A stretch of 64,000 nucleotides of DNA from Conchocele bisecta. Its lineage: Eukaryota > Mollusca > Bivalvia > Lucinida > Thyasiridae. The stretch lies in NCBI GenBank assembly GCA_029237695.1, contig CM055272.1, forward strand, positions 36,156,791 through 36,220,790, read 5' to 3'. The notes below the pieces were generated by a model. The model was not told where the DNA came from. It did not search any database and worked only from the letters and a program-made list of their open reading frames with translations. The position numbers were made by a program, and so were the translations under genes. Below, in pieces: positions 1 through 64,000 of this stretch (position 1 is its first letter; each line of letters starts with the position of its first letter).

Positions 1-126
1 GCATAAACCGCTATAGCAGGCTTTCAGGTTCAAAGGGTTAATATGGTATTTATTAACCCAGTACGTGTGTAATACACCTTTACGGGTTTAATGTTTTTAA
101 ATATTTTATTTTTGTTATTTCTCAAT

Positions 127-200
127 GAAGGTATATGTTGTGACCACTCATTTGAACCGTCTCGATGAGACGGTTCAAATGGTAGTCGCGACATATACTT
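127..200. repeat. Foldback hairpin, family I
   Basis: Imperfect palindrome centred on GAACCGTCTCGATGAGACGG. Related hairpins are at 4668-4745, 28545-28612 and 45957-46140. 1-126 holds nothing recognised. Confidence 0.6.
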
Positions 201-229
201 GTTCATATAAAGAAAATATTTAGGATTTT

Positions 230-545
230 ACAAAAACAAAATGGTGTATCCTAAGCATAAAACGAGTTAAATGAGTTTACGGTTTCAATAAAAACGAAGC
301 TACCACAATAACTCTAAATATTCTGACACACTTTATTCAGGAAAACACAGATTAATATACGGTTTCTAGCTCACAGCAAGGAGTGTCGAAATATTTATGG
401 TTTACACAATAACAATATATTTGGATATAATTTGTTTTTGGAAAACCCTATTTTAATGTGGTAGCTTCGTTTTTATAGGGTTTTTATAGGGGTTTCCCAA
501 AACAAATGGTGACTGAATATTTAGGGTTGTTACAGTATTCTGATT
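230..545. repeat. Dispersed repeat, family N
   Basis: Contains TTGGAAAACCCTATTTTAAT and, inverted, ATAGGGGTTTCCCAAAACAA. Similar foldbacks occur at 46685-46825 and 58330-58450. Confidence 0.5.
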
Positions 546-599
546 GCACTGATTGCCAAACATGTTGTCGGCAGTGATCTCATTTGCATATTTATTATC

Positions 600-1010
600 A
601 AGGTGCATGATCACGTGGTTACAACAACGTCGCCCACTCCAAAGTAAATATTATTTGATATTTCCTTAATATGCAATGGATTTTGATGAAATCTGGCGCA
701 GCAAACGCGACTTCATGAGCTGCATTTGGTGGTCTAGGGAATTTGGCACAGACTTATGTCGTTTTTGCGAAGAATCGATTTCCGTGTCGGAGACACGGAA
801 ATTGATTCTTCGCAAAACGACAGAAATTTGGGCGAAAATAAAGAGACCACCAAATGCAGCTTAACAAGACGCATTTGATGTGCCATATTACATTAAAATC
901 TGTTACGTAATAAGGACACTATAAAAGAACACTATAAAAGAATACGTACTTTGAATCGGTACGTATTGTTGTTGTTAGTACCACGTGATCGTACACCTTC
1001 ACTATGGTAT
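600..1010. mobile_element. Foldback MITE, family F
   Basis: A ~400-bp palindrome with ends AAGGTGCATGATCACGTGG and its complement. The inner arms contain CTGCATTTGGTGGTCT and GCGAAGAATCGATTTC. The short ORF inside is an artefact of the palindrome. Confidence 0.7.
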
Positions 1011-1162
1011 TATGTTCTTTAACACACACTGTTATTACACTGGGAAAAGCGATTTTACACAATAAGTTTACTTACGTTTGCGATGACCTCATGTGTTGCA
1101 TCAATGCACACTGCTGCTGTAATGGGCCCCAGTTCTTGTGTCTGTGAATACAAGCACACCTC

Positions 1163-1532
1163 AGAGCTCCAGATAAGGTGCGTATTTTACGCACTTATTT
1201 TAGCAGAATACTCATTGATTATCAGCAGTGGGATGTACAAAATACTCAGAGCAATGTGAAAATATGCATTGATTTTTAAATTTAGTAGTGAAAATACAGT
1301 AATAAAGTTGAAAATTTACTTAGTTGAACTGCAAAAAGCAAAAAGTGTTTGCTTTTTGCAGCTCAAATAAGTGAATTTTTAAATTTGTTTTATTCTTTAT
1401 CATTTGTTCCCTATTTAATAAGGAAGACAATCAATAATACAGACAATAACACATTTGTAAAAGTAAAATATGCATTGAATTTGAAATCTGGGGGTATAAT
1501 ACTCTTTAGATACAAAACTTATCTGGAGCACT
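1163..1532. mobile_element. Foldback MITE, family G1
   Basis: Ends AGCTCCAGATAAG / CTTATCTGGAGC; centre GCAAAAAGCAAAAAGTGTTT. Full relatives are at 49278-49638 and 58507-58870. Confidence 0.7.
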
Positions 1533-1813
1533 GACACCCATCATATCTCCTGACAGGAGAAAAATCTCCTGCTTTTTCACCATTTCTGCTGCCACAAATT
1601 TTCATTCTCCTCATTTGAATGTTGATCTCCTGAGTTTTGACAATCGTAAAAAGAATGTCGAATGCAAATTTTAAGATATTTCTCAGCTAATTTCAAGCAA
1701 TTTAAGTATGTTACATTGCCATTTTGACACACGCGGCAAATGACGGCATATTAAAGTCTCGGATTCAGACCGTTGAAAAGTATGCGGACTTGTCACGTTG
1801 TGTCATTAGGCTA

Positions 1814-1974
1814 CCAATGAAATGTCAGTTTGCAATGAAATGTCAGTTTTCAATGAAATTTCATTGAAAACATGGCAGTGTTCAATGAAATGTCAGTTTT
1901 AAATGAAATGTATGTCAGTTCAGTTTCAATGAAATTTCAGTTTTCAATGAAATGTCAGTTTTCAATGAAACTGC
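1814..1974 (+). repeat. Short tandem repeat, ~20-bp unit
   Basis: Imperfect copies of CAATGAAATGTCAGTTT. 1533-1813 holds CTCCT-rich and unassigned sequence. Confidence 0.7.
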
Positions 1975-2001
1975 CAATATGACATATTTAAGGGTGAAAT
2001 G

Positions 2002-2370
2002 TTAACCCTTAGACCGCTTAGTCTGCTGTTGCTTTTATATCTTGCCTTATTTCTCAATAAAAACATGTTTTGACAGCACTTTTAAGTGCTGTCAAAGCAT
2101 GTTGTAAAGTATTCTAAAGTGCTGTCAAAGCATGTTTTTGATGATAAAAATAGAAAATAAACAGCAAACGACAAAAAAAATAAAATAGGGGTCTCAGGGT
2201 TAACTATGGCTGTGACTGGAAACATGGGTGATTGGTAACGGAAATGATTCTGAAGTGCTGTCAAAGCATGTTGTAAAGTATTCTAAAGTGCTGTCAAAGC
2301 ATGTTTTTGATGATAAAAATGGAAAATAGAAAATAAACAGCAGACGACAAAAAATATAAGATAGTGGTCT
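2002..2370. repeat. Foldback repeat, family H
   Basis: Two internal copies of AAGTGCTGTCAAAGCATG about 185 bp apart, between TTAACCCTTAGACCGC-type ends. Relatives at 3625-3803 and 15373-15624. Confidence 0.6.
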
Positions 2371-2387
2371 AAGGATTAACTATGGCT

Positions 2388-3013
2388 GTGACTGGAAACA
2401 TGGGTGATTGGTGACAAATAATTTGTGACCAGTTGAGCTCCTGATCCAATAGCACACTCCCCTAACCTGATAACAATCTATATTGTTGCTGTATTGCTTG
2501 TTGGAAGCATAACGGGTGTTTTATTGCTTGAATGGCAAGCAGTGCAGATCCTGATCAGACATAACCCGAATTTTCTGTCTGTAATGCATTGGCGACTTAC
2601 TTGTAAGTCATCCTGCATTACAGACAGAAAAGCTGGGTTAATCAAACTGTGCGGATGCACAGGCTGATCTGTAGCCTATTTCACCAACATTGAAAAATAT
2701 ACTTATCTAGCAAAGTATACTTTGAGGGAGAAATTTTCAATTTTAGGATAAATTTATTAATTTTTATTATACTGAATTTATTACATTATCACAGCCATTT
2801 TGGCTGTGATAATGTAATAAAGTCATTATAATTATTCTGCATACTTTTAATCATCAAATATATGCAGACGTTAGTGCTATATGAAATAATTCATTTCGAG
2901 AAAAATAAATGATTACTCCCTCAATTTCAAAGTATATGCAATGTTGGTGAAATCGGCTACTGGATCTACACTGGCCGCAAAAGCCATAGGCCCCATATCT
3001 CCAGCCACAGCGA
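2388..3013. mobile_element. MITE A copy carrying two nested insertions
   Basis: The family A ends (GGCTGTGACTGGA ... CCAGCCACAGC) and internal GATCCTGATCAG are split by a small hairpin (about 2563-2642) and by a complete MITE B (about 2669-2961). Confidence 0.65.
2669..2961. mobile_element. MITE B, nested in MITE A
   Basis: Terminal GTAGCCTATTTCACCAACAT and GATGTTGG-type inverted ends, double AAAGTATACTTT blocks near each end, and a central stem TTACATTATCACAGCC. Confidence 0.7.
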
Positions 3014-3044
3014 CAAATAATCATGATGAAGATCCTTTACTTAC

Positions 3045-3157
3045 AGCGAGCGTGTTGTCGACTTGGTATGTCATACCACTCGTGTAGATGTTACTTGTGT
3101 ATTGGATGTTTCCTTTGTCCACCAGCACAGTGAAACTCGCATTCTTGCTCTGTCCAC
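3045..3157 (-). CDS. DUF11-like gene, exon 4
   Basis: Acceptor CTATTTAG and donor GCT|GTAAGT. Two bases complete the split Ser codon from exon 3, followed by 37 codons ('GQSKNASFTVLVDKGN' and onward) ending in phase 0. The next exon was not identified in 1-3044. Confidence 0.65.
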
Positions 3158-6100
3158 CTAAATAGGAAAAGTTATAGAGAATAGTAGGTTAGTGCCATGA
3201 ATGTGAAAAAATATCTGGCAAGGCTTAGGAAACGGAATGGGCGAGGCTCTGCCGAGCACATCCCGTTTCCGTGCCGCGCCAGATATTTTTCCCATTCACG
3301 GCACTAACCTACTACATGTATTCTATTTATCCCATCAACACATACAACTAGCTTTAAAATGCAAAAAATAACCTTAGCCACATCGTCAAAATCGGAGAAT
3401 CGACTAGTATGACAACCGCACATATTCATATGCAGTGATTAGTTCGTATTGACAGGATATCAAAATTGTTTCACTGCACATACGCACTGTTTAACGTCCC
3501 ACAAACAGCTAAGGTCATATAAAGACGTGACCACAGTTTCATCTGTCAGACCAACGGGATGGAAGTACTATGTAAGTATTTTTTAGGCTTTAATAGGGTG
3601 AGGACGGAACATGAAAGTAAAATGATTTACTGTCCCAGCTGTTGCTTTTATATCTTGCCTTATTTCTAAATAAAAACATGGTTTGACAGCACTTCAGAAT
3701 CATTTCCAATGGAAATGATTCTGAAGTGCTGTTAAAGCATGTTGTAAATTATTCTAAAATGCTGTAAAAACATGTTTTTGATGATAAAAATGTGTAAGGG
3801 TTAATCAAATCTTGACTTACTAGTCATGTTACCGACACGCCAGATAAAATCCCTCTGTCCCAATATGATCGTGATGTCGGTGGTAGCAGGGTTAGGTAAA
3901 AGCTTGATGTAGTCCAAGGTTCCATACTCGATCTTCAGGCCTTCTTTCAGGTCGACATTGATTTGGACGTCAAATGCCGTATCCGTGCCAAAGTTTTCAA
4001 TATACATGAAGATCAATCCTTTCGTATCATCAAGCATCTGTCGAAATAAAATACGTTCTGTTTTCAAACCTTATTTATTTCGCATGATACAGAGCTCCAG
4101 ATAAGCTGCGTATTTGCTTAAATATCCAATTAAAATAAAATCGCCAAAAACCCAATTGAAATCATAATTAAGTAGCGAGTATCAAAAAGCAATAACAAAC
4201 GTTGTGGTAACTTTAGCATACTGCAGTAAACAATAAACAGACCACATATATAGCATATTTTTCTTATTTGTCATGAAAACATATCTTGGTATTTCATTAG
4301 AATTGTCATTTCATTTTGAAGCAAACTATTCAATAATTGCTGTCTGTTGATGTGTAAACAGTAGTGTGATTTTATCCAATTAAAATTTTAAAATACCCTT
4401 TGCTTCGAAATGATGGAGTGACAATACTCAATTACTAATTCCTTATCTGGAGCACTGTATTCTGTATTCGTAGTTGCATGATCCAATACCTTTCCCCGCT
4501 TGCTACAGCGCATAATTTCAACTTTATTTATTTCGCAACCAACAATTACATATACGGTAAATGCAAGGGCACTTACACAAATGATTTGCATAGATGGACA
4601 GGGGCACCGGAAGCATCATGCATAATATTGGACCGGCGAATCTACTGGGTACACCCACTATCCACCCAAAGTGTATGTTGTTACCACTCAGTTGAACCGT
4701 CTCGCCAAGACGGTTCAACTGAGTGGTAACAACATACACTTTTGATGAGAAAAATTTCAGAAAAATATTTACATTCCGGTTTTTTATACATGAATTACAA
4801 ATATGTCAAACTTATTGATCCGGCAGTGTCCGGACCTGCATAATGCATAATGTGGGAGAAAACCGAAGTACCTGGAGAAATCAAAATTGTCTAATCATGT
4901 ATTGCGCCCCAGTCAAGAATGAACGAGAGCAGTTCAGATTAATTCTTTACTTAAAAGTGAAAGGGTTTAACGTCCCAGCAACAGCTAATGTCATATAGAG
5001 ACGGGACCACAGTTTAGAGTCTCATCCAACAGACCGGAGTGGGATGGAAATACTATGAACTTATTTTTTTAATCCTTTAGTTTCAGTTTGATCGACTGAA
5101 TGGTTTCGGAGGAGTTGTGTACACAACCTCTGTACCCTATATAGAATTGTATACAAAAATGTAGAAAAAATGGCTATATTTAAAGTTAAAAAGGTGATAT
5201 TTTTGTTCATAAATATTTTTTCGGCATAAAAACACCAAGGTGCACATCTTCAATATGTGTAGAAGACGCGTGTATAGTTTCAGATCGATTGACTGACTGA
5301 ACGGTTTCGGAGGAGTTGTGTACACAAACTATGCACTTTTTCTGTTTGCCGCCCGCCCCACGGTAAAACATAATACGTACTGTTTTTTAAAAACGGTTGT
5401 ATAAAAATTAATAAATTTATCCTTAATTGAAAATTTCTCCCTAAAAGTATACTTTGCTAGATAAGTATACTTTGCAATTTGAATGAAATAGGCTACAGGA
5501 GCTAGACTGACAATAAATATTGTATAAGCCCGATTTCTCTAGTCTTGCACATATGACTGACAAAAACGATCGTGCGAACATGCAGCACAGCACCAGTAGC
5601 CTATTTCATCAACATTGCAAAGTATACTTTACTAGCAAAGTATACTTTGAGGGAGTAATCATTTATTTTTCCTGAAATGCATTATTTCATATATAACTAA
5701 CAAATGCATATATTTCATGATTAAAAGTATGCAGAATTATTATACTGAATTTATTACATTATCACAGCCATTAAATGGCTGTGATAATGTAATAAATTCA
5801 GTATAATAAAAATTAATAAATTTTTCAAAAAATTGAAAATTTCTCCCTCAAAGTATACTTTGCTACTAAAGTATACTTTGCAATGTTGATGAAATAGGCT
5901 ACAAATCAGCTTGTGCATTCTGATCAGGATTCACGATATGCTACGCCCATTTATTTACTGTAGGCTATCTGCAATCGGCAAAATGGTTAGATTATAAGGC
6001 AATCATGTAAATAATTGCTTAAGAGGATAAAGGTTATAAAGGTCATAACGGTTGCAAGATACCCTTTACATGGGCGGATTCAGGGGGGGGGGCGGACCCG

Positions 6101-7856
6101 GCGCGCGCCCGCCCCCTAAAATTAGCCGAGTAAAGATTTTTTATACAAGTTACAAGGTACATTTCTACTCCAAAATGCACCAGAACGCAGGAAATGCGAT
6201 GTAGATTTCAAAAAAATTTGGATTTCAGGTTAGGGGGGGCGTAACTATTTTGCAATACTTGACTATATTATCCCGAACGAGCATAGCTCGTTCGTAGACC
6301 GAGCGGAAGCCACTAGGGGGGTGGGGCCGGGGGCATTCCCCCCAGATGCCCCTAGTGCTTCCGCTCAGTCGTTCCGAGCTATGCTCGTTCGATAATATAG
6401 TCAAGTATTGCAAAATAGTTAAGCCCCCCTAACCCGAAATCCTGGATCCGCGCCTGCATTATCACCCAGGCTGGGAGGTGTGGTAGGTCGGGTGGGTCAG
6501 CTATAAATCACAACATGGCAGAGATTATCATTTACCGTAAGCCAATCATTTGGGAAAGGGATCATTCGATCATGTTCAACCATTTTGATTTCGAATATTT
6601 ACATGTATATTTGGTAAAGCGAGCTACATTTGGAATTTTGTATCTCATATTTATTGCAAATGAATTCTTCAAATAGATATATAAGTATAGCAGAGAACGT
6701 ACAATATGCATGGGGAGTGAAAAGATAAGAATACAGATTTTTGGGTTATTTTCTATATGGATTTGTTTCCAGTTTTCAAAGAAAAAATGTATGATCACGT
6801 GGTACTAACAACAACAACAACTACTGAAACTTCCAGAATCCATCTGATTCAAAGTACGTATTCTTTTATCATGTTTATATTGTCCTTATTACGTAACGGA
6901 TTTTGATGAAATATGCATGGTGCATCAAACGCGTCTTGTTAAGCTGCATTTGGTGGTCTCTGTATTTTCACCCAAACTTCTGTCATTTTTGCGAAGAATC
7001 GATTTCAGTGTCTACCGATACAACCCCTGAACCCCCTCTAGATCCGCCCCTGAATACTGTGTAAAAAATGAACAATTTTGATTTTACAAACTCGTGGAAT
7101 AGTTATATAATTAGGTACACATATTTAATTTCCGTAACAATATATTTGTACATAATCTGATGGCCCCAATCTTTAATCCCGGTGGCAGCTAGTACTTACT
7201 TCCAGCGTCATGCCAAGTTTCATTTGCCGTTGTTCGGTCCAGGTGGCCGCGGTATACTTCCCCACGGTGTTACACGTTATTTCCTGGCCGGCCTTATCTA
7301 GGGGCTGGACAGTGTCCAGAACTACCAGGCCTCCAACTGTTGTCGTGGCCGCCGAGTTGACGATAAAATCCACCTGAGATAAATGTATACCGTATTAACC
7401 ATAAATATTCGGGCACAATTTGCTTTGGGAAACCCCTATTAAGAGCTTTTTCATGTAAAAAAAATGTTTTAAAAAAAAAAAAAATTATGTAGTCGGACAT
7501 TCGGTCCGGCGACTTCCGGTTTACCATCGGACATGTCAGACGGACCGACAACATTCGCGGGGACTGGAATGGGCTAACAGTGCAGATCCTGATCAGCCTG
7601 TGCGGATGCACAGGCTGATCTGGATCTACACTGGTCGCAAAACAAATAAGCCCCATTTCTCCAGTCACAGCCACCTATTAGTACTTACACTGCAGTTCAC
7701 GTATGCCAATCCATCAGTGGAGTTCAAGATTTCACCAACGTAAGAAACATTATTCGTCAGAGTCGTGTAGCCAGATAATGAAGTGACCGAAACGACCAGC
7801 GGCATCCATATTGCGGCCAATACCAGTGATGCTCTCAGTTGTCGGCTTAAATCCAT
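3045..7856 (-). CDS. Secreted DUF11-like glycoprotein, 5' part (4 exons, continues left)
   Basis: Four exons join in frame on the minus strand: 7856-7689, 7373-7200, 4037-3821 and 3157-3045, giving 224 codons. The start at 7856 is chosen because it opens a signal peptide: a short basic stretch (MDLSRQLR), then a hydrophobic core (ASLVLAAIWMPLVVS), with likely cleavage near residue 26. The mature part has five N-glycosylation sequons (NVS, NST, NCS, NMT, NAS). Exons 3 and 4 read like a DUF11-type beta sandwich: 'ENFGTDTAFDVQINVDL', 'EGLKIEYG', then 'W-x-V-G-N-M-T-S-G-Q-S'. Phases are 0, 0, 1, 0 and every junction fits. The last exon ends at a GTAAGT donor, so more exons lie left of the window or in unrecognised sequence. 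The likely location is secreted or cell surface; function is unknown. The domain call rests on pattern only. Confidence 0.7.
3173..3484. mobile_element. Foldback element E, partial
   Basis: Hairpin with AATAGTAGGTTAGTGCC ends, then sequence shared with the larger copy at 24831-25405 (TCACTGCACATACGCACTG). Confidence 0.6.
3485..3590 (-). mobile_element. SINE V fragment
   Basis: Contains GTTTAACGTCCCACAAACAG and GGGATGGAAGTACTATG. Related copies at 4966-5060, 7866-7980, 8004-8105, 26165-26330 and 48833-48985; the last two keep tRNA-like heads. Confidence 0.5.
3625..3803. repeat. Foldback repeat, family H
   Basis: Centre TTCAGAATCATTTCCAATGG with its complement; it ends about 18 bp from exon 3 of the DUF11-like gene. 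Confidence 0.6.
3821..4037 (-). CDS. DUF11-like gene, exon 3
   Basis: Acceptor TTTCGACAG and donor ACTA|GTAAGT enclose 72 codons plus one base (phase 1). This is the best DUF11-like stretch: a hydrophobic strand, N-F-G-T-D-T-A, alternating strand residues, then 'DFIWRVGNMTS' before the junction. Confidence 0.7.
4090..4460. mobile_element. Foldback MITE, family G2
   Basis: Same AGCTCCAGATAAG / CTTATCTGGAGC ends as G1 but a different inner sequence (GCTGCGTATTTGCTTAAATA). Relative at 30685-31075. Confidence 0.65.
4668..4745. repeat. Foldback hairpin, family I
   Basis: Near-perfect palindrome AAGTGTATGTTGTTACCACT ... complement, with loop CTCGCCAAGACGG. Confidence 0.75.
4843..5060 (-). mobile_element. 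SINE fragments (Meta-type, then V)
   Basis: AATGTGGGAGAAAACCGAAG at 4850 matches the conserved part of the tRNA-headed SINE at 42905. GTTTAACGTCCCAGCAACAG at 4969 is a V fragment. Confidence 0.45.
5084..5330 (+). repeat. Direct repeat pair
   Basis: GGTTTCGGAGGAGTTGTGTA occurs twice, near 5103 and 5302, about 200 bp apart. The sequence between is AT-rich and unassigned. Confidence 0.6.
5389..5500. mobile_element. MITE B, half copy
   Basis: One arm only: AATTGAAAATTTCTCCCT, two AAGTATACTTTG blocks, then AAATAGGCTAC. Confidence 0.6.
5596..5902. mobile_element. MITE B, complete
   Basis: Ends GTAGCCTATTTCATCAACAT and its complement; central perfect stem ATTATCACAGCCATTAAATG. 5903-6228 has a G-rich tract at 6079-6096 but no gene. 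Confidence 0.8.
6229..6431. repeat. Foldback repeat
   Basis: Palindrome with outer arms TATTTTGCAATACTTGACTA and inner arms GAGCGGAAGCCACTAGGGG and their complements. The ORF across it is an artefact. Confidence 0.7.
6790..7015. mobile_element. MITE F, half copy
   Basis: TGATCACGTGGTACTAACAA through CTGCATTTGGTGGTCTC and GCGAAGAATCGATTTC; the other arm is missing. 6432-6789 holds nothing recognised. Confidence 0.6.
7200..7373 (-). CDS. DUF11-like gene, exon 2
   Basis: Acceptor ATCTCAG and donor GAA|GTAAGT flank exactly 58 codons, phase 0 to phase 0. The peptide includes 'VDFIVNSAATTTVGGLVV' and a two-cysteine stretch near 'QEITCNTVGKY'. It joins exon 1 after NCS and exon 3 before MLDD. Confidence 0.7.
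7576..7672. mobile_element. MITE A, half copy
   Basis: GCAGATCCTGATCAGCCTGT hairpin and the terminal CTCCAGTCACAGCCAC. It abuts the donor of exon 1. Confidence 0.65.
7689..7856 (-). CDS. DUF11-like gene, exon 1 (signal peptide)
   Basis: ATG at 7856-7854 follows a pyrimidine-rich CTCCAG at 7865-7860, so a 5' UTR exon may lie upstream. The exon encodes 56 residues and ends phase 0 at AGT|GTAAGT. A half copy of MITE family A ends only 17 bp downstream of the donor, at 7672. Confidence 0.7.
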
Positions 7857-7865
7857 TTTCTGGAG

Positions 7866-8105
7866 AATAAAAAGTGAAAGGGTATAACGTCCCAGCAACA
7901 GCTAACGTCAAATAGAGACGGGACCACAGTTTAAAGTCTAATCCGACAGACCAGCAGGATGGAAGTACGTATTTTTATGGTGAGGATTGAAAGTAAAAGT
8001 GAATTGGTCTAACGTCCCAGCAACAGCTCTGGTCATATAGAGACGGGACCACAGTTTAAAGTCTAATCCGACAGACCAGTGGGATGGAAATACTATGAAA
8101 GTATT
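7866..8105 (-). mobile_element. Two SINE V fragments in tandem
   Basis: Both contain CAGCAACAGCT, AGAGACGGGACCACAGTTTA and GACAGACCAG, at 7878 and about 8010. 8106-8400 and 8502-9888 hold no recognised gene apart from the orphan exon. Confidence 0.6.
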
Positions 8106-8410
8106 TGTTGATGGAGAATAAATAATGGGTCTTAGGCTGAGGCAATGTACATGTACCATACAGCTCATGAAACAATTACAGATCTTAATTTCTTCTTACA
8201 TGTTCGCTCAGTAGGGTTAGAATCTATTTGTTTGTACTAATGGTAGGCAGCCGACTTAAGGGACTGAATGGCAAACAGCGTAGGCCCGGATCAGGCTGCG
8301 CAGACTGATCTGGGGCTACGCTGGTCGTAAATTTCGCAAAGCGCCGTTTCTCAGTCGGTAGCTAGCATGTTCTGACAAAATTGGGCTTATTACATTTCTG
8401 TAAATCTCAC

Positions 8411-8501
8411 CGCCCTGTGCAGTCACTCCCTCACGAATCTGAATTGTTACATTGGGAACCTTAACCATGTTAATGAAGGAGTCGCTGAATTGAATGAAGA
8501 A
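8411..8501 (-). CDS. Possible orphan exon, 30 codons
   Basis: A TTGACAG acceptor and a GGGCG|GTGAG donor bracket a 91-base open block. Only one frame is open, giving a plausible extracellular peptide containing 'VPNVTIQIREGVTAQG'. It cannot splice in frame to the 7856 exon, which begins with its own signal peptide. It may belong to a neighbouring or tandem relative of that gene, to an alternative transcript, or be chance. No partner exon was found. Confidence 0.3.
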
Positions 8502-9888
8502 CTGTCAACAACCCTGATTATGCAGGGAAGAAAACATTATTTATAGGAAAACATTATTGATACATAAATTAAGAGTCATCTGTCCCAGGCTCAGTTAGTG
8601 TGTGAGCTAATTAGAAATAGGTTCAGAGTAAACTATAATGACAATATAAGCAATGTAATGTTTAGAAAGATAAAATATGCAACTACTAAGGAGAAACTGT
8701 TAGTCAGAGTGGCACTGGCCAAAAACACAATAAGGCCCATTTTGTCATGGCAGTAACATAATTTACCTGCAACAGCAGGTTATTATAACATTAAAAGTCA
8801 AGGAATAAGACAGTCTGTTCTTTTTTAATTTAGTCTGGAGTTTCTATCCGCGTGTACCTGTACACACCTGAGACTCACCTGATCTATCACTATGCCAAAC
8901 AATACCCCGCCCACCTTGGAACATACACAGGTGTTGCAATATGTGCGCAATAAAAACAGTATATCATTTAGATACATACGTGATCAATTTGTGTACATTA
9001 TTTACGTATTCTTCAATGTGCTAAAACTGATTGTTGGTTGAATAAACGAAAATAGTCTAACACAAATGTATTGTTTTTGTAGGAAAGTATGTCAACCGGA
9101 TGTACGTCATTCGGAGCTTCTTGGCTTTATTCCCCGTTTTACCACAATACACATATCAAAATATCATGTTTTCGCTATAAAGATATGACTTCTATTTGAC
9201 ATTATTTATATATTTGTCAAGTTTAGTTATATATTTCATCCACATATGGTTCGAAAATACAATTTACTTTTCAATATTAGGTATAAAACTTTATCAGCGA
9301 TAAAAGCAAAGCAACTCGAATAAATGGCCCTTGACCCACAGGTAAATATTGCCAGGTGTCATGACAACGAAAGCACAGGTGCATGACTATAGCAAGTCTC
9401 GTAGTATATGTTGTAGACCGCTACCGAATACGTGTTCGATGAGCGTTACAGCTTCAATATATATCAGCACACATGCAGTCACACATGGCGGGAACTAATA
9501 CAAGCCAGATATCTACTTAGTCTTAAACTTTAATGACACAATTATACACTTATTTAATTCCTATAAGGACTAAAGACCATGTACAGTTAAGCAGGTGCGG
9601 ATACAGAAATAATTGCAGGGGGGGGGGGATGTCTGTAATTAAAATTCGGCGTACCCGACCTCCGCGTCCGGACCCCACTACTCCACCAGTTCTAAACATT
9701 ACGAGTGCCCGCTAAACATATATAATAATTTAGTAATATTTATTTTACTGATAGTGACTCGCGGTGGTATCTGGCTATTTTCATATGCAAATGAGGCATG
9801 TTATTTTCATTTTTAGCCAGGTTTTTTGAAAAAAAATCCAGGCTATTGGATTGGCGAAAGCCGGGCGGGTGGGCGGCGTCCACAATCA

Positions 9889-10450
9889 ATGTTAAGTTTT
9901 CGTGTTTGAGTCCATTTCTTTGTTACTGTACCACCTAGGACCACCAAACTTTCACAGCTTCATAATCAAGGGGTGCCCACCACATATCACTATCCAACAT
10001 GTTACTCTTTTTTTAACTTCACCCATTTTTTCCGCGTAGTCGACTTAGCCATTTTCAATGTTAAGTTTTCGCGTTTACAATGTTAAGTTTTCGTGTTTAA
10101 GTCCATTTCTTTTGTACTGTACCACCTAGGACCACCAAACTTTCACAGCTTCATAATCAAGGGGTACCCACCACATATCAGTATCCAACATGTTACTATT
10201 TTTTTTAACTTCACCCATTTTTTCCGCGCAGTCGACTTAGCCATTTTCAATGTTAAGTTTTCGCGTTTACAATGTTAAGTTTTCGTGTTTAAGTCCATTT
10301 CTTTGGTACTGTACCACCTAGGACCACCAAACTTTCACAGCTTCATAACCAAGGGGTGCCTACCACATACAACTATCCAACATGTGACCATTTTGTTACC
10401 TTCACCTATTATTTCTACGTAATTGACTTAGCCATTTTCAACGTTAACTT
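9889..10450 (+). repeat. Tandem repeat, ~190-bp unit, three copies
   Basis: Each unit has AATGTTAAGTTTTCGTGTTT and ACCACCTAGGACCACCAAAC; starts are near 9889, 10079 and 10270. The third copy is the most diverged. Confidence 0.8.
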
Positions 10451-10469
10451 TTTAACTTACGTCTGGTTA

Positions 10470-11770
10470 GAGTTTTTTGGTTAAAACTTTTTCGTTATAC
10501 TATATCTCTGCAACTGCTTCGCCCATTACCTTGAAACTTCACATGGGTGTTTATCATCATCCATATTTTCATTCTAACCCCCAACCGTGCGGCCCCTGTG
10601 CCCAATGTCAAGGTCAAATTACTTTGAATTTTTTGTTAAAGTTGTTTCGTGTACTATATCTCTGCAACTGCTTCACAATACCTTGACATTCACAATGGCT
10701 TGGGTGCTTATCATCATTGTCGCACCTGCTTGCGGAAAGCGCGATCCTGTGCCCTATGTCAAGTTCAAATTACTTTGAATTTTTTTGTTAAAGTTTTTTC
10801 GTGTACTATATTTCTGCAACTGCTTCACCCAATACCTTGATACTTCACATGGGTGTTTATCATCATTGTCGCACCTGCTTGCAAAGAAAGCGCGATCCTG
10901 TGCCCATGTCAAGGTCAAATTATTTTGATTTTTTTTGTTAAAGTTTTTTCGTGTACTATATCTCTGCAACTGCTTCACCCAACAATACCTTGATACTTCA
11001 CATGTGTGTTTATCATCATTGTCACACCTGCTTGCGGAAAGCGCGATATCGTCAGCATTTAGGCATACGTCCGTCCGTTCGTCCGTGTGTCCGGTTAAAG
11101 TTTTTTGGTTAAAGTTTTTCGTTATACTATATCTCTGCAACTGCTTCGCCCATTACCTTGAAACTTCACATGGGTGTTTATCATCATCCATATTTTCATT
11201 CTAACCCCCAACCGTGCGGCCCCTGTGCCCAATGTCAAGGTCAAATTACTTTGAATTTTTTGTTAAAGTTGTTTCGTGTACTATATCTCTGCAACTGCTT
11301 CACCCAATACCTTGACACTTCACATGGCTTGGGTGCTTATCATCATTGTCGCACCTGCTTGCGGAAAGCGCGATCCTGTGCCCTATGTCAAGTTCAAATT
11401 ACTTTGAATTTTTTTGTTAAAGTTTTTTCGTGTACTATATTTCTGCAACTGCTTCACCCAATACCTTGATACTTCACATGGGTGTTTATCATCATTGTCG
11501 CACCTGCTTGCGGAAAGCGCGATCCTGTGCCCAATGTCAAGGTCAAATTACTTTGATTTTTTTTGTTAAAGTTTTTTCGTGTACTATATCTCTGCAACTG
11601 CTTCACCCAACAATACCTTGATACTTCACATGTGTGTTTATCATCATTGTCACACCTGCTTGCGGAAAGCGCGATATCGTCAGCATTTAGGCATACGTCC
11701 GTCCGTTCGTCCGTGTGTCCGGTTAAAGTTTTTTGGTTAAAGTTTTTCCATCTACTATATCTATTTTTTT
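10470..11770 (+). repeat. Tandem array, ~145-bp unit, with 628-bp segmental duplication
   Basis: Units contain ATATCTCTGCAACTGCTTC, CTTCACATGGGTGTTTATCA and TGTCAAGGTCAAATTACTTT. Blocks starting at 10492 and 11119 repeat for about 628 bp, each ending with GCATACGTCCGTCCGTTCG. The ORFs across it follow the repeat period and show no conserved domain. Confidence 0.8.
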
Positions 11771-11999
11771 AGTGTCCATGCCTCGCCCCAAGGCGCGACA
11801 TGCAGGCCACGGCCATCTAGTCTATAAAAAGTGGGTATAATTATGTTATCCAAGTGTCTATGCTTGGAAAAAACCTGGCCTTCGTGGCTTTGCCTCGTTT
11901 CTTGTAATTATTTATACTAATTAAATGCGTCACCTGAAAAAAAATAATGTTTTCGACAGATTATAAAGTATGATCATTGTCCATCAAATAATATTACAC

Positions 12000-12510
12000 A
12001 GAATAAACAGTAATGTCCGTTAACATTTAAGGAAACACGGTTATCGTCCCTGTACATGCCCATGGTATGTATATAGCCACAAAATGTTCTTTATAGGAAT
12101 TAAATAAGTGTATAATTGTGTTACTATTCCACCTGTTCTAAAAATTACGAGTGCCCGCTATACAGATATAATCATTTAGTAATACTTCTTTTACTGATAG
12201 TGACTCGCGGGGGTATCAGGATATTTTCATATGCAAATATATATAGTAATTTGTAATGTATGATTATTGCACATCAGAACATAAATACAGAGAATAAATA
12301 GTAATGTCCGTTAACATTTTAAGGAAACACGGTTATCACCCCCTGATATCAGTGTGGAAATTTAAGTCTGATATAAAATGTATAATAATGCCAATCATTA
12401 CGTGGGGTAATGGTAAATGAATGTTTAGTTTGCCATAAAATGTCGCAGATGTTGTCTCTGATATAAAGAACAGTTTGTGCCTACTGAGTGGGCATGTAAC
12501 TTTAAATATT
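12000..12510. mobile_element. MITE O, divergent copy
   Basis: Shares AATGTCCGTTAACATTT, GGTTATC and TGCCTACTGAGTGGGCATGT with the complete inverted copy at 24164-24662. 11771-11999 and 12511-13030 hold no gene that I can support. Confidence 0.55.
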
Positions 12511-13449
12511 TCTAGATAGCTCCAAATTATTTACAGAGCTCTTCAAATGATGATTTAGCGTTCATAGTTAACACAACCAGAATGTTCTAACTGACATGCG
12601 GTCCTACGTGGAAGCCAGCAACTTCTGGTTAATGTTTACATGTATTCAAATAGTGAAGAAATCCTTCAAGTTATTTTAAAGGTATGACATGTTGCAGGCA
12701 TTCTTATTTGTATAGACAGACGGTCAAATCCACGCAGTTGATCACGGGCGATTCGAGCCCGGTGGGAGGGGATGGGGTGTGTGGGTGTACACATGGCACA
12801 CACGTGGTTGGCCAGGGAATGCATGCAAATGTATTTGTGTCCAACAGCTAGCTATCCCTCCCGTATTCCTGTGTTTTATCCCCGGGTTATCGTGCGTGTG
12901 TGCTTGCGTGTGACAAGATAATTGATGACACTATTGTCCGCCTGTACGGGCGATAATCCGCCCACCAAAGCCCCGGATTATCTCACGCAGGCGGGTGAAC
13001 CGTGCTTAGACTACATGGAGCCTTGGTCCAGTATGGCTGTGACTGGAGAAATGGGGCTTATGTAATGTGTGTGACCAGTGTGATCAAATAGCACACACAT
13101 GTAGCCTCATCGTTTTAACGATCTATATTGCTTCTAGAAGAATGACGTCAAATGAAACAAAATGGAGAGGTATTCTTTTTATTATTTGGAATCAATTATT
13201 TACTTGTAGTTTCATCATTGTTACTTTATTTTCAATTGGCAATAACCTGTCCGCGGATTTTAAGTGAAAAATACAGCAATATATTGATTGCATAACTTAG
13301 ACATTGACAGTGTAATAACACAGTGTATTAAAATCATAATACACTAGTGTAATAAATATGCAAATATGCCGCTTCAGAAAACACGCTAGGTGGTCATTAC
13401 AGCTTTAACATATTGTGCTGTGCTTATGCAATAACTAGAATCTAACATG

Positions 13450-13556
13450 TGTGTTGATTTAATGAGATTTATTAAACTGGTTGACTGATTTCATACGAAA
13501 CTCGTCATAGCCTCGTTTCTTATGAAATCAGTAAACTAGTTTAATAAATAGTATAT
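13450..13556. repeat. Foldback hairpin, family Q
   Basis: CTGATTTCATACGAAACTCG and complement around the centre. Relatives at 19318-19410 and 24668-24772. A MITE A end lies at 13032-13060. Confidence 0.6.
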
Positions 13557-13961
13557 AATTCCAGCACAAACATATTTACACAATTCCCTAACATTTGATT
13601 GGCCCGTAGCAAGTCTATGTCCAAAATTTATATCCCAGTAAACTCCCACGCCGAACTACTTTCCGTAACCGTTAGGCGCAGTTAAAATAATTCTTAAGAA
13701 ACCGGACACATTTTCTTGATGAATTTATTTCAAATGCTGGAATTACAAGGAATGAATGGCCTTTTTGTGTAATTTATCGGGGTATAAACTTGGAAAAGTC
13801 GCGGGAATACTGGACGAAGGCCTGAATGAATGGCCTTTTTGTGGAATTTATCGGGGATATAAACTTGGAAAAGTCGCGGGAAGGCCTCGTCCAGTATTCC
13901 CGCGACTTTTCCAAGTTTATACCCTGATAAATTACACAAAAAGGCCATTCATTCCTATAAT
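13556..13961. mobile_element. Composite foldback element C/D
   Basis: D part (13556-13747) has AATTCCAGCA ends. C part is a hairpin with GGAATGAATGGCCTTTTTG, ACTTGGAAAAGTCGCGGGAA and complements; this C copy has a partly duplicated arm. Relatives at 18824-19177, 28177-28260, 40337-40692 and 48051-48207. Confidence 0.7.
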
Positions 13962-13974
13962 AACCAATAGGATA

Positions 13975-14142
13975 AAAATAAACAATTGGTGATAAAAAAT
14001 TACAATTTTCGAAAAAAACATTATTTTTTTCGAAAATTGTAATTTTTTATCGCCAATTGTTTTATTTGTATCGCTAATTGCGAAAGTGGCTTTTCCAAGT
14101 TTATACCCCGATAAATTCCACAAAAAAGGCCATTCATTCCTA
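13975..14142. repeat. Hairpin P plus half of C
   Basis: TACAATTTTCGAAAAAAAC and complement form hairpin P; it is followed by a C arm ending GGCCATTCATTCC. P relatives at 31520-31610, 34500-34612 and 63940-64000. Confidence 0.6.
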
Positions 14143-14496
14143 TCGTGAAATTCTCATATTAGATCCTCTATGTATATAAGTAGATATCTGGCTTGTATTA
14201 GTTCCCGCCATTTGTGACTGTGTGCTGATATTGCATTAGGTTCTGTTCTAACTTGCTCTCCGGCTTCTTGTATTAATTATAATCAACGTCAGGTATCAGT
14301 ACAGAAATACCGACCCATAACGCATATTGATATAGAGCAGAGTATCTGCGCGCCTGCTAAAATGCCACTGTATGTCTATAATGTGTCAAAATAAAGACAA
14401 AAGAAAACACGACAAAAAGAACGACAACAGCTACACAACAACAAACAAACAGCATTGTCTCATTCCTGCAACGTATTCACCTGTGCTTTATATAAA

Positions 14497-14760
14497 CTGT
14501 ATTTACTTCACAACGATTACAAACAAGTTCGAGAGCATTAATATATTTATACAAATCCGTTCCTTGGCACAGGCAGAGGCATCAGGGTGGTCCTAAATGG
14601 TGGGAGGAAAGCGAAGTACCAACAGGAAACCCATTTGCCCGGTATGGCGATCGGCCACTATACCATCTCACGTACTACCCCGGTCGAGGATCGAAACCGG
14701 GCCGCATTGGTGAGAAGTGCACTCGTTACCAACTGTGTTAATACCTCAATCACGAATACA
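14497..14760 (-). mobile_element. tRNA-headed SINE, copy 1
   Basis: Minus strand from 14760: a tRNA-like head with CAGTTGGTAACGAG (A-box-like) and GGTTTCGATCCTCG (B-box-like), then a body matching the copy at 42905-43160, including GGGTTTCCTGTTGGTAC. G-rich run at 14783-14803. Confidence 0.65.
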
Positions 14761-15372
14761 CCGGTCGCCGTGCTGTGGGTGGGGGCGGGGGGGGGGGGGG
14801 TGTAATGTTCTCATTACATACGGTGTGCGTACGGTGCCTCTACGTGCTGACAATATTTTTCTGGCGGTCAAACCTATGCTCAATAAATGTAAATCCAATA
14901 ATTGTTTACAAGAAAATATTGTTAATGTGACATTTACAGACTATCATAATTTTGTATTTACGAACATTTTAGTCGTACGAAGTTTAGTGAAACGGCACCC
15001 AGCAGCGTTCATTGAATGGATATATATGTGACAAAGGCTGACTCGTGGCATTTGCGAACAGCGTAGATCCTGATCATCTTGGAGTGTCTGACTGTCCAAA
15101 TTGTACCTAATTTGCCGCGCAGGACCCGCAGGATTGTTGACATCGTACGGTTACCGCAATCCTTTATCCTACGATTCCCGTACGACGTTCTATTATGCCG
15201 TGGGAGCCGTAGTAAAACATAAATTCACAAAACAATTATTACGATGTCCGTACGGTGTTTCACGATGCCGCAATGTCATCTCAAGGCCGCCGCAAGGTAA
15301 CCGCAAGGTGCCTCTATATACGAGTTCTCGAATTTCAAAATTGTACGGTCAAAAAAATATAATGCCGCGTTA

Positions 15373-15624
15373 ACCCTTACACCGCTATCTTAATTTTTTG
15401 TCGTCTGCTGTTCATTTTCTATTTTCCATTTTATCATCAAAAACATGCTTTGACAGTACATGTACTTTAGAATAATTTACAACATGCTTTGACAGCACTT
15501 TAGAATCATTTCCATTGGAAATGATTCTGAAGTGCTGTCAGACCATATTTTTATTGAGAAATAAGGCAAGATATAAAAGAAACAGCAGACGACAATTGTT
15601 GTGTGTAGCGGTCTAAGGGTTAAA
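15373..15624. repeat. Foldback repeat, family H
   Basis: TTAACCCTTACACCGC / GCGGTCTAAGGGTTAA ends and the TTCTGAAGTGCTGTCA hairpin. 14800-15372 and 15625-16430 hold nothing recognised beyond a repeat fragment near 14880. Confidence 0.6.
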
Positions 15625-16439
15625 AGTTTCCGATGACCCGTACGATACATGTCTTCAAAAGAACACGTCGTACGGGCGCCTTATACGCTTAAGATGTATT
15701 TGTAACCGACGTATAACCGGACAACATGTGCTTGAGATACAGGCCGTGTATGAGCCGACTGCTGAGAAGCAAAACTTTTGAAACAATACACATCTTAGTC
15801 CAAAAATTAACTTTTCTTTCATGTTATGTATTTCGAGGTGAAATTATTTACCATATTACTGCACCGTAACCTGTAGAACGGCGTGATCGATATCGATCCG
15901 GGCCATAGACCTGCATAACAAAGTACGCTATGTATTATATGTATTCAACGCGGTGATTCAGTCTGGGAACCTCGTTGACACAAAGGATAATATATCGGGA
16001 ATACACCACAGTTACCCAGCTCTTTAAGGTACATGAAATTAAGTTTGTTTGCATTCAATTGTCATAATATAATTATTATTATATAGAATTATGTACATGT
16101 ACATATTGCCTGTAGCTTTGCCTGTTATATACTCACATTAATATAGTAACAATACGCGTATATAGTATACGATTACAGGTAGTGTGTTTTAATACATATA
16201 TTACATGACCAACATGCAAACTAAATATATTGCTTTTTTAAATGTAATAACCTTCATTAAATGTCTGGCATGAACGAAAGTACTCTAGATTCGACTGGTA
16301 ACATACATAATCACTTAAATCAAATGTGATTGCACATTGACCTTTTCATGTTTCAAGATCGCATTTATTTGTATTCGTAACCTCATAGAGCCGTGCATTA
16401 CACCAGTCCCCCGTCTGCGCTAATCTTGCCTAGATGTCA

Positions 16440-16560
16440 ACGTCTCCGAACATCAATTGCCAATATCAACTCGCAATCAAGCAGTTTGATTGGCTGTGCC
16501 TGAGCTGTAGCACAGCTCAGGCTCAGCCAATCAAGCTGCTTGCTTTCAAGCACAATATGC
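16440..16560. repeat. Foldback hairpin, family L
   Basis: CAGTTTGATTGGCTGTGCCT and complement around GAGCTGTAGCACAGCTC. Relatives at 30090-30170, 38998-39060, 44290-44395 and 47300-47365. 16561-17890 is unassigned. Confidence 0.6.
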
Positions 16561-17894
16561 TCAAGTATTGTTCAAGAAAGAAATTTGCAAATATGGACAC
16601 GATTAGCGCAGGTTGTGGTATAGAAGACCGGGTTCGAACTAAATAGAAACTGCAACTTTTGAAAACAACTGCATGTCTTGATAGAACAATACTAATCAAT
16701 GTACTGAAAGTACTGAAATATGTTATCTCCACAAAAACTGACCACTTGCGGATCTAGAGGCTGAAAGTTGCATATTTTCTCAATCATCATCCAGAGGCAA
16801 ATGTACTGTGATGGTGCAAACTCTTTCCCATACATACGTTTACTCTAGAATATATTACTGTTTGCAACTCCCAGAAATGTGTTTGTACGAAACTGGTGAC
16901 TAACTGTTCACTGATACCTAACTGTGAGAACTAAAGCTAATAGCTGCTGTATTCATACGCACGAAATGTAACGATTCGTGTTTTCCAGAATTTAACTCAT
17001 AAACTGAGCACACAACTGTGAAAAATACAGAGAATAGTTGTTATATAGTTTTAGATACAAAATAAGACAGACCAAAATGCCATAGGATAATTTCACAGGG
17101 CACTATTTTTTTGGTCGTACTCGCCGTTTAGGCTTAGCACGATCAATGGCTGCCCCATAGAAATTTTCGTGAGACAATATGCTATCTCAAGGGAGATAAC
17201 ATATAGTAACTTATCCTGATTTGGCACTCAACTGCATTAAACTCAACACAATTTCAAACTCACAAGACAAAGTCAAACGAGATATGACAATCACCGAACG
17301 AGACTACCCGCACACATTTTTTTGTTACTGTATTTGTTCATTTACATCAATCCAGTTGAGGACTGAGCTCCGTGTCCCAGTATTGTCTTACCAATGCATG
17401 ACAAAAACGCCGCCAAACAGAATCACTATAACAAAAGGCTAACATTGCACAACAATTATGTCGAAATGAGAACAAATGGGGGAATTTATCATTCTAATTT
17501 AATATTTTAAATACGCTGGAACATATGATAGACGCAAATGTATTCTGCAAAGCAAAAAGCGACCAACGAGATCGTGAAACATGTTCATCCGATTCTACAA
17601 AACCATAAAACGCTTCATATAAGGACTGCGGGACTACATGTAATGATGTACGGTTCGAAAGGAAATCAAAATATATCGTAGCGAACACATACAAACATGT
17701 CAGCCAGTACAAAGGACTGGCATGCCAAATACCCAGCATAAACAGAATAGAAACCTCTAGTTTTTAGAAATGTCTTAAATCTACCAGCATGTGCATCTCG
17801 TTTTATCTCGCATAGTCTAGCAATATTACCAATATACATGTATATATGCATGTACTTAACAATGTTGACATACAGTTAAATCATTTCAAGTGTA

Positions 17895-17970
17895 AACACT
17901 TGAAGGGGCCAGTGGAAGATGGGGCTGCCTCCACGGGGGAGGTATCCCCCTTCTTCCACTGACCCATTCA
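17895..17970. repeat. Short foldback hairpin
   Basis: GGGCCAGTGGAAGA and complement with centre CCTCCACGGGGGAGG. Relatives at 31205-31263 and 37738-37802. Confidence 0.65.
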
Positions 17971-18018
17971 AGTGTGAATAATTTTGTTATTTCTTCATTA
18001 GTTTTGGTAGTCATAACT

Positions 18019-18321
18019 GTAGCCGATTTCACCAACATTGCAAAGTATACTTTTCTAGCAAAGTATACTTTGAGGGAGTAATAATTTATTTTTCACAAAA
18101 TGATTTATTTCATATAGCACTAACGACTGCATATATTTGATCATTAAAAGTATGCAGAATTATTATACTGAATTTATTACATTATCACAGCCAAAAGGGC
18201 TGTGATAATGTAATACATTCAGTATAATAAAAAATAAAAATTTATCCTAAAACTGAACATTTCTCCGTCAAAGTATACTTTGCTACAAAAGTATACTTTG
18301 CAATGTTGGTGAATAGGCTAC
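18019..18321. mobile_element. MITE B, complete
   Basis: TGTAGCCGATTTCACCAACA end, double AAAGTATACTTT blocks, and a central ATTATCACAGCC stem. Confidence 0.8.
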
Positions 18322-18823
18322 AGAAATATGCTTAGATTTATTGAAAATATATGGTAATTGGAGATATCATACAACCTGAAAATGATATGAAATGAATCAA
18401 TAAACAGTTCATGTTATATTTATATAAAGAATTAGATGACCTGGTTATTTTATCGCGGTGACCTCGGAACAATAGCAGATGTCTTAGCATAGGCGCATTA
18501 CCATACCGGCTAATCCATAATGGTATTATCAACGTCTGGTAACAACAAGAGAAAACCGAGTATACGGATGCGTGGCATGTTGGCAATTATATGTTATATC
18601 GATAAAAGAATAACTATGTATACTTTAAATATATTCATGTTTTTAGGTTGAATTACGAAACTATATAAATGCTATATAATGATGTTCGTAGTCAGTACAT
18701 TGAGAGTGTATATATGTACAAACATATATACAAACAGTTGTACGTCATAAATCTGAAGTCGATCGTATTTAACGAGATTGTAAATACGTTTGTTGTATAT
18801 ACTGTATTTTCACAGTGTTATTA

Positions 18824-19177
18824 TAGGAATGAATGGCCTTTTTGTGGAATTTATCGGGGTATAAACTTGGAAAAGTCGCGGGAATACTGGACGAAGGTCG
18901 GAAGGCCTCGTCCAGTATTCCCGCGACTTTTCCAAGTTTATATCCCCGATAAATTCCAGATAAAGGCCATTCATTCCTTATAATTCCAGCATTTGAAATA
19001 AATTCATCAAGAAAATGTGTTTATTTTCCGTTTTCTTAAGAATTATTTTTACTGCGCCTGACGGTTACGGAAAGTAGTTCGGCATGGGAGTTTACTGGTA
19101 TATAAATTTTGGACAGAGACTTGCTACGGACCAATCAAATGTTAGGGAATTGTGTAAATATGTTTGTGCTGGAATTA
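18824..19177. mobile_element. Composite foldback element C/D
   Basis: C hairpin (18824-18977) joined to D (about 18978-19177), the same arrangement as at 40337-40692 and inverted relative to 13556. 18322-18823 is unassigned. Confidence 0.75.
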
Positions 19178-19317
19178 TATCGCAGTGAACAAGTATTTAA
19201 AAAACAACATCTGGTGTAATAAATATGTAAATTAAGCGGCTAAATGAAATGCATTAGATGGACAGTATATATTCAAGGTATACTACGCTTATGCATTAAA
19301 TGTAATCTGCCATGTGT

Positions 19318-19410
19318 GTTGATTCAACTCGTTTACTGATTTGATAAGAAACGATGCTATATTAAATAGCATCGTTTCTTATAAAATCAGTAAACGAGTT
19401 GAATAAATAA
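19318..19410. repeat. Foldback hairpin, family Q
   Basis: CAACTCGTTTACTGATTT and complement around ATGCTATATTAAATAGCAT. Confidence 0.7.
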
Positions 19411-19740
19411 CATATTAAATCCACACTCATGTAAGATTTCCATTGATTATGTTCGGTAATTGTATTTTACACCTCACATTTTAAATGCAATGACGATGAT
19501 GAGTTTTTATTTTATATGCAAGCAATTACAGGGGCCAGTGGCAGACTGACACCCTTTATTTCTAACGGGATGTCTTGTTGTGCTTCTTTTTTTCAGTTCT
19601 CCGAACCATCAAGATTTCGTCACCGAATTAAGTAACGGATATGTATAACATCACGACCAGGTAACGTGCGCGGTCACGTGGACACACGATGTCACTGGAT
19701 GGATGACAAGAGTACACATACCAACCAATCAGAGAGCAGA

Positions 19741-19840
19741 ATGGAAGCGCTTGTCACCGCTTTCATAAGCGATCCACCTCTTGATGTTATACAAGCACTG
19801 GCGGACAAGTTGCATCTGCTGGATGATGAATTGGTCATAG
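19741..19840 (+). CDS. ASB-like gene, exon 1
   Basis: Starts 'MEALVTAFISDPPLDVIQAL', an acidic amphipathic N-terminus, and ends ATAG|GTAATA in phase 1. An upstream in-frame ATG at 19666 would add 25 residues but has weaker context. Its 5' UTR and promoter are not recognisable. Confidence 0.65.
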
Positions 19841-22800
19841 GTAATATGACTTTGTAACAGTTTCATTTGTTCATATGGATAAGGTAGACCTACAAAATAA
19901 TGCGGTATGCAAGCACTGGCCATACGTAAGGCGTCTTTGTAGACTACATATACCTTTACATATTTGTCCACACGGACAGAGTAAACATGAACAATAACGT
20001 GGTTTAGAAGCACCTCAACTCGTTTGCTGATTTCCTATGAGTTAATAAAGATAATATTATATCATCACTCGTACAAGATCCCCAATTTGGCACATGCCAC
20101 ACTCGGTATGTTAACGAGTACGATCTGTTCGACTAATTGCAGTTTATGGGTATCCATTAGTGGTAATGGATGCCGCTTTTGTTACAGACAAACTAAAATA
20201 TGTTAACGAGGACAACAGTGGCAATCTTAATGCATTATTAAACAGGTGTCTAGTTCACGACCGTGCTCGCTCCAGGATTACTTTGTAAGTACAGGCTGGT
20301 TTGCTTAAATAATTAATTGGACAGGCTATTTACATGATTGGGAATAACACGATCATCGCATTTTCGATGTCCACTTATTTAATTATTTTACGACATAATA
20401 ATTCCTTAACCCGTCTGTTTTGTGGTCATCATTTTGTACCAGTGCAGGCCCGTACGCAGGAATTAATTTAGGGGGTGGGGGAGTGGGTGCGTTATCGACG
20501 GCGAAGGGCTAAACATTATTTTTGCACTTCCACGGACAGACCTCAGCAGATTAACCCTTTAACCCCTAAGTACCTGGAATGGATTGTGATATGTTCATTT
20601 TGCAACCAATCCAATCATCACAAAATGATAGTCAGACCAGTCCATTTATGAACATGGGGTGTTTTTGTTCTCATAATTATGAAAAGTACTTGCAAAAAGT
20701 GCAGATCCTGATGAGACGGCTCGTCACGAGCCGGCTCATCTGGATCTTCACTTTTTGCCAATACCACTATACAGGCCTGTGGTGTTGAAAGGGTTAAGGG
20801 GATGCGTACGCACCGTCGCACCCCCTCTCTGCGTACGGGTCTGCAGTGTATTTCCTTGCTTTATTGTCACAAGTACATGAACATTTTGATAATACATGTT
20901 GGATATAGTGTAGTTACATTTCATTTATCATCGAGTTGGCTTATTCGTCTTGTTTAGTGGTCCTGTTTCTTTCCTATGTATCGCGGTCTTTGCGGGACAT
21001 GATTCATATGTATAGGTATTCAGTGCCATATGCGTATTGCTGCGTGTGTTGTTGCTGAAGTGTGTTGCTGCGTTTGTGATACCCTGGCGATTATTAGTTG
21101 TAGTATAGGACGTCCGTCGCATTTGATTCATTTACATGTGTATTACATTACTGTTTGGTTGAAACCAAACACCATTGGTCATGGAGTGCACGAGCGTTTT
21201 GTTGGCTTCTCACACACCGCATGCCATGTTTCTATGGCGTAACCTACTATTTTTATACTCTCACGTTTTCTAGAGCCAGATAAATTTTATTTGCCATAGA
21301 AAGTTCGAGTGCTGTTGTTGAGAGCATCTAGTTTACTGTGGTTGGTTGTCTTATGAGAATAATAAACATTATATAAAATGTGTTTATATTTTTCATTTCC
21401 AGACTGCAGTACCCTAACCAACCACTGCGTGTGCGCAGCCAACTTCGAGTATCTTCGGAAACCGGAACACGTCGTCCAATGTCTCCGAAAACAGAAGTGT
21501 TTTCACTGCCAACGGTACAGGTGCATGCGCAAGAAACACGAAACGGTAACGGCGGTTACGAAACTAATCCTCATTGCCGCCGCCCTTGGAAAATTCGAAA
21601 TTTTAAAATTCCTACACGAGAATGGCTGCAACCTTGAAACTAAAAGCGGAATATACGAGTTACGTCCATTACATTTATCAATCGTACATGGACATTTGAA
21701 CATATTCTGCTACCTGTTGACGCAGCAAGTGAACGTCAATGCGACAATTCTCTCACATGGGACCACATATTCACCGCTGATGCTCGCCGTAATGCACGGA
21801 CACGACGACATGGTTAGTTATTTGTTAATGTCAAGGGACATAAATCTCGCCTACCGGAACTCCATGCTGCAGTCGCCGGTAATGTTCGCGGTTCAGAACA
21901 ACAACACGGACATGATTAACCTCCTGCTGAGCGCGGAGGAATGTTCAACTTCAGCAACGAAGGTGTCGTCTGACGCGGGGAAGAAAAGGCGCTTACATCA
22001 TCCTGGTGCATTATTAGAAGCATTGCAACAAGGTAAGGTGTTCTGATATTAACCCAATCAACTATAAATACCTCTATATTGGTGTTTCCAAACAGTGTTG
22101 ATCATTATGAGCTAACTCGGCTGTAACTTTCATATGTTTTCTAAGAAAAAGAAAACACACCCCTTTTATAAATGGACTAGTCTTAATTTTTTTGTTGGAC
22201 GATTGGAATGATCTGAAAATTAACATAAAACTATTCCACTTATTTAGGGTGGAAAGGGTTCATAATGAATGCCCTCTGACGCAACGGCGTTTTCATTTGT
22301 TTCATAATTGGCCGCAGTTGTTTATATGGTTAGTCCTTCGTTTGTTTTCCAAATTTGAACTACATGTATAGCACACCAGATAGCCACAGTATTGCTTAAG
22401 TTTTTATAGTCTTATTATATTTTCCAGATAATGTAGATGTACTGAAAATTCTCCTCGACAACGGGTGCAACGCCAGCTTCGTGTTCCAGGGATACCACGC
22501 GCAGACGACGGCCGTGGTTATCGCGGTGGTAAAAAACTCGCCCAACTGCCTCAAACTGCTCATAGAACACGGAGCGGATGTCGATGTAGAAATGGACGGG
22601 TACACTTCCTCGGACTGGGCTGAATGTTTAGACTGGACCGAATGTAGAAAGCTGTTAGAAAGCAATTCTGAATCGCAAGCTTGCCCAATGAAAGACTTTT
22701 CAGATGAAGGAAACGTGGATGGTTTATTGATGGATTCCACCAGTGAGGAGATAATCGAGTGTGACAGCGATATGAATGATACAGGACAGGGCGTCTCACT

Positions 22801-23584
22801 AGCAACTGATGATGAATATGAGGATGTAAGTGCCTGTTTGAAGTGCGAGAGAACAAAGAACGTACCGCCAGTAATCGCGGTATGGAGCCTGGTACAATGG
22901 ATCGGTGTGAGCGAGGTTTTACAGAGACTGGCGTCAACAGGTCACGATGTGAACAGACAGGACCGGCTCGGCCGCACGTCCCTTCACATGGCGGTAGACG
23001 AACAGAATATACCCGGTGTGAGGACGTTACTGCAGCTTGGGGCCTGTCCCAATATACGCGATGTATGTTTGGCGACGCCATTTTGGCACGCTACGTTCTG
23101 GAACAAGGCGAGCATGATTAAAGAACTACTTTTTGCGAATGTTGTCACTGAGCTTCCTGCGAGGGAAGACGCTTATAGACTTGGTCTGCCGTGGGGAAAT
23201 GTCAGCGATCGTTTAGACGATAATGGTCATGTAGACGACAATCAGCACGATGCTGGTGATATCCGTTCGCCGCTGTATATGTCGGTGAAGAAGAACTTTA
23301 CACCAACAGTACGGCTGTTACTGGAAGCAGGATATGACGTCAAGTGTGAAAATATAGACGCCCTGTTGTCAATATCGATACCAGAAATCCGGGATATCTT
23401 GCTTAACCATATAAACCAGCCGCGGAGTTTGTTTACAACTGTGAGAAATGACGTTAGAAGACGGTGTATGATGAATATACACGATCTAGTCGCGGAGACG
23501 GACCTGCCGTTTCGTGTCAAAGACTGTTTACTCCTCCGGGACATTATAGACTTGAAAATAGAGCCGGTGTTCGTTCATATATGA
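19741..23584 (+). CDS. Ankyrin-repeat protein with SOCS-like box (ASB-like)
   Basis: Three exons, 19741-19840, 21403-22032 and 22428-23584, join in phase 1 both times to give 628 residues. Exon 1 supplies residues 1-33. Exon 2 opens with a cysteine-rich stretch (about residues 35-77), then about four ankyrin repeats ('LRPLHLSIVHGHLNIF', 'YSPLMLAVMHGHDDMV'). Exon 3 adds two more repeats ('LLIEHGADVDVEMDG'), an acidic Ser-rich spacer (about 328-385), further repeats ('GRTSLHMAVDEQN', 'RSPLYMSVKKN') and a C-terminal block at about 576-616 ('RSLFTTVRNDVRRRC', then 'ETDLPFRVKDCLLL') resembling a SOCS box. ASB proteins are substrate receptors of Cullin-5/Elongin BC ubiquitin ligases, so that is the inferred role; substrate unknown. 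The 19741 ATG has a strong context (A at -3, G at +4). The specific ASB orthologue cannot be told. Confidence 0.8.
20551..20797. mobile_element. Foldback MITE, family J
   Basis: TTAACCCTTTAACCCCTAAG / GTGTTGAAAGGGTTAA ends and central GCAGATCCTGATGAGACGGC hairpin, within intron 1 of the ASB-like gene. Relatives at 45365-45480 (half), 49752-49985 and 53467-53695. The rest of intron 1 is unassigned. Confidence 0.65.
21403..22032 (+). CDS. ASB-like gene, exon 2
   Basis: Acceptor CATTTCCAG and donor CAACAAG|GTAAGG. It carries the cysteine cluster and the first ankyrin block; 630 bases fit 2 + 209 codons + 1. Confidence 0.8.
22428..23584 (+). CDS. ASB-like gene, exon 3 with stop
   Basis: Acceptor ATATTTTCCAG; 1157 bases equal 2 + 385 codons including TGA. 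It contains ankyrin repeats, the acidic spacer and the SOCS-like C-terminus ending 'EPVFVHI'. Confidence 0.8.
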
Positions 23585-23640
23585 ATGAATATAATATTCT
23601 AGTATATACATACCAATGAAATACATAGTTATACGATGTA

Positions 23641-23646
23641 AATAAA
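23641..23646 (+). terminator. Poly(A) signal of the ASB-like gene
   Basis: AATAAA lies 57 bp after the stop codon, with a second AATAAA about 25 bp further on. Confidence 0.6.
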
Positions 23647-23814
23647 AGTCATATGTTTTCATCGATGAAATAAACATCTTCCGGTGAAAATACGACTACT
23701 TCCGTTATCTATATTCATAACGCGCATCTGCAGTGGCGGACTGCAAATAGGCTGCAAATACACATTCATTACCGTATATAGTCTAAAAACTGCTAATTTC
23801 CATGGAGCGGTATA

Positions 23815-24055
23815 TAATAAATAGAATATTCATATTTTTGCAACGAATATGACATATATGTTCATCTCGTGGTGTGAAATGTCCATATTATCACGAGTGC
23901 CTAACGGCACTCGTGAAATATGGACATTTCACACCACGAGATGAACATATACATGTATGTCATATTCGTACCTAACGGCACTCGTGAAATATGGACATTT
24001 CACACCACGAGATGAACATATATGTCATATTCGTTGCAAAAATATGAATATCCTC
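23815..24055. repeat. Palindrome K with repeated arm
   Basis: ATATGTTCATCTCGTGGTGT and complement surround GAGTGCCTAACGGCACTC; the right arm CTAACGGCACTCGTGAAATA is present twice. It lies just 3' of the ASB-like gene. Confidence 0.75.
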
Positions 24056-24163
24056 TATATCATTTATGAAGTATATATAGGATCTTAGACGAGTGATAAT
24101 TTACCGGGTATGGAAGGTCTTCGAGCCATTTCCCACCCTTAAATATAAGAATAGAGTGATAAT

Positions 24164-24662
24164 TTAAAGGTACATGCCCACTCAGTAAGCACGAACTGTT
24201 CTTTATATCAGAGACATTTTCTGGCAAAATAAACATTAATTCACCATTACCCACGTAGTGATTGGCATTATTATACATTTTATATCAGATGTAAATTTCC
24301 ACACCGATATCAGGGGGCGATAACCGTGTTTCATTAAAATGTTAACGGCCATTACTATTTATTATATGTACATATTTATGTTTTGATGTGCAACGGTCAT
24401 ACTTCATAATATGTCGAAAATATATTTTGTTCAGGTGACACATTTAATTACATGTAGTAGATTATTAATAATTAAAAAAATATCATACCTCATTTGCATA
24501 TGAAAATGGCCCGATACCACCGCGCAATAAATATTACTAAATTATTTTATCTGTATAGCGGGCACTCGTGTAATTTTTAGACCTGGTGGAATAGCGACAC
24601 AATTATACCCTTATTTAATTCCTAATAAAGAACATGCTGTGCCTACTGAGTGGGTATGTACC
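24164..24662. mobile_element. MITE O, complete
   Basis: About 500 bp with ends AAAGGTACATGCCCACTCAG and CTGAGTGGGTATGTACCTTT; the interior shares sequence with 12000-12510. Confidence 0.75.
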
Positions 24663-24667
24663 TTTAA

Positions 24668-24772
24668 TATGGTATTTGCTAAACGAGTTTACTGATTTCA
24701 TAAGAAACTCGGCTCGAGTTTTCTTATGAAATCAGAAAACAAGGTTATTAAATACCATATTAAATTATCACC
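24668..24772. repeat. Foldback hairpin, family Q
   Basis: AATATGGTATTTGCTAAACG region with GATTTCATAAGAAACTCG and complement. Confidence 0.65.
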
Positions 24773-24830
24773 AATATTTGATTGTATAAATATTGCCTAC
24801 CATAATCCTACATTGAAACTGTTTACATAG

Positions 24831-25405
24831 AGAATAGTAGGTTAGTGTCGTGAATGGGAAAATATATCTGGCAAGGCTCAGGAAACGGGATGGGCGAGGC
24901 TCTGCCGGACACATCCCGTTTCCGTGCCGCGCCAGATATTTTTCCCATTCACGGCACTAACCTACTATTCTATTTATCCCGTCAACACCTACAAATGGCT
25001 GTAAAATGAAAAAAATTGTATTGAGACTGGATATCAAAAATGTTTCACGGCACCGTGTTTCACGGCACATACGCACTGTGTTGACGGGATAAATACATTT
25101 ATCCCGTCAACACAGTGCGTATCTGCCGTGAAACACGGTGCCGTGAAACATTTTTGATATCCTGTCAATACGACCTAATCACTGCGTATGAATATGTGCG
25201 GTGGCTGGGGTTATTTGTATTGCATTTTAAAGCTATTTGTAGGTGTTGACGGGATAAATAGAATAGTACGTTAGTGCAGTGAATGGGAAAAATATCTGGC
25301 GCGGAACGGAAACGGGATGTGCTCGGCAGAGCTTCTCCCATCCTGTTTCCTAAGCATTGTCAGATATTTTCCCATTCATGGTACTAATTAACCTACTATT
25401 CTCTA
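24831..25405. mobile_element. Foldback element E, complete: palindrome made of palindromes
   Basis: Outer arms (24831-24970, 25258-25405) are each hairpins of AATAGTAGGTTAGTG type. The inner palindrome is centred near 25085 (GACGGGATAAATACATTTAT). See findings. Confidence 0.75.
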
Positions 25406-25647
25406 TATATAACGTGTCATCATTTGTGTAACCAGAGACATGTACACCCGAAATCCTTGGTGTAACCTAGGAGGAAATAATGCGTATGCAGCACACCGCT
25501 TTTGTTTGATTTATTGGTATTTAACAGCTGTCATTTAAGGTCGGGCCAACAGGTTCAATCCCGCATTTAACCTGCTGTTTTTGAATGCATCGACCACCAA
25601 AGTAGTTTCAATTGTATGGTCGTTTTGTATCTGATAACAGACTCAAG

Positions 25648-26030
25648 GTGTATGATCACGTGGTACTAACAACAAGTACCGATTCAAAGTACGTATTCTT
25701 TTATAGTGTCCTTATTACGTAACGGATTTTGATGAAATATGGCGCATCAAACGCGTCTTGTTAAGCTGCATTTGGTGGTCTCTGTATTTTCGCCCAAACT
25801 TCTGTCGTTTTTGCGAAGAATCAATTTCCGTGTCTCCGACACGGAAATCGATTCTTCGCAAAAACGACATAAGTCTGTGCCAAACTCCATAGACCACCAA
25901 ATGCAGCTCATGAAGACGTTTACTGCGCCATATTTCATCAAAATCCGTTGCATATTAAGGAAAATATCAAATAATACTTACTTTGGAGTGGGCGGCGTTG
26001 TTGTTGTTGTAACCACGTGATCATGCACAT
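25648..26030. mobile_element. Foldback MITE F, complete
   Basis: TGATCACGTGGTACTAACAA ... GTAACCACGTGATCATGCAC, inner GCGAAGAATCAATTTCCGTG hairpin. 25500-25640 holds a fragment of repeat R. Confidence 0.75.
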
Positions 26031-26164
26031 TGAGACTAATACGTATTTCAATTTGGAAAACACTGCAAGTAATAAATGTTATAAAATTTAAATTTATTAA
26101 CGAGTAATAAATTCTGAAAAGAGTTGTATTTTCATTACTTATTTGGATAGACAGAAAAAAGTGA

Positions 26165-26330
26165 AAGGTTTTAACGTCCCACCAACATAGGGTCATATAT
26201 AGACTCGGGACCATAGTTTAAAGTCTCATCCGACAGACCAGTGGGATGGAAATACTATGAAAGTAATGTTGATGCCCTATGCGAGGTTTGAACCCATAAC
26301 CTCCGGATTGGAAGTCGGGTGTTCTAACCC
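26165..26330 (-). mobile_element. SINE V with tRNA-like head
   Basis: Minus strand: GGGTTATGGGTTCAAACC-type head (B-box-like GGTTCAAACC), then the body through CATCCCACTGGTCTGTCGGA to GGGACGTTAAAAC. Confidence 0.55.
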
Positions 26331-26398
26331 CTCTTATTTGGATAGATTCTTCATGTCTGGTGGCAGGATACCGTATAGTGGTATCAATATTTATTTAC

Positions 26399-26895
26399 TT
26401 AAATTCGCTCTTGGTGTCTGTCCGCAAACAATATTGAAAATGTAGAGGAAAACATATCGTGCCTGGTCGAATTAATTGCTTTTTGTTTGGCCAGTTTACG
26501 GATCTGTGACATAGTCCATTGATCGTATGTTACGTCCACGCATACAATACCGATCGATATGGCCCCAGATGGATATTGTGTCCCAGTTGACCTTTGAACT
26601 CCAAGTGCGACCACGACATTAGAGACCCGATTCTTACACGTCGTTCGTTCTCCGATGATAACAAACATGTTGTGTGTGGTTATTCGAAAATCCACCAAAC
26701 GGTTTTGTAGATATGTAGATTATGTCTATGGACTGACAACGCGAATATTATATCTCCCGACGTCGTTGGGAGGGGGGTAATGCGCAAAATCCAAGATGAG
26801 GACCATCGACCTTTTCGCATCCGATGATCCTCTACGTGAATCCAATTAGACATATAGTGGGCAAAACAAATGGTCACAGGACCTACATCAAACAA
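26399..26895 (-). pseudogene. Unidentified ORF pair, possibly a broken element
   Basis: Two overlapping minus-strand frames (26680-26895 and 26399-26698) lie in non-repetitive sequence. The second contains 'YPSGAISIGIVCVDVTYDQW' and looks protein-like. The frame change near 26690 suggests a frameshift or spliced parts. I recognise no family. Confidence 0.25.
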
Positions 26896-26956
26896 GGTGT
26901 ATATCGGACAAAATGGGGTCGGATTGGGGTTTTAGGTCTCTTCAACAGCAAGGTCA

Positions 26957-27130
26957 TGTGCGACTGTGAGTGGAGAAATGGGGCTTATGGGATCTGTGAT
27001 CAGTGTAGCCTGATAATGATCTATATTGCTTGTTAGAAGCATGGCTGGCGTTTCATTGATATGATGCACTGGCAGATATGGATCTACACTGCTCACAATA
27101 CCCGTAAGCCCCATTTCTCTAGTCACAGCA
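26957..27130. mobile_element. MITE A, shortened copy
   Basis: GTGAGTGGAGAAATGGGGCT ... AGCCCCATTTCTCTAGTCAC ends; the interior is reduced. Confidence 0.65.
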
Positions 27131-27486
27131 ACATATACATACATTAATGCATCTAGATGGGGGGAGGGGGGAACACTCGACATTCAACACAGAAATTACA
27201 ACACAAACTGTCAGACATCGTTAATTTATATATATCCTCTCACAACAGGGTAATATGAAATGAGAACAACACATTATATAAGTTTTTCTCTTCAGGTTTA
27301 TTGCTATATACCAAAGGAAACCATGAACATGGTCTGATGTTACAACTACAAGGAGTGATAGTCTCTAAATAGATACGTCTAGTTGAAAATAACGCTCAGT
27401 TGGTATGTATGGTTAACATAAGCACTTTCCTACATGATACATAACTACAAATGAGTTTTATTATTGAAATATCTGGCAGTGGAGTA

Positions 27487-27650
27487 CGGAAGCCCATTAG
27501 GGCCACTTCACTTTTTTTAAATTTCCATTTATTCAAGATGTTTTCTTGAATTTTCAAGTTCTTTTCTTGAATTTTCAAGATCTTTTCTTGAATTTTCATA
27601 TAAGAAAAGATAAAAAAAAAGTGAAGTGGCCCTAATGGGCTTCCATAGTG
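27487..27650. repeat. Foldback repeat with short tandem loop
   Basis: AAGCCCATTAGGGCCACTTC and complement enclose three copies of TTTTCTTGAATTTTCAAG. Confidence 0.7.
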
Positions 27651-28176
27651 GAGTGCCTAGTTTGAAGCATCAGAAATGTCTGTCTAAATGACAATGTAAA
27701 CACTGATCATACTGTGCTGCTGCACAGATGTTCTGTGTCTATACTGGTTGCCATCAGTCCCATTTTGGACCTACATCGCTCTGATCTGGGACTACACTGG
27801 TTTCCATCACCCTCAGTTTGTCATACAGTATCATGTATCAGTACAATGATGAAGTATACTAGAATTCTAGCCTATATTTACGAAAACTCTCTTTCAATGG
27901 TATATAGCAATGGGTTGGCTGTTAGGCCGGTTTGGCTGTCACTACCACAGGACACAGGTTCGAAACATCTCAAATGGAAGTAAGTCAGTATGCCGTGCCA
28001 CGTGATTATCTCATAGATAGGCCGGGTTTACGCATGACTGATATTGAACATTTGAGTTTATTTACATAAAATTTCAGTATTACGGTTTTGTCATCGAATA
28101 TGGCAAAAATTTAATACTGGGTGCAATAAAATGTACTTTTCTCACCATCGAAACAACGTGGCAATATCTGGCCAGA

Positions 28177-28260
28177 AATTGATAGGAAAAGTCGCGGGAA
28201 TACTGGACGAAGGCCGGAAGGCCTCGTCCAGTATTCCCGCGACTTTTCCAAGTTTATACA
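28177..28260. mobile_element. Element C, inner hairpin only
   Basis: GGAAAAGTCGCGGGAATACT and complement. 27651-28176 contains fragments of A/J type but no gene. Confidence 0.65.
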
Positions 28261-28544
28261 AATTGGTACCTCGGTTGAGACTAGGTCTGTGCATTCGCGT
28301 AGTCTGATCAGGACCTACACTGTTCACCAATGAAACAGTGTGCCCATGTAAATGAGGTTGCAATCAATTTGTGGTTGTACGAGCACACATAATGATCAGG
28401 ATCTACACCGAGGCCAAATGCACCATGTATCCTGTGGTATTCTAGCCGGAGCATTGTCCTTGGGTGAGCAAGGACAATTAATTAACCCATTATAGGTCGG
28501 ATACAATTACTAAAGTATGACATTTCAGAAAATGTTTCGCTATC

Positions 28545-28612
28545 TCGAAAGTATACATTGTTACCACTCATCTGAACCATCGTAACGACATATGGTAACA
28601 ACATATACAGTT
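28545..28612. repeat. Foldback hairpin, family I, degenerate
   Basis: GTATACATTGTTACCACTCA with a partly deleted second arm. 28613-29260 is AT-rich and unassigned. Confidence 0.5.
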
Positions 28613-29264
28613 TTTTGGAGAAACAAAGAAAATAAGATTTTTTCTTTCAACAAAACAATATTGTATCCATCCATAGACTTAATGGGTTAAAACATCTTTA
28701 ATTACTGCAAAATTGCCTATTTAAAATACATGTTGTACATACTGTACATATTCCAGGTGAATTCTATCGCAATGATCGCAATACACCATTAAAAATGTTT
28801 CTATTTACTTCCATGTATTTCAATTTATCCAAATTTTTACGCTTCACTTTTTCAATGCAGTAAATGAATTTGGCTGATATTTTCAAATTCTTTTCTTTTC
28901 AAGAAAAACAACTTTTGCCAACACAATAGAATCATCTTCATAGTTTCATTAAGAATCAAACAAGTTTTTTTTCACACTATGTTTTAGACAACACATTAAT
29001 TTACATATGATTTGCGAGATACAAATTCGCTAATGATAAGTTTATTCATACCAGTATCGTTAATAATACTAATATTGATCGATAATTTAAAACATACATT
29101 TGAATTTCACACTTGAAATTAAACACAATTTAATTGGTTATGCCCAAGATAAAGATTGGCCAATCAAACAGTTTGAAGCGAGTTTTATAATCATGAACAA
29201 TATTAACTCTGCTGGTATGAGCTTATCATTTGCTGAATGACAAGGCGAATATTTTGTTCACATC

Positions 29265-29680
29265 CCAACACAACTTCGTACAACAAGTACACTGAAACTT
29301 ACAGAAGCCCTCCGATTAAAAGAACATATTCTTTTATTTTGTCCTTGTTATGCAACAGATTTTTATGAAATATGGTGCATCAAATGCGTCTTGTTAAGCT
29401 GCATTTGGTGGTCTCTGTACTGTACTTTGGCCCAAACTTCGGTCGTTTATTTCCGTGTCTACCGACACGGTACTTATGTCTTCGCAAAAACGACATAAGT
29501 ATGTGCCGAACTACCGGGACGACCAAATGCAGCTCATGAAGATGCGTTTGCTGCGCCTTATTTCATCAAAATCCATTGCATATTAAGGAAAATATCAAAT
29601 AATACTAACTTTGCAGTGGACAAGATTTCATCACTTTCAGCCATTGTTGTTGTAACCATGTGATCATGCACCTTGTAACA
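29265..29680. mobile_element. Foldback MITE F, diverged copy
   Basis: CTGCATTTGGTGGTCTCTGT and complement arms, with a shorter hairpin at ATTTCCGTGTCTACCGACAC. Confidence 0.65.
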
Positions 29681-29754
29681 GACAGATGAACATTATATCG
29701 TCTCAATCACCGAATGCTAGTTGTAACACTAGCAGCTAGTTGTAACACTAGCAG

Positions 29755-29957
29755 TAACGCTCATAGCTCCAGGTAAGCTGCGTAATTTGACTAACTTGGG
29801 GTGAAATTTTGTTATTTCTTCATCAAAAATGGCAAGTTGGGAGTCCTTTAGAATCGTCTCATCGAGACGATTCTAAAGGACTCCCAACTTGCCATTTTTG
29901 ATGGAGAAATAAGAAATTTACCTCCAAAGTACGCAGCTTACCTGGAGCTCTGACGCT
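29755..29957. mobile_element. Short foldback MITE of the G type
   Basis: AGCTCCAGGTAAGCTGCG / CGCAGCTTACCTGGAGCT ends with centre AGAATCGTCTCATCGAGACG. Confidence 0.7.
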
Positions 29958-30089
29958 AACAGTAAAGGAAACATGATAAGCAAGAAAATGGTATGTCTGT
30001 TAACAAAAGGGCACCTTACAGTATTTACAGTTCCACTACCGACAGTACGAATCTTGCATATATTTCTTTATTGCAAAATACATAAATTG

Positions 30090-30250
30090 TGCTCAAAATC
30101 AAGTAGCTTGATTGGCTGAACCTGAGCTGTGTTACATCTCAGGCTCAGACAAACATGTGGCCTGATTGAGAGTTAGCATCGTCAATGAATACATGTTCAG
30201 AAACGCCGATAATCTAGGCAAGATTAACACGGGCGGTTGTGTAGCTATAG
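30090..30250. repeat. Foldback repeat, family L
   Basis: AGTAGCTTGATTGGCTGAAC and a partial complement; GATAATCTAGGCAAGATTA flank as at 16430. 30251-30684 is unassigned. Confidence 0.55.
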
Positions 30251-30684
30251 GTTAAAGTGTCCGTCATACAGCCTTTCTTCTGTTTAAAATAACTACATTA
30301 GAAAATGTGGTCTGTCAACGCACTTAGGGCCCTTTGAGAAACTCTTACAAAAACTTCCAAAAAATAAACGGACGGACAGACAGGCAGGGCGAAACCTATA
30401 GGGCACCGCCGAATCTCAGCGGGGCCCTAGTGATTAGAAACTAATCACCTATTTGAATGCATAAGATGACACAGATCTACAATAATTGTTACAAATGTTG
30501 TAACATCCCTTTCGTCAGCTGATGGACCAAATATATAAGGGTTCATCATTTTTTGTCAGTTGACATGAAGCGTTGAATTGATGCGAAACAAAGTACAATG
30601 TACAGTATTCACGGAGGCATGGTTAACTACTCATAGCCACTTCAAAACAGGAAAGTAATTGTGTTGTCTTGTTTTCATTCCCAG

Positions 30685-31075
30685 AGTTCCAGATAAGCTG
30701 CGTATTTGCTTAAATACCCAAAAATCCAATTGAAATCAGAAGTAGCGAGTATCAAAAAGCAATACAAATTTTATTAAACCTTTTTCATGCTGCAGAAAAA
30801 CAATAAACGGACCACAGATATAGAATAGTTTTCTTATTTTCTAAGAAAACACATCTTGGTATTTCATTAGAATTGTCTCCAAGGAGACAATTCTAATGAA
30901 ATGCCAATACATGTTTTCATTTCGAAGCAAACTATTCAATAACTGCTGTCTGTTGATGTGTAAATAGTAGTGTGATTTTATTTTACCTAATTAAAATTTT
31001 GAAGTACCCAATTCCTTCAGAAATGATGCGAGTGAAAATACTCAATTACTAATCCCTTATCTGGAGCCCTGTAAT
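30685..31075. mobile_element. Foldback MITE G2
   Basis: GAGTTCCAGATAAGCTGCGT ... CTTATCTGGAGC ends; centre AATTGTCTCCAAGGAGACAA. Confidence 0.7.
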
Positions 31076-31204
31076 ACTCTTCTTTTTTCTTTTTTTAATA
31101 CACACAAGAGAATCATCCACAGAAACCATGGAAAACAGATTCAAATGTGTACAACAATAAATATGGGGAAAATACAAGACAACTTAATGTCCTTCCTAAA
31201 TCTA

Positions 31205-31610
31205 AGAGGCCAGTGGAAGAAGTGGGTCTAACTCCATAAGGGAGTTAGCCACCTTATTCTACAACCCCTTTATTTGAAATGGCTATTTAAATATGATAAA
31301 ACAGATAAAATAATTATCCTTCAATAAACAGTGGACAGACTGCACCATCCTATGTACATGTAATCCGATACTAGACACACAAACACTTGTGTTTCTAACA
31401 TCCGATTGCATAAGGTAAACCAGGATAGCGGTTGCCATTGTTGCTATTTTAAGAACAATATGCCAGTAAAACGTATACAACTTGATACTAGACACACAAA
31501 TATATCAGTTGCATAGGGCAGGATTCCGCTGGGGAAAATAAAAAAATCGCCACAAAAATAAAATCGCCAATTGCGAAAGTGGCGATCGCCAGCGGAATCC
31601 CGGATAGGGT
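31205..31610. repeat. Short hairpin, diverged ~70-130-bp repeats and hairpin P
   Basis: GGCCAGTGGAAGAAG hairpin at 31205-31263. ATACTAGACACACAAA-like units near 31369, 31486, 31673 and 31773. P hairpin (GATTCCGCTGGGGAAAATAA) at 31520-31610. Confidence 0.55.
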
Positions 31611-31916
31611 AAGCCAGGAAAGCGGTTGTCATTGCAACCATTTTAAACACAATATTAAAGTGTACATCCCAATACTAGAAACAGAAATATTTCAGTTTCT
31701 AGTATCATAGGTTAAACCAGGACAGCAGTTGTCGTTGCAGCTATTTAACTAGCCAACTCCATGTAACCGAATACTAGAAACAGAAATATTTGCGTTAGTA
31801 TTATCAGTTTGAAGCCATTGTCTTACATGTTCATAACGTGATCAATCATGACCAACTGACTTCATGACCAGGGCAGCTCCTCTGCTAGCATATTTCTGGC
31901 ATACTGAATGTGAAAT

Positions 31917-32212
31917 GTGGCTGTGACTGGAGAAAAGGGGCTTATGGGATTTGTGACTAGTGTAGCCCCTGAACAAATAACACACTCCCGTAGCCTGGTC
32001 CCGATCTATAGTGGCATTATTGCTTGTTAGAAGTGTGAAGGACGTTTCATTGATGGGATGGCGATCAGTGCAGATCCTGATCAGACTGTGCGGATGCGGT
32101 TTTGCGACCTTCGTAAATCCAGATCAGACTGTGCGGATGCGGATGCACAGTCAGATCTGGATTTACGCTGGTCGCAAAACCAATAAGCCACATTTCTCCA
32201 GTCACAATTACT
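31917..32212. mobile_element. MITE A, complete
   Basis: GTGGCTGTGACTGGAGAAAA ... CTCCAGTCACA ends, internal GATCCTGATCAGACTGTGCG hairpin partly duplicated. 32213-33105 is unassigned. Confidence 0.75.
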
Positions 32213-33104
32213 ATTTGACATTCAGTACGCAAGGCGTGTGCCAACAACGGTTACATCGAAGCTTCATTTACAAACTGGCGAGCAGTGTATACCCTGGTCA
32301 GAGCCAGCACAACAAACATGCAAGCTGATCGCAGAGACAATAAGTAAAAAAAAATTCCATGACGACAAATATTAAACAAGATGCACACATGAATGACAAA
32401 TAGTTGAATGCATTTTGTCCAAGAAGGGGTACCTAGGTTAAGTTAAAGACCCCTTTTTGGACAAAAGCGTATGTGTATACATATGTGGCTGGTTAATGCC
32501 AAATACAATACGATACAGTATATGCCTGCATAACTCGTGTAACGTTACATGCAGTTGTGTAAACGATAGTAATGCAAACTGGAGAATGCGAAAATATGCT
32601 GTATCTTGTGTCGAACTCAACACAACACACATGTGATACAACATATTAACAGTAATCTGGTTCACATACAACTTGAACTTCTTTTGTTATTGTAACATTG
32701 CCATTACGTCAATGTAACAGTTTGTTTTTTTTATCTCATTTTGCTATTTTTTATTTTTTATTTTACAGAAACAAGTAATACATTTAAACACACAAAACAT
32801 ATGGATAAAACGATGAATGATGAATATATTTTGGAAATCGACAAACTCGTGCGAATTTCATCTGGTTAAATATGAAACATATGATTATTAACCAGGATTT
32901 CCGATTCTAGATGTGCACAAAAATATGTTATAGATGTAGGAAATGATAACGTGAAAACATCTGAAAATATAGAAAAGTAACCATGGGCCTAGATTCCTAT
33001 AAAATACCCATAGACACAGTTCAACTTGTCTGTCCTTATGACACATTGCTACATTTGGTAGCCAAGTCCATATGGATATTTTCGAGCAAGGCCTGGTTCC
33101 TCAA

Positions 33105-33365
33105 AACCTCTGTTAGCTTAACAGACTGTTAAATCCTTAAGGATTTAACAGTCAGTTAAGCTAACAAAAATGTTGAAAAACAACGGGCCCAGGCTACCAA
33201 TATCAATCCAGAAAAATAATTATCTTGCTTTAATATCTTATCCATTTCCTCGATACACAATATGCTATTCTACAATTTGGTTTTTAAGAAAATTGGAAAT
33301 GCAACACAACCATGCCCACACTGCACACTGTGGGCATGGTTATGTTGCATTTCCAATGTTCTTAA
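33105..33365. repeat. Two short hairpins
   Basis: TTAGCTTAACAGACTGTTAA at 33113-33170, and GGAAATGCAACACAACCATG with complement at 33294-33357. The ORFs over them are artefacts. Confidence 0.65.
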
Positions 33366-33749
33366 TTCGGTCCAGAACCGACAAACTGAACATTTTAGAA
33401 GCCCTGGCCCACAGTGTATATACCAGTACCACTGTACTAGTATTCCACTTAATAGCTATTTAAACAAAAGCACTGCATTTAAAGTACCAATTAAAACTCA
33501 ACAAAAGGTTAAGTCATGCTTTGATGCCAAACAAAGATTTTACATATAACCATTCTTTTATGTCTCCTCCAAATTGTCAATAAAAAAAACCCAACAAACC
33601 ACACAGTGTACACATATTTAGGTTTATCACTAACACCATTGTGTTGAGATGATCAATTGTGAAAATACACGCCTTCTTGTCAACAAACGTTATGAACTTA
33701 CAAATTAAGGACATAAAACAAGCCAGTAAAGCCATATGAAAACTTTTTG

Positions 33750-34150
33750 TTTGTTTGTTTATTGGTGTTTAACGGCCTATCAACAGCTACGGTCATGTAA
33801 GGCCGGGCAAACAGGCTCGATCCCGTTTTAGCTGCTGCATTGGGGGCAAACTCCCAAAATCAGAACGGACTATTTACATCGAGAAAAAATATATTCAGCC
33901 CTGAAATTAGAATAACCAGACCAGGTCCATACCACACCAAAGTCACTTGGCCCCTTCCCCTAAAATAGAATTACGAATACCTGTAATTGAAATACTCATA
34001 TAAGGATATAACGGGTATAACCAGATTCAACTGTCGCATACAAAATGCCAAAGACGTATATGAGGGCCAAACCAGGTCTCCAGTCGGAATTCTGTTAAGG
34101 ATGAACCCCGATCGTTGAATTACCTGTCGCGTGCTCCCGACCAACCACCC
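33750..34150 (+). mobile_element. Dispersed repeat R
   Basis: Begins TTTATTGGTGTTTAACGGCC, then CAACAGCTACGGTCAT, and ends with GACCAACCACCCACATG-like sequence. Other copies: 34483-34920, 36163-37070, 43875-44000, 51955-52010, 52177-53460, 54815-55370 and 62452-63015. Confidence 0.7.
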
Positions 34151-34482
34151 ACATGAAAACTTATGAGGCAAGATGTGTTTCCGATGACATTAGCTGATTA
34201 TGAACCCAAAATTTGACATACGGTGCAAGGCAATGTAGACATGACAATGACATTTCAATCAATAATATACGAGGTATACAAGGTTGATCATTCGCTCTTT
34301 ATACGAGACAAGTCATGTGATTTTGTACGATGTGCGATGTTTAATTAGATATTTACAGAAACTGTGATATTTTTTTGTGTAAATGGCATCAAAAGTTGCC
34401 AAAAATTAAGCAAACACACAAAATCGCATGGCTCGTCTCACATGGGTAATAACCATCACCAGGTTGTCATGCATTGTTTGTT

Positions 34483-34920
34483 TGTTTATTCGTGTTCAGG
34501 GATTCCGCTGGGGAAAATAAAAAAAATTCCACTTCAAAATTGCCACTTTTTTTTTTTTTTTTTGAAGTGGCGATTTGTTTTCTCGAAAATTGTAATTTTT
34601 TACCGCCAATCCCTGCGTGTTTAACGGCCTATCAACAGCTACGGTCATTTAAGGCCGGTACAATATGCCTGGGTGGGGCTATTTGTGGCCAATGAAAATG
34701 CTCAGAACCGTCTACATCACATAATCTGTATCCATCAGAACAATCCAAACATCTGATGACCTGTGAACCCTTTCACCCATAAATATTACACATGGAATTT
34801 TCCATGCTATTTTTTTGGCTATTCCATTAACCATAAAAAAGGTATTGTTGTAATGGTGAAAATAGTCTACACAAACAATGCGGATCCGGGGGTTTAACAA
34901 AACTTTCAAGCTGACGGCTC
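34483..34920 (+). mobile_element. Repeat R interrupted by hairpin P
   Basis: R resumes with TGTTTAACGGCCTATC after the P insertion (about 34500-34612). P carries a T-rich tract and GAAGTGGCGATTTG. Confidence 0.65.
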
Positions 34921-35201
34921 AGAATTCAATATTCACAAACACTGCAGATCCCGATGGGCCGGCTCATAATGAGCCGGCCCATCGGGATCTGCAGTGTTTG
35001 CGAATATTGAATTATGATCAGTTAGCTTGAAAGTTTTGTTAAACCATGAGCCGGCCCATCGGGATCTGCAGTGTTTGCGAATATTGAATTATGATCAGTT
35101 AGCTTGAAAGTTTTGTTAAACCATGAGCCGGCCCATCGGGATCTGCAGTGTTTGCGAATATTGAATTATGATCCGTCAGCTTGAAAGTGTTGTTAAACCC
35201 C
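34890..35201. repeat. Palindrome with triplicated 77-bp right arm
   Basis: GAGCCGGCCCATCGGGATCT starts at 34971, 35048 and 35125, exact 77-bp spacing. The left arm is single. 35202-35760 is unassigned. Confidence 0.85.
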
Positions 35202-36186
35202 CGATTACAACAAATAACAATTTATAACAACAGTAACATTTCCAGTACATGTATCTGCAAAAGAACATATAAACATGGAAGAGTGAACTATTTTGTTGTC
35301 GCTGATCGAAATTGGGATTACAATGTTATTTAACATTGTACTGATGCAAATGATAGTTACATTGATGACAATATGTACGATGAATTAACAACAGCAATAC
35401 GTACACACACACAGAAAGCAACAATAGAAACTAGAGTGCGAGGAATATATATATACGCAAAGCTCCAGGTTATCTGCTAATGCATAACTTCTGGAAGGGA
35501 AAATATGCAAGAAACTAGGCAAACCCGATACACAAGGAAGTGTGGTCTGTCGGCACACAAATGCACCCTGTGACAGATTGGAGAAACTCTGGCGAACATC
35601 TTAACCCACCCGGGTCGAGGTTTTCTCTGGAGCTATACTTGGTGACTACAATCAAAACTATTGGATACCCAGACACAACAAAACGTCCTGCATTTGACAA
35701 CAACATGTCTACTATTTTACATGACCAAAGACAAAAACGTCCGCATAACGCCGACAATGAAATATGAATTTCGAAAACAGGAAATATTGTACCTCACAGC
35801 AAATTCATAAATCAACATTTGCTCTGGTACTTGTGAAAACTTTTACCAACTGTTTTTTTTTGTTGCCTCTATTTTCAACATTCACTTTAGGCAAGCAAAA
35901 TATAGATGTGATATTTTTCAATTTTGTCACATGCAAACTATTATTGTTACATGACTGCCGTTGTTTGACACCGCTCACAGCCGTGTTCAAACGTACAGCG
36001 CGCTGTTTGACCATGGCTGTAGACAATGCTCATTTCGGGGCCAAGCCAACATCTACGTACTGCATGAGTCTCATGACGTTACGAGAATGCACCATTACAT
36101 CACCGTTCACAACGGTTGCACTGAAATTTTGAATTTGATGCGGCTGCATCACGCGACGTGTACTGTTTGTTTGTTGAGGTTTAACG

Positions 36187-36770
36187 CAGAGCTGCCAACC
36201 CCATGTCGGTCAAATGAGGAACATGGAGTGAAAAAGGGGCTATTTTCAGGAACGCCACATATGTTTTCCGGAACACAAATCAGTACTCACTTATATGCAT
36301 AAAGTAAATTTTTTAGAGCCTTGGCCCTCGTCTCGGCCACCATGACTAACCGAAAAATCACAATTACACTGCTTGCAAGACGCAAATTCATCACCGCGCT
36401 TTGACAGGACCAAATGGGGCCATGTCTCACTGTAATCAGTGATGAACATATGTGTTCTCCCAACTTCTTTCGATAAAAAATACCCAAATTCGTTGGCTGC
36501 ACACTTTGGAGCAGACATTTTATGAATTTACGTGATGAATAAATCAATATCGCTGAGCGCTTGAAAACAACTACACAAGAATTGAAATGGTAAGCGCCTA
36601 GGCGAGTATGATTACGGGAAAATAAAAAAATAGGATTTATTGGCAGAATTGTGAAACAAAATTATTATTTCCAGATATTCCCGCGCTGATATTTTTAAAA
36701 ATCGTACTTCCGTATTTCTAATGTATTTTCCGGAACAAATACGGAAAAATCGTAACAGTTGGCAGCTCTG
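36187..36770 (-). mobile_element. hAT-like DNA element, copy 1
   Basis: 584 bp with terminal inverted repeats CAGAGCTGCCAAC / GTTGGCAGCTCTG, typical of hAT elements, flanked by TTAACG direct repeats (36181-36186, 36771-36776). It interrupts an R repeat. It retains a minus-strand ORF at 36291-36518 but no catalytic domain. Confidence 0.7.
36291..36518 (-). pseudogene. Transposase N-terminal exon remnant (BED-like finger), hAT copy 1
   Basis: 75 residues. It contains 'RGDEFASCKQCNCDFSVSHG', with the C-x2-C spacing and following Phe, His and Gly seen in BED/ZBED-type N-termini of hAT transposases. The closing His pair is not present in this frame. A near-identical peptide is in the second copy. 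Confidence 0.5.
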
Positions 36771-37419
36771 TTAACGGCCTATCAACAGCTAAGGTCATTT
36801 AAGGCCGGGTCAATGGGTTTAGTACTAAATCCCATATATTACCTGTACAAGTACATATACATTTTCAAGTACATGTACAAATGGGGGGAAAATCCCAAAA
36901 TTAGAACTGAATATTTACAATAACAAAACTATATATTCAGCCCCGAAATCAGAATAATCCTGATTTGATGCCAGGTCCTCGCCACACCAGAATCACTTGG
37001 CCCCTCCCAAAAGCAGTAGGATCAGTAATAATCTTACTATTTTTATAATGGGCAATAACCCAATTCAACTCGCGCCTGCCGAGGCATTTGACAATAACTT
37101 TAACGCATTTGCCTTACAAAAAAAACGGACGACGACGCGGACGACGTGGCGGACAACGCGCCGACTATAATCGCGCCTCTGCTAAAGCTAAAGCAGGCAC
37201 GACAATAAAGAGGAACCACTACCGTTAATTTACGCCGTCTCGTTCGCCCGACCACCACCCACGAGACGTGTACTGCGGCCCCGGAATATGTATGTGTAAA
37301 AACCATCTGTTTGAATATATCAGATTATCAAAGTACCGAAAGTACTGTATAAATGCTCAAAATGCACGATATTTCCGATGGAAATGTAACAAAAACGTCC
37401 GACCATGTCCAGACGTGGG

Positions 37420-37510
37420 TAAACATTTGCCATGGCACGCGGGAACTGTTTGAACCCGCGGCCTACGGCCTTTGGATTCAAACAGTTCCCTCGTGCCACG
37501 GCAAATGTTA
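37420..37510. repeat. Foldback hairpin
   Basis: AACATTTGCCATGGCACGCG and complement around CGCGGCCTACGGCCTTTGG. A further short hairpin (GTCAGTGGAAAAAGGAGGC) is at 37738-37802. Confidence 0.65.
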
Positions 37511-38032
37511 TAATAGACGCGCATAAACATATCAAAGTACCTTTGGTGGTACATTTTTGACTAGTTCAAAATCCAACAGCAACGTGGTACATTAAAGCAG
37601 CCCATAATTTGTTTGGTCTGTTTTGTCCTACATGTGTAGCAGATATCCACATTGGGCAGTTCCTGGCAATGACCAATACATCACACCAGTTTTAAGTAGG
37701 ACACTCCACAAACGAGCCACTGGCTGACAATAGGCTGACATTGAAAGGGTCAGTGGAAAAAGGAGGCTGATTACCTGAGGGAGTTCGCCTCCTTCCACTG
37801 ACACGCAATGTCCCATTTGCAAGCCAGCCCCTCAAATGTAAAAGAAAGTATTGGACAAAGAATGGAATGTCCTAAGGTCCGAAATATAGAATAAATAGTT
37901 AACAGGAACTCCAGATAAGCATTAATTATTATTATATTATTAAAATAATTGATTTTAGCCCTTGATTCTTTTAATACAAAGACTATCGTAAATCAATAAT
38001 GTTTTCATCGCTTTGTCTGACAAATAGCACTC

Positions 38033-38252
38033 ATATGAGACACGCCATGTGATTTTGTAACTAAGAACATGTGCGATATCTCATGAAAAATATTTACAAA
38101 ATTAACAATATTTTCCATAAATTACGTTGAAAGTTTGCGAAGTTTTCGTCATCTTTCGACGTCATTTACATAATATATCACAGTTTCTGTAAATATATTT
38201 CATGAAAAATGGCACATGTTCTTAAGTACAAAATCTCCTGGCGTGTTTCATA
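38033..38252. repeat. Inverted repeat
   Basis: ATGAGACACGCCATGTGATT and CTCCTGGCGTGTTTCATAT-type complement. Partial relatives near 34300 and 55500. Confidence 0.6.
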
Positions 38253-38398
38253 TAAAATAATATCCATGTATTTTACTGCTACTTAAAGGACATGTAGTGT
38301 CATTGCGCAAAAAGTGGAAATTCAACGATACATTACCACTTTGCTATTCACACAGAAACAAATGGAGAATAATGAATGTACGAATGTTCTGCTTATCT

Positions 38399-38745
38399 GT
38401 AGCCTATTTCATGAACATTGCAAAGTATACTTTACTAGCAAAGTATACTTTGAGGGAGTAATCATTTATTTTTCCTGAAATGCATTATTTCATATAGAAC
38501 TAACAAATGCATATATTTCATGATTAAAAGTATGCAGAATTATTATACTGAATTTATTACATTATCACAGCCATTAAATGGCTGTGATAATGTAATAAAT
38601 TCAGTATAATAAAAATTAATAATTTTTTAAAAAAATTAATAAATTTTTAAAAAAATTAATAAATTTTTAAAAAAATTGAAAATTTCTCCCTCAAAGTATA
38701 CTTTGCTACTAAAGTATACTTTGCAATGTTGATGAAATGGGCTAC
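38399..38745. mobile_element. MITE B, with expanded AT-rich segment
   Basis: Standard B ends and centre; AATTAATAAATTTTTAAAAA is present in three near-copies at 38613-38675, making this B longer than others. Confidence 0.8.
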
Positions 38746-38997
38746 AGGTAATAATGAATGTACGAATGTTCTGCTTATCTGGTACACTGTATGAGGGCAT
38801 AGACAATCTAACATCATTAACTAGGTATTATAAATAACGCTAAAATGATAAAAATACATGAAAACACGAGCACACAAAAGAAACATCACAGGAGGCTAAA
38901 GTACTATATCTAAAATACCAGTTTCATAACGCAAAACTGATATGAAATCTGTCGTAGTGCTTATAAATCTTTCTGAGCATGCACTCAATGCTATGCT

Positions 38998-39190
38998 AAA
39001 AAAAACACAGGAAGTTTGATTGGCCGGAGTTTCGGCCAACCAAACTGCCTGATTTTGAGTACATGTTTCGAGAACGTGTTCGGAATGTTTTATAATCATG
39101 TGCTCATAAACTCAAATATCTTATTTAAAATCGGTAGTTCCAGCGAATCAAACTGCTCGATTTCAAATTTGATATTCGAGCAAATGATCA
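38998..39190. repeat. Foldback repeat, family L
   Basis: GGAAGTTTGATTGGCCGGAG and complement, followed by related unpaired sequence. Confidence 0.5.
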
Positions 39191-39544
39191 AAAAGGATAA
39201 TTAATGACGATCGCTAACTAGTCAGAATCAATTTTTCTGATTCAATTACTATAGCTGAATACAAGTAGGTATATATAACCGTGAAAATCATAAACCTTAA
39301 TTTACCGTGCACCCTTCAAAACTAAGCACGCTAAACTTTTCTGGGCAACTAGTTTTTACTGTACTTTACTGGAAACGACCTATTTACCAAGTGCAAAAAC
39401 ACATTTCACATGTTATGATATACATAGTAAATATATATATATCAGAGGCCTGTTTCACTAGACTTTGTACGACTAAAATGTTTGTATTTCGAGTGCAAAA
39501 TTCAAGAGCAAAATTTCACATTAACACGGTTTTCTTGTAAACAA

Positions 39545-39695
39545 TTATTGGATTTACCTTTATTGAGCATAGGCTGCATATGCATATGCAGCCTATGCTC
39601 AATAAATGTAAATCCATCAATTGAAATTTCCAGGCGATCCTAAATTTGCACTTACAAACAATTTAGTTGGACGAAGTTTAATAGTGAAACGGCCT
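39545..39695. repeat. Foldback repeat, TTATTGAGCATAGGCTGCAT type
   Basis: Perfect stem around GCATATGCATATGC; a second copy is at 43340-43590 and a half copy near 14878. 39696-40315 is unassigned. Confidence 0.7.
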
Positions 39696-40315
39696 CCCCG
39701 CAATGGTTAAATTGTTATATCTTGAATTCCAACGGTAGATTATACACATTTATACCAATAGTTAACTCATATTAACAAACACCTAATTCACAAGACCTAC
39801 TAGCTTTTTTAAAAAAGAATACAAGCCAGAAGCAAAGAATAAAACATCGCATGTACAAATTTTTTCAGACAATAATGAAAGTAGCAATAACTTGAGGCAA
39901 AACTTAAGGCTACAATTTTGCCTCAATGTATGTCATTTACAGAAAACTTTGTTAATGTTATATACAATGGACAATATACATTATATATGACAAGATAATG
40001 ACGCCAGACAATGTCAATAAGACTATCGACATATTCTAGTTTACACCTACCACTGGTAAATGTCCCCCAACAATAAACAAGTGTGATTAAATATTTTCCT
40101 GATAGCAGGAAATTTATACATATTTGAGGAATTCCGAAACTATCGAAAGTAGTTCCTATATTTTCAGAGCAAGCATGCATGCAGTCTGCATTGGGCTACA
40201 CGATTTTAAGAACCTTTTGACAAAACTGGTTTACCAAAAATAATACAAATGTAACACGAGTATCGTCAATACAAAAGTTGCTATAATAAGCCTGTTCTAG
40301 AATACAATGAAAACA

Positions 40316-40928
40316 TGTAGCCTATTTCATCAACATTATAGGAATGAATGGCCTTTTTGTGGAATTTATCGGGGTATAAACTTGGAAAAGTCGCGGGAAT
40401 ACTGGACAAAGGCCGGAAGGCCTCGTCCAGTATTCCCGCGACTTTTCCAAGTTTATATCCCCGATAAATGCCACAAAAAGGCCATTCATTCCTTATAATT
40501 CCAGCATTTGAAATAAATTCATCAAGCAAATGTGTTTATTTTCCGTTTTCTTAAGAATTATTTTAACTGCGCCTCATGGTTACGGAAAGTAGTTCGGTGT
40601 GGGAGCTTACTGGGATATAAATTTTGGACAGAGACTTGCTACGGGCCAATCAAATGTTAGGAAATTGTGTAAATATTTTTGTGCTGGAATTATTACAAAG
40701 TATACTTATCTCCTCTCGCAAAGTATACTTTGAGGGAGAAATTTTCAATTTTAGGATAAATTTATTAATTTTTATTATACTGAATTTATTACCGTACATT
40801 ATCACAGCCATTTTCAGTATAATAATTATGCAGACTTTTAATCATCAAATATATGCAGTGGTTAGTTCTATATGAAATAATGCGTTTTGGGGAAAGTATA
40901 CTTTGCAATGGTGATGAAGTAGGCTACT
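40316..40928. mobile_element. MITE B interrupted by composite C/D
   Basis: B starts TGTAGCCTATTTCATCAACA at 40318 and resumes at ACAAAGTATACTTATCTC (40695) after the C/D insertion (about 40337-40692). B's second half is also shortened. Confidence 0.75.
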
Positions 40929-41209
40929 GATATGCTGGTCTGTTTATTGTCGGGGGTCATAAGCCTCTGCTACAATCACTCTGCTAAGCCACAACTACAA
41001 TAAATAACATATATTTCAAATGAACTTATCCATCAGATATTGATAATACGCTAGTCGAATTGTCAACTTCTTTCTGGAAAAAGCCATTTTTAAGTTAATT
41101 AAATTTCAAAAGTTTTCCCCAACTTTTGTGATCAATTTTGAAAAATATCCTCCTCTTTTAATTTACGCGTTATTAAAGATATATACATGTATTATATGAT
41201 TTTTGAACA

Positions 41210-41510
41210 ATTATATGATGGACAGTCCCTTTAATACATATAATACAATGAAATGAACATGAAATAGTTTTATATAGGAGTGTTTGAAACCGCCAGCCAA
41301 TTTGTACCAGCACTGGTGGTTATGTTTTCTGCATTTCATCTTTAAATAAATTTTCTCCATTTTCGTTAGAAAGTTTAAAAAAATTTCCTTAATACCATTT
41401 ACACGATAAGACATGATACACGACGGACAGTCTGGAATACAATACAATGAAATGAAAATGAAGACAGTTTTAAACAGTCCAGCAACTCAAATCGTCAGCC
41501 AATTTCTATC
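41210..41510 (+). repeat. Direct repeat pair, ~200 bp apart
   Basis: ATACAATGAAATGAACATGA near 41246 and ATACAATGAAATGAAAATGA near 41442, each with GACAGTC before and CAGCCAATTT after. 40929-41209 is unassigned. Confidence 0.6.
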
Positions 41511-41599
41511 AATAGTTGCGATTATAAATGACTGAATGGTATGTCGTTCAGAATGACCGTATACAGACCTTTTTACATCAATTCGACTAGGTCATATGC

Positions 41600-41825
41600 G
41601 GCTATGACTGGAGAAATGCGGCTTGTGGCATTTGTGATCACTCAAATGGCACACTTGTGTAGCCTACAAATGATTTATATTGCTATATTGTTAGAAGCAC
41701 GACGGGCGTTTCATTGATGGAATAGTGAACAGTGCAGATCCTGATCAGACTGTGCGGATGCACAGGCTGATCTGGATCTACACTGGTCGCAAAACCCACA
41801 AGCCCTTCTCCACTCACATATACAT
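41600..41825. mobile_element. MITE A, 3' end degraded
   Basis: GGCTATGACTGGAGAAATGC start, GATCCTGATCAGACTGTGCG hairpin and CACTGGTCGCAAAACCCACA. The hAT-like copy 2 begins where A ends. Confidence 0.65.
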
Positions 41826-42417
41826 CAGAGCTGCCAACACCATGTCGGTCACATGGAGAGAAAAGGGGGCTATTTTCAGGAACACCACATGTTTTCCGAA
41901 ACACAAATCAGTACTCACTTATATGCATAAAGTAAATTTTACAGCCTTGTCTCGGCCACCATGACCAACCGAAACATCACAATTACACTGCTTGCAAGAC
42001 GCAAATTCATCACCGCGCTTTGACAGGACTAAATTGGGCCATGTCTCGCTGTAATAAGTGATAAACATCTGTGTTCTCTTAACTTCTTTCGATAAAAAAG
42101 ACCCAAATTCGTTGGCTGCGCGCTTTGGATCAGACATTTTATGAATGTACGTGATGAATAAATCAATATCACTGAACGCTTGAAACTACTATCACTACAC
42201 AACAAGAATCAAAATGGTAAGCGCCTAGGCGAGTATGATTACGGGTAAATAAACAAATAGGATTTATTGGCAGAATTGTGAAACAAAATTATTATTTCCA
42301 GATATTCCCGCGCTGATTTTTTTAAAAATCGTACTTTTTAATTGTTGTCCGTACTTCCGTATTTCTAATGTATTTTCCGGAACAAATACGGAAAAGTCGG
42401 AACAGTTGGCAGCTCTG
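41826..42417 (-). mobile_element. hAT-like DNA element, copy 2
   Basis: 592 bp with the same terminal inverted repeats as the 36.2 kb copy. It is flanked by TATACAT direct repeats (41819-41825, 42418-42424) and inserted at the end of a MITE A copy. Confidence 0.7.
41919..42137 (-). pseudogene. Transposase N-terminal exon remnant, hAT copy 2
   Basis: 72 residues with 'RGDEFASCKQCNCDVSVGHG'. The upstream 'AANEFGSFLSKEV' also matches copy 1. Substitutions are mostly conservative although both elements are non-autonomous. Confidence 0.5.
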
Positions 42418-42904
42418 TATACATGTAGGTCTACTAGGCACACTAGCACAATTGCATCAGTGTCTAAAGCGCTTACTTACGTCAATGAAAATATGGATGA
42501 TGACAAATAAGTATATAAAGTTTCCAGCCAATCCGTGTTATGATAACAGAGATAGCGAGTAGCCAAAAACTTTAACGCAAATCTCAGACAAACAGACGGA
42601 CAGGCTGGCGACTATATGTACGCCAAAATCTTTGTCAGGTTACATAAAGTACAAAATGAAGATCGTGACTATAGACTATCTGTGATGAAGACGATGATGA
42701 AATGAAAATACTAACATGTTTACATAACTATATTAATCATATACTCTATTATATACAATTTTTTTTTTACATTTCAAGTTTTATTAACAATTTAAAAAAC
42801 AAATTGAGGAATGATTTCAATGGATGATTTGCAACAGAAAATGGTGTGTGTCCACCTATAAGTGTGTTAACCCAATACACCACACAAATTGTACATATGG
42901 CCAT

Positions 42905-43160
42905 TTCAAGATTGGTGCTTTATTTATTTACAACGATTACAAAACAAGCGCGAGAGCACTGAAACAAATGTTTTCGTTGGCACAGATGAAGGCGTATGGG
43001 CGATCATTAATGTGGGAGGAAACCGGAGTACCTGGAGGAAACCCACTTGTCCGATCTGGCGATCCGCCGTACCATCTCACATACTGCCCCGGCTGATGAT
43101 CGAACCTGGGGCCGCATTGGTGAGAACCGCGTTCATTACCGATTGCGCTAACCGAACAAC
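42905..43160 (-). mobile_element. tRNA-headed SINE, copy 2
   Basis: Minus strand: head GGTTAGCGCAATCGGTAATG (A-box-like) and AGGTTCGATCATCAGCC (B-box-like). The body has GGGTTTCCTCCAGGTACTCC, a motif shared by tRNA-derived SINEs of many invertebrates. Confidence 0.7.
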
Positions 43161-43339
43161 CGGTTGCGTGTGTATTAGGCAAATACCATGTCTATTGATC
43201 TCTCAAGATCAGTAGACAATGGCAAGAATACTGCATAAATACTTCAGGGTATCAAAAGTTTCAAGATCGGATTTATATTACACCACACAGAATGTAGTTA
43301 AAACGGTGGTCACAGACCAATACCATAACAAACGTACAA

Positions 43340-43590
43340 GAAGCTGGGGGCCGTTTCACTAAACTTTGTACGACTAAAATGTTTGTAAGTGCAAACTTAC
43401 GATATTCTGTCAATTTCACATTAACAATGTTTTCTTGTAAACAATCATTGGATTTACATTTATTGAGCATAGGCTGCATATGCAGCCTATGCTCAATAAA
43501 TGTAAATCCAACAATTGGAATTTCCAGACGATCCTAAGTTTGCACTTACGAACATTTTAGTTGTACAAAGTTTAGTGAAACGGACCCCAG
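43340..43590. repeat. Foldback repeat, TTATTGAGCATAGGCTGCAT type
   Basis: Outer arms GTTTCACTAAACTTTGTACG and complement; stem around GCATATGC. 43591-44290 is unassigned apart from an R fragment at 43875-44000. Confidence 0.75.
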
Positions 43591-44289
43591 GTGTGTACCG
43601 ATAGTTTTGCAATATCAATTCCACACATATCATGCGTATCACATGAAGAGGTTTGAGAGGTTATGATAAATCGCTTCTCATCTCTCAGCTCCGTAACATA
43701 ATTTCATCAAGAAAGAAGTGGAATAAAATAAAATGGTGCTTTAAATAACGGCCTTCCAACACAAACAAGGTATTTGGGGTCAACGATCAAGTAGAATAAT
43801 AACTTAACCCCTTTTCTTCTATTGAACCCTTCATATTGTATCAATAGCAAAATGATCTATTACAGCATTGCAATCGTTGATTTATTGGTGTTTAACGGCC
43901 TACCAACAGCTATGGTCATTTTAGGCTGGGCCAATGGGTTCGATCCCGTATTTAACCTGCTGCATTGCAATGAATGAAATTTCCCGAAATTACTACACTG
44001 AACCAGATACATGTAGATAGACCGGCCAAGTTCTAAGTTACATATTGAAGAAACGCGTGCATATGCCCACAGCAAAGTGAACAACACACGGCATATAAAA
44101 TAATCAAACTAAACAGGGCATTTTGCCTTTGTGACGAGTGCAGACAAATTCAAAGAATGTGTATGTAGGATGAAAAATTACTTTACTAGGGGTTATACAT
44201 GTATATATTAATTGGTGTGACAAGACAAAAGATGACCACATACCTAATTAACTCGGCAGGTCATGAAAAACGGCCTGGGAACGTGATCA

Positions 44290-44395
44290 TCAAATTGTCA
44301 GCATGTACCCGATTCTCAGCAATTTGATTGGCCGACCATGAACTGTGCTCAGGCTCTGCTTATCAAATCACTTGATTTTGGGTACAAATGAGAAG
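44290..44395. repeat. Family L hairpin, degenerate
   Basis: AATTTGATTGGCCGACCATG with a partial complement. Confidence 0.45.
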
Positions 44396-44737
44396 GTTTA
44401 TACATAAGAGGTCCCTGATCCAAAGATAAAATTGGTTTTGCCGAATAGCGACCCAAATAGAAACACCGAGTACATGAGTGTTTCAATGATGGCACAAGTA
44501 ATAAGATAATGAAGGATTGTATCTAGTTATTTCCCTTTGAATATATTTATAGAAATACGGTCCAAATTGTATATTTTAGGGTCTTATTGCTTGTAAAAAG
44601 GGCGACTGTCCCACAATTTGTTGTGTAAAGGAGCCATTATAGTTTTCGACTATTGTTGATTCAGGTTATCCTACATATCTTCACATTCTGATCCGGAACT
44701 GCATTACTTGCCAGATCCATATTTTGACACTTGTAAA

Positions 44738-44815
44738 GTTTTATTACAAACAGTGTAGACTCAGATCAGACTGCACAGTTGTGCAGTCTGATCCGAGTCT
44801 ACCCTGTTTGCATTT
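44738..44815. repeat. Foldback hairpin
   Basis: AGACTCAGATCAGACTGCAC and complement around AGTTGTGC. 44816-45955 has a half copy of J at 45365-45480 and no gene. Confidence 0.7.
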
Positions 44816-45956
44816 TTGCACTATTCAGTCAGAAATAAACACTAAAATAAACCATAGGACCGGATTTCGACAAACATATTTGCAAATGGAAATAACTAAC
44901 CACGATCAGTCATTGGTATCAAATTAAGCAGTGTGAGTATGGATACATCTATACAATATATTTCATTTAGATTAATATGCAGTTATACGAGCAATTGTAC
45001 ATGTACATAATGTGTATGGATTTGTATGCTGAATTGAAATACAACACATTCTGCCACAAGCAGAAACTTTCATACGGTGAGAATAACGAATGGTAGCAAT
45101 TCTTTGGTTGTGAATATTTTGGGACAGAAAATTTAGTGATCTTTTAAATCGCTAGTTTGTCGCAGCCATCGTAGGCATGTATCTGCATAAATATATGACC
45201 ACAGCACGCATGTAGGGAACGTTGAGGCTTTGCTAATCATGTTGATCAGCCATTTGACCTTGACCATGGGCATACATCCCGCACATATAGATGATGATAA
45301 ACAAGCATGTGAAGTTCAAGTCAATCTGATGTATGGTTTCAGAGGGTTCAGTAATTTAAACACTTTAACCCTTTCACCCCTAAGTAACTGGAATGCATTT
45401 TGATACGGTATGTTAATTTTCCGAACAAATCAATCATCACAAAATGATTTTCAGACTAGTCCATTTTAATATGAAAAGGGGGTGGTTTGTCACATGGTTT
45501 GTCTCGATTGTAGATCTCAATCGTCTAGCACATTCACACAAGTAGGATTTGGATGATATATTATTACTGATAGTAATAAGAATATGCTATACTGCTCGCT
45601 AACGCCAAATATCCATTTTTTTTACCCCTTTAAGGTCAATATCGCAGTGAAAATACTGATAAAAATATAGATAATCTCATACAAACGTACAACCAACAGC
45701 ATACAACAACATAACGGGACAGTCACACTAAAAATGAAACATACAGCACACGATGGTAAATGAAGAAATGGCCGTTATATGGTACGATAATTAAAGCAAG
45801 TACAAATATATAAATTTACAATTACAGTTGAACTAAACAGTAAAACTGAAAATGTTGCCTTGAATGATAGTAAAAGTGACATTAATAACTCTTTATGAAT
45901 TCGGAATATCCCAAGAAAGAAAATCTTTAAAAAAAAATAAACATTTTTTTTGCTTC

Positions 45957-46140
45957 TCCCAGTAAAGTACATGTTGTGATCACTAATTTGAACAGACTCG
46001 CCGAGACCATTCATTTGATTTGATTTATTGGTGTTTAACGGCCTATCAACAAGCCGTTAAACACCAACAAATCAAATCAAATGAATGGTCTCGGCGAGTC
46101 TATGCAAACGTCAAGTGATCACAACATGTACTTTCCTAAA
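45957..46140. repeat. Family I hairpin with mirrored fragment of repeat R
   Basis: Outer I arms (GTACATGTTGTGATCACT) enclose GGTGTTTAACGGCCTATC and its near-complement GCCGTTAAACACCAACAAAT. Confidence 0.8.
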
Positions 46141-46684
46141 AAAATGACCATAGTGGTTATTTCAAACTATTTGCCAAGATCAGCCAACAAAATAGGGTAA
46201 ATTGTTTTTATGTTATGTTATATTTGTCTGATATAGCCCCCCGGAGTGCATGATTTAATGATAATGTTCAGCATTAAAGCAGACATTCAATAGGATACAT
46301 GTATACAAGTATTATAACAAATAAACATGAGAAAATAAAGTTAGTTTCATTTGGCAGATCCCGACAAACATTTGGAAATTGCTGCCAAAAACAGGGTTCC
46401 GTTGTTCAAAAATCAGCTAAAAATAGCAAACAAAATTGGTTTCCGTGCCTTTTAAGAGTCAATAATGAAATGCGAGTCCAAAATGAGGTTCCAGAATGAA
46501 ATGGAATTCAGATACAGCACCAATCAATTCACACACATTATGACCAGCAAATGAATGTGTAACTATAATTGTGCTGTAAATAATCTCATATGAGGACTTT
46601 GATTTCTATATACCGTAATAACCTACAAATTCCGACACCATTAATTTTGGGAAACACATAAAAATGTATGGTTTCACCCATAAC

Positions 46685-46825
46685 AGAGATTGTGCTAATG
46701 TTTAGGGTTAGACTGACCGTACTGGTTTAATCACAATGTATTTGGATACAATTTGCTTTGGGAAACCCCAATTTAATAGGGGTTTCCCAAAGCAAACTGT
46801 ATCCGAATGTTGAGTAATTACAGTA
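46685..46825. repeat. Foldback repeat, family N
   Basis: TTGCTTTGGGAAACCCCAAT and complement. 46141-46684 and 46826-47299 are unassigned. Confidence 0.65.
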
Positions 46826-47299
46826 GTGTATGTCTTAACGGCTCTTCGACCTCACCTTTATGTCATTTAATCAATCTCCTAGAGAGTTGTGAGTGAAGAA
46901 TACAAAGTTTTATAGTTGGTTTTACATGGTGGAATACCCTATGCGGGTAAATATGGTAACAGATATATACATTAATTTATAGAGCATTACACGAAGAAAG
47001 AAAAGAAAAAAAGTAAGAAAAGGCAGAAATAAAAGTAAGATTTGCAATTTAAGAGTCGTATGTACAGGTTCGAGAGCAAGAAGCGAGGACACAAATAACG
47101 AGAGATTGGGACAACATTTGACTAGAGAGAATATTCTATGGTTCTATAATTAACAAGGTAATCTGGGTGACCCGTTTTGTGAAGATACTATAGCAGGAAG
47201 AGGATAGAGGAATGCTTTGAGATTAAAGTCAAACCGGAATGAGAGGCAGGTGACTGAATACTATCGACCATAACTACACATCCTTTACAAGAATATATT

Positions 47300-47605
47300 T
47301 GAACTCAAATCCAAGCAGTTTGATTGGCTTACCATGGCAAGAACCAATCAAGAAACTTGATATTGAGTGCAAGGAAGGTTGAGAATATAACATTCTGAGT
47401 TATGTACTGAAAACTCATGCTCGAAGTCATGTAGTAGGACTGATCGAGGGTTTTCAGTCAAACTTTGTTTTGAGCACAAATTTCTTTGAAACTGCAAAAT
47501 GGTGCTCATCCCATCCATCATTGATTTCGAAGTACAATTTGATTGGATTTATTGGTGTTTAACAGCCTATCAACAGTTAAAGGTCATTTCAGGCCGGATT
47601 TGAAG
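47300..47605. repeat. Family L hairpin and short R fragment
   Basis: AAGCAGTTTGATTGGCTTAC at 47317; R fragment TTTATTGGTGTTTAACAGCC at 47546. Confidence 0.5.
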
Positions 47606-47790
47606 TACAAATTACAAGAACAAACTCAGAATATTTCATAAGCACAGACGGAGAACTGGAAGAATAGGAGCAAAGCAACAAGCCCCTACACAAGCTGTGC
47701 AGGTGCCACATGATAAGGGATTGATTATTTGAATGAATGGAGATTTACATCCGTTCAATAGATGAGTATCACATTGTTACACGTCAAATG

Positions 47791-47928
47791 TCACTCTTTC
47801 CTGGTTATCTGGTTTTCCTTGTTACTCGATTTCTTGCTGTTCTTCCTCAGTTTCTCCTTCCGAACAGCGACGCTGGAATTCAGAGATCTCGCCGGCTTGC
47901 CACGCTTTGTCACGCTTGAATTGCCATT
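47791..47928 (-). CDS. KIAA0232-like: KIAA0232-like, terminal exon F
   Basis: Acceptor ATGTTTTCAG, 45 codons and TGA, starting in phase 0 as exon E requires. The peptide is strongly basic ('KRGKPARSLNSS', 'RKEKLRKNSKKSSNKENQ') and looks like a nuclear-localisation or RNA-binding tail. Confidence 0.7.
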   Translation of the reverse strand, partial: NGNSSVTKRGKPARSLNSSVAVRKEKLRKNSKKSSNKENQITRKE

Positions 47929-50900
47929 CTGAAAACATTTATCAGTTCAAGATAAGGCGCATATGAATGTATTTATCCCAATATTTTTTGCTGAATACGC
48001 ATTAATTTTTGAAAGTGCGAGTACAGAGTAATCACAAGAATTTGAAAATAATATAGGAATGAATGGCCTTTTTGTGGAATTTATCGGGGTATAAACTTGG
48101 AAAGTCGCGGGAATACTGGACGAAGGCCGGAAGGCCTCGTCCAGTATTCCCGCGACTTTTCCAAGTTTATATCCCGATAAATTGCACAAAAAGGCCATTC
48201 ATTCCTATAATAATTCCAGCATAAAAATATTTACACAATTATTTATTGATGTTCACAAGAAATCCGCCATGGAAGCGGTGTCGTGCCTGCCGAGGCATTT
48301 GACCGTAGCATGATCATGGGCATGTGCTAAAGTAAGTATCACAAAAAACGTCAGAGAAGTGTAAGCTTAAAACACGAAAAAGTTCAAGGTTGAAGAAACG
48401 TTTTGACATAAAATAATCGCTAAGTGTTTCCACAACCATGTGAAGGTCAAGGTCATGTTAATGGTGGCATGAGTGTGTTCCAAATGCTTACATGTATCAC
48501 GTGTTCAAATATTGAAGCAATCCATCATGTAATATTAATGTTATACGATGATGAAGAAACTTGTACAAACTTATTGACGCAAAAAATGGCCAAGTGTTTC
48601 CGCAAAAAAATGAAGGTACAAATGGTGAAGGTCATGTGAATGGGGGCATGAGTGCGTTGCAAATGCTCACATGTATCAAGCGTCAAAATATTGAAGCAAT
48701 CCATCAAGTAATCTTTAAAGTTATACCATGATGATGAAGCTCGTATTTCGGACGACGACGACAGAAAAAGCGGCGACTATAGTCGCTCCTTCTGCTAAAG
48801 CAGGAGTGACAAAAATGAGAAAAAAATGAAATGAATGGGGTTTAACATCCGACAGACCAGTGGGATGAAAATACTATGAAAGTATTTTTCATGCCCTAGG
48901 GTAGGTTTTGAACTCACAACCTTCAGTATTGAAGTCCTGTATTCAACCCCTGTATTCAACCCCTGTATTCAACAGCCCGTCCCTCAAAATGAGAAGGAAA
49001 AGTACTCTAAATACAAAAAAATTGATGATTGAATCATGATCAGGTTACAACTGTTCAGAATTGGTTTGGGATAATGTTAGTGATGCCTCCAACAGGCTGC
49101 ATAAATCGGCTAGATTAGAAGCTTCGCTGGACAAGGACACAAGCAGTCCCTTTTGCCATGGTCGGTCACATAACAGGCAAGTGTTTTTGACATCAAGTTT
49201 ATCAGGTAAGGCATAACGCGTAGGAATTTGTGCAGTTTGCAAGTCAAGCATGCTATACAACAAATCACTGATGGAGGATGTTCCAGATAAGTTTTTATCT
49301 AAATATTATTAAACACCATGTTAAAATTTGATGCATATTTTACGTTTACAAATGTATTATTTTCTTCCTCATTAATTATTAACCAAATGATAAAAAAATA
49401 AAACAAAGTTAAAAATTCACTTATTTGAGCTGCAAAAAGCACACTGCTTTTTGCAGCTCAACTATTAAAGTAAATTTTCAACTTTATTACATTATTTCCA
49501 CTACTCAATTTGAAAAGCAATGCGTATTTTCAAATTTCTGTGAGTATTTTGTACTCCCACTTTTGATAATCAATGCGTATTCTGCTAAAATAAGTGCATA
49601 AAATACGGCAATACACACCTTATCTGGAGCTCTGCTCATGAACTTCAAAGTCGTTTTGTGTTCAGCACAGGGGTTGCATGGGTCGGCATTCCGACTTACG
49701 GTAACAGAGATAGTAGGTACATCTTCTCAACAGCAAGGTCATCATATACTGTGTTAACCATTTCAACACCACAGGCCTGTATATTGGCAATAAGTGTAGA
49801 TCCAGATGAGCCGTCTCATCAGGCTCTGCACTTATTGCCAATAATTTTCATATTTTTCAGAACAAAAACACCCTTTTTCATAAATGGACTAGTCTGAAAA
49901 TCATTTTGTGACAATTGGATCGGTTGCAAAATTAACACGTCAAGATCCATTACAGTTATTTAGGGGTGAAATGGTTAATAAGACTGCGAGAGCACATTTT
50001 ATGTAATAAAACAACGAGAGTTGTCAGAAGACAACGAAGCTCGCCTGTTGGCAGCCTTCACTCAAACTTGTCAGTTGTATAAAAAACATGAATATTGTAT
50101 AACTTGACCTTGGGTTAAGGGGTGTACGGTGGACCTTGACATTGGGGTCAGTGGTGGAAGGTGGGTCGTGGATTTGCTATAGCAAGATATAGCATATTTA
50201 GTTGAATGCATGTATGAAAGTGTGTGACCTTGCGGTAAAGGGTGGGCAGTGGGTCATAGATTTGCTATAGCATGATACAGTATCATCAGATGAATGCATG
50301 CATGAACTATCAAGGCATCCATTAAAGGAAACAGCTGTTATAAGACATTTACCACAATGTTAAGTTTATGAACATGTTAAGTTTGTTACCTTGACCTTGA
50401 GGTGGTGTGTCATGGATTTGCTACAGCATGATAGAGGGTCATCGGAGGAATGCATTTATGAAATAACAAGGTGTTCCATGTAAGGAAACAGAAGTTATAA
50501 GACATTTACCCCAACGTTAAGTTTGTGGATGCCGACGACGACGCTGACGCTGGGGGGTTTGCCATAAGCTCTTCTGCACTTCGTGCAGGCGAGCTAAAAA
50601 GAGGGTCACAGAAATGAGTTACCTTTTGTGATAAAGCAGCTTGAAGGTCGGGAAATTCTTCGTTTTGAAGGTCAAACTGGTCGTCCTTGCTAGAGGTCGC
50701 CGTATCAGATTGTTCCGTCAAGGTCACATCCTCCGTGTCGGGAACTGGGCTCGTCTCACTGAAAGCGGGTCGATAGTCGTTTACAAGTTTGTTTCTCAAA
50801 TGTTCGCTAGATTGATCAATTAACTGGAACTTCATGTCCATTAAATGTGGCTATGACTGGAGAAATGGGGCTTATGGGGTTTGCGACCAGTGTAGATCCA

Positions 50901-53900
50901 GATCAGCCTGTGCATCCGCAGTCAGATCAGGATCTGCACAATTCGCTATTCCATCAATGAAACACCTGTCATGCTTCTAACAAGCAATATAGATCCTTAT
51001 CGGGCTAAACGATTGTGATATTCGAGTTATACTGGTCACAAAACCCATAAGTACCATTTCTACAACCGTCATACTTCTAACAAGCAATACAATTGTTATC
51101 ATGCTGTTTGATCGGGACCTGCACTAGTCATAAATCCCATAAGCCCCATTTCTCCAGTCACAGCCACAAATAAGCAAGGCCATCACCCGAGTGTGTCTCA
51201 CCCACGATACAAGGTCAGCATCATCCGTACGACATGAGTCTGGTTAGCCATCAATGCGAGGAAGCTACAGATGAAGTTTGGTAACGATCAGACTAGCTGG
51301 TGACATTACCAACCAAGGCCCAACTTTCTGAGCATATGCTCACCTTCATGTTCAGAATCAGAAAGTTGAATCCTGGATTCACCGCTTTAAATGATGTGCA
51401 TCCCCTCACATCCTCTAGTCTATGGATGAAAAGCAATGATTGTCCCTTATCAACATAATAAAGTTAGCAGCCCAACAATGGAAATACCCTAGTCTGTAGT
51501 ATGATGACTATTGTGCACAAAGCGTGGCTGTGACTGAAGAAATGGGGCTTATGGGATTTCTGACCAGTATAGCTCCTGATGAAATAGCAGACAGACTCTC
51601 ATCTATATTGCTTGTTATCAGCATGGCGGGTGTTTCATTGATGGAATAGCGAATTGTGCAGATCCTGATCAGACTGTGCGGATGCACAGGCTGATCTGGA
51701 TCTACACTGGTCGCAAAACTCGTAACCCCATTCCTCCAGTCCCAGCCACATATATAGTCAATGCAACTCACCTTGGATATCCATGTAAAAACGGACAAAG
51801 AGGTCCCTTAAAGCAGCCCCCCTCCTCCCAGAAACGACACGTGATGTTGGATATATCGTGAGCGAACTTGCAGTCTGCCCGGCGACAATTCCCCTCCAGG
51901 AAGAAACTACAGGGCTTCCTCTGCATGCCTGTAAATAGATTCATCGACTGATAGGTTGTTGGAGTTTAACGGCCTATCAACAGGTATGGTCATTTTAGGC
52001 CGGTCGACTGATAGGGAAATGAGATTTGTGAAATTCAGCCAGTGCATGGAAATACCAGGCTAGTGTCTTTTGATATCCATCAAGTGTACCAGGCAAAGCT
52101 AGGAATTCCTACCGATTCCGAGCTTGATGTCAAAAGCAAGATATTCTATTTATCAAGTAACGTTTTATACTACAGTTTATTTGATTGTTGGTGTTTAATG
52201 TCCTATCAACAGCTAAGGTCATTCCCGCATTTAACCTGCAGCATCAGAGGGAAAATAAAAAATCAGAACAGAATATTTGTGTCACAGGGTGAGAAAAATG
52301 TGCTCCGGCCCGGGGCTCGAACCCGGGACCTCTGGTTTACCGTACCATCGCTCTAACCGACTGAGCTAACCGGGCACGAATACACATTTCCTCCCCACAG
52401 TGAGTTACGTACCGTGACATACTTCCCCGCCAAATTGGAATTCGTCCCCGAATTCTATATTTAATTCGTCTCTGAATTCCATATATTTGGTACATTTTGG
52501 GTAGTATATATATCAGTCACGGTCCCTCGTTGGGCGCCAAATGTCACAGGGTGAGAAAAATGTGCTCCGGCCCGGGGCTCGAACCCGGGACCTCTGGTTT
52601 ACCGTACCATCGCTCTAACCGACTGAGCTAGCCGGGCACGAATACACATTTCCTCCCCACAGTGAGTTACGTACCGTGACATACTTCCCCGCCAAATTGG
52701 AATTCGTCCCCGAATTCTATATTTAATTCGTCTCTGAATTCCATATATTTGGTACATTTTGGGTAGTATATATATCAGTCACGGTCCCTCATTGGGCGCC
52801 AAATGTCACAGGGTGAGAAAAATGTGCATCGGCCCGGGGCTCGAACCCGGGACCTCTGGTTTACCGTACCATCGTTCTAACCGACTGAGCTAGCCGGGCA
52901 CGAATACACACTTCCTCCCCACAGTGAGTTACGTACCGTGACATACTTCCCCACCAAATTGGAATTCGTCCCCGAATTCTATATTTAATTCGTCTCTGAA
53001 TTCCATATATTTGGTACATTTTGGGTAGTATATATATCAGTCACGGTCCCTCGTTGGGCGCCAAATGTCACAGGGTGAGAAAAATGTGCTCCGGCCCGGG
53101 GCTCGAACCCGGGACCTCTGGTTTACCGTACCATCGCTCTAACCGACTGAGCTAGCCGGGCACGAATACACATTTCCTCCCCACAGTGAGTTACGTACCG
53201 TGACATTTGCATCGAGAATAACCAAACCTGGTGTCAGGTCAATACCACACAAAAGCCACTTGGCCCCTTCCCCTAAAAGTAATAGGATTAAATAATCATA
53301 TTACTCATACAAGGGGAATAACCAGATTAAACCCTCACAGACGAGAATGTCAGAGACGTACCTGACGGCCAAACCACGTCGTGATTCAGGTATGTTTGAA
53401 CACCGATCAAATTACACATCGCATGTTCCCACCTGCCACTCACTGTGGTCATGTGTAGGTACAGCATTAACCCTTTCAACACCAAGTAACTTAATGGGCT
53501 GTTCCATGCCACTGTTTCATGCTATTTCATTGGTCCATTCAAATTTTCAGGCTATTCCATTCTTCAGAAAGTGTAATTTTTTCAAATTTGATAACTATTA
53601 ACAAACAGTGGAGATCCTGATGAGACGGCTCATCTGGATCTGCACTGTTTGCAAACATTGTATCTATAGAGGTCTGTGGTGTTGAAAGGGTTAAATACGT
53701 TACAGTGTAGTTGTCAAATACAATGTGCATATGCATATATGTACAATGTATAATGTATATATGTATGTATGTATATATGTATACATATATATATGTATAC
53801 ATATATATATGTATGTATGTATAATGTATATATGTATGTATGTATATATGTACAATGTATATATGGCTTGTACAACTTACGGGACTGTCTGTGAGCAAAC

Positions 53901-56900
53901 AGCATAGCGGGATCCAACCATTCCTTCTCCAAGTCTGTGGAGAAGACCGCTTCATCGGGCATCGGCATCAAGTCGTAGTTACCGTACGATTGCTGAACAC
54001 AGAACATGCATTGATTCATTGGCTACTGGTAGTTGTATCATAGCCCAAAGACCTTCAGCATTATACACGCACCTGCTATAATTTCCAATACCAAGTTGTT
54101 GTTCTGTGTATCTAAAGGGGTGGAGCTTAGAATGTGGTGTAACTAAAGGGGTGGAGCCTAAATTAATGAGATGCCGTGCAATAATTGCCGTGCGTGTATC
54201 TGGAACGTATGGGCACTTACAAGCACGGCAATTATTGCACGGCTGTTCCTCTCAATGACCGAATGATGTCAACAGAAAATGTGCCAGACAACGCGTATAT
54301 GACGATAGCAACGGCCTTCACGACGTAAACATGGCAGGTGAAGGGACTTCCCCCCACCTGGCACTAGAATTCTGATTGGACCGTATCAATTACGTGGCAG
54401 ATCGAGCGATCAAAAACAGCTCCTGTCATTAATGAGCAGCGCCCACATAGAATTGCGCATGTGCCAATTTTCCATATTTGGCAAATGATACAAATCAGCT
54501 AGATCATAAAATTGCACGTGCATTTGATTTAAACTCGGCCTTACGGCCTCGTTTAAATCAAATACACTTGCAATTTTATGATCTAACTATTACTCAAGAG
54601 TAGCCACTAGTATTTCAGAAACTTGACATTTTTGCCAAGTCGTAGTTACATGTACCGTACGATTGCTGAAGACAGAACATGCAATGATTGATTGGCTACT
54701 GGTAGTCGGAGTAGCCACATGATTTGGCTACTACTATTTCAGAAACTGACATTTTTGGCAACTAAACGTTTCAGAACTTTTGAAAATGTATCATATTTTT
54801 ACAAATATTGGATTTGATTTGATTTATTATTGTTTAACGGCCTATCAACAGCTAAGGTCATTTAACGCCGGGCCAACGGTTTCGATCCAAAATTTAACCT
54901 GCCGCATTGGGGGAAAATCTCAAAATCAGACGCAATATTTAGATCGAGATAAATATATACTAGTATTCAGTACTGAAGTTAGAATAACCTGACCAGTAGT
55001 CTATTTCATCAACATTGCAAAGTATACTTTAGTAGCAAAGTATACTTTGAGGGAGAAATTTTCAATTTTATGATAAATTTATTCATTTTTATTATACTGA
55101 ATTTATTACATTATCACAGCCAATTTGGCTGTGATAATGTAATAAATTCAGCATAATAATTATGCATACATGTACTTTTAATTATGAAATATATGCATTT
55201 GTTAGTTCTATATGAAATAATGCATTTCAGGAAAAATAAATGATTATTCCCTCAAAGTATACTTTGCTAGAAAAGTATACTTTGCAATTTTGGTGTAATC
55301 GGCTACTGGTGCCAGGTCCATACCACACCAAAGTGGCCCCTTGCCCTAAAAATAATACCGGTAGGATATTGGAGCAGACGTAAAATAGTATTATTCTTTT
55401 TTATGTTATCAGTTCATTTTGGCTACTCATTTAAAATGTTGTCCTCTTTCAACGTCATTTACAGTCATTTACAGTACATTGTAAATATATTTCCTGAAAA
55501 ATTGCACATGTTCTTAGGTGCAAAATCACATGGCGTGTCTCAGATGAAAATTCACCTGTATATAACACATAAAACAAGGATGGCCGCGGTCCGCATGTCG
55601 AGCCCGCCGAGGCATTTGATGGTCTCAGAGTGTATTTATTTGAAGTTTGATGCCCAATAAGCATACAAAGTTTCAAGCAAATCTGACTTACGGTTACAGA
55701 AAACTTTAACGCAAATGTTGACAGAAACTTTAATGCAAACTTCTAAGTCATTTCACCTTGACATAGGGGCACACTGCACAGAGGCCACATGAGTGGGACA
55801 TAGAATGAATATATGGATGATGACTAATAAGCATATGAAGTTTCAAGTCAATGTGACTTAGGACTGCAGAGATATAAGGTATTTAAAAACTTTAACGTCT
55901 TTTTCGGTACGCAAACTTCTAAGTCATTTGACCTTGACCTTGGGCACAGGGGCTGCATGAGTGGGATACAGCATGAATATATGGATCATGACTAATAAGT
56001 ATATGAAGTTTCAAGTCAATGTAACTTAGGACTGCAGAGATATAGGACGGATGGACGGACGGACGGACGGACACCCGGACGTCATTGTGATCACAGGTGG
56101 AAGACTCGGACCTATGACACCAAAAAAATGCCTATTAAAAAAATCCCATTACCCCACCCACTTGGTCTCGTACAGTACCATATGCTAATATAAAGGTGAG
56201 CATAAATAGCGCTATTATAGAAAAAGCCCTCTCTTTTCCGGCTCGCACAAACACAATAAACATCGATTAAATGTATGAAATATGTCTCTGGCAATCGATA
56301 AAGGTATTAGGTGTGTGAATATACTCACTTCAAATCGCTGTTTGAAGTATTTATTGAGTTATTCGCGTTTTGATTACCCCATCCAAAGCGAAAGTTGCGT
56401 GTACGAAAGAATCTCACACAGAATCGGAGGCCGTCCGGCTGGATTATCGGTCATATTTGGCCGATAGCTGATCGCCAGCTCAAACTAAAGTCGTGCACCA
56501 TGATCATCAGCTGATGATCATATACACTAGAGACTCCAACCAAACAAAGTTCGTCCAATTGTGATCGTTCGCCGATCTAAAAAACACTTTTTTCTATAAT
56601 TTCATTCATTATCTGGAACTGGGTCAATGCACTATCTTCCATAATACAACCACCGAAGCGTCTATGTAAGAACATCTCTGATTGGTTAAACCTAAAAATA
56701 GACGCGAGGACTTTCCCTTTCCAGGGTTTCCGGAAGACATAATCTGATAGTACGCGAATCATGAATGAAAGTCAATAAAATTAGAAAAAAGTGTTTTTTA
56801 GATCGGCGAACGATCACAATTGGACGAACTTTGTATGGTTGGACTCTCTAATGTATATGATCATGGTGCACGACTTTAGTTTGAGCTGGCGATCAGCTAT

Positions 56901-59900
56901 CGGCCAAATATGACCGATAATCCAGCCGGACGGCCTCCGATTCTGTGTGAGATTCTTTCGTACACGCAAATTTCGCTTTGGATGGGGTATACAAAATGCG
57001 AATAACTGAATAAATGCTGGAAACAGCGATTTGAAGTGAGTATATTCACACACCTAATACCTTTATCGATTGCCAGAGACAGAAGTCATACATTTAATCG
57101 ATGTTTATTGTGTTTGTGCGAGCCGGAAAAGAGAGGGCTTTTTCTATAATAGCGCTATTTATGCTCACCTTTATATTAGCATATGGTACTGTACGAGACC
57201 AAGTGGGTGGGGTAATGGGATTTTTTTAATAGGCATTTTTTTTGGTGTCATAGGTCCGAGTCTTCCACCTGTGATTGTGATCACTGTCTCGCTTTCCGCA
57301 AGTGGGCTCGACAAAAACACACGACGTAGCTTGAAAACCTAACATTGGCATGGCCACATAATTGTGAAAGATCATGTATATAACCTAAATATGCGAGGTT
57401 AAATGTATGTATTTTCTTTTAGCTTTTACAATTCTAGGTACGAGGTAAAAAAACAATGTTCATGCAGTCTCCGCGAAACTGCCAAAATTTTACAGGACAT
57501 TCGGTCTGGTAAACTTGAAATTTTTACCAGTAGCAGATTTCACCAAAATTGCAAAGTATACTTATATATCTAGCAAAGTATACTTTGAGGGAGAAAATTC
57601 AATTTAAGGATAAATTTATTAATTTTCATTACAATGAATTTATTACATTATCACAGCCATTTTGGCTGTGATAATGTAATAAATTCAGTATAATAATTCT
57701 GCATACTTTTAATCATGTAATATATGCAGTGGTTAGTTCTATACGACATAATGCATTTAGGGAAAAATAAATGATTACTCCCTCAAAGTAGACTTTGCTA
57801 GATAAGTATACTTTGCAATTTTGATGAAATCGGCCAAAAAATGTACCAGAGCGCATTTTTTTTATATAAAAAATAAAATTTATACTTATATCAGTCATAT
57901 AAGAAAAGCTAGCTAGCACCAGAAGTGCATACCAAAGGAAGGTGATTTCACTGAAGCTTAGAATAAGAAAGTAAAAAAAATAATTGTTTTTTCATGCACA
58001 CATTTGACAAGTGTCCATGAGTACAAGATTTAATCATATCTGGTGCATGAACGGTTTACCAATAATAGCCTCAGATCAGTTGGCACATCAAAATTATCTA
58101 GCTTGCAGAATCTTTACTTCCTTATCATAGTATGGCGAGGTGTATATGAAGGGGAACAGAAATGAGAATTGAAAAAATGTTTAAATTATAGGACAACAAA
58201 GACATCAGCGAATGACCATGACCCGTCGTCCTTGGGATGAAAGTGGGGTGGAGCATTTTGCACAGAATAATGGAAAGCTTATCTGTTACTGATGGTTACA
58301 TGAATGGATGACATGACGGAAAGACAAAAACTATATACCACAATAACCCTAAATATGGACCATTTGTTTTGTTTTGACAAATTGTATTGCAAGAAATAAG
58401 ACTGACCACACTAACCCTAAACATTGCGACTCTTTCTTATAGGAAACCTGAGTGTAATCATGATCATAATCAGTGTTCCGAGACCACAACATTTTCAGAA
58501 GGACCACATAGCTCCAGATAAGTTTTATATCTAAAAGAGTATTATACCCCCAGATTTCAAATTCAATGCGTATTTTACTTTTACAAATGTATTATTGATT
58601 TTCTTCCTTATTAAATACGGAACAAATGATAAAAAATAAAACAAATTTAAAAATTAACTTATTTGAGCTGCACAAAGCAAACACGGTTTCATTTTTGCAG
58701 CTCAAATAAGATTTTCAATTTTATTACAGTATTTTCACTACTCGATTTGAAAATCAATGTGTATTTTCACATTGCTGTGAGTATTTTGTACTCCCACTTT
58801 TGATAATCAATGCGTATTCTGCTAGAATAAGTGCGTAAAATATACAATATGCACCTTATCTGGAGCTCTGGGACCACCGGAATAAGCCCTTGAGTGAGTT
58901 TGTGAATAATCGCTTACCTGTGGGGTGCTATGATCGCCGTCCCCCTGATCTTGTGTTAACTGTCTCGCCCGATCGCGGTAAACCAATTTCACGCTGAAGT
59001 AACTCGCGGGTTCGTCCAGCAAGCCGAAGTCACCCATCTCCATATTAAACTGCACAGCATCCGCACTGTACAAGCCATCATCTGGATAGCCGTGTTCAGC
59101 ACGTAGCTGCTCAATATCACCAGCAGTATATAGTTTATCTGGAGCTTTACGCGGAGCTTCAACGATTATTCCGTCATCCTTAGTAGTTATTGGTTCACTG
59201 TCCAACAACGGATCTTGGACAAACACTGCGGTGTCAACCGCCAGGTATTCGGCACTTTTGGGATCTAGTCCCGTACCCCATATACTCCTGTACTTGTCTA
59301 CATCACAAGTACCGTCATCATATAAGTGTTCAGTCACTAGATCTGTCCCCCACAGACTATTTCCATGTTCATAAGTGTCACTTTTCTCTGTTACACCATC
59401 GCAAACGTCAGTTTCCTGTTTATCTGAATATTTCTCGCGTGTTTCATCACGAGTTCTCCTTATGAAACCTTCAGTCTGTGGCCAACTTTTTGCCATTTGA
59501 TTATCTGTGTGTTCCGTTACCGGTTGCCAGTTGTGATGGCTTGGATTGTGGCCAATCGTCGACACATCCGGCCAGTCCTGAGTGTGTGGGTAGGTGGCAA
59601 CGAAACTGGTTATGGTGTAATCAAATGGGTAGGTCGGATCACCAGAATCTGTACCCACATCGCCAGAAAATGGATCAACCTTAGGCTCATATTTCTGGCA
59701 ATGGTGGTGTTTTTCAAAACTCTTGCTACCATCCTGTTCAGATTCCATAGCAGAAATGCCGTAATCTGTTTCATAAGCAGAGTCCAAGTCTTCGTTAATC
59801 CTAAACATTACTTCCTTCTCATTCACAATGTCTTCAATCATACCTAATGTCAGAGTTTCTGGAGTATCGCATTCTGACGAACTACCATCAACTGACGAGC

Positions 59901-62900
59901 TTGCTTTGTCAATACTGTCCCCAGTCTGTATGTATTTATTGTAATTCTTCACTTTAAACTGTGGCACAAAGGACTCCTCCTCATCACTATCTGCATTGGC
60001 ATGGAATTTTTGATATGGCGTTTTGGAAGATGAAATTCCACCGAATAGATCGTGTCTTTTACGGATCTTTGACGTTGGTAATTCGGCAACAGCGTTGGTT
60101 GGAGTTATAGGCCGGAAGTGGGTTTTAGGTGAAAAATACAGGTGCTCATGTGGTGAAGCAGGCTTGGGAGAATTTTCTGTAAGATCCAGATGGAACTTGA
60201 CAAGATTTGGCTCGCTCTGTACATGCAGCAGTTTTGGAGGTACGTCATAGAATGCTGAATGTTCAGACGGGACAAGCTCGAAGCTCTTGGAGAGTTTTGG
60301 ATCAGGAGGCCTGGCTTCTGTTCGCCATAACGATGGGACATCACCCATGGAGACACTGCGATCATAGAAGTGCGAACATTTACTTGGGCTTTCCTCCTCG
60401 TCGTCCAGAAACACTGCGTCTTCACTGGAATCATCGGACACGAGACTGAACGATATATGCGGGATTAGCGTGTTTTCACCGGACACATCCTCAGCCTTAT
60501 CTTTTTCATCTACCTCAACAGCAAGTCCACCAGCGGTCTGTTCGGTGTGCAAGAGGAAAACGTTTTCACCGAGCCATACCTGACCATCTGGAACCAAGTT
60601 CGGGCCCCAGGGAGAGAACTTTACCTTCTTCTGCATGTTGACGTCCCAGATCTGCGAGAGATGGCCACCGTTACTGTGTGGATGCCAGCACTGAAGGTCG
60701 GACGCCTGGAGAAATGTACCACCGTCCAAATCGCTGCATGCATACAAGGACGTGTCAAACAGCACCATACAATGCCAGAGAGAAGACAAACTGTGCCTGC
60801 TGGGACTGTCAAACCCATTGACTGGTTGGAAGGTGCTCTCAAGACCAAATCCGTTCAAATCAGCATCATTGGTCAAATGTAGGAAGTTGTTCAAATCAAT
60901 ACATGACAGCGACCCAGTAGAATTAGAACTTTCTGATGTTTTAGAACCACGGACATTGGCAACTGTCTGATCTTGGACAGGGAAGTGTGTTGGGGTTGGT
61001 GTGACATACTCTCCGTTATCGTCGTCGTTTGTTGACCATTTCCGCTGTCTTTCGATGTCTAATGTCAGATTGAAGACGCCCGCCAATGCCTCGTCAGTAG
61101 GTGATGTCTGCCACTTGTCCGACTCTGGTGTCGCAGCCTGCTCTGGTCTCAAATGTATCAGTTGCTGTTCTGTAGCCGATTGTATTGAGGGTTCCAGAAA
61201 TGGACTAGACGAGATGAGAGAAGAGTTGGGTGGAATAAAGTCGATCGAGACGTTTTCATCCAGATTTGCTGAGGACGATATTTCATCTGTTAGCCAAGCT
61301 GGAATTAGGACAGACCTTTCCCAAATATCGTCGGTGTCTGAATCAGTAACGCAGCTGTAACTACGATTGTGGTCCAGAACGGGACTTGAAGCGGAGCTCA
61401 ATATGCAGTCTTCTTTTTCTGGTGTTTCAAAGAGTGGGTAGCTATTTCTTTTATAGAGGTGAAGCTTCGAGTGGGATTGAGTGTCATCCTGAGGCTGGAA
61501 GATTTCATCAATAGGTTGAGTGTACCAAATATCTTGCTCCTGAAGTTCGGGACTGACACTTTCATCTCTTGGAGGATTTTCATTATAATCAAATTCAAAG
61601 TGGTTTGGTGTTTTGTCTGTCCGTTCTCGCTGTTCTAACGGTTCGCCATTGTCTACGTCCTGCAGTTCCTTGTAGGTTTTCTCAGGAGATGGCAACAGCA
61701 TACCCTTCAAGATGGATTCAACCCGGTTGCAGTGGTTTTCATTGGGCCGAGACGGGTTATCAGAAACGATGATTTTTTCCATTTCCGTTAAATCTTCATT
61801 CACAAAAAGTTCTGGGCCAAGAAATAATGAGTTGCTGGGAACAGTAGTTGGATCAATCGGTGTAAACCCTGGAGGCCAGCTCAGTAACCGTTCAGTCTTC
61901 TTGTGAGGTTTAATATCTCTCTCTGCTTTACGCTTCTGCCCACAATTTTGCGATTGTGAATGGTGCAGCTTTGGAGTGGGTTTTTTCCTTTCTCTGTTGT
62001 CATGCTGTTTGGACGAATTTGACTTGGGTTTCAACTGCTTGCGGTAAGGGACTGGACCCCTCTTTGTCAGTTTCTTCAGCTCTTCAGACGAGCTGGTTCC
62101 ATCTTCTCCGGAGCCAGCATTTTCTTGGCTTGCCGACTTGGTGAGAGGGTTGTTCTTCCAGACGGTTTGAGAGTCGACCGCGATAGGGGGAGAGGGTTGA
62201 GGAGAGGTGTCTGGTCCACACAGCGATGGAAAGGCTGCATAGTACCTGTAAATGGGAGTACCGTCATGAGACTAATGGTTATACAGTGGAACCTCTCTAA
62301 ACTGGACACCATGCCGATGGTGTCGTCTGTTCGCGATCGCAAAACACAAACGGCTGTATTGGAGTGGTCATATGCTGATTTACAGTGGAACATCTCTAAA
62401 CCGGACACCCTGAGAGGTCCCCAGGGTGTCCGGTTCAGAGAGGTTCTACTGTTTTGTTTGTTTGTTGGGGTTTAACGGCCTACCAACAGCTAAGGTCATT
62501 TAAGGCCGGGTCAATGGGTTTAGTACTAAATCCTATATATTACCTGTACAAGTACATGTACATGTTCAAGTACATATACAAATGGGGGGGGGGGGGGGGG
62601 AATCCCAAAATCAGAACTGAATATTTACAATAACGAAACTATATATTCATCCCTGAAATCAGAATAATCCTGATCTGATGCCAGGTCCTTGCCACACCAG
62701 AATCACTTGGCCCCTCCCAAAAGCAGTAGGATCAGTAATAATCTTACTACTTTTATAATGGGCAATAACCCAATTCAACTCCCAGGTAACAAAATAACCA
62801 GAGATAAAAAAAGTACCTGAGGGCCAAACCAAGCAAATCGTGATTCCTATAAGGAGGAACCCCTACTAGGATTAGGAATAATCATATTACTCATACAAGC

Positions 62901-63844
62901 GGTATAACCAGATTTAACACTCGCATACAAGAATGCCAAAGGGCCAATCCAGGTCTCCGTTCGGGATTCCGGTAAGGATGAATCCTGTTTGTTTAATTAC
63001 CCATCGGATGCTCCCACTTGTCAGGATCTGCAGCTTTTGTGAGTAATGTAAATTCAAAAAAAAAATGCATTTTCAATTTCTTACAATAGTCTAAAAATTA
63101 GCAAGGAAATTATTGTTTTTACATCTTTATGGGGTAAATTGGTTAATCACTCATATAATGTTCATATCAAATGTGGCTGTGACTGGAGAAATGGGGCTTA
63201 TGAGTTTTGTGACCAGTATAACTCCAGATCAAATATCACATTCCTTTAGCCCGATAAGGACCTATATTCATTGTTGGAAGCATGACAGGTGTTTCATTGA
63301 TGGAATAGCGAATTGTGCAGATCCTGATCAGACTGCGGATGCACAGGCTGATCTGGATCTACACTGATCGCAAAATCCATTTCTCCAGTCACAAATACAG
63401 ATTGTACACAAGTAAATAATTTCCTGCATTAATACGATATGTTGAACAATACTTCAGTATCCAAGAAGCCACCCTTTCAACATTTCGGCACAAGGCCTTT
63501 ATCAAGGTATTAGTGTCTACTTAACGCTAAGCGGCATCCATTTTAGAAAATCTAAATTGGATGCAACTTAGTGTTTAGTAGACACTAATTTCTTGATAAA
63601 GGCCTTGTGCCGAAATTTCCTAAAATGGATGCCACTTGAAGTGAAGTAGACACTAATTCCTTGATAAAGACCTTGTGCCAAAAAAATGTGTGACGAGTGA
63701 GTTCTTGGTTACTGAAATAACGACACACATGGGCCGTCACATCTGCTCACCGTTCGGCTTGGTTTTGAAACTCTGGGCCACTGTCTTCACTACTGTCGCT
63801 GCTGCAGGACGAGGACTGGACGTTTACAAAGGGGCTCACCGACA
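47791..63844 (-). CDS. KIAA0232-like: KIAA0232 homologue (DUF4603) with C-terminal CCCH zinc fingers, 3' six exons
   Basis: Six minus-strand exons join in frame: 63844-63751, 62245-58918, 53992-53881, 51928-51772, 50806-50623 and 47928-47791. They give about 1,335 residues up to a TGA. Identity comes from 'YYAAFPSL' opening exon 2, 'IWYTQPIDEIFQP' (near 61530) and 'FSPKTHFRPITP' (near 60125), which match the order of landmarks I recall in human KIAA0232. Most of the protein is acidic, Ser/Asp-rich and probably disordered. The vertebrate protein has no settled function. Unlike the human protein as I know it, this one continues into two CCCH fingers and a Lys-rich tail, suggesting RNA binding. 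All five junctions keep phase. The N-terminus lies beyond 64000. Confidence 0.8.
48051..48207. mobile_element. Foldback element C
   Basis: AGGAATGAATGGCCTTTTTG and complement; one base missing in the left arm (GGAAAGTCGCGG). It lies 123 bp upstream of terminal exon F. Confidence 0.75.
48290..48790 (+). repeat. Direct repeats with CGACGACGAC tail
   Basis: TATTGAAGCAATCCATCA occurs near 48511 and 48690 within ~180-bp units, followed by GGACGACGACGACAG and TCTGCTAAAGCAGGAG. Confidence 0.6.
48833..48985 (-). mobile_element. SINE V with tRNA-like head
   Basis: Same layout as 26165-26330; CCTGTATTCAAC is repeated three times at the head end. Confidence 0.5.
49278..49638. mobile_element. Foldback MITE G1
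   Basis: TTCCAGATAAG / CTTATCTGGAGCTC ends and centre GCTGCAAAAAGCACACTGCT. Confidence 0.75.
49752..49985. mobile_element. Foldback MITE J
   Basis: TTAACCATTTCAACACCACA ... TTAGGGGTGAAATGGTTAA ends; centre GTAGATCCAGATGAGCCG. 50090-50520 holds diffuse direct repeats (ATAGATTTGCTATAGCATGA). Confidence 0.7.
50623..50806 (-). CDS. KIAA0232-like: KIAA0232-like, exon E
   Basis: A weak-looking acceptor (AATCTAG) is the only nearby AG that keeps the phase-2 frame, and the donor is AAG|GTAACT. The 61 codons include an acidic stretch with 'LQNEEFPDLQAALSQ'. A MITE A copy begins about 43 bp upstream of the exon, so the acceptor environment may have been altered by insertion. Confidence 0.65.
50849..51173. 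mobile_element. MITE A, complete
   Basis: GTGGCTATGACTGGAGAAAT ... CTCCAGTCACAGCCAC; interior in two partial palindromes. It begins about 43 bp upstream of exon E. 51174-51522 is unassigned. Confidence 0.75.
51523..51752. mobile_element. MITE A, complete
   Basis: GTGGCTGTGACTGAAGAAAT ... CTCCAGTCCCAGCCAC; GATCCTGATCAGACTGTGCG hairpin. It ends 20 bp downstream of exon D. Confidence 0.75.
51772..51928 (-). CDS. KIAA0232-like: KIAA0232-like, exon D: two CCCH zinc fingers
   Basis: Acceptor CTATTTACAG and donor CCAAG|GTGAGT. The first finger is C-x7-C-x4-C-x3-H ('CSFFLEGNCRRADCKFAH'). The second is C-x7-C-x5-C-x3-H ('CRFWEEGGCFKGPLCPFLH'). Tandem CCCH fingers usually bind single-stranded RNA. 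The exon starts with two bases that complete the Arg codon split from exon C, which strongly links it to the same gene. Confidence 0.8.
52302..52375 (-). tRNA. tRNA-like gene in LTR 1
   Basis: About 74 nt with A box TAGCTCAGTCGG (52357-52368), B box GGTTCGAGCCC (52313-52323), D stem GCTC/GAGC, and a T stem CCGGG/CCCGG. A run of five T follows within a few bases of the 3' end. The anticodon arm ATGGT-ACGGTAA-ACCAG would place GGT at the anticodon, but position 33 is C rather than U. The acceptor stem has two terminal mismatches. The 5' half resembles tRNA-Lys. It is probably a Pol III promoter module rather than a working tRNA. Confidence 0.55.
52522..52539 (-). other. Primer-binding site of the TRIM (first of three)
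   Basis: TGGCGCCCAACGAGGGAC on the minus strand, two bases after the LTR end. By my comparison it matches the complement of the 3' end of animal tRNA-Lys(CTT) at about 16 of 18 positions. Repeats at 52784-52801 (one change) and 53046-53063. Confidence 0.65.
52564..52637 (-). tRNA. tRNA-like gene in LTR 2
   Basis: Same as LTR 1, 262 bp on, with C instead of T at position 7. That gives a C-G closing pair in the acceptor stem. Confidence 0.55.
52826..52899 (-). tRNA. tRNA-like gene in LTR 3 (most diverged)
   Basis: Same module with two visible changes: a substitution near the 3' end (GCATCGG on the plus strand) and one in the D arm (GTTCTAACC on the plus strand). Confidence 0.5.
53088..53161 (-). 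tRNA. tRNA-like gene in LTR 4
   Basis: Matches LTR 2 closely, with intact A and B boxes and the trailing T run. Confidence 0.55.
53467..53695. mobile_element. Foldback MITE J
   Basis: TTAACCCTTTCAACACCAAG ... GTGTTGAAAGGGTTAA; centre GGAGATCCTGATGAGACGGC. Confidence 0.7.
53720..53868. repeat. Microsatellite, TATG/TATA
   Basis: Imperfect ATGTATGTATATATG tracts, ending 13 bp downstream of exon C. The ORFs across it (Tyr/Ile/His-rich) are artefacts. Confidence 0.85.
53881..53992 (-). CDS. KIAA0232-like: KIAA0232-like, exon C
   Basis: Acceptor TGTGTTCAG and donor TCCC|GTAAGT. It encodes 37 codons including 'YGNYDLMPMPDEAVFSTDL' and 'EWLDPAMLFAHRQS', ending in phase 1. The E-W and L-F spacing resembles the extreme C-terminus of the human protein. 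Confidence 0.75.
54170..54590. repeat. Two foldback hairpins
   Basis: GCCGTGCAATAATTGCCGTG with complement (54173-54243); GATCATAAAATTGCACGTGC with complement (54503-54586). Confidence 0.6.
54815..55370 (+). mobile_element. Repeat R split by a complete MITE B
   Basis: R starts TTTATTATTGTTTAACGGCC. MITE B (about 54994-55304, AGTCTATTTCATCAACAT ... ATCGGCTACT) interrupts it, and R resumes GGTGCCAGGTCCATACCACA. Confidence 0.75.
55440..56070 (+). repeat. Direct repeats with GGACGGAC tail
   Basis: ATATGAAGTTTCAAGTCAAT occurs near 55833 and 55999 in ~170-bp units; it ends with a (GGAC) run at 56049-56071. Confidence 0.6.
56083..57285. repeat. Large 1.2-kb inverted repeat
   Basis: Arms 56083-~56616 and ~56762-57285 are near-identical inverted copies around a ~145-bp unique centre. 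The outer ends read GTGATCACAGGTGGAAGACT and its complement. Arms contain 'GGTGAGCATAAATAGCGC'. No transposase is seen. It lies in the intron between exons B and C of the KIAA0232-like gene. Confidence 0.8.
57534..57838. mobile_element. MITE B, complete
   Basis: Standard double AAAGTATACTTTG blocks and ATTATCACAGCC centre. 57286-57533 and 57839-58329 are unassigned. Confidence 0.75.
58507..58870. mobile_element. Foldback MITE G1
   Basis: AGCTCCAGATAAG / CTTATCTGGAGCTC ends; it stops 47 bp from the donor of exon B. Confidence 0.75.
58918..62245 (-). CDS. KIAA0232-like: KIAA0232-like, large central exon B
   Basis: A 3,328-base exon: 1 base plus 1,109 codons without a stop, from acceptor CATTTACAG to donor CCACAG|GTAAGC. 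It opens 'YYAAFPSLCGPDT', passes a basic stretch ('KRKAERDIKPHKKTERLL'), then the DUF4603 landmarks. A very long exon for the disordered core is consistent with this family. Overlapping plus-strand ORFs are shadows. Confidence 0.85.
62277..62453. mobile_element. Pogo/Tigger-like MITE
   Basis: ACAGTGGAACCTCTCTAAAC ... GTTCAGAGAGGTTCTACTGT inverted ends resemble the CAGTRGAACCTC-type ends of pogo/Tigger elements. It lies 31 bp upstream of exon B in the intron. Confidence 0.6.
62452..63015 (+). mobile_element. Repeat R, long copy
   Basis: GTTTAACGGCCTACCAAC and CAACAGCTAAGGTCAT onwards; G run at 62584-62600. Closest to the hAT-split copy at 36163-37070. Confidence 0.7.
63169..63395. mobile_element. 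MITE A, complete
   Basis: GTGGCTGTGACTGGAGAAAT ... ATTTCTCCAGTCACA; GATCCTGATCAGACTGCGG hairpin. Confidence 0.75.
63470..63690. repeat. Mixed inverted and direct repeat
   Basis: GGCACAAGGCCTTTATCAAG is inverted at about 63593 and repeated in the same orientation about 70 bp later. The window ends with part of hairpin P at 63940-64000. Confidence 0.65.
63751..63844 (-). CDS. KIAA0232-like: KIAA0232-like, exon A
   Basis: Acceptor TTGCCTTGCAG and donor CG|GTGAGC. The Ser/Asp-rich peptide ('VQSSSCSSDSSEDSGPEF') enters after a split codon, so at least one exon lies upstream beyond the window. It ends in phase 2. Confidence 0.7.
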
Positions 63845-64000
63845 CTGCAAGGCAAACAAGATCATACATAGTACAGCAAATCTTGTGTCGAGCCGATTGA
63901 TTAGGGTCTACGCACAGCATCAGATGGAATCACTTGAAAACACAGGGATTCACTGGCGATCGCCACTTTCGCAATTGGCGATAAAAAAATTAAAATTTTC

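Follow-up and report, generated by a model that had tools for sequence, protein, structure and literature searches.

The window, the whole 64-kb stretch of DNA analysed here, almost certainly carries a Helenus-type TRIM in a heterodont bivalve, that is, a non-coding miniature LTR retrotransposon with a tRNA-like, type 2 Pol III promoter inside its LTR; at this locus, four LTRs and three internal parts form an array. A sequence-only reading of the locus had already proposed a miniature LTR retrotransposon with tRNA promoter elements, and this remains the best account of its anatomy and of the dispersed copies; the type is not new, as TRIMs with tRNA-like LTRs have been described as Helenus by Kojima 2024 (PMC10886601).

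Anatomy of the array in the window

The array reads on the minus strand and occupies 52280-53205, so that the locus of 52276..53209 given by the sequence-only reading is exact. Four LTRs of 140 bp alternate with three internal parts, all of 122 bp, as had been noted, a single LTR-internal-LTR unit measuring 402 bp, and TRF reports a period of 262 with 3.5 copies and a match of 98%. The LTR ends noted as TGTCA/TGACA were found to be TGTCAC...GTGACA, a perfect 6-bp inverted repeat. Pairwise differences range from 0 to 5 among the four LTRs and are 1 or 2 among the three internal parts; LTR 3 is identical to LTR 1, and LTR 4 and LTR 2 differ from these by 1 and 4 bases, respectively. TTTG stands directly outside both ends of the array, with a flank match of exactly 4 bp and no longer, as compared to a match at 455 of 63,062 positions (0.7%) when the flanks of every 926-bp stretch of the window were taken as a chance control. 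A 4-bp flank match was found at none of the three inner LTR-internal-LTR blocks. The coordinates of the features are collected in Table 1.

Table 1. Features of the TRIM array, in positions of the 64-kb window
Feature	Position	Strand	Remarks
Target site duplication TTTG, plus-strand left	52276..52279		Exact match with 53206-53209
Target site duplication TTTG, plus-strand right	53206..53209		Exact match with 52276-52279
LTR 1, 5'-most in element sense	53066..53205	-	tRNA-like at 53087-53161; Rfam 44.9 bits
Internal part 1	52944..53065	-	122 bp
LTR 2, most diverged copy	52804..52943	-	tRNA-like at 52825-52899; Rfam 31.9 bits; no ARAGORN call
Internal part 2	52682..52803	-	122 bp
LTR 3	52542..52681	-	tRNA-like at 52563-52637; Rfam and ARAGORN
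Internal part 3	52420..52541	-	122 bp
LTR 4	52280..52419	-	tRNA-like at 52301-52375; Rfam and ARAGORN
Primer-binding site, tRNA-Lys-like, internal part 1	53046..53063	-	Equivalents at 52784-52801, 52522-52539
Purine-rich tract GGTGGGGAAGTA directly before LTR 2	52944..52955	-	
Purine-rich tract GGCGGGGAAGTA, before LTR 3 and LTR 4	52682-52693, 52420-52431	-	
A box TAGCTCAGTCGG of LTR 1	53143..53154	-	Same place in other LTRs
B box GGTTCGAGCCC of LTR 1	53099..53109	-	
T5 run, possible Pol III terminator, LTR 1	53080..53084	-	

The tRNA-Lys-like primer-binding site noted two bases inside was recovered at bases 3-20 of every internal part, as TGGCGCCCAACGAGGGAC in parts 1 and 3 and as TGGCGCCCAATGAGGGAC in part 2; TGGCGCCCAACGAGGGAC agrees at 16/18 and 15/18 places with two general (non-host) tRNA-Lys 3'-end complements. 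The polypurine tract is likewise in place, the last bases of each internal part being GGTGGGGAAGTA or GGCGGGGAAGTA, with the following LTR immediately adjacent. The tRNA-like sequence of the LTR was rejected as a primer donor, as its 3'-end complement plus TGG mismatches the primer site; the lack of such a match is also reported for Helenus as a whole (Kojima 2024, PMC10886601). Within the 64-kb window, no further copies were found outside the array beyond short matches with E of 0.24 or more.

Other repeats are also present in the window. An 18-bp inverted repeat TTAACCCTTTCAACACCA at 53467-53694, with the two copies 192 bp apart and inner 23-nt arms at 53602-53651, looks, from its sequence, like a small TTAA-ended inverted-repeat element. 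The motif GATCNNGATNAGNCNGNNC, a pattern written after seeing the sequence, has 22 window matches with up to one mismatch as compared to 0.09 expected by shuffling, many of them lying as facing pairs inside repeated blocks. A long inverted repeat (arms of 386 nt, 97% complementary, 349 nt apart) occupies 56122-57242, tandem arrays lie side by side at 9887-11675 (periods 192 and 149-154 bp), and a 77-bp unit containing the GATCC-type motif is repeated in three tandem copies with 98% match at 34969-35199.

The tRNA-like sequence and the dispersed copies

The tRNA-like gene with an A box, a B box and a T run, which had been noted for every LTR, is present in all four. An Infernal-type check suggested by the same reading bears this out, the Rfam tRNA model matching the four LTRs with 31.9, 41.1, 44.9 and 44.9 bits, all above the gathering score of 29. 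ARAGORN (bacterial code) predicts a tRNA-Thr with anticodon GGT in three of the four, an anticodon that is unusual for cytosolic tRNA-Thr. The A box TAGCTCAGTCGG, the B box GGTTCGAGCCC and TTTTT lie at LTR positions 52-63, 97-107 and 122-126, respectively, in each LTR, with a constant spacing of 14 bases from B box to T run, and the pattern used for A-B box pairs finds only these four LTRs in the window. The cloverleaf is imperfect in all four: the acceptor stem has one extra base in its 3' arm and the anticodon stem one non-standard pair, and LTR 2 displays additional broken pairs in the Rfam alignment. A 7-bp inverted repeat, AAATGTG at LTR 31-37 and CACATTT at 118-124, closes the tRNA-like hairpin. 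Over 52200-53300, tRNA was the only Rfam family found up to E of 1, and no 5S rRNA was found. The ARAGORN tRNA-Thr "genes" of this locus belong to a mobile element, which is a warning for tRNA annotators.

Elsewhere in the window, an ARAGORN tRNA-Ser (ACT) at 8695-8789, without Rfam support at the gathering threshold, is probably spurious. A pattern scan also gave 22 loci in bacterial-titled genome contigs, which were read as ordinary tRNA genes; at E below 0.01 the LTR matches all 22 only within LTR 45-110, the tRNA-like part, and the internal part matches none of them (best E 0.18). Pattern scans of viral contigs found no relatives.

When one 262-bp unit was used as query against the host assembly (1.89 Gb, 1196 contigs; the window lies in contig C8), 2460 candidates were obtained, the best 40 of which were scored, and at least 140 matches were found on at least 13 contigs. 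Fifty stretches were taken and, with 11 repeats of a site left out, 39 separate sites were mapped, which as best-scoring matches are biased to young and tandem copies. Complete LTR ends at both outermost edges are displayed by 27 of the 39 sites, and 16 of these 27 carry a 4-bp duplication, with 15 different words among them, as compared to 208 of 38,844 (0.5%) in a control of position pairs 402 bp apart, taken over approximately 1000 bases at the start of these stretches. The duplicated sites comprise seven single units, two two-unit arrays, three three-unit arrays (one of them the window array), one five-unit array and three composites containing inverted parts. The two LTRs of a single unit differ by 0, 0, 1, 2, 3 and 4 bases in six cases; in the seventh, they differ in length. 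The outer-flank rule gave no 4-bp match at the remaining 11 complete-ended sites nor at any of the 12 sites with incomplete edges, two of which have one flank outside the stretch; several sites without a duplication adjoin further Helenus pieces. The dispersed LTR-internal-LTR copies with target duplications, on which the sequence-only reading had made itself depend, are therefore present, and insertion with 4-bp duplications is shown for the family.

These dispersed single copies with differing duplications are also the reason why the retrotransposon reading holds. The array could otherwise be taken for a cluster of tRNA genes or a tRNA-derived 262-bp satellite with coincidental LTR-like features, as ARAGORN finds tRNA-Thr in three of the four copies, the period is regular and arrays are common among the sites examined. 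However, the seven single units among the 16 duplicated sites, the internal parts bounded by a primer site and a purine tract, and the unusual predicted anticodon GGT stand against it, and the dispersed copies with their 4-bp duplications refute it for the family. It is exceedingly improbable.

For the TRIM, Pol III is predicted, by analogy with Cassandra and Helenus, to initiate in the 5' LTR and to end in a later LTR; a tRNA-Lys would prime copying, and the proteins of a putative autonomous Gypsy element would copy the TRIM and insert it, integration yielding the 4-bp duplication. Apart from insertion with this duplication, we infer the steps (Pol III transcription, mobilisation by a partner) from the analogy. 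Because the T5 run lies ahead of the primer site, most Pol III transcripts that start in the 5' LTR are expected to end without reaching the internal part, and full-length RNA would need read-through of the first terminator; no discussion of this difficulty was found in the available text of Kojima 2024.

The same awkward position of the T5 run speaks for a TRIM transcribed by Pol II, in which the tRNA-like part is a SINE passenger, as do the proposal of a SINE insertion as the origin of Helenus (Kojima 2024, PMC10886601) and the 30 of 136 LTR copies at the mapped sites that show no run of four or more Ts there (2 with TTT after CACA, 14 with one T and 14 without the CACA-T pattern), T5 being kept in 106. 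Against this, the A box is kept in 131 and the B box in 121 of the 136 copies, counts that stand without a neutral comparison, and both boxes are conserved in Helenus (Kojima 2024, PMC10886601). Furthermore, none of the four window LTRs has TATA[AT]A or A[AT]TAAA on the element strand, although both patterns occur at least once in the internal part. A Pol II-transcribed element with a passenger is rather unlikely on this evidence, and a Pol III promoter within the LTR remains the preferred reading. In some LTRs of genome stretches L045 and L072, CACATGTTTCTC replaces CACATTTTTCTC, breaking the T5 run; these may represent a variant with a weaker terminator.

Palindromic composites and the origin of the arrays

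Some copies have like LTR ends on both sides. Two LTR 3' ends are outermost in genome stretch L054, with TGCA on both sides; two LTR 5' ends are outermost in L064, with ACAA on both sides, and again in the L035 composite (1773-2128), with TTAT on both sides. The LTR ends form a 6-bp inverted repeat, so the integrase could use either of them. From these three cases we infer that palindromic composites may arise prior to integration, a switch of strands at the tRNA-like hairpin being one conceivable way.

One and the same fold-back occurs twice in L059 (1441-1856 and 3116-3532): LTR 1-37 continues into the other strand, beginning at LTR 124, through a 7-bp word common to both. With a distance of 1675 bp between them, the two resemble a local duplication. 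A preference for integrating beside Pol III start sites, considered for copies broken at LTR 33-38, the expected transcription start, was dropped, because the clearest junctions (the pair in L059 and, close to that position, one in L034) sit at the LTR inverted repeat. These are read as fold-back or inversion junctions.

An array could arise when the LTRs of a single insertion recombine unequally, or when a concatenated copy is inserted. One duplication encloses whole arrays at six sites and composites with inverted units at three, and the like LTR ends with a duplication in L054, L064 and L035 are easier to explain if rearrangement preceded integration; template switching has also been proposed as one route by Kalendar et al. 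2020 (PMC7215508). However, unequal LTR recombination after one insertion would leave the same duplication, and four differences separate LTR 2 of the window from the LTRs next to it, which fits an exchange with a diverged copy. That the window array was inserted as a concatemer or template-switched copy, and not produced by recombination at the site, is given somewhat less than an even chance.

A bolder proposal, doubtful as a whole, joins two suppositions: that the paper on Helenus underestimates its age or mobility (present in the common ancestor of Pteriomorphia and Heterodonta, or transferred between bivalve lineages), and that strand switching during reverse transcription is provoked by its short hairpin-forming LTRs, in which case arrays and like-ended palindromic composites would form before integration and enter the genome in one piece, with a 4-bp duplication. 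The arrays and palindromic composites found here, whose 4-bp duplications are intact, are material from which the formation of such arrays can be worked out.

The host and comparison with known systems

The host is most likely a heterodont bivalve, judging from the named close relatives of two window genes. A minus-strand open frame of 1149 codons at 58822-62271 is related to uncharacterised clam proteins; its translation (58828-62268, minus strand) has at least 23 relatives with E up to 1e-3 among the best 7999 candidates scored. Four of them are named, from Mercenaria mercenaria, Mya arenaria, Ruditapes philippinarum and Mactra antiquata, and all four carry PF14608, which we take to be a CCCH zinc finger; Pfam gave no match on the frame itself. 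An ankyrin-repeat frame at 22400-23581 (plus strand) has 104 relatives, the first 23 at 42-52% identity, with Mercenaria mercenaria, Mya arenaria and Dreissena polymorpha among their named species, and after these E drops from 1e-72 to 3e-11. Mercenaria and Mya belong to Imparidentia within Heteroconchia, and Mactra is also heterodont. Ruditapes and Dreissena are placed under Heterodonta in PMC6934838.

Three other known systems resemble the element in part. Cassandra of plants (PMC7215508) shares a promoter derived from a Pol III gene in the LTR and a tendency to short tandem arrays in which neighbouring units have an LTR in common, with about three LTRs per array; however, it carries 5S rRNA, which is missing from the LTR here, in place of a tRNA-like gene, and its transcripts have been reported. 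Ajax (Kojima 2024, PMC10886601) is also a TRIM whose LTR holds the promoter of a small-RNA gene, but is 5S rRNA-derived, occurs in nemerteans and makes 5-bp duplications. The biv-TRIM of heterodont and pteriomorph bivalves (Satovic et al. 2019, PMC6934838) shares TDRx_I(x-1) arrays and a purine tract; its TDR of 202-218 bp and inner part of 77-80 bp differ from the 140 and 122 bp found here, it is without a clear primer site, and the available text describes no tRNA gene in its repeats.

Helenus itself agrees in the tRNA-like LTR with A and B boxes, the tRNA primer site (judged here by general, non-host tRNA-Lys ends), the polypurine tract, the 4-bp target site duplication of its animal families and a dispersed multicopy family, and the 402-bp unit, with LTRs round a short non-coding internal part, lies under its approximately 1.3 kb. 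Tandem arrays are also known in one of its families, LTR-11_DR of fish (PMC10886601). Its bivalve families have 4-bp duplications, tRNA-Lys among their primer sites and, in seven, tRNA-Thr-like LTRs, and their bivalve hosts are Pteriomorphia only (PMC10886601). The term 'Heterodont' is absent from the main text of that paper, and no heterodont Helenus was seen in the papers retrieved by a literature search. The difference is one of host, which here appears to be a heterodont clam, the likeness being drawn from described features. The kind of element is already known, and the likely extension to heterodonts and the palindromic composites are small new facts; the bivalve host range of Pol III-type TRIMs is probably widened.
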